DNA from: Actinocatenispora thailandica
Lineage (GTDB): Bacteria; Actinomycetota; Actinomycetes; Mycobacteriales; Micromonosporaceae
Direction: 5' to 3'
Length of the DNA stretch: 64,000 nucleotides
NCBI RefSeq assembly: GCF_016865425.1
Contig: NZ_AP023355.1
Span: forward strand, 4,028,198-4,092,197
Each line of letters starts with the position of its first letter. The stretch's first letter is position 1. The notes beneath the pieces are model-generated. The model saw only the letters and a list, made by a program, of their open reading frames with translations, made no database searches and had not been told where the DNA came from. Made by a program: the position numbers and the translations under genes. Shown here in pieces: positions 1 through 64,000 of this stretch.

Positions 1-1
1 C

Positions 2-634
2 GGCCTGCTCACCGGCGCGGGCGTGGCCGGCATGCACTACCTCGGGATGGCCGCGATGGTGCTGCCGGCCAAGATGAGCTACGAGCCGATCCTGTTCACG
101 CTGTCGGTCCTGATCGCGGTCGTCGCGGCGGCGGTGGCGCTGTGGTTCACGCTGGTCATCCGCGGCCGGGCGGCGACGCTCGCGGCCGCCGCGGTGATGG
201 GCGTCGCGGTGTGCGGCATGCACTACACCGGGATGGCCGCGATGCGGCTGACGCCGGACCCGACCGGCGGCATCGGCGGTACCTCGTTCACCGGGCTGCT
301 CCCACCGATGCTGCTGGTGGTCAGCGTGGTGACCGTGGTGCTGCTGATCTTCGTGGCGTTCTCCGCCTCGCCGGCGGAGCTGGTCGAGGACGCCGAGTTC
401 GCCGCCCGGATGCAACGCACCGCGCGCGAGCGGGAGGAGCGCGAGGAGGCGCAGCGTCAGCGCCTGCAGGCGCCACGGCCGCACTCGGAGTCGATCTCGG
501 CCCCGGCCGGCACGCTGCGCTCCGCTCCGGTACGGCCGACGCCGTCGTCGCGCCCGTTGCCGTCGCCGACCCCGCACCAGCAGCCCACGTCCCGGCGGCT
601 CAGCCGTCGGCTCGGCGCCCGCGGCGACGAGTAG
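2..634 (+). CDS. MHYT-domain membrane sensor protein, C-terminal part (5' end outside window)
   Basis: The reading frame is already open at the left edge, so the true start lies upstream. Two MHYT repeats are visible (GMHYLGMAAM near the edge and GMHYTGMAAM about 65 residues later), each within hydrophobic helices. In the MHYT family these residues sit near the outer membrane face and are proposed to bind copper and sense a diatomic gas; that role is family knowledge only. After the last helix comes a charged, Arg/Glu-rich helical stretch and then a Pro/Ser/Arg-rich disordered tail ending at the TAG. There is no GGDEF, EAL or kinase domain after the membrane part, so any output domain is missing or acts in trans. 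Family assignment is firm, function is not. Confidence 0.88.
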   Translation, partial: GLLTGAGVAGMHYLGMAAMVLPAKMSYEPILFTLSVLIAVVAAAVALWFTLVIRGRAATLAAAAVMGVAVCGMHYTGMAAMRLTPDPTGGIGGTSFTGLLPPMLLVVSVVTVVLLIFVAFSASPAELVEDAEFAARMQRTAREREEREEAQRQRLQAPRPHSESISAPAGTLRSAPVRPTPSSRPLPSPTPHQQPTSRRLSRRLGARGDE

Positions 635-1215
635 CCCACCGACACCGAGGACCGCCTGCCGGTCCGTGGCCTGGCGCGATCGTGCCACGCCACGGACCGG
701 CACCGTCGTACCGTGCCGGCCTCGTCGCCGATCCCGCCGTTCTCGCCGTTCCCGCCGGTCCCGCCGGTGTCGTCGCCGGCTCTCGTCCCGCCGGAACCGC
801 GGCGCTTTTCGCCACCGTCGATGCGCACTGGGCTGCGCTGGGTGAGCGAAGCCGGCAGCCGGTAACGAATTGACATAGGTCGGATCGCCCAAACTTGCCT
901 GTCGCCCCGGAGCAGTGCAATGTCACATGCTACCGAGGCAAAGGGGGCTGATGGGCATCCCGGAGCGGTCGCGGCGCAAGCGGACGCCGCAGACCGCACC
1001 GCACACCGCACCCCGATCCGACCGTTACCGACGCCAGCTGTCCCGCCGCGCCTGACCGTCGAATCCGGCCGGTGACCGGAAGCGCCGACACGGCTGCCGA
1101 GGCGCCCAGCCGGGCGGGCGTACCGGCCGAGACTGCCACGCCCGCGGCCCGCGGATCCTGCACGACTCCAAGCGGCGGAGGCAACTCCGCCGGACCTAGC
1201 AGAGGGGTTCACCGG
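635..1215. other. gene-free stretch upstream of the livK operon
   Basis: About 580 bases with no convincing gene: open frames on both strands have low-complexity Arg/Pro/Ala translations. It holds short GCC/CCG-type repeats around 735-790. A good -35 hexamer, TTGACA, lies at 870-875, but no clear -10 follows at the usual distance. If it is used, the livK transcript would carry a leader of more than 300 nt. Confidence 0.5.
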
Positions 1216-2376
1216 ATGAGGAAGACGAAGCTCGCCGTCGCGCTCGTCGCCGTGTCGACGCTTGCCCTGAGCGGCTGCCAGGGCGTGTTCGGTGGCAGCG
1301 ACAAGAGCAGCTCGGACGGTCCGATCGTGCTCGGGATGGCCGTCCCGATGTCGGGCAGCAGCTCGGCGATCGGCCCGTACATGAAGAACGGCGCCCAGTT
1401 GGCGATCGACGAGATCAACGCCAAGGGCGGCGTCCTCGGCCGCAAGCTGAAGCTGAACGTGCAGGACAGCGCGTGCGACCCGAAGACCGCGAGTACCGCG
1501 GCGAACAAGCTGGTCGCGGCGGGCGTGACGATGTCGGTCGGCGGCTACTGCTCGTCCGCGACGCTGCCGACCCTCTCGGTGTTCAACAAGGCGAACACTC
1601 CGATGATCATCCCGGCCGCCAACTCGGCCGACCTCGTCTCGCAGCACCTGCCGAACGTCTTCCTGATCAACGGTACCGGCGTGCAGCAGGCGCAGGCCGC
1701 GGTCAGCTGGCTGACCAAGCAGAAGGCCACCCGGGTGGCGCTGGTCGACGACAGCACCAGCTACTCCACCGACATCACCAAGCGCGCCAAGACCGACATC
1801 GGCAAGACCGGCGGCGCGATGAAGGCGGTCCTGCACGAGTCGGTGAACGCCGGGGAGAGCGACTACAGCTCGAACGTGCACGACATCGTGTCGGCGCACC
1901 CCGACTTCGTCTACTGGACCGGCTACTACCAGGAGGGCGGGCTGATCATCCGGCAGCTGCGCCAGGCCGGTTACCACGGGAAGATCATGGTCGCCGACGG
2001 CAGCGTGGACGGCAAGCTGATCAGCGTGGCCGGCCAGCAGCCCGCCCAGGGCGTGTACGCCACGATGACCGAGACGCCCGACACGATGCCGGGTGCCGGC
2101 GACTGGATCGCCTCGTACAAGAAGAAGTTCGGCGCCGAACCCGGCCCGTACTCGCCCCAGTCGTACGACGCGGTGCGGGTCGCGGCGAAGGCGATGAAGG
2201 ACGCGAAGAGCACGGACGGCAAGAAGATCGAGGCCGCCCTGATGAAGATCGACGGGTTCCCGTTGTTCTCCGGGAAGCTCAAGTTCACCGCCGACCACAC
2301 CCTGACGCAGGGCGGTTTCGTGATCCTGCAGGTGTCCGGTACCAAGTTCACCCTCGCCGACGACCTCAAGAACTGA
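1216..2376 (+). CDS. livK: Branched-chain-amino-acid-type ABC transporter, substrate-binding lipoprotein
   Basis: A 386-residue Leu/Ile/Val-binding type receptor (periplasmic binding protein fold type I). I placed the start at ATG 1216 because it gives a standard lipoprotein signal: MRKTK, a hydrophobic stretch, then the lipobox LALSGC, with AGAGGG upstream. The mature part begins with a Ser-rich linker. The receptor core follows (PIVLGMAVPMSGSSSAIGPY, then NGAQLAIDEINAKGGVLGRK), with the hinge and ligand residues spread over about 60-370. It heads livKHMGF and would deliver ligand to LivHM at the outer face of the membrane. Ligands in this family range from branched-chain amino acids to amides and prolines. 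The imino-acid enzymes downstream make a proline or hydroxyproline-like ligand plausible, which is inference. Confidence 0.93.
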   Translation: MRKTKLAVALVAVSTLALSGCQGVFGGSDKSSSDGPIVLGMAVPMSGSSSAIGPYMKNGAQLAIDEINAKGGVLGRKLKLNVQDSACDPKTASTAANKLVAAGVTMSVGGYCSSATLPTLSVFNKANTPMIIPAANSADLVSQHLPNVFLINGTGVQQAQAAVSWLTKQKATRVALVDDSTSYSTDITKRAKTDIGKTGGAMKAVLHESVNAGESDYSSNVHDIVSAHPDFVYWTGYYQEGGLIIRQLRQAGYHGKIMVADGSVDGKLISVAGQQPAQGVYATMTETPDTMPGAGDWIASYKKKFGAEPGPYSPQSYDAVRVAAKAMKDAKSTDGKKIEAALMKIDGFPLFSGKLKFTADHTLTQGGFVILQVSGTKFTLADDLKN

Positions 2377-2383
2377 AGCGCGC

Positions 2384-2412
2384 GGGGCGGGCCCGGACGA
2401 CAGGCCCGCCCC
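2384..2412 (+). terminator. GC-rich hairpin between livK and livH
   Basis: Perfect 10-bp arms GGGGCGGGCC and GGCCCGCCCC are separated by 9 nt, a few bases after the livK stop. No U-tract follows, so it may be a partial terminator or an mRNA-stabilising stem. Either would give more receptor than permease, a common arrangement in receptor-first ABC operons. Confidence 0.55.
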
Positions 2413-2433
2413 GGCCCGATCGGGACGGAAGAC

Positions 2434-3327
2434 ATGACACAGATCATCTGGAACGGTCTGTTCGTCGGCTCGTTCTACGCGCTGGTCGCACTGGGCTACA
2501 GCATGGTCTACGGGATCATGAAGCTGCTCAACTTCGCGCACGGCGACCTGTACATGGTCGGCGCGTTCGTCGGCTTCGCGCTGCTCACCTCGTTCAGCGG
2601 GTTCACCGCCACGCTGTCGCTGGTGGCGCTGCTGGTGGTGCTGCTGCTGTCGATGGTGGGTACCGGCCTGGCCGGGGTGGCGATCGAACGCATCGCCTAC
2701 CGGCCGCTGCGCAACGCACCCCGGCTGTCGTTGCTGATCACCGCGGTCGGCGCGTCCTTCGCGCTGGAGTACGGGATGCGCATCGTCGCCGGCCCGAACC
2801 CGCAGGTGTACCCGGTGCGGTTGGGCGGCTCGTCGGTGCACGTGCTCGGCGCCCGGATCGGCGTCGCGCAGCTGGTGCTCATCGGCGTCGCGATCGCCCT
2901 GATGGTCGCGCTCAACGCGATGGTGATGCGTTCCCGGCAGGGCCGGGCGATGCGCGCGATCGCGCTCGACCCGGTGGCCAGCCGGCTGATGGGCGTCGAC
3001 GTGAACCGGGTGATCGCGCGGGCGTTCTTCATCGGCTCGGCGCTGGCCGGCGCGGCCGGCGTGATGGCCGGCTCGTACTACGGCAGCATCAACTTCCTGA
3101 TGGGTTTCATCATCGGGCTCAAGGCGTTCACCGCCGCGGTGATCGGCGGGATCGGCAGCTTCAAGGGCGCCATGCTCGGCGGTGTCGTGCTCGGGCTGCT
3201 CGAAGCGTTCGGCACGCACTACCTCGGTGGGCAGTGGCGCGACGTGTTCGCGTTCGCCTTCCTGATCCTGTTCCTGACCGTGCGGCCGACCGGCCTGCTC
3301 GGCGAGCGCGTCACGGAGCGTGTCTGA
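2434..3327 (+). CDS. livH: Branched-chain-amino-acid-type ABC transporter permease LivH
   Basis: A 297-residue inner-membrane permease of the LivH family, about 8 hydrophobic helices, with typical family segments: SFYALVALGYSMVYGIMKLL at the N-terminus, FAHGDLYMVGAF, and the cytoplasmic coupling region RQGRAMRAIALDP followed by SRLMGVDV. It pairs with LivM to form the channel. It follows livK after 57 nt that contain the hairpin, and its TGA overlaps the ATG of livM in an ATGA-type junction, so the two permeases should be translationally coupled. Length is normal for the family. Confidence 0.95.
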   Translation: MTQIIWNGLFVGSFYALVALGYSMVYGIMKLLNFAHGDLYMVGAFVGFALLTSFSGFTATLSLVALLVVLLLSMVGTGLAGVAIERIAYRPLRNAPRLSLLITAVGASFALEYGMRIVAGPNPQVYPVRLGGSSVHVLGARIGVAQLVLIGVAIALMVALNAMVMRSRQGRAMRAIALDPVASRLMGVDVNRVIARAFFIGSALAGAAGVMAGSYYGSINFLMGFIIGLKAFTAAVIGGIGSFKGAMLGGVVLGLLEAFGTHYLGGQWRDVFAFAFLILFLTVRPTGLLGERVTERV

Positions 3328-4376
3328 TGACCACGACCAAGGCGGTGCGGCCGCCGAACCGACCGGCCGGCGGCGGAGCCGGCGACGCGGTGAAGGGCGT
3401 GCTGCGCAGCCGCTGGATCGGCCCGATCGGGCTGTTCGCCGGCGCCGTCGCGCCGATCCTGATCGCCACCCCGTACGCGATGAACGTGATGACCAGCGCG
3501 CTGATCTTCGTGATGCTCGCGGTCGGCCTCAACATCGTGGTGGGCCAGTGCGGCCTGCTCGACCTGGGCTATGCCGCGTTCTTCGCGGTGGGCGCCTACA
3601 CCAGCGGCATCCTCGCGACCCGGCTGCACTGGCCGCTGTTCGCGACCGTCCCGGCGGTGATCGTGGTGACCGTACTGGCCGGCATCGTGGTCGGCGGCCC
3701 CACCCTGCGGTTGCGCAGCGACTACCTCGCCATCGTGACCCTCGGGTTCGGCGAGATCATCCGGGTCACCGCGAACAACCTGGACATCACCGGTGGGCCG
3801 GAAGGGATCTACGGCATCCCGAGCCTGTCGGTCGGCGGCGTCGATCTGGGCAACTCGGTCGTCTTCTACTACGTGGTACTCGCGATCGTCGCCTGCGCCG
3901 TGCTCGGCGCGAACCGGCTGATCCGCTCCCGGCTGGGACGCGCCTGGCGGTTCATCCGGGAGGACGAGGACGCCGCCGAGGCGATGGGGGTGCACACCTA
4001 CCGGGTCAAGATGGCCGCCTACATCGCCGGCGCCGTCTGGGGCGGCCTGGCGGGCGTGCTGTTCGGCGCCCAGCTGTCGGCGATCTCCCCGGCGAGCTTC
4101 ACCTTCCTGCAGTCGGCGCTGGTCCTGATGGCCGTGGTACTCGGCGGGATGGGCTCCACACCCGGCGTGGTGATCGGCGCCCTGTTCGTCACCATGCTGC
4201 CGGAGGCGCTGCGCGGGCTGTCCGACTACCGGTACTTCGCCTTCGGCGCGCTGCTGATCATCGTGATGGTGTTGCGGCCGCAGGGCCTGTGGCCGGCCCG
4301 TACCCGGGAACCGGAACGCACCGCCCGTCGCTCCACCAGGCCGACCCCGCTGGACAGCGAGGTGAGCGGCCGATGA
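3327..4376 (+). CDS. livM: Branched-chain-amino-acid-type ABC transporter permease LivM
   Basis: A 349-residue LivM-family permease. The start is ATG 3327, inside the ATGA overlap with livH. An N-terminal polar stretch of about 30 residues precedes the helices. Recognisable family blocks are VGLNIVVGQCGLLDLGYAAF, YFAVGAYTSG-type sequence, LRSDYLAIVTLGFGEIIR and the EAA-like loop FIREDEDAAEAMGVHTYRVK. The C-terminal tail is charged and cytoplasmic. Its last codons overlap the start of livG by 4 nt. LivH and LivM form the heterodimeric pore driven by LivG and LivF. Confidence 0.95.
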   Translation: MTTTKAVRPPNRPAGGGAGDAVKGVLRSRWIGPIGLFAGAVAPILIATPYAMNVMTSALIFVMLAVGLNIVVGQCGLLDLGYAAFFAVGAYTSGILATRLHWPLFATVPAVIVVTVLAGIVVGGPTLRLRSDYLAIVTLGFGEIIRVTANNLDITGGPEGIYGIPSLSVGGVDLGNSVVFYYVVLAIVACAVLGANRLIRSRLGRAWRFIREDEDAAEAMGVHTYRVKMAAYIAGAVWGGLAGVLFGAQLSAISPASFTFLQSALVLMAVVLGGMGSTPGVVIGALFVTMLPEALRGLSDYRYFAFGALLIIVMVLRPQGLWPARTREPERTARRSTRPTPLDSEVSGR

Positions 4377-5302
4377 GCGAGCGGCAGCATGGCAGCGCCC
4401 TGCTGGACGTGGCGGACCTGCACCTCGCGTTCGGTGGGGTGCGGGCGGTCGACGGCCTGAGCTTCCAGGTGCACGAGGCGGAGATCGTGTCGGTGATCGG
4501 CCCGAACGGCGCCGGCAAGACGTCCGCGTTCAACTGCATCACCGGCTTCTACCGGGCCACCAGCGGTGCGATCACCATCGACGGTACGGACGTGACCCGG
4601 ATGCGGCCGTCCGCCGTCGCCGCCCGGGGTGTCGCCCGCACGTTCCAGAACCTGCGGCTGTTCGGCGATCTGCCGGTGCTCGACAACGTGCGGGCGGGCA
4701 CCCACCTGTGGCTGCGCCAGCACGTGTTCGACGCGCTGCTGCACACCCCGCGGTACCGGCGCACCGAACAGATCGCGACCGACGAGGCGCACCACTGGCT
4801 GGACTTCGTGGGGCTGCGCGCCGACCGGGTCGGCCCGGTGCGCGCCCTGCCGTACGGCGAGCAGCGCCGGGTGGAGATCGCCCGGGCGCTGGCCCGGCGG
4901 CCGAGGCTGCTGCTGCTCGACGAGCCCGCCGCGGGGCTCAACCACGGCGAGAAGCTCGAACTGCTCGACCTGATCCGGCGGATCCGGGAGCTCGGCATCG
5001 CGATCGTGCTGATCGAGCACGACATGGGTCTGGTGATGGAGGTGTCCCAGCGGGTCGTGGTGCTCAACTTCGGCAAGGAGATCGCGGACGGCTCACCCGA
5101 CCAGGTCCGGCGCGACCCGGCGGTCATCGAGGCGTACCTGGGCAGCGACGAGGCACCGTCCGAGCAGACCGGCGACGGCCAGCCGGCCGGGAAGACCGGC
5201 GACGGCGGACCGGCAAAGCAGGCCAGCGACGGCAAGGCGGCAGAACGGACCGGTGACGACCAGGCGTCCGGGGAGACGGAGGAGAGGACCGCCGATGCTT
5301 GA
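4373..5302 (+). CDS. livG: ABC transporter ATP-binding protein LivG with repetitive C-terminal tail
   Basis: A 309-residue ATPase starting at ATG 4373 (ATGA overlap with livM). Walker A GPNGAGKT at about residues 40-47, a Q-loop (RTFQNLRLF), the LivG-type signature PYGEQRRVEIARALA, Walker B LLLLDEPAAG and the H-loop IEHDMGLV are all present. The C-terminus carries a typical LivG end (EAYLGSDE) and then an unusual tail of roughly 45 residues made of degenerate 9-residue repeats (TGDGQPAGK, TGDGGPAKQ, ASDGKAAER, TGDDQASGE). Most LivG proteins stop near residue 260. The tail looks disordered and has no known role. It works with LivF on the LivHM pore. Confidence 0.95.
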   Translation: MSERQHGSALLDVADLHLAFGGVRAVDGLSFQVHEAEIVSVIGPNGAGKTSAFNCITGFYRATSGAITIDGTDVTRMRPSAVAARGVARTFQNLRLFGDLPVLDNVRAGTHLWLRQHVFDALLHTPRYRRTEQIATDEAHHWLDFVGLRADRVGPVRALPYGEQRRVEIARALARRPRLLLLDEPAAGLNHGEKLELLDLIRRIRELGIAIVLIEHDMGLVMEVSQRVVVLNFGKEIADGSPDQVRRDPAVIEAYLGSDEAPSEQTGDGQPAGKTGDGGPAKQASDGKAAERTGDDQASGETEERTADA

Positions 5303-6002
5303 GATCGACGCGATCGACGTCTCCTACGGTGGGGTGCAGGCGCTGCACGGCATGTCGCTGACGGTGGACGACGGCGAGGTGGTCGCGCTGCTCGGCAACA
5401 ACGGGGCCGGCAAGACCAGTACCCTGGCCGCGGTGTCCGGGCTGGTCCGGCCGTCCGGTGGCCGTGTCGTCTTCGACGGCCGGGACATCACCCGGGCCAC
5501 CCCGGCGCAGATCGTCGAGATGGGGCTGGTGCACGTACCGGAGGGCCGGCGGATCTTCTCCACCCTCACCGTGCAGGAGAACCTGCAGATGGGCGGCTAC
5601 CTGGTCCGCGACCAGGCCGAGATCAGGCGCCGCATCGACCGGGTGTACGAGCTGCTGCCGCGGCTGCGTGAGCGGTGCGACCAGCAGGGCGGCACGCTGT
5701 CCGGCGGCGAGCAGCAGATGCTCGCGGTCGGCCGCGCGATCGTCGCCGGTCCGCGGCTGCTGATGCTCGACGAGCCGTCGATGGGGCTCGCCCCGCTCGT
5801 GGTGGCCGCGGTGATGGAGCTGATCGCCGAGATCAACGCCGACGGTACCTCGGTGCTGCTGGTGGAGCAGAACGCGAAGGCCGCGCTGCGGATCGCCACC
5901 CGCGGCTACGTGGTCGAGAACGGTCGCTGCGTGCTCGCCGCCCCGGCCGCCGAGCTGGCCGACGACTCGCGGGTGGTCGAGGCGTACCTCGGCGGGATGT
6001 GA
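5295..6002 (+). CDS. livF: ABC transporter ATP-binding protein LivF
   Basis: A 235-residue second ATPase of the transporter. I chose ATG 5295, which overlaps the livG end by 8 nt and gives the standard LivF beginning MLEIDAIDVSYGGVQALHG. Walker A GNNGAGKT, the signature LSGGEQQMLAVGRA, Walker B LLMLDEPSMGLAP and the family block VPEGRRIFSTLTV EN confirm LivF rather than LivG. Length is normal, without the tail seen in LivG. The next gene begins 43 nt downstream on the same strand, so the metabolic enzymes are probably co-transcribed with the transporter. Confidence 0.95.
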   Translation: MLEIDAIDVSYGGVQALHGMSLTVDDGEVVALLGNNGAGKTSTLAAVSGLVRPSGGRVVFDGRDITRATPAQIVEMGLVHVPEGRRIFSTLTVQENLQMGGYLVRDQAEIRRRIDRVYELLPRLRERCDQQGGTLSGGEQQMLAVGRAIVAGPRLLMLDEPSMGLAPLVVAAVMELIAEINADGTSVLLVEQNAKAALRIATRGYVVENGRCVLAAPAAELADDSRVVEAYLGGM

Positions 6003-6045
6003 ACCGAACGCCGGCGCCGGGAACAGGGCAGGAGGACCGAGAAGG

Positions 6046-7053
6046 ATGCCGCGATACACGACGGTCGACTACCACACGGCCGGCGAGCCGTTCCGGATCG
6101 TCACCGGCGGGCTGCCCGAGATCCCGGGTACCAGCGTGGCGCAGCGCCGGGTGACCGCGGCGGCCAGCGAGCCGGTCGACCGGGTGCGACGGCTGTTGTG
6201 CCACGAGCCGCGCGGGCACGCCGACATGTACGGCTGCTTCCTGGTACCGCCGGACGACGCCGGCGCCGATCTCGGCGTGCTGTTCTGGCACCGGGACGGG
6301 TTCTCGACCGCCTGCGGGCACGGCACCATCGCGCTCGGTGCCTGGGCGGTGGAGTCCGGCCGGGTGGCCGCCGACCCGGACGGGGTCACCGAGGTACGGG
6401 TGGACGTTCCGTCCGGCCGGGTCACCGCCCGGGTGCGCTGCCGGGCCGGCGCGGTCGAGTCGGTGACGTTTCGCAACGTCCCGTCCTACGTGCTGGCGCG
6501 GGGGGTGCGACTGGAGACCGATCTCGGTGCGGTGACCGTGGACGTGTCGTACGGCGGGGCGATCTACGCCAGCGTGCCGGCCGCCGCGTTCGGCCTGACG
6601 GTGACGCCGGACCGGCTCGGCGAGCTGGTCGCGGCCGGCCGCGCGGTGCAACTCGCGCTGGGCGGTAGCGAGCCGGCCCGGCACCCCGGCGACGACCGGC
6701 TCTCCGGCGTCTACGGCACGATCCTGTACGACGAGCTGCCGGCGACCGCGTCCGGGCCACACCAGCGCAACGTCACCGTGTTCGCCGACGGGCAGGTGGA
6801 CCGGTCGCCGTGCGGTTCGGGCACCTCGGCCCGGCTGGCGCTGCTCGCCGACGCCGGCGAGCTGGCCGGCGAGGCCAGCCTGACCCACGACTCGATCGTC
6901 GGCAGCACGTTTCGCGGCCGGGTGGTCGGCGACACCGAGGCCGATGGGCATCCCGCGGTGCACACCGAGATCGACGGCTGCGCGTACCGGACCGGCGAGC
7001 ACGCCTTCACGCTGGATCCGGCCGACCCGCTACCCGGTTTCGTGCTGCGATGA
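6046..7053 (+). CDS. Proline racemase family enzyme (proline racemase / 4-hydroxyproline 2-epimerase type)
   Basis: A 335-residue protein of the proline racemase / hydroxyproline epimerase family, which moves the alpha-proton of imino acids without a cofactor using two cysteines. Both catalytic cysteines are visible: Cys90 in TACGHGT and Cys256 in DRSPCGSGT. The Cys/Cys pair is the racemase/epimerase pattern; dedicated trans-3-hydroxyproline dehydratases usually replace one Cys with Thr or Ser. The neighbouring ornithine-cyclodeaminase-family gene fits a dehydratase/pyrroline-carboxylate reductase pathway instead, so the substrate is unsettled. The gene follows livF closely and has AGGAGG-like sequence upstream of ATG 6046. 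It acts in the cytoplasm. Confidence 0.88.
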   Translation: MPRYTTVDYHTAGEPFRIVTGGLPEIPGTSVAQRRVTAAASEPVDRVRRLLCHEPRGHADMYGCFLVPPDDAGADLGVLFWHRDGFSTACGHGTIALGAWAVESGRVAADPDGVTEVRVDVPSGRVTARVRCRAGAVESVTFRNVPSYVLARGVRLETDLGAVTVDVSYGGAIYASVPAAAFGLTVTPDRLGELVAAGRAVQLALGGSEPARHPGDDRLSGVYGTILYDELPATASGPHQRNVTVFADGQVDRSPCGSGTSARLALLADAGELAGEASLTHDSIVGSTFRGRVVGDTEADGHPAVHTEIDGCAYRTGEHAFTLDPADPLPGFVLR

Positions 7054-7129
7054 GCCCGCGACAGCGAGCGGAGTCCGGCAGCCGCGGGGCCGGGCTCCTC
7101 GCCGGAACCGCGGCCGTGGCGGAAGACCG

Positions 7130-8071
7130 ATGAGCGCGGTCGCACCGGTGCCCCGGCACGTGAGCGCCGCGGAGTTGCGCTCGCTGCTGCCGATGGACGC
7201 GGCGATCGCGGCGATCGACGCGGCGCTGGCGGGCGGGCTCGATCCGGAAGCCGACCCGGCCCGTACCGTGCTCGACGTGCCCGCCGGTCAGCTGCTGCTG
7301 ATGCCGGCGTCCACGGCCCGGTACGCGGGGGTGAAGGTCGCCGGTGTCGCACCCGGCAACCCGACCCGGGGCCAGCCCCGGATCACCGGGATCTACCTGC
7401 TGCTGGACGGCGAGTCGTTGCAGCCGCTCGCGACGTTCGACGGTCCGGCACTGACCGCGCTGCGCACCCCGGCGGTCTCCGCCGTCGCCATCGCCGCGCT
7501 CACCGACGACCGACCGCTGGACGTGCTGCTGTACGGGACCGGCCCGCAGGCGCGCCGGCACGTCGACGCGGTGCGGGCGGTACGCCCGATCCGCCGGCTG
7601 CTGGTCGCCGGCCGGGACCCGGCCCGTACCGCCGCGTTCGTCGACCGGTGCGGCGCGGCCGGGGTGGACACCGAGGTGGCCGGGCCGTCCGCGGTCGGTG
7701 CCGCCGACCTGGTCGTGTGCTGCACCAGCGCGGCCACCCCGCTGTTCGACGGTGCGGCGCTGGCCGGGCACGCGACCGTGGTCGCGATGGGGTCGCATCA
7801 GCCGACCGCACGGGAGGTCGACGACGCCACGGTGCACCGCTGCCAGCTGTACGTGGAGGCCCGGTCGGCGGCGCTGCGGGAGGCCGGTGACCTGCTGCTC
7901 GCCGGCGTCGACGAGGGCCGGGCTCTGGTCAACCTGGCCGAGCTGGGCACCGTGCCGGTCCGGCCCGACACGCCGCGGCTGTTCAAGAGCGTCGGGATGG
8001 CCTGGGAGGACCTCGCCGTGGCCGCGGCGGCCTACCCGCGCCTCGGCCGGGCGCCGGAGCCGGGGAGGTGA
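7130..8071 (+). CDS. Ornithine cyclodeaminase / mu-crystallin family protein (possible pyrroline-2-carboxylate reductase)
   Basis: A 313-residue member of the ornithine cyclodeaminase/mu-crystallin family with an NAD(P)-binding Rossmann core around LLYGTGPQARRHVDAVRAV (about residues 125-145) and the N-terminal substrate domain (LLPMDAAIAAIDAAL, then a KVAGVAPGNP block). ATG 7130 gives the expected N-terminus. Members next to proline-racemase-family genes are commonly delta-1-pyrroline-2-carboxylate reductases that turn the product of a 3-hydroxyproline dehydratase, or of D-proline oxidation, into L-proline. That is my preferred reading from context; true ornithine cyclodeaminase or ketimine reductase activity cannot be excluded. 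It ends 7 nt before the GntR gene. Confidence 0.87.
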   Translation: MSAVAPVPRHVSAAELRSLLPMDAAIAAIDAALAGGLDPEADPARTVLDVPAGQLLLMPASTARYAGVKVAGVAPGNPTRGQPRITGIYLLLDGESLQPLATFDGPALTALRTPAVSAVAIAALTDDRPLDVLLYGTGPQARRHVDAVRAVRPIRRLLVAGRDPARTAAFVDRCGAAGVDTEVAGPSAVGAADLVVCCTSAATPLFDGAALAGHATVVAMGSHQPTAREVDDATVHRCQLYVEARSAALREAGDLLLAGVDEGRALVNLAELGTVPVRPDTPRLFKSVGMAWEDLAVAAAAYPRLGRAPEPGR

Positions 8072-8078
8072 TCGAGCG

Positions 8079-8789
8079 GTGAGTACCGGCCGGTCGGGTC
8101 GCGGCGGGTTGGGGGCGCTGCCCTCGTTCGAACCGCCGCGCAGCGTGCGGGAGCGCATCGCGGACGCGCTGCGCGCCGCGGTCATCACCGGTGAGCTGCG
8201 GCCGGGCGAGATCCACTCCGCGCCGGTACTCGCCGAACGGTTCGGCGTGTCGGCCACGCCGGTGCGCGAGGCGATGCTGGACCTGGTTCGCGAGGGCATG
8301 GTCGAGCCGGTGCGCAACAAGGGTTTCCGGGTCACCGAGCTGTCCGACACCCAGCTCGACGAGTACAGCGAGATCCGCGCGCTGATCGAGGCACCGGCGG
8401 TGCGCAAGGTCGCCGAGACCGTCGACCCGGCGACCATCGAACGGCTCCGGCCGCTGGCCGAGCAGGTCGTCGCGGCGGCCGCCGGTGGCGACGTGATCGC
8501 CTACATCGAGGCGGATCGGCGGTTCCACCTGGCGCTGCTCGCCCTCGCCGGCAACGCCCACCTGGTCGAGGTGGTCCGCGACCTGCGGAACCGGTCGAGG
8601 CTCTACGGAGTGCCGGTACTGGCCGAGCGCGACGAGCTGGCCGCGTCGTCGCGCGGCCACATCGAACTGCTCGACGCGATCGTCGCCGGTGACGGGCCGC
8701 GCACCGAGCGGTTGATGCGCAGTCACATCCACGACGTGCGCGGGATCTGGGCCCGACCCGACCGCGGTGACGCCGAACCGGCCGGCTGA
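8079..8789 (+). CDS. GntR family (FCD-type) transcriptional regulator
   Basis: A 236-residue regulator starting at GTG 8079, 7 nt after the previous stop, with GGGGAGG about 15 nt upstream. The N-terminal winged helix-turn-helix is clear (SVRERIADALRAAVITGEL, then SAPVLAERFGVSATPVREAM). The C-terminal all-helical FCD domain covers about 95-225, with EIRALIEAPAVRKV, DRRFHLALL and HIELLDAI supplying the usual Asp/His metal or ligand positions. As the last gene of the operon it is a likely autoregulatory, substrate-responsive switch for imino acid uptake and catabolism. That regulatory target is inferred from position only. Confidence 0.92.
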   Translation: MSTGRSGRGGLGALPSFEPPRSVRERIADALRAAVITGELRPGEIHSAPVLAERFGVSATPVREAMLDLVREGMVEPVRNKGFRVTELSDTQLDEYSEIRALIEAPAVRKVAETVDPATIERLRPLAEQVVAAAAGGDVIAYIEADRRFHLALLALAGNAHLVEVVRDLRNRSRLYGVPVLAERDELAASSRGHIELLDAIVAGDGPRTERLMRSHIHDVRGIWARPDRGDAEPAG

Positions 8790-8840
8790 GCCCGCCGGCC
8801 GGTTCGGTTGTGCACCGGGCAGCCAACCGGTCGAGTGCGG

Positions 8841-8920
8841 GGCCGTACCCACCCGGCCGAGACGCCTGCCTGCCGAACCGTTCGGCTCGCGGCCCGTACC
8901 CACCCGGCGGGAACGCCTCC
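8841..8920. repeat. Imperfect direct repeat, about 30 bp, two copies
   Basis: Two copies at 8841-8869 and 8891-8920 share the core CCGTACCCACCCGGC and a following ACGCCT, spaced about 51 bp apart, in the gap between convergent genes. No coding potential is seen here. Function unknown. Confidence 0.6.
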
Positions 8921-8988
8921 CGTGGCCCGGATCACGGCCGTTGGCCGGCCGGGTCGGTTCCCGATCCGCGGGTCGGATCGGGAACCCT

Positions 8989-9008
8989 CGCCGGGCCCGG
9001 GCCCGGCG
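8989..9008. terminator. 20-bp perfect GC palindrome between convergent genes
   Basis: A perfect palindrome centred on GGGCCCGGGCCC lies between the GntR gene (plus) and the chitinase gene (minus), with outer GGATCG/CGATCC flanks that extend the stem. Its position suits a bidirectional terminator, although no T-tract is present. Confidence 0.5.
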
Positions 9009-9057
9009 CGATCCACCGGCCGGTACTGATCCGGGCGATCACCCCGGGCGGGCCAGG

Positions 9058-10032
9058 TCAGCTCAGCGCCGTGGTGAAGTCGAGCGGGTTCTGGTCCACG
9101 CCACTGCAGGTGGACGACGCGTCGGGGTGCGCCTCGGCGGCCACCGAGCCGCAGGACTGGTCCCGGTCGATCGACCAGAACGACAGCCGGCCGACCCCCT
9201 TGCCCGCGGCCCAACTCGCCACCGACCGGGCGTTGTCCAGGGTGAACACCGAGCCGTCGTCGTTGACGCCGATCATCGGCGTGATGCCGAGGTTCGCGTA
9301 CGAGTAGCTGCCGTCGATGCCCTGCAACTGGCCGAGCGTGGCGTCGGTGGCGTTCTCGGCGGCCTGACCCATGTCCTGATCGCCCTGGTAGTAGTCCATC
9401 GTCATCAGGTTGACGACGTCGATCTTGACACCGGCGTCGTGCGCGGCCCGCACCAGGTTGACCCCGTCTCCGGTGAGCCCGCTCGGCAGTACCGGAAGCG
9501 TGACCGAGACGGTCAGCCCCGGGTTGTTCGTCTGAAGCGTCTTGACCGCGGCGAAGTGGCGCTGGATCGACGCGGTGTCGGCGATCGCGGCGCCCTCGAT
9601 GTCGAAGTCGAGCGACCTGACCTGGTAGGTGTCGATCAGCGCCTGGTAGCCGGCGACGATCGTGTTCTGGTCGGTGCAGGTCCAGGCGAGCGGTAGGCCG
9701 GCCGCACCGCCGGACGAGATGATCGGCTCGGCGCCCTCCGACCGGGCCTTGTCGATCTCCCCGTCGACGTTGGGGTCGTTGCCGACCGGCAGCGTGTCGC
9801 CCCAGATCTGGTTGCAGCCGGAGCCGATCACGAACGCCGCGGTGTAGTGGGTCAGCCCGGCCCCGGCGGCCTGGTCGAGCAGGCCGACCTGCGAGTTGGA
9901 CATGTCCACGTACGGCGCGGCGACGCCCACGGCCGCCTGGCTCGGCGTCGAGGTGCCGAGCACCCCGGCGCCGGCCGTGCCGACCGCCACCGCGGCGGTG
10001 ACCAGGCGTCGTTTCCAGCGTCCGTCCCCCAT
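9058..10032 (-). CDS. Secreted GH18 chitinase-like glycoside hydrolase
   Basis: A 324-residue secreted hydrolase. ATG 10032 has a strong ribosome site (GGAGGGAG) and gives a Sec/Tat-like signal: MGDGRWKRRLV, a hydrophobic Ala/Val/Gly stretch and a cleavage site near PSQAAVG. The catalytic TIM barrel carries the GH18 signature as SLDFDIEG (the DxxDxDxE motif), with NLMTMDYY as the substrate-binding strand and a C-terminal LSFWSIDRDQSC. No carbohydrate-binding module is present. GH18 enzymes cleave chitin by substrate-assisted catalysis through the motif Glu, and this short form resembles actinomycete chitinases of the ChiA/ChiD-like group. A palindrome sits over its promoter. Exact substrate is unproven. 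Confidence 0.9.
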   Translation of the reverse strand: MGDGRWKRRLVTAAVAVGTAGAGVLGTSTPSQAAVGVAAPYVDMSNSQVGLLDQAAGAGLTHYTAAFVIGSGCNQIWGDTLPVGNDPNVDGEIDKARSEGAEPIISSGGAAGLPLAWTCTDQNTIVAGYQALIDTYQVRSLDFDIEGAAIADTASIQRHFAAVKTLQTNNPGLTVSVTLPVLPSGLTGDGVNLVRAAHDAGVKIDVVNLMTMDYYQGDQDMGQAAENATDATLGQLQGIDGSYSYANLGITPMIGVNDDGSVFTLDNARSVASWAAGKGVGRLSFWSIDRDQSCGSVAAEAHPDASSTCSGVDQNPLDFTTALS

Positions 10033-10081
10033 GGTGTCTCCCTCCTCGAATCCCGACATGCGGCACATAGCCCGCATTTAA

Positions 10082-10119
10082 TGTAAAGGTTGTTTACAGG
10101 ATCGAGGCCAACACGTCAA
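10082..10119 (-). promoter_or_regulatory. Chitinase promoter with overlapping TGTAAA-N5-TTTACA operator
   Basis: On the minus strand TTGACG (10119-10114) is followed after 17 nt by TAAACA (10096-10091). The latter lies inside a 17-bp palindrome, TGTAAA-N5-TTTACA (10082-10098), about 50 bp upstream of the chitinase start. A repressor bound there would cover the -10. The motif is LacI-like in style and unlike the DasR box. The regulator is unknown. Confidence 0.6.
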
Positions 10120-10178
10120 CACCAAGAAGACAATTCAGACCAGCCAGTCATTCCCACTCTCCCCGGCCCTCCAGCAAA

Positions 10179-10236
10179 GTTGATCATGGTGTCTCGATCG
10201 ACATCGTTGTCAATCACGGACAACGCCATGATCAAC
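10179..10236. repeat. Intergenic palindromic element with GTTGATCATGG / CCATGATCAAC arms
   Basis: Perfect 11-bp arms at 10179-10189 and 10226-10236 enclose 36 bp, which contain a second, inner stem (CGTTGT/ACAACG). It lies between the chitinase promoter and the 3' end of prs. From memory, arms of this sequence are common dispersed intergenic repeats in Micromonosporaceae; that is knowledge, not seen here, where only one copy occurs. Confidence 0.7.
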
Positions 10237-10278
10237 CCGCAGGTGCGGCGGGGCGCGGGGCGGGATCGGAGCGTTGGG

Positions 10279-11223
10279 TCAGGGGGTGTCGAAGAGGGCG
10301 CTGACCGACTCGCCGTTGTGGATGCGGCGCACCGCCTCGGCCAGTACCGGCGCCACCGACAGCACGGTGAGCTTGTCGGTCACCGACTCGTGCGGTACCG
10401 GCACCGTGTTGGTGCAGACGATCTCGGCGATGTCCGGCTGGGCGGTGAGCCGGTCCAGGGCGCCGTCGGCGAACAGGCCGTGCGTGCACGCCACCCGGAC
10501 GCTGCGGGCGCCCTGCTCGCGCAGCCGCGCCAGCAGCTCCAGGATCGTGCTGCCCTTGGCGATCTCGTCGTCGAGCACGATCACGTCCCGGTCCGCGACC
10601 TCACCGATCACCGAGGTGATCCGCACCCGGTCGTCGGAGAAGCGCTGCTTCGCGCCGGCCGCCACCGGCACGTCCAGCAGCCTGGCGAACGCCGACGCGG
10701 GCTTCGCGTACCCCAGATCGGGCGAGACGACGACGGTGTGCGACAGGTCGTAGCCACGGAAGTGCTCGGCCAGCTCACGCAGCGCGTGCAGATGGTCGAC
10801 CGGAACCGCGAAGAACCCGTGCACCTGCGGCGAGTGCAGGGCCATCGTGAGCACCCGGTTGGCGCCGGCCGTGACGAGCAGATCGGCCACCAGCCGGCCA
10901 CCGATGGAGATGCGCGGCGCGTCCTTCTTGTCCGACCGGGCGTAGGCGAAGTGCGGCATCACCACGGTGATCCGGCCGGCCGAGGCGCCGCGGGCGGCAT
11001 CGGCCATCAGCAACAGCTCGACCAGGTGCTCCTGCACCGGCGCCACCAGCGGCTGCACCAGGTAGACGTCGCGCTCCCGGCAGTTGGCCTGCAGCTGCAC
11101 TTCCAGGCAGTCGTTGGCGAACCGGTCCACCCGGGCCGGATGCAGCGGTACTCCGAGGTGCTCACAGATCTCGGCGGCCAGCGCCGGATGGGCCGAACCG
11201 GTGAACACGGCGATGTCGCGCAC
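10279..11223 (-). CDS. prs: Ribose-phosphate pyrophosphokinase (PRPP synthetase), variant type
   Basis: A 314-residue PRPP synthetase, making phosphoribosyl pyrophosphate from ribose 5-phosphate and ATP for nucleotide, His, Trp and NAD synthesis. GTG 11223 is chosen because CGGGAG precedes it and it gives VRDIAVFTGSAHPALAAEI. Family landmarks: the flexible ATP loop region YARSDKKDAPRISI and the PRPP-binding loop LDDEIAKGSTI. The latter differs from the canonical DDxxDTxGT, lacking the Asp-Thr pair, and the ATP loop is also of the KKD type. This suggests a second, divergent PRPP synthetase, with the housekeeping copy elsewhere. It could have altered regulation, altered diphosphate donor use, or a salvage role. 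Confidence 0.88.
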   Translation of the reverse strand: MRDIAVFTGSAHPALAAEICEHLGVPLHPARVDRFANDCLEVQLQANCRERDVYLVQPLVAPVQEHLVELLLMADAARGASAGRITVVMPHFAYARSDKKDAPRISIGGRLVADLLVTAGANRVLTMALHSPQVHGFFAVPVDHLHALRELAEHFRGYDLSHTVVVSPDLGYAKPASAFARLLDVPVAAGAKQRFSDDRVRITSVIGEVADRDVIVLDDEIAKGSTILELLARLREQGARSVRVACTHGLFADGALDRLTAQPDIAEIVCTNTVPVPHESVTDKLTVLSVAPVLAEAVRRIHNGESVSALFDTP

Positions 11224-11362
11224 GGTGACTCCCGCGAAGGTACCGATGGGGGTGCCGGGTGGCCTCCCGACGCGCACACCGTACCCGGGCGCGCGGTGGC
11301 GGCCCGGCCGAGGGCGCCGCGCAGTGACCTCGCAGGTTGCCGACACCGGTGATGATGCAGGC

Positions 11363-12391
11363 ATGCAGCCAACAACGGGCACGTACCGGACCGGCCGCGG
11401 TCGGTGGATCGCCCGGACAGTCTCCGCTTTGGCCCCGCCGCTCCTCCTGTTCGCCGTGCTGCTCTCGGTGGGAATCGGCTTCCTGACCGGGTTCGGCGGC
11501 CTGGTGGAGGTCCGACTGTTGGCGTGGCTGTGCGCACTGGTGCTGGGGGCGACCGCCGTGTCGGCGGGGCTCGCCGGCCTGGCACAGGGGCGGACCCGCA
11601 CCACGCTCGGCCCGTACTCGATCGGGGCCGACGGCGGCTTTGCCGACCCGGTCACGATCGCGCGGCCGGACATCCGCGGCATCGCCGCCCGCCGGCGGTA
11701 CTCGGGCTGGTCGGTCCGGGTGGATCGATGGTCCGGGCCACCGGTCGAGCTGCGAGCCCCGCTGTGCGGTCCGTGGTGGCCGAGCCGGCGCTTCCGGCGC
11801 GAGCTGGCCGAACTCCAGCAGTACGCGCCGCCGAACGCGGTGCGGCCCCGGCTACGACCCGTACCGGCCGCGCTCCCGGCGCTGCTCGGGCTGGTGATTC
11901 TCGGCGGTCCCGCGGTCGGCTGGGTGGCCACGCACGGGATGGGCTGGCCCTGGGAGGCCACCGTGACCGCGACGCCGGACGCGTGTCGGCTGCTCGACTC
12001 CGCCGGACTCGACCGCCAGTACCCGAAGCGGCTGCGCACCCGCGCCGAACGTACCAGCCGCTCGGACTGGTCCCGCTGCGTCTGGGAGCCGACCAAGGTG
12101 GATCGAGACAGCCGGGTTCAGCAGGTCAAGGCAACGCTGACCCGCGGCGACGGCACCCTGCTCTCGTCGCCGACCCGCTCGACGAGGGTCGGCTTCCGGA
12201 CCCTGTGCCGCAATGGAATCCGGCTCGACGGCATCGGGGACGCGGCGTGTGTGCGTTCCGGCGCCGGATCCACCACGGCCGTGGCCCGGCGCGCCAACGT
12301 GCTGATCGCGGTGAAGGTGTCGGGTTCCTCGGCGGATGCCGTCGCGACCGCGCTGGCGAGCGGTGCGATCGCCTCGCTCCCCCTGAGCTGA
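11363..12391 (+). CDS. Hypothetical membrane protein with three predicted helices
   Basis: A 342-residue protein I cannot assign to a named family. ATG 11363 is followed by a short basic N-terminus, two adjacent hydrophobic helices (about residues 20-42 and 48-68) and a small basic domain resembling a membrane-proximal PH-like fold (TLGPYSIGADGG, then VRVDRWSGPPVELRAP). A third helix follows at about 170-190. The extracytoplasmic C-terminal part holds three or four Cys residues (DACRLLD, SRCVWEP, TLCRNG, AACVRSG) spaced as if forming disulphides. The arrangement resembles actinobacterial small lipoprotein-like solute or peptidoglycan-associated domains. It is divergent from prs. Confidence 0.7.
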   Translation: MQPTTGTYRTGRGRWIARTVSALAPPLLLFAVLLSVGIGFLTGFGGLVEVRLLAWLCALVLGATAVSAGLAGLAQGRTRTTLGPYSIGADGGFADPVTIARPDIRGIAARRRYSGWSVRVDRWSGPPVELRAPLCGPWWPSRRFRRELAELQQYAPPNAVRPRLRPVPAALPALLGLVILGGPAVGWVATHGMGWPWEATVTATPDACRLLDSAGLDRQYPKRLRTRAERTSRSDWSRCVWEPTKVDRDSRVQQVKATLTRGDGTLLSSPTRSTRVGFRTLCRNGIRLDGIGDAACVRSGAGSTTAVARRANVLIAVKVSGSSADAVATALASGAIASLPLS

Positions 12392-12401
12392 CCGCCGCGC
12401 C

Positions 12402-12514
12402 GTCAGAAGGCCGGGGCGGTCCCGGGCCGCCGCACCGCCAGAACGCCGGACCGGTCGCGGCCCGCCGGGGCGGTCGCGGCGCGCCGCGCCGTCAGGACGC
12501 CGGGGCGGCCTCGG
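12402..12514. repeat. Degenerate GC-rich repeats between convergent genes
   Basis: Three to four imperfect copies of a roughly 24-bp unit around GTCAG-ACGCCGGGGCGGTC occur at about 12402, 12437, 12461 and 12491. The last copy encodes the extreme C-terminus of LtrA. It is probably slippage-derived. Confidence 0.5.
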
Positions 12515-13664
12515 CCCGCTGCGCCGTCCGGATCGAGACCACCAGCAGGATCGTGACCAGGGCGGCGATGACCACCACGCTGGCCGGCAGGCCGAGCGCG
12601 CCGGCCACCGCCGCGGTCGCCAGGATCAGCACGAGCACCGTCACCAGCGTCACCACCGGTACCGAACCGGGCAGCAGCAGCCCGTGCAGGTAGCCGCTGG
12701 TGACGAGGTAGAGGCAGGTCGGTACCGCGATGGCGAACGCCACCACCATCGCCGGGGTCTCGCCGTCGGCGGCCAGCGTCAGACCCGAGCCGACCGCGGC
12801 GACCGAGGCGAACACCACGTAGTGCGAGTAACCCCAGAGCAGGTTCTGGCTCTGCTTGATCTTGAGCGCGGCGGTGGCCTCGTGCTTGAAGTACAGCCAC
12901 CACATCGCGAACAGCAGCACCAGACCACCGCCCGCGGTGACCAGCAGGCCGGTGGACAGGCCGCGGTCGGTGATCGCCGACTGCACCCCGACCGCCGCGG
13001 CGGACACGCACTCGCCGAGCACGATCAGGGTGAACAGCCCGTACCGCTCGTTGATGTGGCCGGGATGCCACGGCGTCTCCCGGCCGCGCGCCTCCGCGAA
13101 CGCGGGCACCGTGAGCTCGGCGACCAGCAGCACCAGGAAGCCGACCAGGCCGGCGGTGCCCGGCAGCAGCAGCCGCAGCACCCAACCGAGCTGCACCACG
13201 CTGACCCCCGCCGCGTACCGCAGGGTGGCGCCGCGGCCGGCGGGATCCTCGCGGGCCGCGCGCAGCCACTGCCCCACCATCGCCACCCGCATCACCACGT
13301 ACCCGACGGTGACGACGGCGAAGTCGTAGTGGTGGAACACGTTCGGCACGCCGGCCGCGAGCACCAGCCCGCCGGCGATCTGCAGCAGCGTCAGCAGCCG
13401 GTACGGCACGTCGTCGGTGTCGTAGGCGGAGGCGAACCAGGTGAAGTTCATCCAGGCCCACCAGATCGCGAAGAACACCATCGCGTACTGCAGGATCGCG
13501 ACCCAGTGCCCCTCGGCGAGGCCGTGGTGCAGCTGGGTCGAGGCGGCCGCCACGGCAACCACGAAACAGAGGTCGAACAGCAGTTCCAGCGGGGTGGAGG
13601 CGCGGTGCTCCTCGCCCGGGTCGCGGCCCACCATCCGCCGCAGATACAGACCGACGTCGCTCAC
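12492..13664 (-). CDS. ltrA: Low temperature requirement protein A (LtrA) family membrane protein
   Basis: A 390-residue multipass protein of the LtrA family, about 10-11 helices. The family hallmarks are EEHRASTPLELLFDLCFVVA near residue 20, FAIWWAWMNFTWFAS in the next helices, and ERYGLFTLIVLGECV in the middle. GTG 13664 is proposed as the start; ATG 13631 (MVGRDPGEEHR) is an alternative and no good ribosome site separates them. LtrA was named from a Listeria mutant that grows poorly at low temperature; its molecular function is unknown. It is transcribed towards the plus-strand neighbour and divergently from the small membrane protein at 13834. Confidence 0.9.
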   Translation of the reverse strand: MSDVGLYLRRMVGRDPGEEHRASTPLELLFDLCFVVAVAAASTQLHHGLAEGHWVAILQYAMVFFAIWWAWMNFTWFASAYDTDDVPYRLLTLLQIAGGLVLAAGVPNVFHHYDFAVVTVGYVVMRVAMVGQWLRAAREDPAGRGATLRYAAGVSVVQLGWVLRLLLPGTAGLVGFLVLLVAELTVPAFAEARGRETPWHPGHINERYGLFTLIVLGECVSAAAVGVQSAITDRGLSTGLLVTAGGGLVLLFAMWWLYFKHEATAALKIKQSQNLLWGYSHYVVFASVAAVGSGLTLAADGETPAMVVAFAIAVPTCLYLVTSGYLHGLLLPGSVPVVTLVTVLVLILATAAVAGALGLPASVVVIAALVTILLVVSIRTAQRAEAAPAS

Positions 13665-13833
13665 GCCAGCCGATGCTGCCACAACCACCCGGTACCGACG
13701 AGGTCGGCGCACGGCGCCACGGATCCGGCGCGGTTTCGGCGGTTTCGCCGGTGGTGGCCGCGGCACGGACCGATACTGGGCACGAATCGCGGGAACGCGA
13801 CACCGCGACCCGTGGCGGACCGGAGGTGTGGCG

Positions 13834-14313
13834 ATGAGTGCCGCGGCACCCAGCGAGGGCTATCGAGTACGCCGGCACGTGCGGCACAGCGTCGCCCTGG
13901 CCGGCCTGTTGCTGGTCGTGCTGGCGGTGATGAACGGCCTGGACGGTATCGCCGCGATCGCCGGATCCCGGGTGTTCGTGTCCTCGGCGGTACTGGTGTT
14001 CGGGCCGCTGAACGCCTGGGGCTGGGCGCTGCTCGCGATCGCCGTGGTGCAGGCCGGGTGCGGGGTGCTGCTGCTGTTCCGGATCAGCTCGGTGCGCTGG
14101 CTCGCGGCGCTGACCATCGTGCTGGACATCTTCACCCAGATGGTCGTGATGCCGTCCTACCCGTTCTGGTCCATCATGATCATCGGTGTCAACATCGTCG
14201 CGGTGTACGTGCTGTACGCGCACGGCGGTGCGGCGCCGCAGGAGGTGCTGGCGCCCGGCGAGATCCGGCCGAGCATGCCGCGCGACACCGGGAACCTGCC
14301 GTACCCGCGCTGA
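13834..14313 (+). CDS. Four-helix DUF7144-type membrane protein
   Basis: A 159-residue integral membrane protein with four hydrophobic helices (about 25-45, 65-85, 90-110 and 115-135) and a short soluble C-terminus (APGEIRPSMPRDTGNLPYPR). The pattern of a small tetra-helical bundle with a DGIAAI loop and an NAWGWALL helix matches actinobacterial proteins grouped as DUF7144, recalled with moderate certainty. CGGAGG lies 9 nt before ATG 13834. Function unknown. It is divergent from ltrA with a short shared upstream region. Confidence 0.8.
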   Translation: MSAAAPSEGYRVRRHVRHSVALAGLLLVVLAVMNGLDGIAAIAGSRVFVSSAVLVFGPLNAWGWALLAIAVVQAGCGVLLLFRISSVRWLAALTIVLDIFTQMVVMPSYPFWSIMIIGVNIVAVYVLYAHGGAAPQEVLAPGEIRPSMPRDTGNLPYPR

Positions 14314-14331
14314 GCCGTCGGCTGCGCCGGG

Positions 14332-14369
14332 TCACTGGGCGGAGAACGTGTCACTGGGCGGAGAACGTG
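14332..14369. repeat. 19-bp perfect tandem duplication at the metallopeptidase 3' end
   Basis: TCACTGGGCGGAGAACGTG occurs twice back to back (14332-14350 and 14351-14369). The inner copy encodes the last residues and stop of the minus-strand peptidase gene; the outer copy lies just beyond the stop. It looks like a recent slippage event. Confidence 0.9.
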
Positions 14370-15202
14370 TCGCACCCGTCCGGGTCGCCCTTGGTGAACC
14401 CGGCGCTGAGCCAGTGCCGGCGCTGCGCGGCCGAGCCGTGCGTCCACTGGTCCGGCCGTACCGTGCCGGTGGCGCGATGCTGCTGGAAGTCGTCGGCGAT
14501 CACGGTGGCGGCGTGCAGCGCGTCGTTCAGGTCGGAGTCGCTGACCATGTCCCGGGCGTAGCTGCTGTGGATCCACACGCCCGCGTAGCAGTCGGCCTGC
14601 AGCTCCTGCCGGATCGACAGCTGGTTGCGCTGCGCCGGCGCGGCCTGCTGCGCCGCCTGCACCCGCGCCAGCGTGCCGACCAGGTTCTGCACGTGGTGGC
14701 CCATCTCGTGCCCGACCACGTACGCCGGGGGCAGGCCGCCCTGCACGCCGAACTGTTGTTGCAGCGCGGTGAAGAACGAGGTGTCCAGGTAGACGCCGTG
14801 GTCGGCCGGACAGTAGAACGGTCCGAGGTCGCTGGACGCCTCGCCGCAGCCGGTGTGCACGTCACCGGTGAAGATCGTCAGCTTCGCCTGCTGGTAGTGC
14901 ATCCCGCTGTTGGCGAAGATCTTCGCCCACATGTCCTGCGCGTCGTGGAACACCGCCGTCAGCAGCTGCCGGCGGCCGGCCTCGCTGGTCGGCGCAGGGA
15001 ACCCGGGCGAGCCGCTCGGCTGCGGTGCGGACTCCAGGTGCGGCGCCGGGCTGGCCAGGCCGGCCGGCGTGGACTTCGGCGCCGAGGGCCGGGGCGACGA
15101 ACCGGCATCGCCGCCGGAACCACCGCAACCGGCCGCGACCAGCACCAATGCGGCGGCGGCGACCAGGCACCCCAGCACCCGGCGGGCCTGCAGTACTGCC
15201 AT
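14351..15202 (-). CDS. Neutral zinc metallopeptidase (YpfJ family) lipoprotein
   Basis: A 283-residue putative zinc metallopeptidase. ATG 15202 gives a signal sequence with a lipobox (VLVAAGC), so the mature protein is probably anchored to the outer face of the membrane by Cys. A Pro/Ser-rich linker of about 50 residues precedes the domain. The active site is VVGHEMGHHVQNLVG (HExxH, about residues 158-172), with a third ligand region ELQADCYAGVW downstream, both typical of the YpfJ family. Conserved Cys pairs (HTGCGEA, GPFYCPA, DGCDTF) suggest disulphides. Substrates of this family are unknown. The gene is followed by a 19-bp tandem duplication. Confidence 0.9.
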   Translation of the reverse strand: MAVLQARRVLGCLVAAAALVLVAAGCGGSGGDAGSSPRPSAPKSTPAGLASPAPHLESAPQPSGSPGFPAPTSEAGRRQLLTAVFHDAQDMWAKIFANSGMHYQQAKLTIFTGDVHTGCGEASSDLGPFYCPADHGVYLDTSFFTALQQQFGVQGGLPPAYVVGHEMGHHVQNLVGTLARVQAAQQAAPAQRNQLSIRQELQADCYAGVWIHSSYARDMVSDSDLNDALHAATVIADDFQQHRATGTVRPDQWTHGSAAQRRHWLSAGFTKGDPDGCDTFSAQ

Positions 15203-15288
15203 CGTCTCAGGCTGCCATGCCCGGCGCCGGCGCGAGCGGCAATGCGCCAGGTCACGCAGCGTCAGCCGTCGAGCGGTTTCGCCGGCGC

Positions 15289-16401
15289 TCAGCTCGGCGC
15301 CGCGGTGGCCAGCAGCTCCGCGAGGTGCACCACCCGGGTACGGCTGCCCTTCAGCGCGCCGGCGAGCTGCCGGTAGCAGCCTGGGTTGACCACCGCCAGG
15401 TAGTCCAGGTCGAGCCCGGCCAGCGCGTCGAGCTTCGGCGCCAGCACGGCGCGCGAATCCGCCGGCCGCAGCACCGAGTACGAGCCGGCCGCTCCGCAGC
15501 AGCCACCGGCGTCCGGCACCTCGACGTACTCGCCGAGCCGCGCGATCAGCTCGCGCGGCTCGCGCCAGACGCCGACCGCGTTGCGCAGGTGGCACGAGTC
15601 CTGCAGGCCGATCCGCGCCGGCCGGCCACCGGATGCGTGGGGCGGCAGCGGTTCGCCGTTCTCGTCGAGCATGATCGCGCGAAGCTGGGCCGGGTCCGGG
15701 CCGTTGCCGGCGGCGATCCAGGCGGAGAACTCCACCACCCGGTCGGCGCCGAGCTCGGCGGTCAGGTGCGCGGAGCAGCCGCCGGAGGTGGTGACGATCG
15801 TCCCGGGCAGCCGCCGGCCGAGCCGCCGCGCCAGCCGGCGCCCGCGCTCCGACTCGCCGTTGTGCGCGTGCAGCGCCCCGCAGCATCCCTGGACCGCCGG
15901 CGCCCGCAGCGCGGGCACCAGCCGGCGGGCCGAGCGGGACACCTTCGGGTACAGCACCCGCTCGACGCAGCCGAGCATCAGGTGCGGCTCGGCCTCGGTG
16001 CCGCGTCGGGTGACCGCGGCGCGGCGGACCAGCCCGAGCAGCGTGATGCCGACCATGCCGACGAAGGACATCATCGCGAGCAGCCCGCGGGCCAGCAGCG
16101 GCCGGCGCCGACCCTGCCACTCGGTGTCGCGCCACTGCTCCAGCAGCTGCCCGTACTGGACGCCGGCCGGGCAGACGGGCTCACAGGCCCGGCAGCCCAG
16201 GCAGAACTCCGACTGCGCCAGCACGGTCGGATCGGTGACGTCGAGCCGGTCCTCCTGTACCGCGCGCATCAGCGTGATGCGGCCCCGCGGCGAGGACGCC
16301 TCCTCACCGGTCAGCCGGTAGGTGGGGCAGCTCGGCAGGCAGAACCCGCAGGACATGCACCGGCTCAGCAGCTCGTCGTCGAAGATCTTGTCGCCGGCCA
16401 T
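15289..16401 (-). CDS. glcF: (Fe-S)-binding protein, glycolate oxidase iron-sulfur subunit type
   Basis: A 370-residue electron-transfer subunit. Two 4Fe-4S motifs are visible near the N-terminus (CMSCGFCLPSCP and CLGCRACEPVCP), followed by two cysteine-rich CCG domains (QGCCGALHAHNGESERG, then DSCHLRNAVGV, and GGCCGAAGSYSVL). This layout is that of GlcF. ATG 16401 was chosen; it lies 37 nt after the glcD stop, so glcD and glcF are one transcription unit. With GlcD it should oxidise glycolate or a related 2-hydroxyacid at the cytoplasmic membrane face and pass electrons to the quinone pool. D-lactate is an alternative substrate. Confidence 0.92.
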   Translation of the reverse strand: MAGDKIFDDELLSRCMSCGFCLPSCPTYRLTGEEASSPRGRITLMRAVQEDRLDVTDPTVLAQSEFCLGCRACEPVCPAGVQYGQLLEQWRDTEWQGRRRPLLARGLLAMMSFVGMVGITLLGLVRRAAVTRRGTEAEPHLMLGCVERVLYPKVSRSARRLVPALRAPAVQGCCGALHAHNGESERGRRLARRLGRRLPGTIVTTSGGCSAHLTAELGADRVVEFSAWIAAGNGPDPAQLRAIMLDENGEPLPPHASGGRPARIGLQDSCHLRNAVGVWREPRELIARLGEYVEVPDAGGCCGAAGSYSVLRPADSRAVLAPKLDALAGLDLDYLAVVNPGCYRQLAGALKGSRTRVVHLAELLATAAPS

Positions 16402-16438
16402 CAGCAGTACCGCCTTCCGCGCGACCCGCGGCGCCCGG

Positions 16439-17818
16439 TCACGAGCCGAGCTTTCCGGGGTTGAGGATGCCCGCCGGGTCGAACGCCGACTTGATCCGGC
16501 GCAGCAGCGCCAGCTGGTCGGCGCCGAGCCGGCGTTCCAGGTACGGCAGCTTCGCCGCGCCGACGCCGTGCTCGCCGGTGATGGTGCCGCCCAGCTCCAT
16601 CGCCGCGGCGAAGATCTCACCGAACGCGGCGTGCGAGCGTTCGATCGCCTCGGTGTCGTGCGCGTCCAGGACGCAGGTCGGGTGCAGGTTGCCGTCGCCG
16701 GCGTGCCCGAAGGTGCCGATGGTGAGCCGGTGTTTCGCGGCGATGGCGGCGATCCGGTCGGCCATCTCGGCCAGCTGTGGCCGCGGCACCGTGGCGTCCT
16801 CCAGGATCGTCAGCGAGCCGAGCCGGGACAGCGCCGGCAGCGAGCAGCGCCGCGCCGCGAGCAGGTCCTCGCTGGCCGCGATGCTTCCGGCCAGGGTCAC
16901 CCCGGTGGCGCCCTGCTCGGTGCACACCTGACCGATCCGGGCGAGGCTCGCCTCGACCATCTCCGGGTCGCCGTCGTCGCCGAACAGCAGCAGCGCACCG
17001 GCGTCGGTGTCCAGGCCGAGATGGGCGTAGTCCTCGACCGCCGCCACGCAGGTACGGTCGAGGAACTCGCAGGTCGCGGGCGTGATGCCGGCACCGATCA
17101 CGGCGGCGACGGCGCGGCCGGCGGCGGCCAGGTCGGTGAAGTACGCGACGCCGGTGCGGGCCGCCGCCGGCTTCGGCACCAGCGCGACGGTCACCTCGGT
17201 GATCACCCCGAGGGTGCCCTCCGAGCCGGTGAGCAACCGGGTCAGGTCGTAGCCGGCGACGTCCTTCCACAGCCGGCCGCCGGTGCGGATGATCTCGCCG
17301 GTGGCCAGCGCCACCTCCAGCCCGAGCACGTAGTTGCGGGTCACGCCGTACTTGAGGCCGCGCAACCCGCCGGCGCAGGTGGCGACGTTGCCGCCGACGG
17401 TGGACACCACCTGGGAGCCGGGATCGGGCACGTACAGCAGGCCCGCGGCCGCGGCGGCATCGGCGAGCGCCTTGGTCGACACCCCGGGTTGCACCCGGGC
17501 CAGCAGCTCCGGGCCGGAGATCTCCAGGATCCGGGTGAGCCGGGTCAGCACCAGGACGATCCCGCCGGCCAGCGGCACGGTGGCGGCCGCCAGGTTGGAG
17601 CCGGCGCCGCGGGGCACGACCGGTACCGACAGTTCGGTGGCCAGCGTGAGCACCGCGGCGACCTCGGTGGCGTCGCCGGGGAAGACCACCACGTCCGGCC
17701 GGTGGCGGAACAGCGGGGTGGCATCCCGCGCGTACGCCTCCAGGTCGCCCTCGGCGATCCGGACGTGCCGCTCGCCGACGATCTCGGCGAGCCGCCGGGC
17801 CAGTTCGGTGCTGTCCAC
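16439..17818 (-). CDS. glcD: FAD-linked oxidase, glycolate oxidase subunit GlcD type
   Basis: A 459-residue FAD-dependent 2-hydroxyacid dehydrogenase of the vanillyl-alcohol-oxidase superfamily. It has an N-terminal FAD-binding type 4 domain (VVPRGAGSNLA near residue 70, VVSTVGGNVATCAGG near 140, GSEGTLGVITEVTVAL near 200) and a C-terminal FAD-linked oxidase cap ending in GEHGVGAAKLPYLERRLG, the GlcD/DLD signature. The start is GTG 17818, preceded by AGGAGG. It is first in the glcDF unit. The product, glyoxylate, could be used by malate synthase encoded at 42.3 kb. There is no GlcE homologue here, as is common in actinobacteria, where GlcD is self-sufficient for FAD. Confidence 0.92.
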   Translation of the reverse strand: MDSTELARRLAEIVGERHVRIAEGDLEAYARDATPLFRHRPDVVVFPGDATEVAAVLTLATELSVPVVPRGAGSNLAAATVPLAGGIVLVLTRLTRILEISGPELLARVQPGVSTKALADAAAAAGLLYVPDPGSQVVSTVGGNVATCAGGLRGLKYGVTRNYVLGLEVALATGEIIRTGGRLWKDVAGYDLTRLLTGSEGTLGVITEVTVALVPKPAAARTGVAYFTDLAAAGRAVAAVIGAGITPATCEFLDRTCVAAVEDYAHLGLDTDAGALLLFGDDGDPEMVEASLARIGQVCTEQGATGVTLAGSIAASEDLLAARRCSLPALSRLGSLTILEDATVPRPQLAEMADRIAAIAAKHRLTIGTFGHAGDGNLHPTCVLDAHDTEAIERSHAAFGEIFAAAMELGGTITGEHGVGAAKLPYLERRLGADQLALLRRIKSAFDPAGILNPGKLGS

Positions 17819-17891
17819 TGGGCCTCCTGTTCCCGGTCCGCGCCACGACGGAGCTAAATTACCTTCCCTGACCCTACGACGGCATTAATCT

Positions 17892-19889
17892 TCAGCAGCG
17901 GTGGGCCTGCCGCAGCGCGAAGCCACTGGAGATCCGGTACCGGCCGGGCCGGTTCACCGTGACCTCCACCCAACCGTCCCGGGTCGGGCCGAAACAGGCA
18001 TCCGGGCCGGACAGCGTCAGCCAGCGGCTCCACCGCACCCGCACCAGCAGCCGGCCGGACCCGGTCGTGTCGAACACCAGCCCGGTCGGGGTGGAATCGA
18101 CCAGCACACCGACGCCGGACACCAGTTGCTGGGCGTTGCGCACCTGGTAGAGCTTCCAGTCGGAGTTGGACCAGACCCGCTTCAGGTACGGCAGCCCGGC
18201 GGCGATCAGGTCCGCCTCCTGGCGACCGTACTTGTCCAGCTTGGTGGCCTGCGGTACGGCCACGTAGCCGACCGCATTCCGGTACAGCCAGTCCAGGTAG
18301 TCCCCCGGCGCGACGGTGTCGCGGTAGAAGAGCGGATTGCGGTGCACGTCGACCTGGCGCTCCCAGCCCCGGGCCAGCGGCACCGCCTCCGCCACGTACG
18401 TCGACTCCCAGTGGTCGTACAGCGGGACGACCTCCACCCGGCCGATCGGCTTGCGCCGGTCCAGCTCCGCGATCAGCGGCTGGTAGAACGCCGACTGCGC
18501 GGCACGGTTGCCGGCGCTGCCGAGGTCACCGGTCACCAGCGGCGGCTGCCACCAGGTCAGCGCCACCACCGCGCCGGCCAGCAGCCGCCGGTCGACGGTA
18601 CCGACCGCGACGATCACCGGCGTCGCGTACAGCATCGGCAGCCGGGTGATGTTCGACCCGATCGGACTCGGCACCAGGTAGGCGAACAGCACCATCGCCA
18701 CCAGCAGCACCGCACCGATCCGCAGCGCCCGGTAGCGCGGCGGGATCAGGAAGAACGTGACCACCCCGCCGGCCAGGAACACCTTCATCGAGTCGCCGTT
18801 GAACGGCTGCACCCCGCCGTCCGGGAACAGCATGCTCGGCACCAGCCCGACCAGCGCCCCGACGCACAGCACCAGCCCCTCCCGCCAGCCACCGCCCAGG
18901 TGCCGGCGCACCCGCGTGAGCCAGCCGGCCGGGGGCGACGGCGCCGGCGGCTGCCGCAGGCCAGCCAGCAGCAGCGCACCACCGGCCAACCCGACGAACA
19001 GGCCGGCAAGCGGGCTGCCGGCCACCGACAGCACGGCGAGCACGCCGCCCAACACCAGCCGCAGCGAGCGCGGTACCCGGCCGGGCAGGGACACCGCGAC
19101 CAGCGCCGCCATCCCGATCGCGATGCCCAGCGCGAACGTGGTCCGGCCGCTGACCAGGTTGAACACCCCGACCATCGCGGCCAGTACGCCGCCGAGGGTG
19201 GGCCGCCGCACGCCGAACCGCGCCAGCAGGTACGCGAACGCGGCGGACGCCAGTACGCAGGAGACGGCACCGACGCCGCGGGACCCGATCGCCGCGTTGA
19301 GCGGGCCGGCGAGCACGCTGTAACCGAACGGGTAGATCCCCCCGTACCAGCGGAAATCGATGGTGTGCCAGCCGTGCGCGGAGAAGAAGTGGCCGCGCGC
19401 CACCTGGGCGGCGAGGTCGGTACCGGCCAGCGGCAGGAACAGGAACGCGACGGTCAGCGCGAGCGACGTCGCGGTGGTGGCGATCATCGGCACCCGGTAT
19501 CGCTCCGGGAACCAGAAGTCCACCAGGTCGACCCAGTCCCGCCGGCGGCCGATGCGCGGGATCAGGGCCGGCGAGGTCGTCTCCACGTACACCCGGTGCG
19601 GGTCCGCGGCCGGACGGCGCGGGTCCTCCCCGGGGCGTTCCGGGTCCTCCCCGGGACGGCGCGGGTCCGCGGCGGGACCCTGCTCCGGCGAGGTGGCCCG
19701 GTCCGCGTCGTCGGGCACCGCCTCGAACGGCTGGGTGGCGGTCAGCCCGTCCTCGTCACGCTCCCCCGCCGGCGCCTCGCCCACCGGACCGGCGGACGGG
19801 CCGCAACCACCCGGGGCCGCCGCGTCGCGGCCGCGGGTCGTCGCCGCCGTGTCGGCGCCGGACGGCGGATGGTGCGGCTGGTCGGTCAT
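17892..19889 (-). CDS. Large multipass membrane protein with disordered N-terminus (glycosyltransferase-like, unassigned)
   Basis: A 665-residue protein. The first about 130 residues are acidic/Pro/Arg-rich and disordered, with short repeats (DPRRPGEDPERPGEDPRRPAADP). About 10-11 transmembrane helices follow (residues 150-430), then a soluble C-terminal domain of about 220 residues containing WESTYVAEAVPLARGWERQ and ending in PGRYRISSGFALRQ. The layout, with a large extracytoplasmic C-terminal domain and an early loop (HTIDFRWYGGIYPFGYSVLAG), resembles GT-C-type mannosyl or arabinosyl transferases, but I see no definite catalytic motif. Its ATG overlaps the glnE stop by 4 nt, so it is translationally coupled to glnE. 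Confidence 0.8.
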   Translation of the reverse strand: MTDQPHHPPSGADTAATTRGRDAAAPGGCGPSAGPVGEAPAGERDEDGLTATQPFEAVPDDADRATSPEQGPAADPRRPGEDPERPGEDPRRPAADPHRVYVETTSPALIPRIGRRRDWVDLVDFWFPERYRVPMIATTATSLALTVAFLFLPLAGTDLAAQVARGHFFSAHGWHTIDFRWYGGIYPFGYSVLAGPLNAAIGSRGVGAVSCVLASAAFAYLLARFGVRRPTLGGVLAAMVGVFNLVSGRTTFALGIAIGMAALVAVSLPGRVPRSLRLVLGGVLAVLSVAGSPLAGLFVGLAGGALLLAGLRQPPAPSPPAGWLTRVRRHLGGGWREGLVLCVGALVGLVPSMLFPDGGVQPFNGDSMKVFLAGGVVTFFLIPPRYRALRIGAVLLVAMVLFAYLVPSPIGSNITRLPMLYATPVIVAVGTVDRRLLAGAVVALTWWQPPLVTGDLGSAGNRAAQSAFYQPLIAELDRRKPIGRVEVVPLYDHWESTYVAEAVPLARGWERQVDVHRNPLFYRDTVAPGDYLDWLYRNAVGYVAVPQATKLDKYGRQEADLIAAGLPYLKRVWSNSDWKLYQVRNAQQLVSGVGVLVDSTPTGLVFDTTGSGRLLVRVRWSRWLTLSGPDACFGPTRDGWVEVTVNRPGRYRISSGFALRQAHRC

Positions 19890-22800
19890 CCGCCCGCTGC
19901 GCCTCCCGTACCGTCGACCGTCATCCGCGCCTCGACCACCTGCCGGGCGTGCCGGGCGGTGCGCAGGTACTCGTCGACGAACTCACCCGGATCGTCCGTC
20001 TCGAACCCGAGCGCGCGCACCACGCCGGCCAGCTCGACCCCGTGCCGGGGCAACTGGTCGGAGCCGCGCCCGCGCACCAGCATCATCGCGTTACGCACCG
20101 AACCGGCCAGCCGCCACGCCTGCGCCAGCGCGTCCGCCTCGGCGGCGCTCAGCAGGCCGGCGTCGACCGCGGCCGCCACCGCATCGAGCGTACCGGTGAC
20201 GCGCAGTGCCGGGGTGGCCGCCGCGTGCCGCAACTGCAACAGCTGGACGGTCCACTCGACGTCGGCGAGCCCGCCCCGCCCCAGCTTGGTGTGGGTGGCC
20301 GGGTCGGCGCCGCGGGGCAGCCGTTCGGCGTCCACCCGCGCCTTGATCCGGAGGATCTCCACCACCTGCTCGCGGCGCAGGCCCTGCGCCGGGTAGCGGA
20401 CCGGATCGACCAGCGCGGTGAACCGGGCGCCCAGGTCGGCATCACCGGCCACGAACCTGGCCCGCAGCAGCGCCTGCGCCTCCCACACCCGGGACCACCG
20501 GCGGTAGTAGTTGCGGTACGCGTCCAGGCTGCGCGCCAGCGGACCCTGCCGGCCCTCCGGCCGCAGGCCCGCGTCGATCAGCAGCGGCGGGTCCGGCGCC
20601 GGGGCCGCGAGCAGCGCCCGCAACGTCTCCGCGACCTGGTGCGCCTGCTCGGCCGCACCGGGCGCGTCGTCGTACACGAACAGCACGTCGGCGTCCGAAC
20701 CGAAGCCGAGTTCGGCACCGCCGAACCGGCCCATCCCGATCACCGCGAACGACAGCTCGTCCGGGACCCCGGCGGCACGCCGGGCCACCGCGAGCGCCGC
20801 GGCCAGCACCGCGTCGGTGACCTGGGTGAGGGCCGCGCCGACGGCGACCACGTCGAGCCGCCCGAGCAGGTCGGCGCAGGCGATCCGGAACAGCTCCCGG
20901 CGGCGCAGCGCGCGCAGCGCGGCCACCGCCGCGGCCGGCCGCTCGTGCCGGGCCGCCGCGGCCGCCATCGCCTCGGCCAACACCGCCGGATCGCGCGGCA
21001 CCAGCTCGGCGTCGGCGGCGAGCAGCCGCAGCGCCTCCGGATCGCGGGTGAGCAGGTCGGTGACGTACCGGCTCTCGCCGAGCAACCGGGCCAGCCGGAT
21101 CGCCACCGGGCCCGAGTCGCGCAGCAGCCGCAGGTACCACGGGGTGCGGCCGAGTTTCTCGGACACCTGCCGGTACGCGAGCAGGCCGTGGTCGGGTTCC
21201 GGCGCATCGGCGAACTCGGGCAGCAGCGCCGGCAGCAGGGTGCGCTGGATCGCCGCCGACCGTGACACGCCCCCGGTCAGCGCGCCGATGTGCCGCAGCG
21301 CGCCGGCCGGATCGTCGAAACCCAGCGCGGCCAACCGCGACTCGGCCGCCCCCGAGGTGAGCCGCAGCGAATCGGTCGGCACCCGGGCGACCGCCTCCAG
21401 CAGCGGCCGGTACAGCAGCTTCTCGTGCAGCCGGCGCACGTTGTGCGCCAGCTTGCTCCAGTCGGCCAGGAAACCCTGGACCGCGCTGCGCTTCGCCTCG
21501 CCGCGGTATCCCAGCGACTGGGCCAGCCAGCGCAGGCCGGGCTCGGCGTCCGGGATGCGGTGGGTGCGGCGCAGGTGCTGCAACTGCAGCCGGTGCTCGA
21601 TGGCGCGCAGGAACCGGTACCCCTCGGCGAGGTCCTCGCCGTCGGCCCGGCCGACGTAGCCGCCGGCGGTCAGCGCGGCGAGCGCCCGCAGCGTGTTGGT
21701 GCCCCGCAGCTCGGGGTCGGAGCGGCCGTGCACCAGTTGCAGCAGCTGCACCGCGAACTCGATGTCGCGCAGCCCGCCGCGGCCCAGCTTGATCTCCCGC
21801 TCGGCATCCACAGTGGACAGCTGGTCCTCGACCCGACGGCGCATCGCGCGCACCTCGGTGACCATGGACGGCCGTTCCGTGCCCCCCGCCGTCTGCCACA
21901 GCAGCGGATGCACCCGGGCCAGCCACTCGTCGGCGAGCTGCGCGTCACCCGCCGCGTACCGCGCCTTGAGCAGCGCCTGGAACTCCCACCCCTTCGCCCA
22001 GCGCCGGTAGTACGCGTCGTAGCTGGCGACCGTGCGCACCAGCGGACCGTCCCGGCCCTCCGGCCGCAGCCCGGCGTCCAGCTGCCAGGCGACCTGCCGG
22101 CACACGTCGATGACCCGCACCGCGAGCGCGGTGGCCACCCGCAGCGCCACCGCCGAGTCGGCCGGCTGCGTCGGGGTCGGGCCGTCGGTCGCCGGTGGCT
22201 CCGCGACGAAGAGCACGTCCACGTCGCTGACGTAGTTGAGCTCCCGGCCACCGGTCTTTCCCATCGCCACGATCGCCAGCCGGGTCTGATCGGCGTCGTC
22301 CCGTTCGGCCTGGGCGATCCCCAGCGCGGCGGCCAGCGTCGCGTCGGCCAGGTCGGTCAGCTCGCCCATCACGTCGTCGACGCCGCGGACCCCGGTCAGG
22401 TCGGCCGCCGCCACCCGCAGCAGCACCCGCCGGTAGGCCAGCCGCAGCTGCTCCACCGCCGCCGCCCCGCCGGATCCCGCGGCCCGGCCGAGCGCGGCGC
22501 GCAGCGCACCGACGTCGCGCCGGTCGTCCGGATCGGCGGAGCTGGCCAGCACCGACCAGTCGTCGGGACAACCGACCAGGTGATCGCCGAGCGCCGCGGA
22601 GGCGCCCAGCACGGCGAACAGCCGCCGCGCCAGCGCGTGATCGGCGCGCAGCTGCTCCGGCAGCTGCGGCGCGACCGCGACGAGCCGGTGCAGCTGGTGC
22701 AGCGCCAGATCCGGGTCGGCGCTGCCGGCCAGCGCCCGGACCAGCTCCGCGGCCCGCTCGTCGGCCGGACCGGCGGGCTCGGCCCGCCACCAGCCGAGGC

Positions 22801-23029
22801 CGCCGTCCGCCGGGCCGAGCAACAGCAGCGCCCGATCCGCCTCGGCGAACCCGAGTCGGCTCAGCGCCGCCACCCCGCGCCGATCGACCCGCGCCCGATC
22901 TGTCGGGCGCGGCTCGGCGACCGATCGCTCCGCTCGCGCCCCGGCGTCGGCTCCGGCCAACTCACCGGCGTCGACTCCGGCCGGCTCGCCGGCGTCGGCC
23001 CGGACCGGCTCGCCGGCGTCTGCGCTCAC
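19886..23029 (-). CDS. glnE: Bifunctional glutamine synthetase adenylyltransferase/adenylyl-removing enzyme
   Basis: A 1047-residue GlnE, which adenylylates and de-adenylylates type I glutamine synthetase and so tunes ammonium assimilation. The two nucleotidyltransferase domains are both intact: the N-terminal deadenylylase with NYVSDVDVLFV (about residue 265) and the C-terminal adenylylase with FGSDADVLFVYD (about residue 778). Each is followed by a helical GlnD-PII-uridylase-like region (LGRGGLRDIEFAVQLLQL and LGRGGLADVEWTVQLLQL). The first about 30 residues are a degenerate DAGEP/DAGEL repeat absent from most homologues; a start further in is therefore possible. It overlaps the downstream membrane protein gene. 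The classical adenylylated glutamine synthetase is not in this window. Confidence 0.96.
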   Translation of the reverse strand: MSADAGEPVRADAGEPAGVDAGELAGADAGARAERSVAEPRPTDRARVDRRGVAALSRLGFAEADRALLLLGPADGGLGWWRAEPAGPADERAAELVRALAGSADPDLALHQLHRLVAVAPQLPEQLRADHALARRLFAVLGASAALGDHLVGCPDDWSVLASSADPDDRRDVGALRAALGRAAGSGGAAAVEQLRLAYRRVLLRVAAADLTGVRGVDDVMGELTDLADATLAAALGIAQAERDDADQTRLAIVAMGKTGGRELNYVSDVDVLFVAEPPATDGPTPTQPADSAVALRVATALAVRVIDVCRQVAWQLDAGLRPEGRDGPLVRTVASYDAYYRRWAKGWEFQALLKARYAAGDAQLADEWLARVHPLLWQTAGGTERPSMVTEVRAMRRRVEDQLSTVDAEREIKLGRGGLRDIEFAVQLLQLVHGRSDPELRGTNTLRALAALTAGGYVGRADGEDLAEGYRFLRAIEHRLQLQHLRRTHRIPDAEPGLRWLAQSLGYRGEAKRSAVQGFLADWSKLAHNVRRLHEKLLYRPLLEAVARVPTDSLRLTSGAAESRLAALGFDDPAGALRHIGALTGGVSRSAAIQRTLLPALLPEFADAPEPDHGLLAYRQVSEKLGRTPWYLRLLRDSGPVAIRLARLLGESRYVTDLLTRDPEALRLLAADAELVPRDPAVLAEAMAAAAARHERPAAAVAALRALRRRELFRIACADLLGRLDVVAVGAALTQVTDAVLAAALAVARRAAGVPDELSFAVIGMGRFGGAELGFGSDADVLFVYDDAPGAAEQAHQVAETLRALLAAPAPDPPLLIDAGLRPEGRQGPLARSLDAYRNYYRRWSRVWEAQALLRARFVAGDADLGARFTALVDPVRYPAQGLRREQVVEILRIKARVDAERLPRGADPATHTKLGRGGLADVEWTVQLLQLRHAAATPALRVTGTLDAVAAAVDAGLLSAAEADALAQAWRLAGSVRNAMMLVRGRGSDQLPRHGVELAGVVRALGFETDDPGEFVDEYLRTARHARQVVEARMTVDGTGGAAGG

Positions 23030-23077
23030 CGCTGCTCCCGGGTCGTCGTGCTGCCTTCGATCGAGCGGACCACGGGC

Positions 23078-23815
23078 TCAGCCCTCCAGCAGCGGCAACG
23101 AGGTACGCGCCGAGCTGCGCCCGGTGACCAGGTCGGCGAACCGCTGCGCGAACGGTCGCCAGGTCTCCGCCACATCCGGTAGCGCCCGCACACACTGCGT
23201 CAGCAGCGCCTCGCGGTCCAGCCCGGCCTCGGCCACGTCCGTCGAGTCGGCGATCCAGCCGGCCAGCATGTCCCGGTCGCACTCGATGTGGAACTGCAGT
23301 GCCCACATCCGGTCGCCGTACCGGAAGGCCTGGTGCGGGTACGACGGGGAGGCGGCGAGCAGCGTGGCCCCCTCCGGCAGCTCGGTGATCTCGTCGTGGT
23401 GGAACGCGATGACGTCGGGCATCAGCGGCACATCGGCGAACAGCGGGTCGGTACCCGCCGCATCGCGCTTGGCGACGAGCTTCGGCCCGAGCTCCGGGCC
23501 GGCCGCGGCCCGCTCGACGTAGCCGCCGAAGGCCAGCGCGAGCAGCTGCGCGCCGAGGCAGAGCGCGAGCGTCGGGATCCGCTGCCGTCCGGCGGTGCGC
23601 AGCAGCGACTGCTCCCGTTCGTACCACGAGGTGTCCGGCAGACCGCCACCGAGCACCACCAGGCCGGCATAGTCGGACAGATCGTCCGGCAGCAGGTCGC
23701 CGGCGTGTGGCCGCACCACCTCCAGGTGCAGACCGGCGTCGGTGAGCCAGTCGCCGAGCAGCCGCACATCGTCGGTCGGATCGTTCTCCACCACAAGAGT
23801 CCGTGCATCACTCAC
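23078..23815 (-). CDS. Class I glutamine amidotransferase-like protein
   Basis: A 245-residue protein of the GMP-synthase-type glutamine amidotransferase group. The nucleophile elbow is LALCLGAQLLALAFGG, with Cys at about residue 86, and the His/Glu pair lies in ALQFHIECD (about 173-181), so the triad is complete. The start is GTG 23815. It lies 48 nt upstream of glnE on the same strand and is probably co-transcribed with it; glnE-gatase adjacency fits nitrogen metabolism. Stand-alone members of this group hydrolyse glutamine or gamma-glutamyl compounds, including gamma-glutamylpolyamines. The GlnA2 product 5 kb away makes the latter attractive, as inference. Confidence 0.88.
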   Translation of the reverse strand: MSDARTLVVENDPTDDVRLLGDWLTDAGLHLEVVRPHAGDLLPDDLSDYAGLVVLGGGLPDTSWYEREQSLLRTAGRQRIPTLALCLGAQLLALAFGGYVERAAAGPELGPKLVAKRDAAGTDPLFADVPLMPDVIAFHHDEITELPEGATLLAASPSYPHQAFRYGDRMWALQFHIECDRDMLAGWIADSTDVAEAGLDREALLTQCVRALPDVAETWRPFAQRFADLVTGRSSARTSLPLLEG

Positions 23816-23878
23816 GCCTGAAAGGCTATCCGGCGGCCGGCGACCGGCGCCGCTCGCGCCGGCCGCCGGACTGCCTTC

Positions 23879-24625
23879 TCACGTCACCGCGGTCGCCCGG
23901 CGTTGGGCCGGAATGTCCGGCTCGGTGGGGATCAGGCCGGGAACGTGCAGCTCGGCCAGCGCGCGGCGGGCCGGCACCCGCTCGGTGCCGAGGCGAGCCC
24001 GGCGGATCCGGTCGATCCGGAAACCGCGCACCCCGTGCCGCATCCGGCACCAGGCGAGCAGCAGCCAGCGCGGGCCGTCGTCGCCGGGCGCGGCGACCAC
24101 CCCGATCGGCTCCACCAGGCGGCGGCTGCCGTGGCCGTTGCGGTCGGTGTAGTCGAGCTCCAGCACCCGCTCGGTGGCCAGAGCACGCTGCAGCACCACC
24201 GGGATGGCCGGGAACTGCTCGCCGCCGGCCGGCGGGTCGAGGCCGTCACCGGTGGCAACCGCCTCGGCCGCCGCTCCGATCAGCCCCGGGTAACGCGCGG
24301 TCAGCTTGGCCAGCACCGCATCGGCGGTGTCGTGGAACGCCGATCCGGTCAGCTGGGCGAGGCCGACCGCGACGGCGACCGCCTCGTCCGGGGTGAGCGC
24401 CACCGGGGGCAGCTCGCGCCCACCGGTGTCGTCGATCGCGAACCCGCCCTGTGGGCCGGGCACGACGAACAGCGGGACGCCCGATTCGACGAGCGCGGCG
24501 GTGTCGCGCTCGATGGTGCGCACGCTCACCGAGAAACGCTCGGCGAGCCATCGTGTGGAGCGCGGCTCGGGAGCCGCCGCGCGGAGTGCGTCGACGAGGG
24601 CATGCAAACGTTCGGTCCGGTTCAT
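23879..24625 (-). CDS. WYL-domain transcriptional regulator (YafY type)
   Basis: A 248-residue regulator with an N-terminal HTH_11 winged helix (RTERLHALVDALR, then STRWLAERFSVSVRTIERD), a linker and a WYL domain around residues 140-230 (RVLELDYTDRNGHGSRRLVEPIGVV, seen in parts, with the ligand-binding Arg-rich FRIDRIRRARL). WYL domains bind nucleic acid or nucleotide ligands and control metabolic or defence genes. ATG 24625 is the first Met and lacks a strong ribosome site. It lies upstream of the amidotransferase gene with a 63-nt gap, so it may regulate that unit. No obvious operator was identified. Confidence 0.9.
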   Translation of the reverse strand: MNRTERLHALVDALRAAAPEPRSTRWLAERFSVSVRTIERDTAALVESGVPLFVVPGPQGGFAIDDTGGRELPPVALTPDEAVAVAVGLAQLTGSAFHDTADAVLAKLTARYPGLIGAAAEAVATGDGLDPPAGGEQFPAIPVVLQRALATERVLELDYTDRNGHGSRRLVEPIGVVAAPGDDGPRWLLLAWCRMRHGVRGFRIDRIRRARLGTERVPARRALAELHVPGLIPTEPDIPAQRRATAVT

Positions 24626-24742
24626 GCCCCGACGTTACGACCTGGGTGTGACATTTTCGGCCGGCCGAGGTCGGCAAGGACCGCTCCGTCCGGTACCGCC
24701 GGAACCGGCCCACCGCGGACCGCTTCGCGCCGCGGGCCCGGA

Positions 24743-25045
24743 TCACTGCTCGGGTTGCAGGGCCACCTCGAAGTTGACGTTGCCGTCGCTGTCCACCGAG
24801 GCGTCCAGCGCCTTGTCGTCGAGGAAGTCGACGGCCGAGGTGTCCAGGAACAGCCGGGCACCACCGGCGTCGAGCACCTGGTCGCCTTCCTGCGGCGCCT
24901 CGGACATCAGCAGCCGCAGCGTCTGGTCGGCGTCGGCCGGCCCGGTCGGCTCGGTGGCGATGCGCAGGCCGGAGGAATCCGGCGCCTGGGACTGCTCGGT
25001 GAGCGTACGGATGACGGTCACCGCGTTCTCGGTCAGCGCGAGCAC
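24743..25045 (-). CDS. Small HesB/IscA-like protein lacking cysteines
   Basis: A 100-residue protein starting at GTG 25045, with GAGGAG about 9 nt upstream. It begins VLALTENAVTVIRTLTEQ and has the beta-rich A-type carrier fold pattern (SSGLRIATEP, LRLLMSE, GARLFLDTSAVDFLDDKALD, NVNFEVALQPEQ). A-type carriers bind iron-sulfur clusters with three Cys residues. This one has no Cys at all, so cluster carriage by the usual route is impossible. Similar Cys-free HesB-like proteins are frequent in actinobacteria and of unknown role. It stands alone, with its own likely promoter. Confidence 0.82.
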   Translation of the reverse strand: MLALTENAVTVIRTLTEQSQAPDSSGLRIATEPTGPADADQTLRLLMSEAPQEGDQVLDAGGARLFLDTSAVDFLDDKALDASVDSDGNVNFEVALQPEQ

Positions 25046-25187
25046 TGGCGAGCTCCTCACTCGGGTAGGTGCGAACGTCCCCACCCTGTACCCACCGGCC
25101 GGGACGGGAAACGTGCGCCCGCACCCGCCGCGGGCGAACCGGCGGATGGACGCCGGCCCGCTCGGTCGAAGGCCCCCGAACGGTCGC

Positions 25188-25718
25188 TCAGGCGGCGGTG
25201 GAGTTGCGGCGGGCGATCGCGTACCGCACCAGCGCGTGCAGCACCTCGCGGGCCGGGCGGGGCCGGTCGGACTCGGTGAGCAGCACCGGCACCTCGGCGC
25301 CGACGGCGAGCGCCTGCCGCACCTCGGCCAGCTGGTACCGCTGGGCGCCGGTCACCGCGACCAGGTGCGGCAGGCCGCGGGCCGCGACGTAGTCCAGCGC
25401 CGGGTAGCAGTCGCCGAGCCGGCTCGCGTCGGCCAGCACCAGCGCGGCGACCGCACCGGCGGACAGCGCGTCCCACATGAACCAGTACCGCTGCTGCGGC
25501 GGCATCCCGTACAGGTGCACGGCGAGACGGTCGGAGAACCCGCACTGCCCGTACCGCAGCATCGACCCGGAACTGTCCACATCGGACACGAGGTCGACGA
25601 AGCGGTCCTCGACGCGGGCCAGGCCCGCCGCCCGACCGCCGCCCAACACCACCACCTTCAGCGCGCACGGCGACTGCGGCCGTACCCGACCCGGTGCTTG
25701 CATGACAGCGGTGTTCAC
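25188..25718 (-). CDS. Orphan conservon CvnD-like GTPase-related protein with degenerate P-loop
   Basis: A 176-residue protein resembling CvnD, the small GTPase-like member of actinomycete conservons (CvnA sensor, CvnB roadblock, CvnC, CvnD). The body matches: RFVDLVSDVDSSGSMLRYGQCG, seen as an effector region, DRLAVHLYGMPPQQRYWFMW (switch II-like, replacing the usual G3) and ADASRLGDCYPALDYV. The P-loop position reads VVLGGGRAAGLARVED, without the GKT/GKS needed for phosphate binding, and the base-recognition motif is weak (VAVTGAQRY). None of CvnA, B or C is adjacent. Starts at GTG 25718 or ATG 25703. Probably a non-hydrolysing, possibly non-binding pseudo-GTPase. Confidence 0.8.
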   Translation of the reverse strand: MNTAVMQAPGRVRPQSPCALKVVVLGGGRAAGLARVEDRFVDLVSDVDSSGSMLRYGQCGFSDRLAVHLYGMPPQQRYWFMWDALSAGAVAALVLADASRLGDCYPALDYVAARGLPHLVAVTGAQRYQLAEVRQALAVGAEVPVLLTESDRPRPAREVLHALVRYAIARRNSTAA

Positions 25719-25826
25719 GGCGCACAGCCCCCCGGCATCCGTTCGTGGCGACGCGCTCGGTACGGCGCGCCTGCCGGATACAACGCCCGAAACCGCGATC
25801 GGTGACCCGACCGCGGTTTCGCGGCG

Positions 25827-27647
25827 TTACCGCGCAGCCGCCGATCCGGCCGCCGCACCACCCGTACGGGCGGTTACCGGTCGGTCGGCCAGCTCCGGCG
25901 GCAGCGACACCGGCGGTACCGCGTTGGCCCGGGACAACCGGTCCGACACCGCGGCGGTGACCGTCTCGGCCGCGGCCCCGACCGGCACCGGCCACGACTC
26001 CCCGGTCCGCCGGTCGTGCAGCTCGATCTCGCCGCGGGCCAGCGACCGGGCACCGACGGTGGCGCGCAGCGGCAGACCGATCAGGTCCGCGTCGGCGAAC
26101 TGGCTGCCGGCTCGCTGCCCGCGGTCGTCGTGCAGCACCTCGACACCGGCCGCACCCAGCCGCTCGTAGAGCGCCTGCGCGGCCGCGGCGGCCTCGCTAC
26201 CGGCGCCGCCGAGCTGGCACAGGTGCACCTGGTACGGGGCGATGGTGATCGGCAGCGTCAGCCCGCGATCGTCGTGGTGCGCCTGCGCGGCGCAGCCCAG
26301 CAACCGTCCCACCCCGATCCCGTAGCAGCCCATCTGGACCGGCCGGCGCGCCCCGTCGGCGTCGGTGAACGTCGCCCCGAACACCGCCGAGTACCGGTCG
26401 CCCAGCTTGAAGATGTTCCCGACCTCCACGCCGCGGGTGGTACGCAGCGCCGCGCCGCAGTCCGGGCAGCCGTCACCGGCTCGCGCGGCGACGATGTCGC
26501 ACACCAGCTCCGGCGTGAAGTCACGACCCACGTTGACGTCGCGCAGGTGGTACCCGTCGAGGTTGGCGCCGGCGAGCAGGTTCGGCGTCGCGGCCACCAG
26601 GTCGTCGACCACCACCCGGGCGGCGGTCACCCCGACCGGCGAACCGTAGCCGGCGACCGCGCCGATCGCGGCGATCTCGTCGGCGGTCATCGGCCGCAGC
26701 CCGGCGGCGCCGAGCGCGGCGGCGAGCTTGGACTCGTTGAGGTCCATGTCGCCGCGCACCACGGCGATCACCGGCGCCTCCGCCTCACCGAGATCGGCCT
26801 GCACGAACACCGCCTTGGCGATCCGGTCCGGGCGCACCCCGGCAGCCGCGGCAAGCTGCGCGACACTCGCCGCCTGCGGGGTCGCGAACCGTCGCATCGG
26901 CCGCGCCGCCTCGTCCGGCGGGGTCGGCTTGGCGAACGTGGCGACCTGCCGGTTGGCCCGGTAACCGCAGGAATCGCAGAGCAGCAACGTGTCCTCGCCG
27001 ATCGGCGTCGGGTACATGAACTCGTGCGCCAGCTCGCCGCCCATCATGCCGACGTCGGAGGCCACCGCGAGCACCGGCACCCCGCACCGTCCGAACACCC
27101 GGAAGTACGCGCGGTACTGGTTGGCGTACTGGCGGGCCAGCCCCGCGGCGTCCCGGTCCAGGCTGTACGCGTCCTTCATGACGAACTCGCGGACCCGGAT
27201 CAGCCCGGCCCGCGGCCGCGGGTCGTCGCGGAACTTCGTCTGCAGCTGGAACACCATCCGCGGCAGGTCCCGGTACGAGTCGATCTCGGAGCGGGCCAGC
27301 TCGGTGACGGCCTCCTCGTGCGTCATCGCGAGCACCATGCCGCGGCCCCGCCGGTCGGCGAACCGGGCCAGCTCCGCACCGACCTTGTGGTACCTGCCGG
27401 AGGTGCGCCACAGCTCGTCCGGCTGGGCGACCGGCATGGACAGTTCCTGGCCGGCGACCGCGGCCATCTCCTCGCGCAGGATGTGTTCGATCTTGCGGAT
27501 GCTGCGCCACCCGAGCGGCAGGTAGGAGAAGATCCCCTGCGCCAGCTGACGCACCATCCCGGCGCGCAACAGCTGCTGGTGTCCCGCCGACTCGCTGCTG
27601 CCCGGCGCGGTGTGCAACGTGGCGCCGAACAGCCCGGACATCTTCAT
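25827..27647 (-). CDS. proS: Prolyl-tRNA synthetase, bacterial type with editing insertion
   Basis: A 606-residue class II synthetase that charges tRNA-Pro. ATG 27647 is preceded by AAGGAG, and it starts MKMSGLFGATLHTAPGSSES. Class II motif 2 region (TKFRDDPRPRAGLIRVREF, about residues 138-156), the THEEAV block at about 108 and motif 3 (MGCYGIGVGRLL, about 436) are all present. Between motifs 2 and 3, around 230-380, lies the YbaK-like INS domain that hydrolyses mischarged Ala-tRNA. The C-terminal anticodon-binding domain follows at about 460-565, and the end is an extra Ala/Thr-rich tail of about 25 residues. It stands as a single gene with about 300 nt upstream. Confidence 0.95.
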   Translation of the reverse strand: MKMSGLFGATLHTAPGSSESAGHQQLLRAGMVRQLAQGIFSYLPLGWRSIRKIEHILREEMAAVAGQELSMPVAQPDELWRTSGRYHKVGAELARFADRRGRGMVLAMTHEEAVTELARSEIDSYRDLPRMVFQLQTKFRDDPRPRAGLIRVREFVMKDAYSLDRDAAGLARQYANQYRAYFRVFGRCGVPVLAVASDVGMMGGELAHEFMYPTPIGEDTLLLCDSCGYRANRQVATFAKPTPPDEAARPMRRFATPQAASVAQLAAAAGVRPDRIAKAVFVQADLGEAEAPVIAVVRGDMDLNESKLAAALGAAGLRPMTADEIAAIGAVAGYGSPVGVTAARVVVDDLVAATPNLLAGANLDGYHLRDVNVGRDFTPELVCDIVAARAGDGCPDCGAALRTTRGVEVGNIFKLGDRYSAVFGATFTDADGARRPVQMGCYGIGVGRLLGCAAQAHHDDRGLTLPITIAPYQVHLCQLGGAGSEAAAAAQALYERLGAAGVEVLHDDRGQRAGSQFADADLIGLPLRATVGARSLARGEIELHDRRTGESWPVPVGAAAETVTAAVSDRLSRANAVPPVSLPPELADRPVTARTGGAAAGSAAAR

Positions 27648-27953
27648 GATGGGTACTCCTTGGCAACGTGACCGGGAGTGGGCCCGCCGTCGGCGGATCC
27701 ACGAGGGACGAACGAGTCGCCGGTCGGTCACGGCCCGCAACGCGGGCGGGATGCCAGGGGTGGGAGTTCAGGCCACGCCGACCGGCCGGCGAGGTCGCCG
27801 GTCGGTCGGCCGCGGGACAGCCGGCAGCGGGCGCCGCAGCGCCGCCGTCCGCACCGTCCCGGTCATGCCGACTCCCTCATCAGGTGTGTGCGCAGAATAC
27901 CCACACCCCGGAGGCGCCGACACCGCAATAGGCCGTCGGACGCTACCGGGCGC
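27648..27953. other. Gene-free region upstream of proS
   Basis: About 300 bases without a gene. Two copies of the 14-mer GTCGCCGGTCGGTC occur at 27716-27729 and 27794-27807. A stem formed by CCCGCAACGCGGG lies at about 27734-27746. I looked for a T-box leader and did not find its conserved antiterminator core. It probably holds the proS promoter and an untranslated leader. Confidence 0.5.
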
Positions 27954-28645
27954 TCAGCGCATCGCGAGCGAGCGGGCGTAGTTGACCTGCTGGTGCACCT
28001 GCGCGGAGCCGGCCTGGCTGTTGATCGGGACCTGGGTGACGAACCCGCTGCCGTTGGCGCCGGACACCGCGACCTCCATGAAGCCGCTGTGCTTGGTCTC
28101 CTTGAACAGCAGGAACAGCAGGCTGAACACGGTCAGGCAGAAGAACCCCACGATGGCACACACGATGGCCCAGGTGGCGATCTTCTGGGTGGTGTACACG
28201 TGGTCGTTGACCACCCACTGCGAGCCGCGCAACGGGAACGACCCGTTCGGTGTGTGCACGGTCGTCGCGGTGACGGTGATCTGGCCGATCTGCACCAGCG
28301 TCTGCTCCGACCCGTACGGCGCGGTGCCGTCGCTCCCGTACGACGCGGCCGGGTCGGTGACCGGCACCAGGTCGCTGGTCGGCTGCGGGACCCCGCCGGC
28401 TGGTAGCCGGGCGGCGCGGACTGCGGCATCACGGCCGGCGGCGACGACTGCGGGTACGCCGGGGTCTGCGGGTACGCGGGCGGCGCCGACTGCGGGTACG
28501 CGGGCGGCGCGGACTGCGGGTAGGCAGGCTGACCGGACTGCGGGTGGCCGGGCAGCGCCGGTGGGGCGGGTGTCGGCATCGGCGCGGTCGGGTTGTACTG
28601 CGGCTGCGCGTTCGCCGGGTCGCCGGCGGAACCGTCGGGGTACAT
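27954..28645 (-). CDS. Membrane protein with Tyr-Pro-Gln-Ser-rich N-terminus; apparent frameshift
   Basis: Two reading frames together look like one protein. From ATG 28645 the frame reads MYPDGSAGDPANAQPQYNPT, then a YPQSAPPA repeat region characteristic of actinobacterial cytosolic tails, to about 28395. A different frame then carries the conserved part: VPQPTSDLVPVTDP, a small beta domain (ITVTATTVHTPNGSFPLRG), one hydrophobic helix pair (WAIVCAIVGFFCLTVFSLLF) and a C-terminal KETKHSGFMEVAVSG domain ending LAMR. The switch falls in a GGGG run near 28393-28400 and a one-base change restores one frame. It may be a sequencing error, a real mutation or recoding. Function unknown. Confidence 0.72.
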
Positions 28646-28753
28646 GCCGAAACGGTAGCGAACGCCCGCTACCTCCGGCACCCCACCCGCCGACATTCCC
28701 CCGGGCCGGCCCGGAACGGGTCCGGTACCACGGCCACCCAGGGGACCAAACGG

Positions 28754-30106
28754 TCAGAAGATGTTCAGGTAGCGGCGGCGTTCGTACGGGGTGACCCGGC
28801 GGGCGTAGGCCTCCCACTCGGCGCGCTTGTTCTTCAGGAAGAAGTCGAAGACGCTCTCGCCGAGCGTCTCGGCGACGAAGTCACTGCCGGCCATCACGTC
28901 CAGCGCCTCGGCCAGGTCCTGCGGCAGCGGTTCGAAGCCGAGCGCGCGGCGCTCCGCGTCGGACAGCCCCCACACGTCGTCCTCGGCGCCGGGCGGCAGG
29001 TCGTACTTCTCCTCGATGCCCTTCATCCCGGCGGCGAGCAGCACCGCGTACGCCAGGTAGGGGTTGCAGGCGGTGTCCATCGAGCGGATCTCCACCCGCG
29101 CCGAGTTCGGCTTCCCGTAGGCGGGGACCCGGACCAGCGCCGAGCGGTTCAGGTGCCCCCAGGACACGAACGCCGGGACCTCGTTGATGTTGTCCGGCAT
29201 CGGCTCCGGGAACAACCGCTTGTACGAGTTGACCCACTGGTTGGTGATCGCCGTGTACTCCCGGGCGTGTCGCAGCAGCCCGGCGATGAACGAGCGCGCC
29301 ACCGGCGACAGCTTCATCGGGTCGGTCGGGTCGTGGAAGGCGTTGCGCTCACCCTCGAACAGCGACAGGTGGGTGTGCATCCCGCTGCCCGGCTGGTGGG
29401 TGAACGGCTTCGGCATGAACGTGGCGCGCACCCCCTGCGACAGGGCCACCTCCTTGACCACGTGCCGGAACGTCATCACGTTGTCGGCCGTGGTCAGCGC
29501 GTCGGCGTAGCGCAGGTCGATCTCCTGCTGGCCGGGCGCCACCTCGTGATGGCTGAACTCCACGGAGATGCCGATGCGCTCCAGCGCCAGCACGGTCTGC
29601 CGGCGGAAGTCGCGGGCCACCGGGTGCGTGGTGTTGTCGAAGTAGCCGCCGGAGTCGACCGGCCGCGGCTCGCTGCCGTCCGCCGGCAGGTCCTCCAGCA
29701 GGAAGAACTCGATCTCCGGGTGGGTGTAGAAGGTGAACCCGCGTTCCGCGGCCCGGGCCAGGGTGCGCCGCAGCACGTGCCGGGGGTCGGCCCACGCGGG
29801 CGAGCCGTCGGGCATCGCGATGTCGCAGAACATCCGGGCCGACTCGCCGGACGCGCCACCCTCGAACGGGAACACCTGGAAGGTTCCCGGGTCCGGGATG
29901 GCGATCATGTCCGACTCGTGCACCCGGGCGAAACCCTCGATCGCCGAGCCGTCGAACCCGATGCCCTCCTCGAAGGCGGCCTCCAGCTCGGCCGGCGCCA
30001 CCGACACGCTCTTGAGCGTGCCGAGCACGTCGGTGAACCACAGGCGGAGGAACCGGATGTCGCGCTCCTCCAGGGTGCGCAACACGAACTCCTGCTGACG
30101 ATCCAT
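28754..30106 (-). CDS. glnA2: Glutamine synthetase-like protein GlnA2 (possible gamma-glutamylpolyamine synthetase)
   Basis: A 450-residue glutamine synthetase fold protein, start ATG 30106. Catalytic blocks are in order: FDGSAIEGFARVHESDM, THPEIEFFLLE, DLRYADALTTADN-type metal ligands, MPKPFTHQPGSGMHTHLSLF, and the C-terminal NPYLAYAVLLAAGMKGIEEK. It matches the GlnA2 group best. At the position of the adenylylated Tyr of type I-beta enzymes (NLY in the LPPEE loop) it has DDVWGLS, so it should not be a GlnE target. Mycobacterial GlnA2 is encoded beside glnE, and its Streptomyces counterpart is reported to ligate glutamate to polyamines. That activity is therefore plausible here, but ordinary glutamine synthesis is not excluded by sequence alone. 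Confidence 0.93.
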   Translation of the reverse strand: MDRQQEFVLRTLEERDIRFLRLWFTDVLGTLKSVSVAPAELEAAFEEGIGFDGSAIEGFARVHESDMIAIPDPGTFQVFPFEGGASGESARMFCDIAMPDGSPAWADPRHVLRRTLARAAERGFTFYTHPEIEFFLLEDLPADGSEPRPVDSGGYFDNTTHPVARDFRRQTVLALERIGISVEFSHHEVAPGQQEIDLRYADALTTADNVMTFRHVVKEVALSQGVRATFMPKPFTHQPGSGMHTHLSLFEGERNAFHDPTDPMKLSPVARSFIAGLLRHAREYTAITNQWVNSYKRLFPEPMPDNINEVPAFVSWGHLNRSALVRVPAYGKPNSARVEIRSMDTACNPYLAYAVLLAAGMKGIEEKYDLPPGAEDDVWGLSDAERRALGFEPLPQDLAEALDVMAGSDFVAETLGESVFDFFLKNKRAEWEAYARRVTPYERRRYLNIF

Positions 30107-30205
30107 GTGGGAAGTGTGCCTCGCCGTGCCGCTCGGTGGGCACTCGGCACGCAACCTCACAACATGTCGGGACCGCGAGGTCGCCGAGCGTAACCGTATG
30201 ATCAC

Positions 30206-30219
30206 CGATACCCGTATCG
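30206..30219. promoter_or_regulatory. 14-bp palindrome CGATAC-CC-GTATCG upstream of glnA2
   Basis: A perfect 6+2+6 palindrome about 100 bp upstream of the glnA2 start, in the intergenic region shared with the divergent epimerase gene. A GTAAC/ATCAC pair lies 10 bp to the left and only partly resembles a GlnR box. Candidate operator, regulator unknown. Confidence 0.45.
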
Positions 30220-30440
30220 TCCTGGCACACGTGGTTTGCCACCGGCCGAGCCATTGCACCGCAACGGCGTGGGCACGAACCCGGAGCGCGCGCGGGATGC
30301 CGGAGCGCGCGGGGTACCGGAGCGGCGGGTACCGGGTGTGACAGGCTGTCGGTGCCAGTGTCCTGGTGGTGCACGGTGTGCGGCCAGGCCGAACGTGACG
30401 GCGTTCGCCCGGCGCCGATCCGGGCATCTTGGGAGGAACG

Positions 30441-31229
30441 ATGCGGCTGTTGGTGATCGGTGGGGCGGGCTACGTCGGCCGCCTGGTCCTGCCCGGCCTG
30501 GCGGAGCGTCATCAGGTCCGGGTTCTCGACCTGCACCGGACGACGGCCGACTGCGAGTACCGGCAGGGCGACGCCACGGACCCCACCGACCTGGCGCGCG
30601 CCTGCGCCGGCATGGACGCGGTGATCCACATGGCGATGGCGCCGACCACGCCGGACGACCGGGTCGATCCGGCGACCGCGTTCGACGTGCACGTCAAGTC
30701 GGCGTACCTGACGGTGCTCGCGGCGGCGAAGGCGGACGCGCGGCACGTGGTGTTCGTGTCCAGCCTGTCGGTGTTCGCCGCGCTCGGCAGCCGCCGGCTC
30801 GGCATCGACGACGAGCCGGACGCGACCGAACCGTACGGGCTGACCAAGCGGCTCGGTGAGCAGGCGGTCCGGGCCGCCGCGACCGCCACCGGTACCGACC
30901 TGACGATCCTGCGGCTGGCCTGGCCGACCCCGGACGACGTGTGGCCGGCCTGGGAGGTCGGGCTGGCGCAGACCGACTACACCAACACCCAGACCGAGCT
31001 GCGGCGCGACCGGGTGACCGCGGAGAACCCGCACCCGCCGCTGCGGTTCCCCGACGGCCGGCCGCTGCCGGCGCTGGCCGGCTCGGACCTGGCGGGCGCG
31101 CTGCTGGGTGCGCTGGAAACCCCGGACGGCATCCGTACCCTCCCGCTGACCGGGGACGCCGCCGGCGCGCTGATCGACCTGTCCGCCACCATGACCGCGC
31201 TGTCCTGGTCTCCCAGCCACACCCTCTGA
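30441..31229 (+). CDS. NAD-dependent epimerase/dehydratase family protein
   Basis: A 262-residue extended short-chain dehydrogenase/reductase. ATG 30441 has GGGAGGA just upstream. The N-terminal Rossmann motif is LVIGGAGYVGRLVLPGL (about residues 4-20), the adenine site is DATDP, and the catalytic YGLTKR (YxxxK, about 136-141) follows a Ser-containing strand VVFVSSLSVFAA. Members of this group work on nucleotide sugars or flavonoid-like reductive substrates; the C-terminal substrate domain here is short, so the substrate cannot be named. It lies between glnA2 (divergent) and nadE (130 nt downstream). Confidence 0.87.
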   Translation: MRLLVIGGAGYVGRLVLPGLAERHQVRVLDLHRTTADCEYRQGDATDPTDLARACAGMDAVIHMAMAPTTPDDRVDPATAFDVHVKSAYLTVLAAAKADARHVVFVSSLSVFAALGSRRLGIDDEPDATEPYGLTKRLGEQAVRAAATATGTDLTILRLAWPTPDDVWPAWEVGLAQTDYTNTQTELRRDRVTAENPHPPLRFPDGRPLPALAGSDLAGALLGALETPDGIRTLPLTGDAAGALIDLSATMTALSWSPSHTL

Positions 31230-31360
31230 CCCGCATCCGCGGCCGGGCAGCACCGGCTGCGGGCACGGCTGCCGGATCGGCTCCGTGGGGTGACGGACTC
31301 CACGGCGCGGCGGGCCGGGGGCCGGCCGGCGCCGGCGGCCGGGTGCGCGAGGATGGGACC

Positions 31361-33109
31361 ATGCCGACGTTGCGCCTTGCTCTTGCCCAGGTGGATCCGA
31401 CCGTGGGTGACCTGACCGGGAACGCGCGGATCGTGCGGGACACCACCCGCCGGGCGGCCGACGCGGGCGCCCAGCTCGTCACGTTCCCCGAGATGATGCT
31501 CACCGGTTACCCGGTGGAGGACCTCGTCTTCCGGGAGTCGTTCGTGCGGGCCAGCCGCGGCGCGCTGGACCAGCTCGCCGCCGACCTCGACGCCGACGGG
31601 CTCGGCGACCTCGCCGTCCTGGTCGGCTACCTGGACGCCGACGGCCCGTCCCGGATGAGCGCCGAGGCCGACCCGCAGCACGGCCCGCGCAACGCTCTCG
31701 CGTTGCTGTCCGGCGGCCGGGTCGTGACCCGCTACTTCAAGCACCACCTGCCCAACTACGGCGTGTTCGACGAGGACCGCTACTTCGTGCCCGGCGACAC
31801 CCTCCAGGTGGTACGGATCGGCGGCGTCGACGTGGCACTGACGATCTGCGAGGACCTGTGGCAGGCGGGTGGCCCGGTCGCCGCGGCGCGGGTCGCCGGC
31901 GCGGGGTTGGTCGTCACCGTCAACGGTTCCCCGTACGAGCTGAACAAGGACGACGTGCGGGCCGAGCTGTGCGCCCGGCGGGCGGTGGAGGCCGGCGCGA
32001 CGCTGGCGTACGTGAACATGGTCGGCGCCCAGGACGAGCTGGTGTTCGACGGCGACTCGATCGTGGTCGGCCCGGACGGCGCCCCGCTGGCCCGCGCCGC
32101 CCAGTTCGCCGAGGAGCTGATGGTGCTGGACCTGGACCTGCCGGCCGGCACCGGTACCCCGCCGGCCGAGGGGGCCGGGATGGCCATCCAGCACACGGTG
32201 CTGTCCACCGAACTGCCGGCAGCACCGGCGCCGCGCGCCACGTACGGGATCGCCGATCGGATCGCCGACGAGGAGGAGGTGTGGGCGGCGCTGGTCACCG
32301 GGCTGCGCGACTACGTGGTCAAGCAGCGGTTCGCCTCGGTGGTGATCGCGCTGTCCGGCGGCATCGACTCGACGGTGGTCGCCGCGATCGCCTGCGACGC
32401 GATCGGCGCCGAGAACGTGCACGGCGTCTCGATGCCCAGCGAGTTCTCCTCCGAGCACTCCAAGTCGGATGCCGCCGACCTCGCCGAGCGCACCGGGCTG
32501 CACTACCGGGTGCAGCCGATCGCGCCGATGGTCGACACGTTCCTGGCGAACCTGGAGCTGTCCGGGATGGCGGTGGAGAACCTGCAGGCGCGGGTGCGCG
32601 GGGTGATCCTGATGGCACTGTCCAATCAGGAGGGTCACCTGGTGCTGACCACCGGCAACAAGAGCGAGCTCGCGGTCGGCTACTCCACCCTGTACGGCGA
32701 CTCGGTGGGCGGGTTCAACCCACTCAAGGACGTCCCGAAGACGCTGGTGTGGCAGCTCGCCCGGTGGCGCAACGCGGACGCGAAGCGGCGCGGCGAGACC
32801 GAGCCGATCCCGGCGAACTCGATCAGCAAGCCGCCGTCGGCGGAGCTGCGCCCCGGCCAGCTCGACACCGACTCGCTGCCCGAGTACGACGAGCTGGACG
32901 CGATCCTCGCGCGCTACGTCGACGGGGACGCGAGCCGGGCCGACCTGATCGCCGGCGGCCACGACGCCGCCGTCGTCGACCGGGTCATCACCCTGGTCGA
33001 TCGCGCCGAGTACAAGCGGCGCCAGTCCGCGCCCGGCCCGAAGATCAGTCCCAAGGCGTTCGGCCGGGACCGTCGGCTGCCCATCACCAACCGCTACCGG
33101 GAGGCGTGA
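31361..33109 (+). CDS. nadE: Glutamine-dependent NAD+ synthetase
   Basis: A 582-residue two-domain enzyme making NAD+ from nicotinic acid adenine dinucleotide, ATP and glutamine. The N-terminal nitrilase-type glutaminase has Glu44 in TFPEMMLTGYP, Lys in YFKHHLPNYG and Cys in LTICEDLW. The C-terminal synthetase has the N-type ATP-pyrophosphatase loop ALSGGIDSTVV (about residue 328-338) and TGNKSELAVGYSTLYGD, with NPLKDVPKTLVWQLARW. Ends in KISPKAFGRDRRLPITNRYR. Length matches actinobacterial NadE. It is followed by a 165-nt gap and panB, so a cofactor (NAD, pantothenate) pairing exists here, without proof of a common transcript. Confidence 0.96.
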   Translation: MPTLRLALAQVDPTVGDLTGNARIVRDTTRRAADAGAQLVTFPEMMLTGYPVEDLVFRESFVRASRGALDQLAADLDADGLGDLAVLVGYLDADGPSRMSAEADPQHGPRNALALLSGGRVVTRYFKHHLPNYGVFDEDRYFVPGDTLQVVRIGGVDVALTICEDLWQAGGPVAAARVAGAGLVVTVNGSPYELNKDDVRAELCARRAVEAGATLAYVNMVGAQDELVFDGDSIVVGPDGAPLARAAQFAEELMVLDLDLPAGTGTPPAEGAGMAIQHTVLSTELPAAPAPRATYGIADRIADEEEVWAALVTGLRDYVVKQRFASVVIALSGGIDSTVVAAIACDAIGAENVHGVSMPSEFSSEHSKSDAADLAERTGLHYRVQPIAPMVDTFLANLELSGMAVENLQARVRGVILMALSNQEGHLVLTTGNKSELAVGYSTLYGDSVGGFNPLKDVPKTLVWQLARWRNADAKRRGETEPIPANSISKPPSAELRPGQLDTDSLPEYDELDAILARYVDGDASRADLIAGGHDAAVVDRVITLVDRAEYKRRQSAPGPKISPKAFGRDRRLPITNRYREA

Positions 33110-33274
33110 CCGGGCGGATTCCGGTGTGAATTTGTCAACCGGGGTCTGCCGCGATGCGACACTCGGATGTGAAGATCCCTCCGGGAGCACGCCAGCGTCG
33201 GCGGGCACACCGTCGACGGGCGGCTTCCGCACCCAGGGACCCGTATGGGCCTTGAGGAAGGGAGAACGCACGTC

Positions 33275-34120
33275 ATGACGGACAAGAGTGCCGACGGGAC
33301 ACCGAGCCTGTACGGCGGGCCCGGCATCAAGCGGGTACGCATCGCGCACCTGCGCGAGGCCAAGGAGCGCGGCGAGCGGTGGCCGATGCTCACCGCGTAC
33401 GACCAGTACTCGGCGCGGATCTTCGACGAGGTCGGCATCCCGGTGCTGCTGGTCGGAGACTCCGCCGCGAACAACGTCTACGGCTACGACACGACGGTAC
33501 GGGTGAGCCTGGCGGAGCTGTTGCCGCTGGTCCAAGCGGTGACCCGGTCCACCAGCCGCACCCTGGTGGTGGCCGACCTGCCGTTCGGCAGCTACGAGGC
33601 GTCGCCGGCGCAGGCGCTGGAGTCGGCGGTACGGCTGATGAAGGAGGGCGGCGCGCAGGCGGTCAAGCTGGAGGGCGGCGTCCGGATGAAGCCGCAGATC
33701 GAGGCGCTCACCCACGCCGGCATCCCGGTGATGGCACACATCGGCTTCACCCCGCAGTCCGAGCACCTGCTCGGCGGGTACCGGGTGCAGGGGCGCGGCG
33801 AGGCGGCCGACGCGGTGGTCGCGGACGCCCGTGCGGTGTGCGAGGCCGGTGCCTTCGCGGTGGTGTTGGAGATGGTGCCGGGGCAGGTCGCCAAGCGGAT
33901 CACGCACGAGCTGGCGATCCCGACGATCGGCATCGGCGCCGGACCCGACTGCGACGCGCAGGTCATGGTCTGGCAGGACATGGCCGGGCTGCGGGCGGGG
34001 CGCACGCCGCGCTTCGTCAAGCGGTACGCGAACCTGCACGACGTGCTGGCCGACGCGGCGCGGGCGTACGCGGCGGACGTCACCGCCGGCACGTTCCCGG
34101 CCGAGGAACACACCTTCTGA
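33275..34120 (+). CDS. panB: 3-methyl-2-oxobutanoate hydroxymethyltransferase
   Basis: A 281-residue PanB, which transfers a hydroxymethyl group from methylene-tetrahydrofolate to alpha-ketoisovalerate, the first step of pantothenate synthesis. Characteristic sequences: [67 protein letters not shown] and [20 protein letters not shown], with [21 protein letters not shown]. The metal and substrate ligands Asp and Glu in VGDS and KLEGG are present. I used ATG 33275; ATG 33245 in frame upstream is possible, though AAGGGAG between them favours 33275. Confidence 0.95.
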
Positions 34121-34186
34121 CCCTTCGACCGCGGTGGCGGTGGTCGGGTCGCGACTGCGACCGGGCCACCGCCGCCCCATCGTTCC

Positions 34187-34320
34187 GCCGTCCCACGGCC
34201 GGCCCGCCGCCCCACCGGCCCGCCGTCCCACGGCCGGCCCGCCGTCCCACGGCCGGCCCATCGTCCCATCGGCCCGCCGTCGCACCGTCGGCCCGCCGTC
34301 CCACCGGCCGGCGGCCGGCG
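34187..34320. repeat. Degenerate tandem repeats (GCCCGCCGTCCCACCGGCC-like) between panB and the TetR gene
   Basis: Roughly 19-bp units built on CGCCGTCCCAC(GG/C)GGC recur about 6-7 times with substitutions between the panB stop and the 3' end of the minus-strand TetR gene. No gene is present. Convergent gene ends on both sides suggest the repeats could act as folding terminators. Confidence 0.65.
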
Positions 34321-34321
34321 G

Positions 34322-34954
34322 TCAGCGGCGCCAGCGCCAGTTCAGCTCGTCCGGGTTCGGCGGTGGGCCGGGCAGCCGGTCGGTCGTGTCCGCGGCCAGA
34401 CCGGCCAGCAGCAGGCCGAGGTAGCGGCGGCGCAGCTGGCCGGTACGGTCCGGGTCGGGCAGCCGGATCGCCGCGCAGCCCTCCAATACCAGCCCGAGGT
34501 CCTGGGCCACCACGTCCGGACGCAGCCGGCCGTCCCGGCGGGCCCGGTCGACGAGCCGGCCGGCCAGTTCCCCGGCACGCCGGGCGTCGGCGCCGAGCTG
34601 TTCGGTCGGGGTGAACCGGCCCGCCAGTCGCACCGTCAGGGAGTGCACGTCGGCGTCGACGACGCGGGTCAGGAAACCGGTCAGGGCGGCCCAGGCATCC
34701 GGTTCGGCGAGCGCCGCCTCGGCCTCGGCGAGGTAGGTGCGCAGCCCGTTCTCGCAGAGCGTCCGCAGCAGGTCGTCCTTGCTCGGATAGCGGCGGTACA
34801 GCGCGGAGATGCCGACCTCGGCGCGCTTCGCCACCGCGGAGACCGGCGCCTTCGGGTCGGCCAGGAAGACCTCGCGCGCCGCGTCGAGGATGACGGCGTC
34901 GTTGCGTGCGGCCTGCCCGCGTCGGCCGGGGCCGGGTGTCGTGTCAGTCGTCAT
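34322..34954 (-). CDS. TetR family transcriptional regulator
   Basis: A 210-residue TetR repressor. I chose ATG 34954 (MTTDTTPGPGRRGQAARNDA) over ATG 34984, which would cover the promoter side. The HTH is VSAVAKRAEVGISALYRRYPSKDDLL, seen in parts around residues 35-60; the C-terminal domain is all helical with DPDAWAALTGFLTRVVDADVHSL-type ligand pocket sequence. It is divergent from the epoxide hydrolase, and twin 15-bp boxes lie in the 84-bp gap, so it almost certainly represses that gene and itself. The ligand is probably an epoxide or aromatic compound. Confidence 0.9.
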   Translation of the reverse strand: MTTDTTPGPGRRGQAARNDAVILDAAREVFLADPKAPVSAVAKRAEVGISALYRRYPSKDDLLRTLCENGLRTYLAEAEAALAEPDAWAALTGFLTRVVDADVHSLTVRLAGRFTPTEQLGADARRAGELAGRLVDRARRDGRLRPDVVAQDLGLVLEGCAAIRLPDPDRTGQLRRRYLGLLLAGLAADTTDRLPGPPPNPDELNWRWRR

Positions 34955-34972
34955 GATCTCGACGCTATCACT

Positions 34973-35019
34973 GGAACGGATCATTCCGCTCTGTTACAGT
35001 CGAGGGAACGAAGCATTCC
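34973..35019. promoter_or_regulatory. Twin TetR operator boxes GGAACG-N3-CATTCC overlapping the epoxide hydrolase promoter
   Basis: Box 1 (34973-34987, GGAACGGATCATTCC) and box 2 (35005-35019, GGAACGAAGCATTCC) are 15-bp imperfect palindromes 32 bp centre to centre, about three helical turns. A -10-like TACAGT (34995-35000) lies between them, and box 1 overlaps the -35 position. This is the layout of a classic repressor pair controlling both divergent genes. Confidence 0.78.
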
Positions 35020-35038
35020 GTTCCACTGAGGAGCAGCC

Positions 35039-36184
35039 ATGCCGAGCACCGCCGTCCGCCCGTACCGGGTCGAGATCCCGCAGACCGCGCTCGACGAGCT
35101 GGCCGCCCGGCTCGACCGCACCGTCTGGCCCGCCGAGCAGCCCGGCACCACCGCCGCGTACGGGGTGGAAAGCTCCCGGGTCCGCGCCCTCGCCGAGCAC
35201 TGGCGGGACACGTTCGACTGGCGGACGCTGGAGGCGCGGCTCAACTCGTACCCGCAGTTCGTCACCGAGATCGACGGTGAGGACATTCACTTCCTGCACG
35301 TGCGGTCCGCGCGGGCCGACGCGACACCGCTGGTCCTCACGCACGGCTGGCCCGGCAGCATCCTCGAATACCTCGACGTGATCGAGCCGCTGACCGCGCC
35401 GGCCAGTCCCGAGGACCCGGCGTTCCACCTGGTCATCCCGTCACTGCCGGGGTTCGGCTTCAGCGGACCGACACGCGGCACCGGCTGGGACCGGTACCGC
35501 ACCGCCGCCGCCTGGGTCGAGCTGATGCACCGCCTCGGCTACCAGCGCTACGGCGCCCTCGGCAACGACGCCGGATCGATGATCTCGCCGGAGATCGGTC
35601 GGCTCGACCCGGACTCGGTGGTCGGCGTGCACGTCACCCAGCTGTTCTCGTTCCCGTCCGGCGACCCGGCCGAGTTCACCGACCTCAGCGCGGCCGACCA
35701 GGCGGCCCTGGGCCACCTGCAGTGGTTCTCCGACACGATGATGTCGTTCAACCTGCTGCACAGCCAGCAGCCGCAGACCCTGGCGTACGCGCTGGCCGAC
35801 TCGCCGGTCGGGCTGCTCGGCTGGCTCGCGCAGCTGTTCGGGGAGAGCCTCGACGCCGACTTCGTCGTCGGCAACGTCGCGATCCACTGGCTCACCGGTA
35901 CCGCCGCCTCGGCGATCCGGTTCTACTACGAGGAGGCGCACTCCGCGGCGACGCCGCCGAGCGGGCCGACCAGCACGCCGACCGGACTGGCCATGTTCGC
36001 CGGCGACTTCCAGTCCATTCGGCGGTTCGCCGAACGCGACCACGCCAACATCGTCAGCTGGAACTCCTACGACCCCGGCGTGCCGGCCGGCGGCCCCCGC
36101 GACGCCCGCGGCCACTACGCCGCGCACGAGGCCACCGACGTGCTGGTCGGCGACGTACGGCGGTTCTTCGCCGCGCTGGCCTGA
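35039..36184 (+). CDS. Epoxide hydrolase (alpha/beta-hydrolase with N-terminal EHN domain)
   Basis: A 381-residue microsomal-type epoxide hydrolase. The N-terminal EHN domain covers about 1-105 (PYRVEIPQTALDELAARLDR, HWRDTFDWRTLEARLN), then the alpha/beta-hydrolase core. The oxyanion motif is HGWPGS; the nucleophile elbow is ALGNDAGSMISPEIG, with Asp in the position used by epoxide hydrolases. The lid carries Tyr residues, and the catalytic His is in DARGHYAAHEATD. GAGGAG lies 5 nt before ATG 35039. Soluble enzyme, adds water to epoxides to give diols. Strong divergent TetR control suggests induction by a specific toxic or metabolic epoxide. Confidence 0.92.
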   Translation: MPSTAVRPYRVEIPQTALDELAARLDRTVWPAEQPGTTAAYGVESSRVRALAEHWRDTFDWRTLEARLNSYPQFVTEIDGEDIHFLHVRSARADATPLVLTHGWPGSILEYLDVIEPLTAPASPEDPAFHLVIPSLPGFGFSGPTRGTGWDRYRTAAAWVELMHRLGYQRYGALGNDAGSMISPEIGRLDPDSVVGVHVTQLFSFPSGDPAEFTDLSAADQAALGHLQWFSDTMMSFNLLHSQQPQTLAYALADSPVGLLGWLAQLFGESLDADFVVGNVAIHWLTGTAASAIRFYYEEAHSAATPPSGPTSTPTGLAMFAGDFQSIRRFAERDHANIVSWNSYDPGVPAGGPRDARGHYAAHEATDVLVGDVRRFFAALA

Positions 36185-36324
36185 CGGCTCCCCCGCTGCC
36201 GCCGACCACGTCCGGCCGGCGGCAGCACTCGTGTCGGGCCGCGGCGGCACCGACCTCCCGGCCGGCGGCAGCGCCGGGGGTCCGGCCAGGCGCCCGTCGG
36301 CCCGGCCGCGGCGGGCCCGACGGG

Positions 36325-37056
36325 TCAGGCGCGCGACAGTGCCTCGCCGAGGACCCCGGGTGCCTCGGCGAGGGACGGACCGTACCAGGTCAGGTGACGG
36401 CCGGAAACCAGCGCCGCCGGCAGCTCACCGAACGCCTCGGGGCCGTCGACCGCGGTGAACCGGTACGGCTCGTCCGGCAGCACCACCAGGTCGGGCGCGG
36501 CCGGCCCGACCGCATCCGGCACGTCCAGCCGCGGGTACCGCTGCGTCGGGTCCGCGCCGAGCTGCGGCACCTCGACACCCAGCCGGCGCAGCACGTCGGC
36601 GGCGAAGGTGTCGGCACCCAACCAGATCCACGGCCGGCGCCACACCGGCACCACCGCGACACGCGCCCGGCCGGGATGCACCGGACGCGCCGCCGACCAG
36701 GCAGCGTCGGCGGCGTCGAGCCAGCCGGGCCGCGGCACCCCCAGTACCGTCATCATCTCGTCCAGTGTGGACAGTGCCGCGGCGACGGTGCGGGGGAAGC
36801 AGACCCAGACCTCGATCCCGGCGGCACGCAACGCCTCGACGTCCGCGCGCCGGTTCTCCTCCCGGTTGCCCAGCACCAGATCCGGCGCCAGCGCGAGCAC
36901 GTCGTCGATCCGCGGATACTTGCTGCCACCGACCCGCGGCACGTTCAGCCCAGCCGGTTCGGTGCACCAGTCGGTCGCACCGGCCAGCAGCTCCGGCGCG
37001 GTCGCGGCGACCGACTCGGTCAGCGACGGCACCAGCGAGACCACCCGGGACGGCAT
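36325..37056 (-). CDS. BtuF/FhuD-like metal-receptor fold protein without signal peptide
   Basis: A 243-residue protein with the helical-backbone metal receptor fold of class III solute-binding proteins: PSRVVSLVPSLTESVAATAPE at the start, GSKYPRIDDVLALAPDLVLG, and an C-terminal half with LGADTFAADVLRRLGVEVP. Family members usually bind cobalamin or iron-siderophores in ABC import. This one starts directly at MPSRVVSLVPSL with no signal peptide or lipobox, so it should be cytoplasmic. No transporter is nearby. Cytoplasmic members are found in actinobacteria; function is not known to me. It lies 8 nt downstream of the F420 reductase gene and is probably co-transcribed with it. Confidence 0.85.
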   Translation of the reverse strand: MPSRVVSLVPSLTESVAATAPELLAGATDWCTEPAGLNVPRVGGSKYPRIDDVLALAPDLVLGNREENRRADVEALRAAGIEVWVCFPRTVAAALSTLDEMMTVLGVPRPGWLDAADAAWSAARPVHPGRARVAVVPVWRRPWIWLGADTFAADVLRRLGVEVPQLGADPTQRYPRLDVPDAVGPAAPDLVVLPDEPYRFTAVDGPEAFGELPAALVSGRHLTWYGPSLAEAPGVLGEALSRA

Positions 37057-37064
37057 CGCGCGGC

Positions 37065-37757
37065 TCAGACGTCGGTGATCCGGATGCCGGCGTGCGCCTT
37101 GTACCGCCGGTTGATCGCGATCAGGTTCGCGGTCAGCGCCTCGATCTGGCCCGCGTTGCGCAGCCGGCCGGCGAACACGCCCCGCACCCCCGCGATCCGG
37201 CCGGCGAGCGCCTGCACCGTCTCCGCCGCCGCCCGGTCGTCCCCCAGCACCAGCACGTCGGTGTCCACCGTGGCCACCATCGGGTCGGTCAGCAGCACCG
37301 CACTGACGTGATGGAAGGCCGCGGTGACCCGGGTCTCCGGCAGCAGCGTGGCGGCCTGCTCGGCGGCACTGCCCTCCGGCACCGGCACCGGGTACGGGCC
37401 GCGCTGGTCGAACCCGAGCGGGTTGACGCAGTCGACCAGGATCCGACCGGTCAGGACGCCGCGCAGCGAGGTCAGCGTCTCGGCATGGCCCTCGTACGGC
37501 AGGGCGGCGATCACCACGTCGCAGTCCGCGGCCGCCGCGTTGTCGCCGCCGGTCACCTCTCCCGCATCCGCACCCGGCAACCCCGCCAGCTCCGCCGCCG
37601 CCGCCACGCCACGCTCGGCGCTCCGCGACCCCAGCACCACTCGCTGCCCGGCCCGCGCCAGCCGGTACGCCAAGCCCCTACCCTGCGGCCCGGTTCCGCC
37701 GAGGACGCCGACCGTCAGGCCGGACACGTCAGGCAACACACTCGCATCAAACGCCAT
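37065..37757 (-). CDS. npdG: NADPH-dependent F420 reductase
   Basis: A 230-residue F420:NADPH oxidoreductase, transferring hydride between NADPH and coenzyme F420, a deazaflavin typical of actinobacteria and methanogens. The dinucleotide fold is VGVLGGTGPQGRGLAYRLARAG near residues 15-35, followed by VLGSRSAERG for the NADP phosphate, VVIAALPYEGH, and the family motif DCVNPLGFDQRGPYPVP. C-terminal end NLIAINRRYKAHAGIRITD fits. Start ATG 37757, with ATG 37766 as alternative. It precedes the BtuF-like gene. It is cytoplasmic and supplies reduced F420 for F420-dependent enzymes elsewhere. Confidence 0.94.
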   Translation of the reverse strand: MAFDASVLPDVSGLTVGVLGGTGPQGRGLAYRLARAGQRVVLGSRSAERGVAAAAELAGLPGADAGEVTGGDNAAAADCDVVIAALPYEGHAETLTSLRGVLTGRILVDCVNPLGFDQRGPYPVPVPEGSAAEQAATLLPETRVTAAFHHVSAVLLTDPMVATVDTDVLVLGDDRAAAETVQALAGRIAGVRGVFAGRLRNAGQIEALTANLIAINRRYKAHAGIRITDV

Positions 37758-37913
37758 GCCACCCATTCAACCGCACCAGCGACCCGCGACGCCGCCAGGC
37801 CACGGCGCACGGCGGCCGGGCCGGGCCACGACCCGCGGGCCGCTGGGAGCGAGGCAGGTGCGGGGCGAGAGGCGCGAGGTAGCTGCGGGGCGCCGGGTAG
37901 CTGCGGGGCGCGG

Positions 37914-38010
37914 GCGCGAGGAACGCGAGGCGCGGGGCCCCGCGGCGCGGGGCGCAGGGCGCGAGGAACGCGAGGCGCGGGGCCCCGCGGCGCGGGGCGC
38001 GGGGCGCGAG
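37914..38010. repeat. 45-bp tandem repeats, about two and a fraction copies
   Basis: Two near-identical copies of GCGCGAGGAACGCGAGGCG-plus-GGGGCCCCGC begin at 37914 and 37959, and a third start at 38004 diverges after a few bases. Each contains a self-complementary GCGGGGCCCCGC stem. The same block also has two copies of GTAGCTGCGGGGCGCCGGG, at about 37879 and 38011. Confidence 0.85.
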
Positions 38011-38052
38011 GTAGCTGCGGGGCGCCGGGCACCGTGCAGGCACGGCCGGCGG

Positions 38053-38174
38053 GCGCAAGGAACGCGGGGCGCAAGGAACGCGGGGCGCAAGGAACGCGGG
38101 GCGCGCGGAACGCGGGGCGCGCGGAACGCGGGGCGCGCGGAACGCGGGGCGCAAGGAGCGCGGGGCGCAAGGCG
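38053..38174. repeat. 16-bp minisatellite, seven full units plus a partial
   Basis: Units of GCGCAAGGAACGCGGG (three copies), GCGCGCGGAACGCGGG (three) and GCGCAAGGAGCGCGGG (one) run head to tail from 38053, then a partial copy. The two-variant block structure suggests segmental expansion. It contains no gene: translations in any frame are repetitive Arg/Ala/Pro strings. Confidence 0.92.
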
Positions 38175-38594
38175 AGAGGCCACGGGACACCAGGCGCGGG
38201 CCACGCGCGAGACAAGGTCCGTGAGGTGCCCCCGGGTAGCCGGCGGCTACCGGCCCCCGGGCTCGGCACACGACCGGCCGGCCATCCGGCATTCGGGCTG
38301 TGCGGCCCAGCGCGGAGCCGCCGATCCCGAGTGCCGGACCAGCGACGCGACCGCCGACCTGGACCCATACCCGACCATCGAACCGCCGGCCCGGACGCGC
38401 CCGCGACCGTCGACCGCCGCGCCGGACGCGCGACGGGACCGCCGGCTGGAGCCGCCCGCACCGCCACGACCCGCCACGGCAGGAACGGGCCCGGCGGCGC
38501 TCACCGGCGGCGGGAACCCCGCGGCCCCGGTCGACGCGCACGCTGGGCCTGCCGTGGGTCGGACCTCGTGCTCCGACCCACGGCAGCAGCCGGG
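38175..38594. other. Gene-free flank between minisatellite and the histone-like gene
   Basis: About 420 bases with no convincing gene; long open frames in several phases are shadows of GC richness. It is followed by the 3' end of the histone-like gene at 38595. Several CCGGC-rich stems are present, and no tRNA or clear terminator was seen. Confidence 0.55.
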
Positions 38595-40829
38595 TCAGCC
38601 GCGCCGGGCGACGGCGGTCCTGGGCCGCCGGCCGGCGACGCCACTGCGTCCGCCCGGGCGGGCCCTCACCCGAGTCGCCGGCCGGCCGGTACCGGCGCTC
38701 GGCCGGCTCACCGAGCGGGCCGCCGGCGCCCGCCGGGTGCCGGACTGTCGCGGCGGGGTGCTGCCGGTGGCGCGGCCGGTACGACGCACGGTGCGGGAGC
38801 CCGACCTGCCCCGAGCCCCACTACCGGCCCGGGCGGACGGCGCACGGCCCGATCGCGTCCCCGCGGTACCGGCGGCTGCCGAGCGGGTGCTCTCGCCCCG
38901 CACCGTGGAGCGCTTGGCCGCCGGCCGGGCGGTACGAGCCGCGACGGTGCGGGCCGGAGCCCGCTTCGCCACCCGCCGCCGGGACGCCCGCGCCCGGCCG
39001 GTTGCCGACGCCGTACGGCTCGCGGACGCCGGTTTCCGCGCTGCCGAACCGCGCGCGGACGGCTTCCTCGCGGCCACCGCCTTGCGCACGCTGGTACGTC
39101 GGCCGGCCGGCGCCCGTCCGACCGCGGAACGGCGTGCCGGAGCCCGCTTCGCGGCCCGGCGCGGCGTGCTGGCCGATCGTGCGGTGGACTTGCGCGCCGG
39201 CGCCCGCTTCGCCGTCGAGCTGCGCGCCGCACCGGACCGAGCCGCAGGCGCGCGCTTCGCCATCGAGCTGCGCGCCGCACCCGACCGAGCCGCAGGCGCG
39301 CGCTTCGCCGCGGTCTTGCGGGCCGACGCCCGCGTGGCGGTGCCGGTCCGTGCCCTTGACGTGGCGACCGCTGTCTTCCGGGTCGCCCCACGAGCCGCCG
39401 TCGACCGTCGCGCCGCCGCGGGACGGCTGGCCGCCGTACGCGCCGTCGCCTTCCGAGCGGTCGCCTTCCGCGCAGGCGCCTTGCGCGCCGCGGTGCTCCG
39501 TGCCGCCGCCTTGCGCGCAGGCGCCTTGCGCGCGGTCGTCTTGCGCGCGGTCGTCTTGCGCGCCGTCGCCCTGCTCACGGGCGCGCGCTGGGCAGCCGAC
39601 TTGCGGACCGGAGCACGCTTCGCCGCGGCCGTCCGAGCGGTGCCCGCGCGCCGGGTGGTCGCCTTGCGTGCGGTCGCGGTGCGAGGCACGGCCGTCTTGC
39701 GGGTCGCCGTCCGGCGGGCGGCGGTGCCACGGGCCGCCTTGGTGGCCGGCGCACGCTTCGCGGCGGTCGCACGGGTCGACTTGCGCGCCGTCGTGCTCCG
39801 CGATGCCGCCTTCGTCGCCGGTGCACGTTTCGCGCTGGCCTTCCGTACGGTCGTGCGCTTGGCGGCGGTCGCCCGCTTGGCGACCGCACCGCGCGGGGCT
39901 GGCGCCGCCCGCTTCGTCGCCGTGGCACGCTTCGCGGTGGCCTTGCGGGCCGGGCTCGTCCGCGTCGACTTGCGCGCCGCGCTGGGCCGCGTCGCCGATT
40001 TGCGCGCCGCGCTGGGCCGCGTCGCCGATTTGCGCGCCGCGCTGGCCCGCGACGCCGTGGCCCCCTTGGCCGGCGTCGCGCGCTTGGCCGTGGTGCGCTT
40101 GGCTGTCGCCTTCTTCGCTGGCGCCGCGCGCTTGGCGGTCGCCGCCCTCGCTGGCGCCGCGCGCTTGGCCGTGGTCCGCTTTTCCGGAGCGCGCTTGGTC
40201 ACGGTCGCCCGCTTCGTTGCGGAGGCCCGCTTCGTGGCCGTAGCACGCTTGGTAGCCGGCGCACGCTTGGTAGCCGGACGTTTCGCTGCCGTCGCCCGCG
40301 TCGCCGCCGTCCTCTTGGCTGCGGTCGCCCGCTTCGCCGCCGGACGCTTCGCAGCCGGCACACGCTTCGTCGCCGCAGCACGCTTGGTAGCCGTCACACG
40401 CTTCGCCGCCGTCGCACGCTTGGTTGCCGCCGGACGCTTGGTCGCGGTCGCACGCTTGGTAGCCGGACGTTTCGCTGCCGTCGCACGCTTCGTTGCCGTC
40501 CTCTTGGTCGCGGTCGCCCGCTTCGCCGCCGGACGCTTGGTAGCCGTCGCACGCTTCGTTGCCGTCCTCTTGGCTGCGGTCGCCCGCTTCGCCGCCGGAC
40601 GCTTGGTAGCCGTCGCACGCTTGGTTGCCGTCGCACGCTTCGCGGGCGTGGCACGCTTCGTGGTGGTCTTGCGCGCCGACGTGGTACGAGTCGATGCGGC
40701 GCGCTTGGTCGCCGTCTTGCGGGCGGTGCCGGTGCGCGCCGTCGCCGTCTTGCGGCCGGTCGTCGCGGTCCGGGCACCGGTGGACTTTCGGGCACCGGTA
40801 CGTGCGGTGCTTCGGGTCGTTGTCGCCAT
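38595..40829 (-). CDS. Very long histone-H1-like (Lys/Ala/Arg/Thr-rich) nucleoid-associated protein
   Basis: A 744-residue protein starting at ATG 40829, with GGGGGAG 7 nt upstream. It begins MATTTRSTARTGARKSTG and continues almost wholly as Lys/Arg/Ala/Thr/Pro repeats such as KRATATKRPAAKRATAAKR. No HU domain or other folded module is present, unlike HupS/HupB-type proteins, which have an N-terminal HU domain and a tail of under 120 residues. The C-terminal third loses Lys and becomes Arg/Ser/Gly-rich. The DNA holds a 66-bp near-perfect tandem unit (22 residues) at 40498-40629. Very basic, so likely to bind and compact DNA. Actinomycete H1-like proteins are usually about 200 residues, so the length is exceptional. 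Function is inference. Confidence 0.9.
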   Translation of the reverse strand: MATTTRSTARTGARKSTGARTATTGRKTATARTGTARKTATKRAASTRTTSARKTTTKRATPAKRATATKRATATKRPAAKRATAAKRTATKRATATKRPAAKRATATKRTATKRATAAKRPATKRATATKRPAATKRATAAKRVTATKRAAATKRVPAAKRPAAKRATAAKRTAATRATAAKRPATKRAPATKRATATKRASATKRATVTKRAPEKRTTAKRAAPARAATAKRAAPAKKATAKRTTAKRATPAKGATASRASAARKSATRPSAARKSATRPSAARKSTRTSPARKATAKRATATKRAAPAPRGAVAKRATAAKRTTVRKASAKRAPATKAASRSTTARKSTRATAAKRAPATKAARGTAARRTATRKTAVPRTATARKATTRRAGTARTAAAKRAPVRKSAAQRAPVSRATARKTTARKTTARKAPARKAAARSTAARKAPARKATARKATARTAASRPAAARRSTAARGATRKTAVATSRARTGTATRASARKTAAKRAPAARSGAARSSMAKRAPAARSGAARSSTAKRAPARKSTARSASTPRRAAKRAPARRSAVGRAPAGRRTSVRKAVAARKPSARGSAARKPASASRTASATGRARASRRRVAKRAPARTVAARTARPAAKRSTVRGESTRSAAAGTAGTRSGRAPSARAGSGARGRSGSRTVRRTGRATGSTPPRQSGTRRAPAARSVSRPSAGTGRPATRVRARPGGRSGVAGRRPRTAVARRG

Positions 40830-41007
40830 GTTCCCGTCTCCCCCTGTGGACCCCCGCACGCGTCGGCGGAATTGCCGGGGCGAAGGTCCGTGACGAGTTG
40901 CCTGTCAGGCGTGGTGACCGTGTTGAGTTGTGGTTATGTTCGCCGCGCGGCAGGGCATCGGGACTCGTTGAGATGCGTGCTGTCACGATGCGCCGGGGCG
41001 CGGCCGA

Positions 41008-41205
41008 TCAGTCTGCCTCGCCGCGCCAGCGGGCGTCTTCGGCGTCCCATTCCTCGTTGCGCTCGTGCACCTGTTGCAGGGCATCGGCAGCCGCCTGCCG
41101 GGACTCGAACGGCCCGAGCAGGAAACGCGCCGGGCACTTCGTCGCGTCGTCCTCGACGCGCTGGTGCCGCAGGCACCAGTAGAAGCGCGGCTCCTCGTCG
41201 CTCAT
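41008..41205 (-). CDS. Small SPOR-domain-like protein
   Basis: A 65-residue protein starting at ATG 41205 with a strong GGAGGA ribosome site. The sequence EEPRFYWCLRHQRVEDDAT, then RFLLGPFESRQAAADALQQV, matches a small conserved actinobacterial protein often annotated as SPOR-domain-like; the GPFESRQAAADAL segment is the recognisable one. The C-terminus is charged (NEEWDAEDARWRGEAD). There is no signal or membrane helix, so a true septal peptidoglycan-binding role is doubtful. Two Cys residues (YWCLRH and TKCPAR) could bind metal. It is transcribed towards the histone-like gene. Confidence 0.87.
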   Translation of the reverse strand: MSDEEPRFYWCLRHQRVEDDATKCPARFLLGPFESRQAAADALQQVHERNEEWDAEDARWRGEAD

Positions 41206-41413
41206 GACCGTTCCTCCTGCGTCGGAACGCTCATGCGGCACCACGTCGCGCGATACCCACGATTCGCTCGCTGACGCTCGCTCATGCGTCCACTGTGCAC
41301 CTTGTTTTCGTCACGCGCCACCTGTTCGCGACATTCGCGATCCGACGGCGGATCGCTGCCGGGTGCGATTCCTTGCCGCGAAACGGCATTCACCGCGGTC
41401 GATTCTGCAACGC

Positions 41414-41431
41414 CCCGGTTGCGAAACCGGG
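41414..41431. terminator. Short hairpin after the IclR gene
   Basis: CCCGGTT and AACCGGG (7 bp arms) with a 4-nt loop lie just beyond the IclR stop on the minus strand. No U-tract follows. It is a modest terminator candidate. Confidence 0.45.
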
Positions 41432-41444
41432 TCGCGGAACGCGG

Positions 41445-42227
41445 CTAGCCCAATGCGTGGCCGAGTTCGGCGGCGAGCCGGCGCAGTTGCGGAGTGAAGC
41501 GGGCGATCGCGGCGTCGCTGATGCGTCCGAGCGGTCCGGACACCGATATCGCCATCCGGTCCAGGGCGCCTGGCAGCGCGACGGCGAAACACCGCACGCC
41601 GGTCTCCTGTTCCTCGTCGTCGACGGCGTATCCGCGTCGCCGCACCGACGCCAGCTGGGCGAGCAGTTGGTCCGGGTCGGTGAGCGTGGCCGGCGTGTAC
41701 GCCGGCATACCGGTACGGGAGAGCAGCGCGCGCACCGCCGCTTCGGGCAGCTGGGCCAGCAGCGCCTTGCCGACCGCGGTGGCGTGTGGCAGCACCCGGC
41801 GCCCCGGTTCGGTGAACATGCGCATCTGGTGCCGCCCGGCCGCCTGCGTCAGGTAGACCATTTCGTCGCCGTCGAGCATCGCGAGGTTGGTGGTCTCACC
41901 GGTCAGGTCGCGCAGCTCGACCAGCCACGGCTGGGCCCAGCCGCCGAGCAACCGGGTGGCGCGCTCGCCGAGGACCACCAGCCGGGGGCCCAGCGTGTAC
42001 CGCCGGGAGGGTTCCTGCCGCACGTAGCCGAAGCGGACCAGGCTGGCGACGAGTCGGTGCGCGGTGGGTGCCGCGAGGCCGGTGGCGGCGGCCAGCTCGG
42101 ACAGCGTGCACGGCCGGTCCGCGGCGCCGATCGCGTCGAGCAGTTGCAGGGTGCGGTCGACGGATTGGGCGCCGGAGCGCCCTGTGGCACCGCCGGAGCC
42201 CCGATGCTGGGTGTCGTACGAGGTCAT
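41445..42227 (-). CDS. IclR family transcriptional regulator, probable regulator of aceB
   Basis: A 260-residue IclR regulator starting ATG 42227. The N-terminal winged helix is SVDRTLQLLDAIGAADRP, then LSELAAATGLAAPTAHRLVASLV, then the effector-binding domain from about 95 to 255 (RDLTGETTNLAMLDGDEMVYL, VGKALLAQLPE, RGYAVDDEEQETGVRCFAVALPG). The latter is the IclR glyoxylate/pyruvate-type pocket. It is divergent from malate synthase aceB, whose promoter contains a pair of TTYCAYATCASGAAA boxes. So it is most probably the repressor of aceB, released by glyoxylate, allantoin-derived glyoxylate or a similar acid; ligand not shown by sequence. Confidence 0.92.
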   Translation of the reverse strand: MTSYDTQHRGSGGATGRSGAQSVDRTLQLLDAIGAADRPCTLSELAAATGLAAPTAHRLVASLVRFGYVRQEPSRRYTLGPRLVVLGERATRLLGGWAQPWLVELRDLTGETTNLAMLDGDEMVYLTQAAGRHQMRMFTEPGRRVLPHATAVGKALLAQLPEAAVRALLSRTGMPAYTPATLTDPDQLLAQLASVRRRGYAVDDEEQETGVRCFAVALPGALDRMAISVSGPLGRISDAAIARFTPQLRRLAAELGHALG

Positions 42228-42283
42228 CGGCGTCGCCCTTCCGGTTGCCCGGCCGTCGCCGGTTCGGTACGTTGAGGCGAGTA

Positions 42284-42318
42284 TTTCATATCAGGAAAGC
42301 AGATTCCACATCACGAAA
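42284..42318. promoter_or_regulatory. Twin IclR-type operator boxes upstream of aceB
   Basis: Box 1 (42284-42298, TTTCATATCAGGAAA) and box 2 (42304-42318, TTCCACATCACGAAA) share 12 of 15 positions and are imperfect palindromes of TTTC/GAAA type, centres 20 bp apart (two turns), directly before the aceB ribosome site. IclR-family operators typically contain such palindromes. Confidence 0.72.
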
Positions 42319-42330
42319 TGCGAGGTCGAC

Positions 42331-43935
42331 ATGACGACGCTGACGACGCCCGACGGGGTCGCGGTCACCGGCCCCGTCCACGACCGGTACGAGCAGGTGC
42401 TCAGCCCCGCCGCGCTGGCGCTGGTGGCCGACCTGCACCGACGGTTCGACCGGCGCCGGCACGAGCTGCTCGCGGCCCGGTTCGAGCAGCAGCAGCGGTT
42501 GCACGCCGGCGGCACGCTGGAGTTCCCCGCCGAGGCGGCGCAGGTCCGCGGCGGCGACTGGCAGGTCGCGCCGCCCGCGCCGGGGCTGGTCGACCGGCGG
42601 GTCGAGATCACCGGCCCGACCGACGCCAAGATGACCATCAACGCGCTGAACTCCGGCGCGAAGGTGTGGCTGGCCGACTTCGAGGACGCCAACACCCCGC
42701 TGTGGGAGAACATGGTCGGCGGGCAGCTCAACCTGCGCGACGCGCTCACCGGGACGTTGAGCTTCACCGCGCCGAACGGCAAGCGGTACGAGCTGGGCGA
42801 GCAGCAGCCGACGATCGTGGTGCGGCCGCGCGGCTGGCACCTGCCGGAGAAGCACGTCACGGTGGACGGCGAGCGGGTCTCGGGCAGCCTGTTCGACTTC
42901 GCGCTCTACCTGGTGAACTGCGGCCGGCTGCAACTCGATCGCGGCCTCGGGCCCTACTACTACCTGCCGAAGATGGAGAGCCACCTCGAGGCGCGGCTGT
43001 GGAACGACGTGTTCACGCACGCCGAAGCCACCCTCGGCCTCGACACCGGGACGATCCGGGCCACGGTGCTGATCGAGACCGTCCCGGCCGCGTTCTGCAT
43101 GCCGGAAATCCTGTACGAGCTGCGCGAACACTCGGCTGGTCTGAACGCCGGCCGGTGGGACTACCTGTTCAGCATCATCAAGAAGTTCCGCAGCCGGGGT
43201 GCCGACTTCCTGTTGCCGGACCGCAACGCGGTGACGATGACAGCGCCGTTCATGCGCGCCTACACCGAGCTGCTGGTGAGCACCTGCCACCGGCACGGCG
43301 CGCACGCGATCGGGGGGATGGCCGCGTTCATCCCGAGCCGGCGGGACCCGGCGGTCAACGAGACGGCGCTGGCGAAGGTGCGCGACGACAAGACCTGGGA
43401 GGCCGGCGACGGGTTCGACGGTTCCTGGGTCGCGCACCCCGACCTGGTACCGGTCTGCCGGGAGGTGTTCGACGGGGTGCTGGGCGCGGCGCCCAACCAG
43501 CTCGGCCGCACCCGCGACGAGGTGTCGGTGATCCCGGCGCAGTTGCTGAACGTGGCGGCCACCCCCGGCGACAAGACGCTCGACGGGTTGCGCAACGCCG
43601 TCGGCGTCGGGCTGCGCTACCTCGCGGCCTGGCTGCGGGGCTCGGGCGCGGTGGCCATCGACAACCTGATGGAGGACGCCGCGACCGCCGAGATCTCCCG
43701 GTCCCAGGTGTGGCAGTGGCTGCACAACGACGTGACGCTGGCCGGCGGCGAGAAGGTCACCCGCGCGCTGGTGGAGCAGATCGTGACCGAACAGCTGGAA
43801 CGGATCCGGTCCGGCTACGGCGAGGCGTACGACGCTGCCGCCTTCGACGCCGCCCGCGAACTGTTCGTCGAGGTGGCGCTCGCCGACGACTTCGTCGACT
43901 TCCTGACCCTGCCGGCCTACGAGCGGATGCCCTGA
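42331..43935 (+). CDS. aceB: Malate synthase A
   Basis: A 534-residue malate synthase A, condensing glyoxylate and acetyl-CoA to malate. ATG 42331 is preceded by GAGGTCGAC. Blocks: INALNSGAKVWLADFEDANT, GLGPYYYLPKMESHLEARLW, IRATVLIETVPAAFCMPEIL, IGGMAAFIPSRRDP and AWLRGSGAVAIDNLMEDAAT, with SRSQVWQWLHN near the end, all standard for the A isoform. It has no G-form insertion and no isocitrate lyase neighbour. It is divergent from an IclR gene and sits in the same window as glcDF, whose product glyoxylate it would consume. Good bidirectional hairpin follows. Confidence 0.96.
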   Translation: MTTLTTPDGVAVTGPVHDRYEQVLSPAALALVADLHRRFDRRRHELLAARFEQQQRLHAGGTLEFPAEAAQVRGGDWQVAPPAPGLVDRRVEITGPTDAKMTINALNSGAKVWLADFEDANTPLWENMVGGQLNLRDALTGTLSFTAPNGKRYELGEQQPTIVVRPRGWHLPEKHVTVDGERVSGSLFDFALYLVNCGRLQLDRGLGPYYYLPKMESHLEARLWNDVFTHAEATLGLDTGTIRATVLIETVPAAFCMPEILYELREHSAGLNAGRWDYLFSIIKKFRSRGADFLLPDRNAVTMTAPFMRAYTELLVSTCHRHGAHAIGGMAAFIPSRRDPAVNETALAKVRDDKTWEAGDGFDGSWVAHPDLVPVCREVFDGVLGAAPNQLGRTRDEVSVIPAQLLNVAATPGDKTLDGLRNAVGVGLRYLAAWLRGSGAVAIDNLMEDAATAEISRSQVWQWLHNDVTLAGGEKVTRALVEQIVTEQLERIRSGYGEAYDAAAFDAARELFVEVALADDFVDFLTLPAYERMP

Positions 43936-43937
43936 CG

Positions 43938-43988
43938 CCACGGGCCCCGTCCGCCGCCCCGACAGGGACGGTGGGACGGGGCCCGTGG
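43938..43988. terminator. Strong bidirectional hairpin after aceB
   Basis: Perfect 15-bp arms (CCACGGGCCCCGTCC at 43938-43952 and its complement at 43974-43988) with a 21-nt loop lie between aceB (plus) and the surface protein gene (minus). The arms start right at the aceB stop. Confidence 0.85.
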
Positions 43989-44061
43989 ACCGCTCCGGAC
44001 GGCCGGATCGGCGCCCACGGCCCCGGCTCCGGATCAGGGCCGGCGCCGTGGCCGCCGCCGA

Positions 44062-44760
44062 TCAGTGCCGGTGGAACAGCCGGGTGATCCGGGTACGCAG
44101 CAGGATGCCGGCCGCGATCATCGCCGCCGCCACGCCAGCGAGCACGCCGAGCGGTGCGCCGGTCACCGGCAACGAGCTGCCGGCCTGGCTCGGTGACACC
44201 GACGGCGAACCGGCACCGACGCCGCCCGCCGGCTGGCTCGCGCTGGGCGAGCCGCTGGGGGCCGGGCCGTTGCTGCTCGGCGCCACGCTCGGCGACGAAC
44301 CGGTACTCGGGGACGAGCCGCCGCCCGGGGTGCTGGGCGACGGGGACGCTCCGGCACAGTCGACCCAGAACACCTTGTGCTTCGCCTTGCCGTGCTCACC
44401 GGCGAAGTTCCAGTACAGCTTGTAGTGACCGTCCGGCAGCCGGAGGTCGTCGGTGTGGCCGGTGCCGTCGGCGAGCGTGATGGTGCCGGTCTCGACGTTC
44501 GCGTCGTGCCCGGTCGGCGCGTGCTGGTCGATGTGCCAGCTGACCGACTGCGCGGTGTCGAACCCGAACGCGTCCAGGTAGAACACGCACACGTGCGGCT
44601 GGTTGCGGTGGTCGTCGACGGGGGTGCCGGCGGCATGGATCTTCACCGTGCCGTTGTCACCCGGCGCGGTGGCGAACGCCGCGGCCGGTGCACCGGCGGC
44701 GAGCGCCGCCGCCGACACTGCGAGTACCGCGCGGGGTACCCAGCGGATTCTGCGAGTCAT
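44062..44760 (-). CDS. LPxTG-type cell-wall-anchored protein
   Basis: A 232-residue surface protein. ATG 44760 has GAGAGGG upstream and gives a signal peptide (MTRRIRWVPR, then a long Ala stretch, cleaved near AFATAPGD). The mature domain is about 110 residues of beta-rich sequence (NGTVKIHAAGTPVDDH, HVCVFYLDAFGFDTAQSVSW, ADGTGHTDDLRLPDGHYKLYW, HKVFWVDCAG) with two Cys that may pair. A Ser/Pro/Thr/Gly linker follows, then LPVTGAP, a hydrophobic helix and the basic tail RTRITRLFHRH. That is a complete class E/A-like sortase sorting signal. Related small domains occur in actinomycete secreted proteins. No sortase gene is in the window. Confidence 0.88.
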   Translation of the reverse strand: MTRRIRWVPRAVLAVSAAALAAGAPAAAFATAPGDNGTVKIHAAGTPVDDHRNQPHVCVFYLDAFGFDTAQSVSWHIDQHAPTGHDANVETGTITLADGTGHTDDLRLPDGHYKLYWNFAGEHGKAKHKVFWVDCAGASPSPSTPGGGSSPSTGSSPSVAPSSNGPAPSGSPSASQPAGGVGAGSPSVSPSQAGSSLPVTGAPLGVLAGVAAAMIAAGILLRTRITRLFHRH

Positions 44761-44972
44761 CAGCCCTCTCGCTGTGGAGTTGACAGGCGCTCCCCAGGCG
44801 GCGCCCGAAGCGGGGTAAGGTCCGGAACCCGGAACGATGCCGCACGGGGCGGCGCGATCATCCTCGCCAGCCGTACCGTCGCCGGTCAAGTTCAGCGCTG
44901 GCGCCGCACGGTTCGTCCGGGTCGGTACCCATTCGGCGCGGCCCGGGCGACGGTGGCGGTAGGGTCGGCCGC

Positions 44973-45752
44973 ATGAGCGGACCTCGGGTAGCGGTCGTGA
45001 CCGGTGCGGCGCAAGGGATCGGCCGGCAGATCGGCGAGCAGCTGGCCAGCGAGGGCTACGCGCTCGCACTGACCGACCTGCGCGAGCCGAACGAGACCCT
45101 CGCCGCGGTGCTCCGGCACGGTGTGGAGGCGATCGCGGTGACCGGCGACATCGCCGAGGAGCGGTCGGTGACCCGGCTGGCCGACGCGGTCGCCGACCGG
45201 TACGGGCGGGTCGACGTGCTGGTCAACAACGCCGGCATCTCGCTGCTGGAACCGGCCGAGACGACCAGCGTGGCGCAGTGGCGGCGGGTGCTGGAGGTCA
45301 ACCTGACCGGCCCGTTCCTGACCTGCCAGACGTTCGGCCGGCGGATGCTCACGGCCGGCTCCGGCGCGATCGTCAACATCGCCTCGATCGCCGGGCTGCA
45401 CGCGGTGTCCGACCGTGCGGCCTACAACACCTCCAAGCACGGCCTGATCGGCCTGACCCGTACCCTCGCGGCGGAGTGGGGCGGCCGCGGCGTGCGGGTC
45501 AACGCGGTCTGCCCGGGCTGGGTGAAGACCGAGATGGACGCCGCCGACCAGGCCTCCGGTGGGTACACCGACGACGACATCCAGCAGCGGGTGCCGATGG
45601 GGCGGTTCGCCGCGCCCGGCGACATCGCGACCGCGGTGGCCTTCCTGGCCGACCCGGAGCGGTCCGGGTTCGTCAACGGGGTCGCCCTGCCGGTCGACGG
45701 CGGCTGGACCGCGGACGCCAGCTGGACCAGCCTCCGGCTGCGCAAGCGCTGA
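44973..45752 (+). CDS. Short-chain dehydrogenase/reductase
   Basis: A 259-residue classical SDR. The cofactor motif is VAVVTGAAQGIGRQIGEQL (TGxxxGIG, residues 7-25), NNAG at about 92, catalytic Ser in IVNIASIAG and Tyr/Lys in YNTSKHG (about 152-158); the PGWVKTEM loop follows. It ends with VDGGWTADASWTS. The fold is that of 3-oxoacyl-ACP reductase/ glucose dehydrogenase-like SDRs, and the acidic residue after the second strand (LTDLREPN) points to NAD rather than NADP. Substrate unknown. Neighbouring genes do not form an operon with it. Confidence 0.92.
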   Translation: MSGPRVAVVTGAAQGIGRQIGEQLASEGYALALTDLREPNETLAAVLRHGVEAIAVTGDIAEERSVTRLADAVADRYGRVDVLVNNAGISLLEPAETTSVAQWRRVLEVNLTGPFLTCQTFGRRMLTAGSGAIVNIASIAGLHAVSDRAAYNTSKHGLIGLTRTLAAEWGGRGVRVNAVCPGWVKTEMDAADQASGGYTDDDIQQRVPMGRFAAPGDIATAVAFLADPERSGFVNGVALPVDGGWTADASWTSLRLRKR

Positions 45753-45798
45753 TACCATCCACTGTGGACACGACCGCGGGCCGGCCGCCGCACCGACA

Positions 45799-45923
45799 GC
45801 TCAGCGGCTGAGCGCGAACCCCTCGTCGGCGGCGAACACCTCGATCGCCGCGTCGTACAGCGGGAGGTACCGGTCCGGTAGACCGGCCAGAGCAGACGGT
45901 CGGATGGTCATGCCGGCCATCAT
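45799..45923 (-). CDS. Putative small protein, 41 codons (uncertain)
   Basis: An open frame on the minus strand, from ATG 45923 (or ATG 45911), reads MMAGMTIRPSALAGLPDRYL, then PLYDAAIEVFAADEGFALSR and a TGA. Codon third positions are GC-biased as for a real gene and the composition is normal, not repetitive. I do not recognise it; it could be a remnant of a longer gene. It lies between the SDR and TM2 genes and lacks a good ribosome site. Confidence 0.4.
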
Positions 45924-45964
45924 GCGCCGTCGCCGAGCGTCACCCCGGCCGGCCCGCGATCAGC

Positions 45965-46171
45965 TCACAGCCCGACCCGGCGCTCCGAGTTCACCCGCCG
46001 GGTCTGGGACGGCAGCGTGAACAGGTCGATCAACCAGCCGATCCCCAGCACGCCCCCGGTCAGCAGGTAGAGGAGGCCGCGGCCGATCTTGCCGAGGTAG
46101 AACTGGTGGATCCCCAGCAGACCGAAGAAGAACCACAAAACGTACGCGAGCCCGAGCGACTTGTCCCGCAT
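45965..46171 (-). CDS. TM2 domain-containing protein
   Basis: A 68-residue protein made of one TM2 domain: two helices (LAYVLWFFFGLLGIHQFYLG, then LLYLLTGGVLGIGWLIDLFTL) around the conserved GIHQFYLGK / GWLIDLF pattern. It starts at ATG 46171 and ends in a basic tail. TM2 proteins are small integral membrane proteins of unclear role in bacteria, sometimes fused to signalling or peptidase domains; this stand-alone form is common in actinomycetes. Confidence 0.92.
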   Translation of the reverse strand: MRDKSLGLAYVLWFFFGLLGIHQFYLGKIGRGLLYLLTGGVLGIGWLIDLFTLPSQTRRVNSERRVGL

Positions 46172-46284
46172 CGAAGCCTCCCCACCTCGGACCTACGGCA
46201 CTGTCGGTGATCGTACGGCACGGCACAGACCGGACAGGCACGAAGCGCCGACCACCCACCCGCCGGGTGACTCGGGTCGGTGGC

Positions 46285-47163
46285 TCAGCCGAGGACCGCG
46301 TCCAGGGTGCGCTCGCCGATCCCGGCCATCGTCGGGTTGTCCACCGAGAACGTCACGAACACCAGCCCGAGTACCAGCGCCCAGCCGCGCGCCCGCTGCC
46401 AGGTGTGGTCGTCGGCCGCCCCGTAGGCGGCCCGGAACACCGACCGGTGGTCGGCGTCGAACAGCATCCACGCCACGGACAGGTCTCCGGCCGGATCGCC
46501 CGAGGTCAGATCACCGAAGTCGAGCACCGCACTCAGCGCACCGCGCTCCACCAGGAGGTTCGCCGGATGCAGGTCGCCGTGCAGCCACTGCGGCGGGCCC
46601 AGCCAGCCGGGCACTTCCAGCACCGCCTGCCACAACCCCGCGGCCGCCACCCGCCGGGACGGGTCGTCCAGCCGTGCCAGCAGGTCGGCGACCCCCTCCG
46701 CGCGCCGGGCGAGTGGGATGCCGCGGGAGGCGTGCGGTGGCGCGTCCGGCGGCGCCGGCGTGTGCAGCGCGGCGAGGAACCCGCCCAGCGCCACCGCCGC
46801 GGCCGAACTCACCGGCGGGGTGTCCGCCGCGACCCGGCCCGGCAGGTACGGCACGATGCTCCAGGGCCAGGGGTAGCCGTGTCCCGGCCGGCCGGCGAAC
46901 ACCGGGGCGGGCACCGGCAGCGGCAACCGGGGCGCCAGTTCGGGCAGCCAACGCTGCTCGTGCGCGACCAGTTCGGCCGCCATCGCCCGGCGCGGCAGCC
47001 GCACCAGCAACCGGTCACCGAGCCGGCAGACCAGGTTGTCCCACCCGTTCGCCAGCACCGCGACGTCCAGTCCGGCCAGGTCCGGCCGCTGCTCGGCCAC
47101 CAGCCGCCGCACCAGCTCGACCGAGACCGGTACCTCCGCGGCCGGCATCCGTTGCACGCTCAC
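46285..47163 (-). CDS. Aminoglycoside phosphotransferase (APH) family kinase
   Basis: A protein of about 292 residues in the APH/choline-kinase group. Key sequences: N-terminal ELVRRLVAEQRPDLAG, the nucleotide site DNLVCRLGDRLLVRLPRR, the hinge WSIVPYLPG, catalytic loop WLHGDLHPANLLVERG and the metal site AVLDFGDLTSGDPAGDLS. It is a complete kinase. I set the start at GTG 47163, which has TACGGT 7-12 nt upstream, a leaderless-type promoter; GTG 47205 is an alternative. The GNAT gene next door points to a small-molecule modifying role, perhaps antibiotic resistance, which is unproven. Confidence 0.85.
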   Translation of the reverse strand: MSVQRMPAAEVPVSVELVRRLVAEQRPDLAGLDVAVLANGWDNLVCRLGDRLLVRLPRRAMAAELVAHEQRWLPELAPRLPLPVPAPVFAGRPGHGYPWPWSIVPYLPGRVAADTPPVSSAAAVALGGFLAALHTPAPPDAPPHASRGIPLARRAEGVADLLARLDDPSRRVAAAGLWQAVLEVPGWLGPPQWLHGDLHPANLLVERGALSAVLDFGDLTSGDPAGDLSVAWMLFDADHRSVFRAAYGAADDHTWQRARGWALVLGLVFVTFSVDNPTMAGIGERTLDAVLG

Positions 47164-47259
47164 CGCCGCACCGTACGCCAGCCGGTCACGGCCCGCTCCC
47201 GGCACGCGGGCCGAATCGCGTGTCGGTCCCTACCCCGGCGGCGGTGCGAGAATCCCGGG

Positions 47260-47769
47260 ATGACCGATGCCGCCTGGCTGCCGGAGCCGCTGACCACCGA
47301 CCGGCTGCGGCTGCGCGCCTTCTCCGGTTCCGACGTGCCGTTCCTGGTCGAAATGGGCGGTGACCCCGAGACCTGGCGCTACCTCGGCGGCGTCCGGCCG
47401 CTCGAGGAGCGGCGCCGCTCAATCGAGAGAGCGTTCGACACCCCCAACGTGTTCATCGCCTGCGCCGGCACCGCGCAGATCGGGTTCATCAGCCTCCGGA
47501 CCTGCGACCGGGAGAGTGCCGGCGGCGCGCCCGAGATCGGGTACGTGTTCGCCCGGGCGCACTGGGGCCGCGGCTACGCCCGCGAGGCGGTCGCCGCGGT
47601 CCTCGACTGGGGCTTCGCGACGTTCCCCGAGGCACCGCGCATCGTGGCCCTCACCCAGGAGGCCAACGGGCGCTCCCGGCGGCTGCTGGAATCGCTCGGC
47701 ATGCGGCTCGTCGAGCGCTACTTCGCATGGGACGCCGAGCAGACCATGTTCGCCGTCGACCGCCCCTGA
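47260..47769 (+). CDS. GNAT family N-acetyltransferase (RimJ/RimL type)
   Basis: A 169-residue acetyltransferase. The N-terminus LTTDRLRLRAFSGSDVPFLV is the RimJ/RimL opening; the CoA loop is RAHWGRGYAREAVAAVLDWG (residues 98-117, RGxGxA-like pattern), followed by the conserved NGRSRRLLESLGMRLVERY. ATG 47260. Members acetylate ribosomal protein N-termini or small amines; the actual substrate is unknown. It is divergent from the APH-family gene, about 90 nt apart, and so may share regulation with it. Confidence 0.9.
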   Translation: MTDAAWLPEPLTTDRLRLRAFSGSDVPFLVEMGGDPETWRYLGGVRPLEERRRSIERAFDTPNVFIACAGTAQIGFISLRTCDRESAGGAPEIGYVFARAHWGRGYAREAVAAVLDWGFATFPEAPRIVALTQEANGRSRRLLESLGMRLVERYFAWDAEQTMFAVDRP

Positions 47770-47835
47770 CGGCAGGCTCGGGTACCTCGTCGACGCGCTG
47801 GCGCACGGCGACACCGGCGACGTCGAGGCAGTCGA

Positions 47836-48669
47836 TCAGGCCGCCAGCCAGCGCAGCAGCCGTTCGGTGGTGTCGGATCCCGGTTCGTGACCGCCGGCGT
47901 ACCGGTGCCCCTCGGCGTTCGAGAGGTGGGTCAGCAGCCACGCGCCGTGGCCGGGTGGGCTGTTGACGTCGTCGGGGCTGAACCAGACCCCGACCGGCCG
48001 GGCGACGTCTCGCACGTCGAAGCCCCACGGGCGCACCAGGGCGACCATGTCGTCGGCCCAGCCCTGCTGGCCATCCAGCAGCATGGCCCGCATTCGCGCC
48101 AGCCGGCCGGCGTCCGGCGAGCCAGCGTCCAGGTCGGCGAGCACCTGGGTGGCGACCCGGCGGGTACGCCGGCCGAACTCCCCCGCGCCCCGGGTGGCCA
48201 GCCGGAACCCGTCGGCGTTGTCGTCGGACATGCCGGCGAAGAAGTCCAGCCCCGGAGCGCCGAAGGGCGCCGTACCCGCCACCACGGCGCACCGGGTCAC
48301 CCGGTCCGGCAGCAGCGCGGCGCAGGCGAGCGCGTGCGCCGCACCGCCCGAGAAACCGGTCACCGCGAAGCGCTCCCAGCCCATCGCGCCAGCCAGCGCC
48401 ACGACATCCGCCGCCGCGTCGGCCACGGTACGGCCGGGCTGCCGGGACGACCCGCCGTAGCCGGGACGGTCGTACGACAGCGCCCGGAGCCCGGCCCGCT
48501 GGTACGCGTCCACCACGTCCGGGCGCTCCCACCGGGTGTGCGGCGTCGGGTTCGACGACACGACCGGTATCCCGTCCTCCGGCCCGTACACGCAGTACCG
48601 CAGCCGCCGGCTGCCCTGCTGGATCAGATCGCGGCTGGCTGGTGGTACCCAGCGCTCAGGAGTCGTCAT
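47836..48669 (-). CDS. Alpha/beta hydrolase
   Basis: A 277-residue alpha/beta hydrolase. The nucleophile elbow is VTGFSGGAAHALACAALLPD (GxSxG with Ser), oxyanion region SSNPTPHTRWERPD, DRPGYGGSSRQPG after the strand, and the catalytic His in HRYAGGHEPG near the C-terminus. It has an Asp in WFSPDDVNSPPGH. ATG 48669 is preferred over ATG 48678. Substrate unknown; the family includes esterases, haloperoxidases and lactonases. It lies convergent with the GNAT gene. Confidence 0.88.
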   Translation of the reverse strand: MTTPERWVPPASRDLIQQGSRRLRYCVYGPEDGIPVVSSNPTPHTRWERPDVVDAYQRAGLRALSYDRPGYGGSSRQPGRTVADAAADVVALAGAMGWERFAVTGFSGGAAHALACAALLPDRVTRCAVVAGTAPFGAPGLDFFAGMSDDNADGFRLATRGAGEFGRRTRRVATQVLADLDAGSPDAGRLARMRAMLLDGQQGWADDMVALVRPWGFDVRDVARPVGVWFSPDDVNSPPGHGAWLLTHLSNAEGHRYAGGHEPGSDTTERLLRWLAA

Positions 48670-48678
48670 TCCGTCCAT

Positions 48679-48975
48679 TCAACCGTCCGCCGGCTCCCGC
48701 GCCCGCCCCGGGCCGATCCGGTCGCAGCGAGCCACCCGTCGGCCAGCGACCGTCCGCCGGGGTCGCCCGGGGCGGCGGATCGGTCGAGGAACGCCGAGAC
48801 CAGCGACCCGCGGAACACATCACCGAGCAGTTCGGACTCGACGCTGCCCCTCGGCTCCGCGGGCCGCGGCAGCCGACACCATCCGCCTGGGTGGCATGAG
48901 CCGGAGCGGGTGGCCTCCACCGGTCGACCGTCGTGACGACCGTCCACGGAGGACGATCGGACGAGGCCGTACCGC
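48679..48975. other. Gene-free gap upstream of the alpha/beta hydrolase
   Basis: About 300 bases. An open frame on the minus strand here contains a short protein-like stretch (VESELLGDVFRGSLVSAFLD), perhaps a gene remnant, but no start or ribosome site supports a gene. I see nothing else in it. Confidence 0.4.
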
Positions 48976-49248
48976 GTGGCGGGTCGCTACCGTTTGCTCA
49001 TGCGCTGGCGTCGGCTCCCCCGGTGGCGGATCCGTGACGGCTGGGACGTGCTGGTTCTGGCCGGCATCGGCCTGACCGTGGCGAGCACTGGCTGGGTCGT
49101 CTACCGCTGGGTCGACGGCGGACGGCTGTGGCCGATGGCAGGTGTGCTCGCGGCCATCGGCGTCCGGACCGCCATCAACGCTGCCGCCCGCGGTCGACGG
49201 AATCGCGGTACGGTGACGGCCGGGCGCGCACCGCAACGGAAGCCATGA
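48976..49248 (+). CDS. Small membrane protein, two predicted helices
   Basis: A 90-residue protein from GTG 48976 (ATG 49000 is an alternative). A basic N-terminus (RYRLLMRWRRLPRWRIRDG) is followed by two hydrophobic segments (VLVLAGIGLTVASTGWVV and LWPMAGVLAAIGVRTAIN), then a basic tail. It looks like a real, unnamed small integral membrane protein. The region after its stop at 49248 is where base composition and codon use start to change. Confidence 0.6.
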   Translation: MAGRYRLLMRWRRLPRWRIRDGWDVLVLAGIGLTVASTGWVVYRWVDGGRLWPMAGVLAAIGVRTAINAAARGRRNRGTVTAGRAPQRKP

Positions 49249-49359
49249 ACACCGCCACCGGCGGAAGGGCAGGTCGCGAGACAGCGGCGTGGAGCACCGC
49301 ACCAGACTGTCCGTTGTTACTTCGCCGACGTGAGCGTTTCGCCTGGAGGGCGAAGGACG

Positions 49360-49782
49360 ATGTGCGCTGCGAGACCTGCCTTGGTCGAACATGCCGACCG
49401 CTGGGTGTTGCCATTCCGGGGATTTGCCGTCACCAAGGTCGAAGCCGATTGGGCATTCGGCCTCACCTTCGATGACCAGGGCGCCGTGCGCATCAGTAGC
49501 ACGATGACGTTGGGTTGGGCCGCCACCGCAGCAAGGTCGGAGACGGCGCGATTGAAGCCCGAGTGTCAGGATGTCGCGGCAGGCCTTGCCCTGTTCAATG
49601 CCACGGTCTTGTCCGCGGTGGCGTCCAAGTCCGGCGGGCTGCGAATCGTGTTCGATGACGGCCACAGACTCGCGGTCGCCCCGGACTCCGACTACGAGGC
49701 CTGGACCGCAACCGGGCCGAGCGGAATGCTTATCGTGAGCCGACCCGGCGGCGATCTGGCGGTGTGGACGTCGCAGCCCTGA
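49360..49782 (+). CDS. DUF6188-like hypothetical protein
   Basis: A 140-residue protein. I chose ATG 49360, with GGAGGG and GAAGG in the 20 nt before it; GTG 49330 is the alternative. The sequence has one conserved-looking beta-rich domain: RGFAVTKVEADWAFGLTFD, then SGGLRIVFDDGHRLAVAPD, EAWTATGPSGMLIVSRPGG and DLAVWTS. This matches a small actinobacterial family that I recall as DUF6188; function unknown. Less GC-extreme than the genes to its left, so it may be the first gene of the accessory island. Confidence 0.75.
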   Translation: MCAARPALVEHADRWVLPFRGFAVTKVEADWAFGLTFDDQGAVRISSTMTLGWAATAARSETARLKPECQDVAAGLALFNATVLSAVASKSGGLRIVFDDGHRLAVAPDSDYEAWTATGPSGMLIVSRPGGDLAVWTSQP

Positions 49783-49801
49783 TCGCCCAGGTCGCAAGGC
49801 G

Positions 49802-50470
49802 ATGGTCGGCACTGAGCCGGGCCCCGCCTCCGGCCTCCGGCCCCGTGCAGAAGGCCGGCCCCGGCATCGCCGTCGACAAGCAAGCACCGGGACCACGGCG
49901 TGCTGTCGGGTACGGCCTTGCACATGGTTCTGCGTGGCTATGGTTCGCAGTGGCCCCGGCGAGCACTGCCGCGATGGCCGCACCCTGCCCGCCGGACGCC
50001 TCGCCCCGCAGTCCATCGCGATCCGACTACTACTCACCGACGCGAGCCGACCCACGATGCTGCCGTCCAACGCAGAGACTGGCCAGGACGACCCCGCTGT
50101 ACGAGCGCGAGCCGAGCGGATCATCCGCCGGTCGGTCGAAGGCATCGCCGAACCAGTCCGCGAGCTGGCCGCCATGGGCCTGGTACCCAGCGCCCGCGTC
50201 GAGGTACGCACCCACGACATGCCGCCGTCGTTCAAGCTCTACGTCATCAACCACGCCGAAGCGTTCTTCGGCCTGTACTCGGTGATCGACAACCGGGTAA
50301 GCATCGACGGCACCCCCACCGTCATCCGCGACGTGCTGGGCAAGGACTCGACCCTGTTCCACTTCACCGACACCGACGGAGACACGTCGATCTCCCGCGA
50401 ATTCATCGAACAGGCACAACAGTGGTTCGACACCCGCTGGGACACCATCGCCCAGGAATACCCGCTATGA
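49802..50470 (+). CDS. C-terminal part of a GntR-type regulator, N-terminal HTH missing (probable truncated gene)
   Basis: The frame from ATG 49802 gives 222 residues. Only the part from about 49990 on looks like a protein: APQSIAIRLLLTDASRP, then a helical block and VRTHDMPPSFKLYVINHAEA, FFGLYSVIDNRVSIDG, GKDSTLFHFTDTDGD and a Trp-rich end. That is the effector domain of a class of actinomycete GntR-type regulators whose full-length forms have a winged helix of about 70 residues first. Here the sequence before it is low-complexity and corresponds to the left direct repeat. So the gene was probably cut and fused by recombination. Its stop overlaps the HAD gene start (ATGA), so the operon is otherwise intact. 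Confidence 0.7.
   Translation: MVGTEPGPASGLRPRAEGRPRHRRRQASTGTTACCRVRPCTWFCVAMVRSGPGEHCRDGRTLPAGRLAPQSIAIRLLLTDASRPTMLPSNAETGQDDPAVRARAERIIRRSVEGIAEPVRELAAMGLVPSARVEVRTHDMPPSFKLYVINHAEAFFGLYSVIDNRVSIDGTPTVIRDVLGKDSTLFHFTDTDGDTSISREFIEQAQQWFDTRWDTIAQEYPL
49850..49979. repeat. Left direct repeat of the accessory island (about 130 bp)
   Basis: Aligns by eye with 53689-53824 in the same orientation: shared words include AAGGCCGGCC, CTGTCGGG, CTGCGTGGC, TCGCAGTGG, CGAGC and CTGCCGCGATGGCC, with several short indels. I estimate 70-75% identity. Diverged, so old. The left copy lies inside the truncated regulator frame. Confidence 0.75.
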
Positions 50471-51168
50471 CCCCCGCCCAGATCTTCGCCGCCACCCGCC
50501 TGATCCTGCTCGACTTCGACGGACCGACCGCCCACCTGTTCGCCGGCACCCCGGCCCGGGTCGTCGCGGATCGACTCGCCGCCCAACTCGCCGCGGCCGG
50601 TGTCCCACTACCCGACGACGTCGACCAGTACGGACCGCCCGAACTCGGCGCCGAACTCATCCGTCAGCACCGCGACCAGGCCGACACCATCGAAGCCCTA
50701 GTGACCGCCGCCGAGGTCGAAGCCGCCCGCACTGCCGAGCCGACCCCCGGATGTCGAGACATGCTCTCCGCCGCCCACCGCGCCGGTCGCCCCGTCGTCA
50801 TGGTCAGCAACAACTCAGCCGCCGCCGTCCGCGCCTACCTCAGCAAACACCAGCTCACCGGCTACGTTGCCGAGGTCATCGGCCGGCCGCACGCCGCACC
50901 CGAACGCATGAAACCCAACCCATGGCCGCTACAAGAAGCCGCACGACGGCACCAGGTCTCAGCCACGACCTGCGTCCTGATCGGCGACTCCGTCACCGAC
51001 ATCGAGGCAGCCCGAGCCGCAGGATCTGCCAGCATCGGCTACGCCAACAAACACGGCAAAGCTGCCCGCCTCACCGATGCCGGCGCCACCACCACGGTCA
51101 CCGACATGCGCGAACTCGCCGAGGCACTCTGCCCGGACACCGGCACCGAGGATCGGACGATGCCATGA
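50467..51168 (+). CDS. HAD family hydrolase
   Basis: A 233-residue haloacid dehalogenase-like phosphatase. Motif I is LILLDFDGPTAHLF: the first Asp is present, and the usual DxD second acid becomes Gly (DFDGP), so this matches beta-phosphoglucomutase/phosphoglycolate-type DxDGxL only if DFD is used as D1-D3. Motif II is VVMVSNNSAAAV (Ser) and motif III/IV MKPNPWPLQEAARR with CVLIGDSVTDIEAARAAG (GDSxxD). Starts in an ATGA overlap with the truncated regulator and ends in another ATGA overlap with the kinase gene, so the three are tightly coupled. It probably dephosphorylates a small metabolite; substrate unknown. Confidence 0.9.
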   Translation: MTPAQIFAATRLILLDFDGPTAHLFAGTPARVVADRLAAQLAAAGVPLPDDVDQYGPPELGAELIRQHRDQADTIEALVTAAEVEAARTAEPTPGCRDMLSAAHRAGRPVVMVSNNSAAAVRAYLSKHQLTGYVAEVIGRPHAAPERMKPNPWPLQEAARRHQVSATTCVLIGDSVTDIEAARAAGSASIGYANKHGKAARLTDAGATTTVTDMRELAEALCPDTGTEDRTMP

Positions 51169-51986
51169 CCGAACTCGCCCATCTCGCCGTACCGGAAGAC
51201 GTCCGACAGCAGGTTCACCGCCGCTGGCCAACCGCCGGTCCCGCATGGTCCGCCGTAGTCGTCAACGAGCTGCACGAGCTACTGACCGAACACCACGCGA
51301 CCCACCCGCAGGTCATGCCCGCCCGCTACGGCCTGGTCGTCAGCGCCAACACCCCGACCGGCACCCTCGTGTTCCGATCCACGCCGGACCCCGACGGAGT
51401 ACACCAAGCAGCGGTTAGCCCAGCCCTCGCCGAACTCGACGTGTCTCCGCGCCTCCACCAGGTCCGCACCACCGACACCGGCGTGTGGACCGTCATGGAT
51501 CGCATCACCCCGGGCGTCCCACTCGGCGATCTCACCGAGCCGCCAACGCTTGACGCCATCGTCGGAATGCTTCGACCCCTCGCCGGCCAGCCAACACCAG
51601 CCGCCGACCTGCCCAGCCTCTTCGACTGGCTCCGTGACCGCCTCACCGACGATCACCTCAACGACCTACCCCGAGGCCGCAGCGTCGCACCGCTGTCTGA
51701 GCGCCTCCAGGCCCTCGCCCTCCTGGACGAACTCGCCCACGACCACGTACCCGCCCTCTGCCACGGCGACACCTCACCATGGAACATCCTCACCGGCGAC
51801 CGCCTGTACCTCATCGACCCCCGAGGCGTCGCAGGAGAACTGGCCTACGACGCCGCCATCATCGCCCTCAAAGCCGCCGACAAAATACCCATCTCACGGA
51901 CATCGAAAGCGCTTGGAGCGGCGCTAGGCATCACCCCTGAGCGAATTACCATCTGGGTGTCGGTCGGAGTCGCCGCCAGCACGTGA
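51165..51986 (+). CDS. Aminoglycoside phosphotransferase-like kinase
   Basis: A 273-residue APH-like protein overlapping the HAD gene by 4 nt. The kinase signature is LCHGDTSPWNILTGDRLYLIDPRG (HGDxxxxN, then metal-binding IDPRG with Asp), preceded by the hinge-like VMDRITPGVPLG. The N-terminal nucleotide-binding lobe is less clear (VVSANTPTGTLVFRSTPDP). The C-terminus ends in VSVGVAAST. A HAD phosphatase coupled to a small-molecule kinase suggests a phosphorylation/dephosphorylation pair acting on one metabolite, or regulator-inducer handling. This is inference. Confidence 0.88.
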   Translation: MTELAHLAVPEDVRQQVHRRWPTAGPAWSAVVVNELHELLTEHHATHPQVMPARYGLVVSANTPTGTLVFRSTPDPDGVHQAAVSPALAELDVSPRLHQVRTTDTGVWTVMDRITPGVPLGDLTEPPTLDAIVGMLRPLAGQPTPAADLPSLFDWLRDRLTDDHLNDLPRGRSVAPLSERLQALALLDELAHDHVPALCHGDTSPWNILTGDRLYLIDPRGVAGELAYDAAIIALKAADKIPISRTSKALGAALGITPERITIWVSVGVAAST

Positions 51987-52055
51987 GCCCTGCGTTATCA
52001 GCATTCCATAGAGAGCACGGGATATCAGCTCGCATGAGACTCAGTAGTAGGCACT

Positions 52056-53393
52056 TCAATCTTCATCGAGCAGAGGAGCAGGTCCAGCCTCCCGATCCAT
52101 AGCCTCGCGAGTCGCCGATTCCGCTTCAGTATCGGATGCGACCGAGTCGCCAGGCAACTCGCTCAGTATGCCAACAACCTCCAGCGGAACCTCAAAGTGA
52201 GAGGTTTTCACACCATCTTCATATCTCGCAGCAAGTAGTAGTGGCACCCCGTAGGGCACATTGGACTCTTGCTGCAGTTCAGAAGTAATTCGAGCTACAG
52301 GCTTCGTAAATCCCCTAAGCATCTGAGACTCATCGCGGTTATCTAGCTCATACACACGATCCCGCGGGATGCGTCCGCCCAATCGCGCAGCCTCACGAAT
52401 CACGCTACCTTGCGCGTAGCCTTGCCGATCAAGTTGATCGAGGACAGCCAGGACGGACTGACGTGTCCACGGAACCAGATCTGCGACCTCGTTCTGAATT
52501 CTTTCAACCTCTTGCGCCGACTCAGGTCGCGTTCCTACGCCGACAGCATTGGACTGCTTTAGGAGATGTGCGGGTTCCAGCAGATATAGCCTTTTTCCAG
52601 AGACTCCAAAGTACTCGCTAACCAGTTCCGTACGCGGACCGATAATCCAGCCGCCACTAGACCTGTTCCACCAATCCTCTTTCGTATCCGCCGTGATCAA
52701 TACAAGATCTAGTCCTTGACGCCCGCCCTCCGCCAGAAGCTCTACCCAGATCAAGTAATCACCGGAGGCACCTTCAGGTAAGTCGGATTCCAGCTTCTCG
52801 CGATCCATATATCCGGGCGGTTCTTCGTTAGCAACTCGCCGGGCACCTTCCTCGACCGCAGACTCCCAGGAGTCCGCATCAAGCGGGTCGCCGACAGAAT
52901 CCGTAAGAAGCGAGTTCAGCTTGACAAGAAGGGTGTCCTCTTTCGTCGGCGTATGTGCCATGGGCGCATCAACAGGCCGAGGTTGGATCTCTTGCAATAA
53001 TTCTCCGAAGAATGAGTCAATCTTTTCCTCAAACTGACGCACTTGAGTTCCAGACAATGCCGTACTCGATGCCCATCGCTTAATGGCATCTTGCGTAGAC
53101 TTACAGTTCTTTTCAAGCGCCTTGCGCGCATCTCGACCGGCATTGCCAAGATTATCCAATACCGTCTGCCGGTTTCGCCAAAACTCGCGAGCAACCTGGC
53201 TCGGAACGAACAACCGATTGCTCACTCGCTCAAGAACGTTGAGGATGTCCTCTACGGTCTCCGCATTATAGCGATAGAGATTCAAGAGCACATTCGTATC
53301 GAGCGCAATGATTCCCTCATTCAACGCGTCTCGTATTTCGTCTCCAGTCGGGATCTGATAATCTTCGAAACCCCTTAATAGATCCCTTGTCAT
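52056..53393 (-). CDS. PIN-like domain protein (PIN_8 type), probable nuclease, horizontally acquired
   Basis: A 445-residue protein with an N-terminal PIN-like domain: IIALDTNVLLNLYRYNAET (first Asp, about residue 32), FVPSQVAREFWRNRQTVLDN (Glu), GDYLIWVELLAEG (Asp), DLVLITADTKEDWWNRSSG (C-terminal Asp). These are the acidic metal-binding positions of PIN nucleases. A helical middle section and a C-terminal domain with IPRDRVYELDNRDESQMLRG-type sequence follow. ATG 53393 has AGGGGA upstream. The gene is conspicuously AT-rich relative to everything else, so recent transfer is likely. Stand-alone PIN_8 proteins of this length occur in defence islands; a role against phage or plasmids is inference. 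Confidence 0.88.
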   Translation of the reverse strand: MTRDLLRGFEDYQIPTGDEIRDALNEGIIALDTNVLLNLYRYNAETVEDILNVLERVSNRLFVPSQVAREFWRNRQTVLDNLGNAGRDARKALEKNCKSTQDAIKRWASSTALSGTQVRQFEEKIDSFFGELLQEIQPRPVDAPMAHTPTKEDTLLVKLNSLLTDSVGDPLDADSWESAVEEGARRVANEEPPGYMDREKLESDLPEGASGDYLIWVELLAEGGRQGLDLVLITADTKEDWWNRSSGGWIIGPRTELVSEYFGVSGKRLYLLEPAHLLKQSNAVGVGTRPESAQEVERIQNEVADLVPWTRQSVLAVLDQLDRQGYAQGSVIREAARLGGRIPRDRVYELDNRDESQMLRGFTKPVARITSELQQESNVPYGVPLLLAARYEDGVKTSHFEVPLEVVGILSELPGDSVASDTEAESATREAMDREAGPAPLLDED

Positions 53394-53407
53394 ATCGTCC
53401 CCTCAGC

Positions 53408-53436
53408 TTTATCCGAATACGCGACAATCGTATCAA
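53408..53436 (-). promoter_or_regulatory. Housekeeping-type promoter of the PIN gene
   Basis: On the minus strand TTGATA (53436-53431) and GATAAA (53413-53408) are spaced 17 nt. The -10 ends 15 nt before the ATG, with AGGGGA between. It is unusually consensus-like for this genome and fits an acquired gene with its own promoter. Confidence 0.68.
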
Positions 53437-53453
53437 CGAGATCGCCCAAAGTG

Positions 53454-53564
53454 CTAGCCCAGATCGACCTGTGCATCGGATACACGCTTCCACCCAGACA
53501 GTGGTGTCGACCATTCGGCGGGCCAGATGGGAACGAGTGTCACGGGTAGATCGACGGAGGACAT
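53454..53564 (-). CDS. Possible small protein or gene remnant, 36 codons
   Basis: From ATG 53564 the frame reads MSSVDLPVTLVPIWPAEWST, then PLSGWKRVSDAQVDLG and TAG. It is Trp-rich and non-repetitive, so it may be a real short protein or the tail of a lost gene. It sits 60 nt upstream of the PIN gene on the same strand. No family recognised. Confidence 0.3.
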   Translation of the reverse strand: MSSVDLPVTLVPIWPAEWSTPLSGWKRVSDAQVDLG

Positions 53565-53688
53565 GGTCAGCCGCGGTTGTACTGCCGAATTGGTCTCTAC
53601 TGGATCAAGGCGCCGCTGACGCGGCGCAGGCGCCGAGCACGGTCCGGGAAGGCCCGCCCGCCTACGGCCTGGCGGCCTCGGCGGGCGG

Positions 53689-53824
53689 AAGGCCGGCCCG
53701 CGCCCGGCGCCGCCGTCGACGAGCAGCACCAGGACCAGGGCGAGGCTGTCGGGCACCGTCTTACGCTCGCCTCTGCGTGGCCACCGGTCGCAGTGGTTCC
53801 GGGCGAGCGCTGCCGCGATGGCCC
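53689..53824. repeat. Right direct repeat of the accessory island (about 130 bp)
   Basis: Same orientation and similar length as 49850-49979; see there for shared words. The interval between the copies (about 3.8 kb) holds the HAD, kinase and PIN genes plus the truncated regulator. Confidence 0.75.
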
Positions 53825-54098
53825 AACCCCGGGGCCATCTTGCCCTCGAGGATTCGCCGGTCACGGTCCGCCGGACGAGACGAGCCGCAGCGCGGCGTTC
53901 CGGCCTTCACCGCCTGGCCGTGCCTGAGCAGCACGGCACGAGCAGCACGGCCCGAGCCACACAGCCAGGGCATGCCTCCGGCGGGGGCGCTCAGGCTCCG
54001 GGATGGACGGGGACAGCCGGGCGGGTGCAGGTCGGTGGGTAGTTGCCGAGAGGCTGCCCATCCCGCCCGCCGACGACCCAGGCGATGCCGTAGCAGAC

Positions 54099-54160
54099 CT
54101 GTCCTGTCTGGCGAAGGTCGTACGTCCGGTCGGGCGCTCCACCTTCACCAGACAGGACAG
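54099..54160. repeat. Long inverted repeat with 22-bp arms
   Basis: CTGTCCTGTCTGG at 54099-54111 faces its perfect complement at 54148-54160, and the arms extend by about nine more positions (20 of 22 matching) around an 18-nt loop. It could be a bidirectional terminator, downstream of rnpB on the minus strand, or a mobile-element end. Confidence 0.8.
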
Positions 54161-54264
54161 CCCCGCTACCCCAGAGGGTGGGCCGACGGCAGACGGGATG
54201 GACAGACAGTGACGCCCCGACGGTGGAGATCCGTCGAGGCATCGAGCGGTGCGCGGTCCCGATC

Positions 54265-54318
54265 CTGGGCCGTCGCTGGGCCGTCTGGGGGCCGTCTGGG
54301 CCGTGGCTGGGCCGTCAA
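54265..54318. repeat. Short tandem repeats (TGGGCCGTC-like) downstream of rnpB
   Basis: Four to five copies of a 9-11 bp unit (CTGGGCCGTC with substitutions) lie about 90-140 bp beyond the rnpB 3' end. Confidence 0.7.
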
Positions 54319-54407
54319 ACGACGACCGATGCCGACCGAGGATGACCAACGACGCCCGATGTTTGTCAGGTCAGAGACCCACTACGGGGCCGGGAGCTGG
54401 GGTGGGG

Positions 54408-54820
54408 TGGACGAGTCGGCCGGTACGCCGGGTTCTGTGCCCGGGGCGCCTTGCGGCACTGCCCCGGGTGACGGCCATCCATCTAGGCCCGCCGTCGCCG
54501 GCGGGCTCGAGCGGTCTACCCGCAGGCTCGGGCGGGCTACCCTCGAACGCCTGCGCAGGCCGTGTCGCCACGGCCCTTGTGACCTTGCTCCGGGTGGGGT
54601 TTACCGAGCCGCCCCGGTCACCCGGGGCGCTGGTGGTCTCTTACACCACCGTTTCACCCTTACCACGGCCGCCGAAGCGGCCGTGGCGGTCTGTTTTCTG
54701 TGGCACTGTCCCGCGGGTCGCCCCGGGTTGCCGTTGACAACCACCCTGCCCTGTGGAGCCCGGACGTTCCTCGGCGCCGGGATCGCTCCCGGCGACGCGA
54801 CCGTCTGGCCGGCTCGTCCA
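54408..54820 (-). ncRNA. rnpB: RNase P RNA (bacterial type A)
   Basis: Catalytic RNA that matures tRNA 5' ends. On the minus strand the conserved elements occur in order: GAGGAACGTCC near the 5' end, ACAGGGCAGGGTGGTTG, ACAGTGCCACAGAAAACAG, GGTAAGGGTGAAACGGTGG, TAAACCCCACCCGGAGCAA, AGATGGATGGCC and ACAGAACCCGGCGTAC near the 3' end. P1 can pair: GACGAG (5') with CTCGTC (3'), which sets the ends at about 54820 and 54408. Total about 410 nt, normal for actinomycetes. Ends are good to a few bases. It adjoins the accessory island and an ArsR-like gene. Confidence 0.97.
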
Positions 54821-54856
54821 CCGCGGCCATCGTACGTCGCTGCCCACCGCCGGTGA

Positions 54857-55849
54857 TCACCCGGTACCGGCGGCGCAGGAGGTGATGAGCGCGTCGGCGA
54901 GCGCGGTCTGCCGGTACAGCACCTCGTGGCGGTGCCGGTCGGCGGTGACCAGGCCGGCCGAGCGCAGTACGGCGAGGTGTGCGGACACGGTGGCCGGGGC
55001 GAGCCCGAGCCGGTGGGCCAGCGCGGTGGTGGCGGCCGGTTCGGACAGCGAGAGCAGTACCCGACCGCGACCGCGACCGAGCAGCCGGGCGAGCGATCCG
55101 TCGGGGTCCGGCGCGGGGCGCCACAGGGTCGCGGCGCCGCGCACCGGGTACACCAGCGTCGGCTGCCAGGGAGGCGGGAAACCGGTCGCGATCCGGTTGC
55201 CGAGGAAGGCGCTGGGCATCAGCAGCAGCCCGGCGCCGTCGAGGTGCCGGTCGTGGCCCCAATGTGCGGCGAAGGTGAGCACCCCGTCGGCGTACGACAG
55301 GCGCGCGTGCAGGTCGTCGAGCATCCGGGCGAGCCCGTGGTCGGCGAGCAGCCGGGCCCGGTACGCGATGTCGGCCTCCAGCAGCCCGCGCAGCCGCGGC
55401 CACTCCGGTTCGATCGCGGCGTGCCAGACCGCTTCGAGCAGGTCGGCGAGGCGGCCGACGGTGGCGGCGGGATCGGCGAGCAGTTCCGGCGCGGCGTGCC
55501 GGGCCTCCGGGTCGCCGGGGCGGTCGAGGCTGAGCGCGAGTTCGCGGGCGGCGACGGCCGGGGCGGTCTCGCGGACCCGGGCGAGTTCGGCGTCGAACGT
55601 GCCGGCCGGGCCGACCGGTGGCGGGGCGACGAAGTCCGGCGTGTACCCGCGGACCGGCAGCACCGCGTACAGCGGGGACAGGTCGACGTCGGCGAGCGCC
55701 GTCCGGGCTCGGCGTACCCAGGGCAGGTGGTGCGTCTCGGTCGCGTCGCGCAGCTCGTACAGCGCCGCGTGCGCCTCCCACAGCGGCGAGATCGCGAACC
55801 GGCAGCGCAGCGCGTCGTCCTGGCTGAACCGCAGGGTGACCGCCATCAT
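54857..55849 (-). CDS. DUF5937/ArsR-type HTH transcriptional regulator
   Basis: A 330-residue protein starting at ATG 55849 with GAGGAG upstream. The long N-terminal domain (about 1-230) matches the actinomycete DUF5937 type (LRFSQDDALRCRFAISPLWE, then WGHDRHLDGAGLLLMPSAF). The C-terminal ArsR-like winged helix follows: LGLAPATVSAHLAVLRSAGLV and TADRHRHEVLYRQTALADAL. It is divergent from the MFS transporter gene with 55 nt between starts, so it is very probably its repressor. The inducer is unknown. It starts close to the 5' side of rnpB, on the same strand, with a 36-nt gap. Confidence 0.88.
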   Translation of the reverse strand: MMAVTLRFSQDDALRCRFAISPLWEAHAALYELRDATETHHLPWVRRARTALADVDLSPLYAVLPVRGYTPDFVAPPPVGPAGTFDAELARVRETAPAVAARELALSLDRPGDPEARHAAPELLADPAATVGRLADLLEAVWHAAIEPEWPRLRGLLEADIAYRARLLADHGLARMLDDLHARLSYADGVLTFAAHWGHDRHLDGAGLLLMPSAFLGNRIATGFPPPWQPTLVYPVRGAATLWRPAPDPDGSLARLLGRGRGRVLLSLSEPAATTALAHRLGLAPATVSAHLAVLRSAGLVTADRHRHEVLYRQTALADALITSCAAGTG

Positions 55850-55904
55850 TCGCTCCTCACCGAATCTCTCGCTGTCGACGGTACCGGCCGCCAAGCTGCC
55901 GGGT

Positions 55905-57128
55905 ATGGCTGTCACCCGGTACCGGGCGGTGTTCGCGGTCCGCGAGTACCGCCCGGTGTTTCTCGCGCACGTGATCTCGATGCTCGGCACGATGGTGGCC
56001 GAGGTCGCGCTGTCCGTCCTGGTGTACCGGACGACCGGCTCGGCGTTCCTGACCGCGGCGACGTTCGCCGTCGGGTTCGTCCCGTACGCGCTGGGCGGCA
56101 CCGTGCTCGCCTCGATCGCCGACCGCTACCCGACCCGATCGGTGCTGGTCGGGTGCAACCTGCTGTCCGCGGTGCTGGTCGCCGCGATGGCGGTACCCGG
56201 GCTGCCGGTGGGCGCCCTGCTCGCGTTGCGGTTCGCCAGCGCCACCGTGACGCCGATCTTCGGCGCCGCCCGCGCGGCGAGCATCCCGGAGATCGTGCCG
56301 GGCCCGGCCGCGGTACTGGCGCGCTCGCTGATCCGGGTGGTGACGCAGGCGGCGCAGCTGGCCGGGTTCGCGGTCGGCGGGCTGCTGCTCGTCCTGGTGT
56401 CGCCGCGGTTCGCGCTGGTCGGCGAGGCGGCTGGTTTCGTGGTCTCGGCGCTGCTGCTGCGGATCGGGACCCGGTGGCGGCCGGCGCGCGGCGGTGCCGG
56501 CAGCATGCTGGGCGACTCGGTACGCGGGCTGCGCGCGGTCTTCGGCGCGCCGCGGATCCGGGCGCTGCTGGCGCTGTGGTGGGTGCCGCCGGTGTTCGCG
56601 GTGGCACCGGAGGCGCTCGCCGCACCGTACGCGCACGGCATCGGGCAGGGCCCGGTCGGCCTCGGGCTGCTGATGACCGCGGTACCGGCCGGCACGGTAC
56701 TCGGTGAGCTCGGTGCCGGGCTGCTCTCCGAGCGGCTCCGGTCGCGGCTGGTGCTGCCGCTGGCGATCGGTTCGCTGGCCCCGCTGACGGCGTTCGTGGT
56801 CCATCCCGGGCTGCCGGTGGCGGTGCTGGCCCTGTTCGGCGCCGGGCTGTGCTCGGCCTACCTGGTGGGGCTCGACCAGTGGTTCCTCGCCGCGGTACCG
56901 GAACGGTTGGCCGGCCGGGCGATGGCGGTCAACTCCGGCGGGCTGATGCTCGGCCAGGCGGTCGGGATGGCCGCCGCCGGTGCTGCCGCGGAGTACCTCG
57001 CGCCGCACCTGGTGGTGGTGGTCGCGGCGGTGCTGGGGCTGGGCGCCACCGCGGTCACCGCCCAGCGGGTGCGCCGCAGCGCCACCCTTCTGGTCGAGCC
57101 GGCCCTGGCGGACACGTCGACCGGTTAG
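55905..57128 (+). CDS. MFS transporter
   Basis: A 407-residue 12-helix major facilitator. ATG 55905. Early sequence MAVTRYRAVFAVREYRPVFL leads into helix 1; the loop 2-3 motif is DRYPTRSVLVGCNLL (a GxLaDRxGRr-like pattern), with AGTVLGELGAGLLSERLRSRL after helix 6 for the repeat. No substrate binding residues are diagnostic. Group resemblance is to actinomycete proton-antiport drug exporters. The divergent DUF5937/ArsR regulator supports an inducible exporter. Ligand unknown. Confidence 0.9.
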   Translation: MAVTRYRAVFAVREYRPVFLAHVISMLGTMVAEVALSVLVYRTTGSAFLTAATFAVGFVPYALGGTVLASIADRYPTRSVLVGCNLLSAVLVAAMAVPGLPVGALLALRFASATVTPIFGAARAASIPEIVPGPAAVLARSLIRVVTQAAQLAGFAVGGLLLVLVSPRFALVGEAAGFVVSALLLRIGTRWRPARGGAGSMLGDSVRGLRAVFGAPRIRALLALWWVPPVFAVAPEALAAPYAHGIGQGPVGLGLLMTAVPAGTVLGELGAGLLSERLRSRLVLPLAIGSLAPLTAFVVHPGLPVAVLALFGAGLCSAYLVGLDQWFLAAVPERLAGRAMAVNSGGLMLGQAVGMAAAGAAAEYLAPHLVVVVAAVLGLGATAVTAQRVRRSATLLVEPALADTSTG

Positions 57129-57233
57129 CGAGGTCCGCCCGGCCAGCCACCCGATTCGTGCCGTGCCGCCACGCTTCCGATGCGACCGGCAAGGCCGGGC
57201 GGGCGACCAGCCGGCGCGGGTAACGTCCGGGGG

Positions 57234-58071
57234 ATGGCGTTTCGGTTGTTTCGGGGCGAGACGCCGGGCGGCTGGTGGACGATGGCCTACCGGCCACCGG
57301 CGCCGGCGCTGGCCGGGCTGGTGCGCCGGTTACCGGGAGAGTTCGGTGCGGCCGGTGCGCCGGCGGGAGGCGCCGACCGGCGACGTGGCGGTGATCCTGA
57401 CCTTCGGGCCGCCGATCGACGTGCTGGACGGCGCCCGCCGGCAGACTCTCACCGGCAGCTTCGTCGCCGGCGTCGGCGACCGGTACTCGACGACCGAGTA
57501 CCACGGCGAGCAGTACGGGCTGGAGATCGTGCTGTCCCCGCCCGGAGCCCGGCGGCTGCTGGGCCTGCCGCTCAGCGAACTGGGCCGGCCCACCGTCGGT
57601 CTCGGCGACCTGCTCGGGCCGGCGGCCGACCGGCTGCTCGACCGGCTCGCCTGCGCGCCGGACTGGGCGACCCGCTTCGATCTGCTCGACACCGACCTGG
57701 CCGGGCTCGCCACCGCGACCCCACCGGCGCCGGTCGCCGAGCGGGCGTGGCGGCTGCTGATCGGTACCGGTGGACGGATCGGGGTGGCGCAGCTCGCCGC
57801 CGAACTCGGCTGCAGCCGGCGGTACCTGTCCAGCCGGTTCGCCGAGCTGACCGGGGTGTCGCCCAAGACGTACGGCCGGATCGTGCGGTGCCGGGCGGCC
57901 CGGCGGCTGCTGTCGGGCGGGCCGGCGCCGCTGGCCGAGGTCGCCGCCCGCTGCGGATACTTCGACGAGGCGCACCTGGCCCGGGACTTCCGGTCGCTGG
58001 TCGGGGTGAGCCCGGCACGCTGGCAGGACGAGTTCCCATTCTTCCAAGCCACCGGCGGGCCGGCCGGCTAG
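57234..58071 (+). pseudogene. AraC-type regulator, interrupted by an apparent frameshift near residue 30
   Basis: From ATG 57234 the frame reads MAFRLFRGETPGGWWTMAYR and continues to ALAGLVRR, then becomes unconvincing. The next frame, from about 57325, carries the rest: GYRESSVRPVRRREAPTGDV, AVILTFGPPIDVL, a ligand domain (GSFVAGVGDRYSTTEYHG), and the AraC HTH (IGVAQLAAELGCSRRYLSSR, CRAARRLLSGGPAPLAEV, FDEAHLARDFRSLVGVSP). A one-base deletion in the GCGCCGG run near 57322 would join LAGLV to GYRESS. TAACGT 8 nt before ATG suggests a leaderless start. Either a pseudogene or a sequence error. No target known. Confidence 0.72.
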
Positions 58072-58081
58072 CGTCGCGGGA

Positions 58082-58474
58082 ATGACGGATCTGATGCCCA
58101 CCTTCCGGTACGTGGACGCGCCGGCAGCGATCGATTGGCTGTGCGACGCGTTCGGATTCGAGCGCGTGACGGTGCTGCCCGGCCCGGACGGCGCGATCGC
58201 GCATGCCGAACTGCGCCACGGCGACGCGGTGATCGCGATCAACTCGGCGCCGGCCGGGTTCGCCACCACCGACACCGCCGACTTCCGGTTCGTCCCGTGC
58301 TCGGTCTACCTGCGAGTGTCCGATGTGGACGAGCACTGCGCCACGGCGAGCGCGGCCGGCGCCGGGATCACCATGCCGCCCACCGACATGCCGTACGGCT
58401 CCCGCGAGTACTCCGCTCGCGACCCGGAAGGACACCACTGGCACTTCGGCAGCTACGTCCCGGGGACCGCCTGA
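58082..58474 (+). CDS. VOC superfamily (glyoxalase/bleomycin resistance-like) protein
   Basis: A 130-residue VOC domain: PTFRYVDAPAAIDWLCDAFGF at the start, AELRHGDAVIAINSAPAG, then CSVYLRVSDVDEHCATASAAG and the closing strand EYSARDPEGHHWHFGSY. It begins 10 nt after the AraC frame ends, so the two are probably one transcript. Metal ligand candidates are the Glu and His residues near EGHHWHFG. Members degrade or bind small molecules; the substrate here is unknown, and a YdfR/PhnB-like role is as likely as resistance. Confidence 0.9.
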   Translation: MTDLMPTFRYVDAPAAIDWLCDAFGFERVTVLPGPDGAIAHAELRHGDAVIAINSAPAGFATTDTADFRFVPCSVYLRVSDVDEHCATASAAGAGITMPPTDMPYGSREYSARDPEGHHWHFGSYVPGTA

Positions 58475-58582
58475 TCGGTCCGGCCCGCCGACCCGTGCCG
58501 GTCGCCACCCGCGTCCAGTCGGGCCGCCGTCCGCGCATCGTGGACCTGCCGCCAGACCGATCGCCGTCCGCGCGGCTTGGAG

Positions 58583-59530
58583 TCACTTTCGCGCGCCCGC
58601 GCCGATCGGGGGGAGGTGCCGGAGGAGCCGGGTGACGAGGGTGGTGAGCTGGCGTTCGGCGGTGGCCCAGCTGGTCTGCGGCGGATGGGTGGTCAGTACC
58701 ACGATCAGGTAGCGGCCGTCGACGATGCCGGTGGTGTGCAGGGCGCGGTCCGGCCGGCAGCAGGCCCAGCCCTGCTTGACCGCCCAGGCGCGGTCACCGG
58801 CGGCGTCGGGTATCCCGAAGTACTGGTAGAACCCGTCCGCGCCGAGCCGGGTGGCGTTGCTCAGCGCAGTGAATATCACGTCGGCGTCCCCGGCCGGGGC
58901 GGCGTGCAGCAGGTACCGGTAGAGCGTGATCAGGTCGCTCGCGGTGGTCCGGGTGTCGCCCCACATGTACCCGAGCCGCGGCGGGGTGGTGTGCGCCAGC
59001 CCGAGCCGCCGCGCCATCCGGGACACGATCCGCGGTCCCCCGCCGAGGTCCCACAGCCGGGTTGCGGTCCGGTCGTCGGACCGGGACAGCATCTCGGCGA
59101 CCAGGTCGGCGGAATCGCCCCGGTCCAGCGCGTCCAGCGCGATCAGCAGCTTGACCACCGATTCGGTCGGGAACACCCGCTGCGCACCGCTGTCGGCGAG
59201 CAGCGTGTCGGTGCGCAGGTCGTACACGGCGAGGCCGACCCGGCCGCCGACGACGGCGCCGAGCGCGCCGTGGACGGCACGGTCGGCCAACGGTGCCGGC
59301 CCCGGGGTCGGCACGGTGGTGCGGCTGGTCGCGGGTGGCTCCGACGGTGCGGGCGGCGTCCCGGACGGCGCCGCCGCCGGAGCGGTGGACTTCGGGTGCG
59401 CGGCGGGGTCGGTCTGCGCCGCGGCGGCCGGCGTCGGGTCGGCGGTGTGGGCCGGGTCGACCCACAGGCCGACACCGGTCAGCAGCACGCCGACGACGAT
59501 GCCGGCGACGATCAGGAGCGTCCGTCTCAT
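58583..59530 (-). CDS. Class A beta-lactamase-like serine hydrolase, membrane-anchored or secreted
   Basis: A 315-residue protein. An N-terminal hydrophobic segment (LLIVAGIVVGVLLTGVGLWV) and an Ala/Pro/Thr-rich linker of about 65 residues precede a beta-lactamase-fold domain. The catalytic SxxK motif is TESVVK (about residue 115-120). The SDN motif position reads SDDRTA, and the KTG position reads VKQGW, with Gln for Thr. The region of the general-base Glu166 is not convincing. So it may be a penicillin-binding-like carboxypeptidase or a divergent non-hydrolysing homologue. ATG 59530. Confidence 0.85.
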   Translation of the reverse strand: MRRTLLIVAGIVVGVLLTGVGLWVDPAHTADPTPAAAAQTDPAAHPKSTAPAAAPSGTPPAPSEPPATSRTTVPTPGPAPLADRAVHGALGAVVGGRVGLAVYDLRTDTLLADSGAQRVFPTESVVKLLIALDALDRGDSADLVAEMLSRSDDRTATRLWDLGGGPRIVSRMARRLGLAHTTPPRLGYMWGDTRTTASDLITLYRYLLHAAPAGDADVIFTALSNATRLGADGFYQYFGIPDAAGDRAWAVKQGWACCRPDRALHTTGIVDGRYLIVVLTTHPPQTSWATAERQLTTLVTRLLRHLPPIGAGARK

Positions 59531-59627
59531 ACCCCTTACACGAGGCGATCACGGCGAAAAGCTGACCGGCCCGGAGGCAACCTTTCGGCCGGCCGGCGGC
59601 GTCGTACGGAGGGGTACCGGCAGACGA

Positions 59628-59659
59628 CGGCGCCCGCTCCGGGATCGGAGCGGGCGCCG
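59628..59659 (-). terminator. Hairpin terminator of the sodium:solute symporter operon
   Basis: CGGCGCCCGCTCCG and its perfect 14-bp complement with a 4-nt loop lie 19-50 bp beyond the symporter stop (minus strand). The stem is strong and there is no U-tract. Confidence 0.8.
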
Positions 59660-59677
59660 CGGATGGTGCTGACGGGC

Positions 59678-61270
59678 TCAGACCGCGACCGGCACCTCCG
59701 AGACCTTCGGGTCGCCCTCGTCGGCGGTGTAGTCGTCCGCCGTGGTGGCGTCGGCACCGTCGGGAGCCTTGGCCGCCTTGAGGATCAGCGTGGCGATCAC
59801 CGCGACCAGCAGGTTGACGATGACCGCGACGAAGCCGGTGTAGATCGTCCAGTCGGTGTCGAGGCCGAGCTTCGACAGCGAGAACGCCGACCCACCGAAG
59901 TGCAGGTGCCCGGTCTTCGGGTTCGGAATCGTGTAGAGCATCCACATCCCGATCGCCATCCCGGCCGCCCAGCCGATCACCAGCGCCCAGCGGTGGAACC
60001 AGCGGGTGAGCAGCCCCAGCGCCACCGACGGCAGCGTCTGCAGGATGATGACGCCGCCGATCAGCTGCAGGTCGATGGAGAACTGCGGGTTGAGCACCAC
60101 GATGAACAGCAGCGCGCCGAACTTCACCAGCAACGACACGATCTTGCTCACCCACGCCTCGTGCCGCGGCGAGGCGTCCCGCTTGATGTACTCGCGCCAG
60201 ATGTTGCGGGTGAACAGGTTCGCCGCCGCGATCGACATGATCGCCGCCGGTACCAGGGCACCGATGCCGACCGCCGCGAACGCGACGCCGGCGAACCAGC
60301 TCGGGAACATCTGGTCGAACAGCCGCGGCACGATCGTGTTGCCGTCCTTGCCGATCGGCGTGGTGCCGGCCGCGATCGCCATGAAGCCCAGCAGCGCAAT
60401 CAGCCCGAGCAGGAACGAGTACGCCGGCAGCGCCGACATGTTGCGCTTGATCACGTTGCGGCTCTTGGACGCCAGTACCCCGGTCACGCTGTGCGGGTAG
60501 AGGAACAGCGCGAGCGCCGAGCCGAACGCCAGGGTGGCGTAGTTGAGCTGGTTGTTGGAGCCCAGCACCGTCGAGCCGGTCGGCGGTGTCGCGGCACTGA
60601 AGTGCTTGCTCGCCGCGTCGAAGATGTGCCCGAACCCGCCGAGCTTGTAGGGGATGTAGATGACGGTGACGATGATCACCGCGTAGATCAGCAGGTCCTT
60701 GACGAACGCGATCAGCGCCGGCGCCCGCAGCCCGGACTGGAACGTGTACGCCGCGAGCACCAGGAACGCGATGACCAGCGGCCAGTGCGAGCCGAGGCCC
60801 ATCGTCTTGAGTACCGCGGAGATGCCGACCAGTTGCAGCGCGATGTAGGGCATCGTCGCCACGATCCCGGTGATCGCCACCAGCAGCGCCAGCGTCGGCG
60901 ACCCGAACCGGGCCCGGACGAAGTCGGCCGGGGTGACGAAGCCGTGCCGGTGCGACACCGACCAGAGCCGGATCAGCACCAGGAACATCAGCGGGTACAC
61001 CACCACCGTGTAGGGCACGGCGAAGAACCCGGCCGCGCCGGCGCCGAAGACCAGCGCCGGCACCGCGACGAACGTGTACGCGGTGTAGAGGTCGCCGCCG
61101 ACCAGGAACCAGGTGATCCAGGTACCGAAGCTGCGGCCACCGAGGCCCCACTCGTCCAGGTGCATCATGTCGCCGGGCTTGCGCCACCGCGCGGCCCAGA
61201 AACCCATCGCCGCAACGGCACCGAACAGCACGATGGAGATGACCAGTTCGATCACGTGACCGGTGCTCAT
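59678..61270 (-). CDS. Sodium:solute symporter family protein (monocarboxylate uptake type)
   Basis: A 530-residue SSS-family transporter, about 13-14 helices. Family landmarks include WGLGGRSFGTWITWFLVGGDLYT at the second helix, RFGSPTLALLVAITGIV and the helix-5 region GLRAPALIAFVKDLLIYAVI. It is the larger partner of the DUF3311 gene, which overlaps its start by 4 nt. SSS with an adjacent DUF3311 is the arrangement of actinomycete monocarboxylate uptake systems (acetate, pyruvate, propionate), so such a substrate is a good guess. The tail is acidic. A strong hairpin follows. Confidence 0.92.
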   Translation of the reverse strand: MSTGHVIELVISIVLFGAVAAMGFWAARWRKPGDMMHLDEWGLGGRSFGTWITWFLVGGDLYTAYTFVAVPALVFGAGAAGFFAVPYTVVVYPLMFLVLIRLWSVSHRHGFVTPADFVRARFGSPTLALLVAITGIVATMPYIALQLVGISAVLKTMGLGSHWPLVIAFLVLAAYTFQSGLRAPALIAFVKDLLIYAVIIVTVIYIPYKLGGFGHIFDAASKHFSAATPPTGSTVLGSNNQLNYATLAFGSALALFLYPHSVTGVLASKSRNVIKRNMSALPAYSFLLGLIALLGFMAIAAGTTPIGKDGNTIVPRLFDQMFPSWFAGVAFAAVGIGALVPAAIMSIAAANLFTRNIWREYIKRDASPRHEAWVSKIVSLLVKFGALLFIVVLNPQFSIDLQLIGGVIILQTLPSVALGLLTRWFHRWALVIGWAAGMAIGMWMLYTIPNPKTGHLHFGGSAFSLSKLGLDTDWTIYTGFVAVIVNLLVAVIATLILKAAKAPDGADATTADDYTADEGDPKVSEVPVAV

Positions 61271-61530
61271 GACCGCCTCCGCTTCCCGACCCGGTAGACG
61301 ATCGTGGTGGCGCCGACGCCGAGGACGATGAACGCGATCTGCAGCCAGTAGAACATCGGGATCCCGCCGAGCCGCGGGGAGTCCCGGTTGAACAGCGGTG
61401 TGATCAGCGGGATGACGATGGGCAGCAGCAGCAGCCAGTTCCAGGCGCTGCGGTCGGACCGGCGGGGCACGTCGCCGGACGTCTCGGCACCGTCCGAGCC
61501 GGACGCGCCACCTGGTTCAGGTTCGGTCAT
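61267..61530 (-). CDS. DUF3311 small membrane protein, partner of the symporter
   Basis: An 87-residue protein starting at ATG 61530, with GGAGGAGG about 10 nt upstream. A charged N-terminus (PEPGGASGSDGAETSG) is followed by two helices (LLLLPIVIPLITPLF and MFYWLQIAFIVLGVGATTIV), the second with the DUF3311 pattern GGIPMFYWLQ. It overlaps the symporter start in an ATGA junction. Its role is likely to assist or stabilise the symporter. Confidence 0.92.
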   Translation of the reverse strand: MTEPEPGGASGSDGAETSGDVPRRSDRSAWNWLLLLPIVIPLITPLFNRDSPRLGGIPMFYWLQIAFIVLGVGATTIVYRVGKRRRS

Positions 61531-61720
61531 CAGAGACCGCCTCCTCCTCCCGGACCGGATCGGCAGGGGTTCACCCGCACAGGGAGCCGAACCGATCCCT
61601 ATGACGCCCGTCACGCGACGGGCAGGCGCATCGTAAGCCCGTCTCCGGCCCAGCGAAACCCGTCGGGAGCACCGTCTGCATCTCCCGGCCGCCGGCCGGT
61701 ACGTCGCGTAACCTGCCGGC

Positions 61721-62962
61721 ATGCGGACGGTGGGGGCGGTGGCGTTGCTGCTCGCCGTGCTGGCCTTCGCGATCGTGCGGCCGCGCCGGCTGCCGGAGGC
61801 GGTCGCCGCGGTACCGGCGGCGCTGCTCGCCGTCGCCCTCGGTCTGGTACCGGTCCGGGTGGCGGTGCAGGAGCTGGGTTCGCTCGGCCCCACCGTCGGT
61901 TTCCTCGCCGCGGTACTGGTGTTGGCGCACCTCGCGGCGGACGCCGGGGTCTTCGACTACGCCGGTACGCTCGCCGCCCGGGCCAGCCGCGGTTCGCCGC
62001 GGCGGCTGCTGACGGTGGTGTTCGCGGTCGCCGCGGTGGTGACCGCGGCGCTGAGCCTGGACGCCACCGTGGTGCTGCTGACCCCGGTGGTGTTCCGCAC
62101 CGCCGCGCTGCTGTCGGTGCGCGCCCGGCCGCACGTGTACGCGTGCACCCACCTGGCCAACTCCGCGTCGCTGCTGCTGCCGGTGTCGAACCTGACCAAC
62201 CTGCTCGCGTTCGCCGCGTCGGGCCTGGGTTTCGTGTCGTTCACCGGGCTGATGGCGGTGCCGTGGCTGGCCGTGATCGCGGTGGAGTACCTGGTGTTCC
62301 GCCGGTTCTTCGCCGCCGACCTGGGCACCCCGACGCACCCGGTGGCGCCGCTGCCGGTCGGCGCGCCGCCGGTGTTCGCGCTGACCGTACTGGCCGCGAC
62401 GCTGGCCGGGTTCGCGGTGGCGGAGCCGTTCGGGATCGCGCCGGCCTGGGTCGCCGCGGCCGGCGCGGCCGTGCTCGCCGCCCGCCGGGTACGCCGGCCC
62501 GCGGCACTGCTGCCCCTGGTCCGGGCGGCGAACCCGGGCTTCCTCGCGTTCGTGTTCGGCCTCGGCGTGGTGGTGCTCGCGGTACGCCGGGCCGGTCTCG
62601 CCGCCCTGGTCGATGCGTTGGTACCCGGCGGTACCGGGCTGGTCGCGCTGCTCGCCGTCGCGGTGCTCGCCGCGGTGCTGGCCAACCTGGTCAACAACCT
62701 GCCGGCCACCCTGGTGCTGGTGCCGGTCGTGGCGACACGACCCGGCCTGGTGCTCGCGGTGCTGCTCGGCGTCAACATCGGCCCGAACCTGACCTACGTC
62801 GGGTCGCTCGCGACCCTGCTGTGGCGCCGGATCGTGCACGCGCACGATGCCCGGCCGGCCGCGGGCGAGTTCCTCCGGCTCGGCGTGTCGACCGTGCCGG
62901 CGGGCCTCGTCGTCGCGACCGTCGCGCTATGGTGCGGGCTGCGGCTGACCGGAATCGGGTGA
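61721..62962 (+). CDS. ArsB/NhaD-type permease (SLC13-like)
   Basis: A 413-residue multipass protein of the ion transporter superfamily. Diagnostic elements: LAHLAADAGVFDYAGTLAARA after the first helices, SLDATVVLLTPVVF in the middle, NSASLLLPVSNLTNLLAF and VLANLVNNLPATLVLVPVV (the NLPA/NNLP element). About 10-11 helices. ArsB members export arsenite; SLC13-like ones carry anions or citrate. No ars gene is nearby, so arsenite export is not shown. Start ATG 61721, with no strong ribosome site. Confidence 0.87.
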   Translation: MRTVGAVALLLAVLAFAIVRPRRLPEAVAAVPAALLAVALGLVPVRVAVQELGSLGPTVGFLAAVLVLAHLAADAGVFDYAGTLAARASRGSPRRLLTVVFAVAAVVTAALSLDATVVLLTPVVFRTAALLSVRARPHVYACTHLANSASLLLPVSNLTNLLAFAASGLGFVSFTGLMAVPWLAVIAVEYLVFRRFFAADLGTPTHPVAPLPVGAPPVFALTVLAATLAGFAVAEPFGIAPAWVAAAGAAVLAARRVRRPAALLPLVRAANPGFLAFVFGLGVVVLAVRRAGLAALVDALVPGGTGLVALLAVAVLAAVLANLVNNLPATLVLVPVVATRPGLVLAVLLGVNIGPNLTYVGSLATLLWRRIVHAHDARPAAGEFLRLGVSTVPAGLVVATVALWCGLRLTGIG

Positions 62963-62966
62963 TTCG

Positions 62967-63578
62967 ATGCGCATCGTGGCCTGGCTGCTGCCCGGCACCT
63001 GGGAGTCGGTGGTCGACGCGGCGGGCACCGCCGCCAACGGCGACGACGACGTGGTCCTGCTCGCCACGTCCGACGACCGGCTGGTGGAACTCGCCGGCGG
63101 CGCGGACGAGGCGCTGCTCGGCCGGGGTGGCCCCGATCCGCTCGATCGGTTCGGCGCCGAACAGGACCGCGCGGCGGAGCTGCTGCTCGACGCGGCGGCG
63201 GCCCGGCTGGGCCGCCGCGCCGACCGGCAGGCCCGCCGTTCCGGGCATCCGGAACGCGACGTGGTCGCCGCCTGCGACCGGGCCGGGCTGCTGGTGCTGG
63301 CCCGGGACGGCGACCACACCCGCCTGGGCCCTCCCAGCATCGCGCCGCCGACCCGGTTCGTCCTGGACCACGCACCCTGCCGGGTGCTGCTGGTCTGGCC
63401 GGACGAGCCGCCCGACCTCGGCACGCTGCCGCCCGCTCCCCCGCACCCGCCCGCGGCACCGCGGCCGCCGCACCCGCCGGCGCCACCCCGGCCGGCACGC
63501 CCACCGGCGCCACCGAAACCACCACGCCCACCGGCCCCGCCACCTCCACCGGCGCCGCCACGTCCACCGGCGCCGTGA
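62967..63578 (+). CDS. Universal-stress-protein-like domain with proline-rich C-terminal tail
   Basis: A 203-residue protein. The first about 145 residues look UspA-like: MRIVAWLLPGTWESVVDAAG, DRLVELAGGADEALLG, ERDVVAACDRAGLLVLARDG, then the C-terminal strand FVLDHAPCRVLLVWPDE (the HAPCPVLVV element). The end, from about residue 150 on, is Pro/Arg/His-rich (PPAPPHPPAAP, PPKPPRPPAPP), a long polyproline region like a linker or a spacer. It follows the permease by 4 nt and probably is co-transcribed with it. USP family members bind ATP in some cases; nucleotide motif is not clear. Confidence 0.82.
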   Translation: MRIVAWLLPGTWESVVDAAGTAANGDDDVVLLATSDDRLVELAGGADEALLGRGGPDPLDRFGAEQDRAAELLLDAAAARLGRRADRQARRSGHPERDVVAACDRAGLLVLARDGDHTRLGPPSIAPPTRFVLDHAPCRVLLVWPDEPPDLGTLPPAPPHPPAAPRPPHPPAPPRPARPPAPPKPPRPPAPPPPPAPPRPPAP

Positions 63579-63684
63579 CGCAACCTGCCGGTACCGGTCG
63601 GGGCTACCTGCCCTGACGGTCCTGTCCGCGGCAACTCCCGAACAGGACAGACGCATCACTTGGTGCACGTTCGACACCGGTCGG

Positions 63685-63690
63685 TAATAT
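63685..63690 (+). promoter_or_regulatory. Leaderless-type -10 element TAATAT
   Basis: TAATAT ends 6 nt before ATG 63697, so the transcript would begin at or near the start codon. A weak -35 (TTGGTG, 63660-63665) lies 19 nt upstream. Confidence 0.55.
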
Positions 63691-63696
63691 CTCTCC

Positions 63697-64000
63697 ATGG
63701 GAGACACCACATCCGGGACATCCGACAGCTCGGATGGCGGCGACCTGAAGCACCTCGGTGCCCTGGTCACCGTCATCGGCGGCGTGGTCTCGGTGCTGGT
63801 CGGCATCAACGCCCTCACCGGGTGGAACCCGCTGCGCTCGGTGTTGGCCGGGGCCAGCCCGTCGGCGACGCCCAGCACCACCTGGAGCCCGGTCGACGAC
63901 CACCCGAGCCGGGACACCGGGTACGTGCCACCCGCCGATCCGGTCGAGCCGGCCGACTCGCCGAGCCCGGACGAACCCGAGGACAGCCCGACGCCGAGCC
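63697..64000 (+). CDS. Membrane-anchored Ser/Pro-rich protein (3' end outside window)
   Basis: The frame is open from ATG 63697 to the right edge, so only the first 101 residues are seen. A short Ser/Asp-rich N-terminus (MGDTTSGTSDSSDGGDLKHL) is followed by one hydrophobic helix (ALVTVIGGVVSVLVGINALT), then a disordered Ser/Thr/Pro/Asp-rich part. The topology suggests a single-pass protein with a long external linker to a domain beyond the window. No family recognised. Confidence 0.8.
   Translation, partial: MGDTTSGTSDSSDGGDLKHLGALVTVIGGVVSVLVGINALTGWNPLRSVLAGASPSATPSTTWSPVDDHPSRDTGYVPPADPVEPADSPSPDEPEDSPTPS

Follow-up and report, generated by a model that had tools for sequence, protein, structure and literature searches.

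The long histone H1-like reading frame described here, from a chromosome of Actinocatenispora (Micromonosporaceae), is a real gene, its frame intact and under coding-type selection, and it belongs to a set of genes at one locus whose products evolve unusually fast in size; the more than tenfold range of lengths at that one locus is the surprising part. We read the encoded protein, with rather more confidence than doubt, as an H1-like polycation that stands alone, is intrinsically disordered and, by neutralising the charge of DNA, binds and compacts it, its repeat number being free to vary. Non-specific DNA binding and compaction would follow from its charge and from analogy with Hc2, AlgP and HupS, and we likewise infer disorder in vivo, abundance and timing. 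The window, as we call the whole stretch of 64,000 nucleotides that was analysed, lies in a 7.43-Mb single contig (genome G000), and within it the frame runs on the minus strand from an ATG at 40829 to a TGA at 38595-38597 without an internal stop (Table 1). The original prediction of a 744-residue H1-like ORF with a Met start, a ribosome site and a 66-bp tandem repeat is confirmed on every point in the sequence, the tandem amounting to 3.5 copies of the unit with 88% matches.

Table 1. Coordinates of the H1-like gene, its elements and its neighbours, numbered within the window
Feature	Position	Strand	Remarks
H1-like polycation gene	38595..40829	-	744 codons, product probably disordered
66-bp tandem array, 22 residues per unit	40398..40632	-	in the Lys-richer N-terminal third of the H1-like gene
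Ribosome-binding site AGGGGGAG	40838..40845	-	8 nt before the ATG; kept in four Actinocatenispora genomes
Terminator-like hairpin	38549..38586	-	perfect 15-bp stem around an 8-nt loop, starting 8 nt past the stop codon
Gene for a 65-aa acidic protein, pI 4.7	41008..41205	-	conserved upstream neighbour of the H1-like gene
npdG, NADPH-dependent F420 reductase	37065..37766	-	downstream neighbour of the H1-like gene
IclR-type regulator gene	41445..42227	-	further upstream; adjoins the 65-aa gene in three other Actinocatenispora genomes too

Alanine makes up 31% of the protein, followed by arginine (20%), threonine (17%), lysine (10%), serine (7%), proline (6%), glycine (5%) and valine (3%), while D, I, L, F, Y, W, H, C and N are absent altogether, and the product, of 76.5 kDa, has a pI of 12.0 and a net charge of +227. 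Among the 83 window ORFs of at least 300 aa it alone contains fewer than 5% DEFILNQWYHCM residues (1.1%). The autocorrelation of its basic residues peaks at lags 5, 6 and 11 (0.45 at lag 5 and 0.34 at lag 6), and spacings of 5 and 6 are the commonest among its 84 basic doublets (KR, RK, KK or RR). That the protein would stand alone, with no HU domain, had been proposed beforehand and is borne out by Pfam, which finds neither an HU nor any other folded domain and matches only HC2 and a sub-cut-off Extensin_1; the HU profile PF00216 gives no match in it, and the HU matches of its own genome are at other loci. An AlphaFold2 model, which is weak evidence given that no alignment was used, has a mean pLDDT of 32, with 0 of the 744 residues at 70 or above. 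A weak PDB match to HrdB/SigA (three sequences, best E 1.7e-5) we take to be a matter of composition.

How does such a protein relate to those already known? In the open-licence literature, where titles and abstract openings were covered, we found no published account of an H1-like protein in this host or family, and the described stand-alone bacterial H1-like proteins that did turn up are short and come from Chlamydia and proteobacteria. Chlamydia Hc2 (HctB), BpH1 and the Burkholderia Hc2-like proteins share with the window protein a stand-alone build, basic repeats at pentamer/hexamer spacing, a variable repeat number and an HC2 match above the cut-off. An account of Hc2 describes its basic pentamer/hexamer repeat pattern and gives sizes of 165-237 aa for Hc2, 149-231 aa for the Burkholderia forms and 182-206 aa for BpH1 (PMC2848022); beside these described members, of about 150-240 aa, the window protein differs in being 744 aa long and Arg-rich. 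Pfam HC2 (PF07382) matches it with 72.4 bits against a cut-off of 40, and the cut-off is also exceeded in the three complete copies from the genus (72, 101 and 115 bits, the window copy included) and in both short orthologues tried (47 bits in G071 and 59 in G020), and in none of four long forms of other genera. A residue-shuffled copy gave no HC2 match (0 of 1), so order matters here and not composition only. The profile also matches the Lys-rich tails of Ku (42.9 bits, above the cut-off) and, below the cut-off, of topoisomerase I (24.8) and FtsK (33.7), which means that an HC2 match is no proof of descent, and we have not accepted Hc2 membership by profile alone. Two NCBIfam models stay under their cut-offs, NF038053 (hist_H1_lk_Burk, histone H1-like DNA-binding protein) with 74.3 bits against 80 and NF038052 (Hc2) with 33.3 against 135. 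Since the HC2 cut-off is passed whereas both NCBIfam cut-offs and the known size range are failed, we place the protein with the stand-alone H1-like kind; we see no evidence in the sequence for common descent with Hc2 and do not claim it.

The likeness extends to other basic tails. Streptomyces HupS and mycobacterial HupB carry an actinobacterial Lys/Ala-rich tail of a similar sort, but they join it to an HU domain, which the window protein lacks, and the HU proteins of its own genome are encoded by separate genes. There are two of these (L153 and L154), both with long Lys/Ala/Thr tails, and one of their genes is some 50 kb away from the H1-like one. Eukaryotic histone H1 has a globular winged-helix domain, and here too the window protein differs in having none. 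The resemblance is to the C-terminal tail of H1, with its Lys/Ala/Pro-type composition and disorder, as given for AlgP in PMC9239181. Pseudomonas AlgP (and the PhaF tail) in turn shares with our protein an H1-tail-like composition, predicted disorder and repeats; the repeat region of AlgP is reported to be a mutational hot spot, and an AlgP tail fragment and KPAA peptides to bind DNA (PMC9239181). In Streptomyces, the spore nucleoid is reported to become larger when the Lys-tailed HupS is lost, and acetylation to lower the DNA binding of HupS (PMC11229371).

GC-rich DNA keeps frames open, as the many long ORFs of the window attest, so openness by itself says little, and it is the codon-position pattern, together with the closed copies and the shared locus in relatives, that rules out a chance ORF. 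Differences are spread unevenly over the codon positions in 10 of 10 orthologue pairs, which span six genera (chi-square p between 2e-30 and 0.017), position 3 being the most changed in every pair, if barely so in G089/G129 (59/35/61). Set against G003, the window gene has 133/63/214 mismatches at the three positions, out of 543/546/540 in-register positions, with 246 more positions out of register; a C-terminal stretch compared between G003 and A. comari has 11/6/41, of 121 each. An overlapping plus-strand ORF at 37324-40893 was rejected as coding, since its position 1 would be the least and its position 2 the more variable, which is not a coding pattern. To be weighed against the gene, aligned codons show 150 synonymous against 161 other changes between G000 and G003, and 49 against 77 between G000 and G002, and alignment gaps are in frame (multiples of three) in 21 of 61 cases for G000/G003 and in 50 of 89 for G195/G190; the non-triplet gaps may be misplacement within repeats, or real local frame changes. 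Such gaps, and other changes about as numerous as the synonymous ones, indicate that the protein is loosely constrained. A short gene with a frameshift in relatives, which the original prediction had named as the observation that would tell against it, was not seen in the genus, where the three complete copies are uninterrupted frames of 509, 744 and 865 aa and the A. comari copy is split over two contigs.

Signals flank the frame at both ends and count in its favour. The same AGGGGGAG precedes the gene in G003, A. rupis (G002) and A. comari (G001), and beyond the stop codon a 66-nt stretch around the hairpin has a folding energy of -43.7 kcal/mol (z -4.25). In G003 a 14-bp hairpin, different in sequence, stands 43 nt past the stop, and in A. 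rupis the script used for G003 found no hairpin of 8 bp or more after the gene, so that hairpins mark the gene end in two of three genomes. A promoter/terminator consensus scan at the locus found none and an inverted-repeat search of the hairpin stretch listed none; the terminator scan left the hairpin unreported because it has no T-run.

The small gene upstream marks the locus in other genomes. Its acidic product has no Pfam or NCBIfam match, and annotation pipelines name such proteins SPOR-domain proteins, a name unsupported in the present analysis; of 250 genomes from the family 213 have the gene, and of 296 from the class 179. We looked at 85 of those 213, picked for spread over genera and thus non-random, with the genus g29 over-sampled on purpose for long forms, and an H1-like ORF lies directly downstream of the 65-aa gene, on the same strand, in 79 of the 85 genomes and 21 of 23 genera, which disposes of a gene unique to one strain. 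It is missing from that place in the other six (G012, at L227, and all five genomes of genus g16, at L232-L236), with other genes there instead, and the H1-like gene is accordingly dispensable there or has moved, a point against the compaction reading. Start codons were set by rule (ATG plus a ribosome-like site); the copy of G265 (about 610 aa) was added by eye and stands outside the length statistics, and that of G099, which runs into a contig edge, is counted among the 78 copies and left out of the 77 closed ones.

On the other side, an rnb gene for an RNB-domain exonuclease (Pfam RNB 152 bits, RNase II S1) follows on the same strand in at least 59 of 78 loci, a lower bound as many loci end early, at a median of 78 bp from the H1-like stop, and npdG comes after the H1-like gene in at least 39 of 78 loci, many of which end before npdG would be reached. 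Outside the family, 9 of 27 loci have npdG no more than 1.3 kb beyond the 65-aa gene and on its strand, and eight of these nine (all but L274) have no H1-like ORF in between; comparing the two neighbourhoods, we consider 65-aa gene, H1-like gene, rnb and npdG to be the likely family order. In the window genome, G001 and G003 the nuclease gave no match, and within the genus only A. rupis has it; rnb is lacking in three of four genus members, all of which retain the H1-like gene, and this argues against a strict link to the RNB enzyme. The usual rnb place in the window (37767-38548) is about 780 bp without a recognised gene, with two minus-strand ORFs that have no Pfam match; a 16-bp unit recurs there 7.6 times, at 38051-38172. 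In four of the 27 outside-family loci (L271, L273, L274 and L275) a Lys-rich H1-like ORF of 119-169 aa adjoins the 65-aa gene on the opposite strand; three of the four come from genomes of 1.4-1.7 Mb, in L274 npdG comes after the H1-like ORF, and in L275 the reading frame of the ORF appears to switch partway.

It is the spread of lengths that we find most striking. The 77 closed family copies, the window copy counted among them, run from 186 to 2171 aa with a median of 293, and although our chosen sample means that these figures are not population frequencies, 43 copies are of 356 aa or less and 30 of 500 aa or more. The window protein is thus long beside the forms of roughly 200-350 aa, as had been predicted, but it is neither unique nor extreme within the family, 17 of the 77 being longer. 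Long forms occur in g1 (509, 744 and 865 aa), g7 (820-1346), g15 (690), g24 (1167 and 1471), g66 (616-725) and g29, where they reach 2171 aa beside one copy of 250. The suggestion that the gene was perhaps expanding finds its counterpart in a length that is still changing, with near sisters on an rnb tree at 1791 against 2171, 605 against 535, 484 against 562 and 754 against 791 aa, differences of 37-380. On that tree, a quick one of 59 rnb proteins with some weak branches and with g7 absent, the long or short state (cut at 380 aa) switches at least four times, gains and losses being undistinguished. Scaling of length with genome size was considered and rejected (Spearman 0.14, p 0.54, 21 genus medians). 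Charge is lower in the longest forms, which tells against the compaction reading, the g7 copies and two complete g24 copies carrying +0.10 to +0.16 per residue, and several long g29 copies, from residue fractions, about +0.11 to +0.13.

A shift from Lys to Arg along the protein, which had been taken as the possible mark of a second function, is certainly present, with R/(K+R) by thirds at 0.53/0.64/0.85 in the window protein, 0.62/0.59/0.81 in G003 and 0.43/0.43/0.65 in A. rupis. It fares less well as the mark of another function, and we rejected the idea of a conserved second domain, as no more than 36 of 78 family copies have a C-terminal third richer in Arg than their N-terminal third (three of three complete copies in the genus). 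Along the window gene GC1 rises with the shift from 51% to 73% and GC3 from 78% to 86%, and a second function is no better an explanation of the shift than base composition.

A sceptic might say that slippage in GC-rich repeats has simply produced a long ORF of little function, and the GC-rich DNA with its many open frames, the non-triplet gaps and the recent origin of some repeat copies all lend something to that view. Where the window gene encodes the same 8-residue peptide twice, the DNA of the pair is 91% identical, against 82% expected with shuffled codons, from which it follows that part of the array is recent. Yet only 28% of these pairs are also identical in DNA and 72% differ, exact 24-bp repeats cover just 19% of the gene (and at most 38% of any of the 78 copies), and in A. 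rupis the corresponding identity is 87% against 86% with shuffled codons, 3% of pairs being DNA-identical. So few DNA-identical repeats mean that the greater part of the peptide repeats date back further than their DNA likeness would show, as fits with selection for the protein's repeat pattern. Add the excess of third-position changes in all ten pairs, and the fact that of 78 copies all but one form a single closed frame, the exception lying at a contig edge (though a copy merely shortened by a frameshift would escape notice), and slippage without function strikes us as very improbable.

The nature of the ligand is a different matter. A polycation will bind to RNA or polyphosphate no less readily than to DNA, which counts against the DNA-compaction reading, and polyphosphate and DNA are not separable by charge pattern alone. 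One might therefore picture a polyphosphate-granule protein, a polycation that coats granules or tethers them to the nucleoid as AlgP does in Pseudomonas; AlgP, H1-like too, localises to such granules and needs its disordered tail for their spacing, according to PMC9239181. Our protein, though, departs from AlgP in having no helical N-terminal domain (in a single-sequence model) and no KPAA repeat at all, and in being more than twice as long. The identified neighbours, the RNB nuclease, npdG and the IclR-type regulator, have to our knowledge no link to polyphosphate, and we regard the granule reading as unlikely. RNA is the other candidate, in the shape of a scaffold that works with the RNB exoribonuclease encoded next door in most examined loci, for example in RNA-rich bodies. 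The close, same-strand position of that gene speaks for a scaffold, whereas the three Actinocatenispora genomes that keep the H1-like gene without rnb speak against it, as does a Pfam search of the protein that found no RNA-binding domain, and we would give the idea only a slim chance.

We therefore return to DNA compaction as the reading that we favour. Basic doublets mostly 5-6 residues apart over 744 residues, with a charge of +227, would neutralise backbone phosphates, and the polycation would then bridge DNA segments without sequence specificity, so that it would share the condensing of the chromosome with the genome's own two tailed HU proteins. It might do so in spores or in stationary phase, as the original prediction suggested. 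A function that comes from the pattern of charge, with no fold to preserve, would tolerate the gain and loss of repeats and could let length drift more than tenfold in the family. A bolder idea, which we put forward tentatively and would not ourselves bet on, is that one chromosomal locus throughout the family encodes an 'accordion' polycation, free of any fold and selected for its charge pattern. Its size would range from 186 to more than 2000 residues, having switched repeatedly between short and long forms and changed greatly from one sister species to the next, and its length may set how strongly DNA (or RNA or polyphosphate condensates) is bridged.

The same gene, found in the same place in most of the relatives examined, encodes a real, probably chromosome-binding protein. 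With a family series of 186 to 2171 residues at one locus, one can ask if selection acts on the length of a disordered polycation, if that length is neutral or if it is tuned, and what such a protein does to a bacterial chromosome that has two tailed HU proteins already; and if the 'accordion' idea is true, the family would offer a natural series for relating chain length to compaction.
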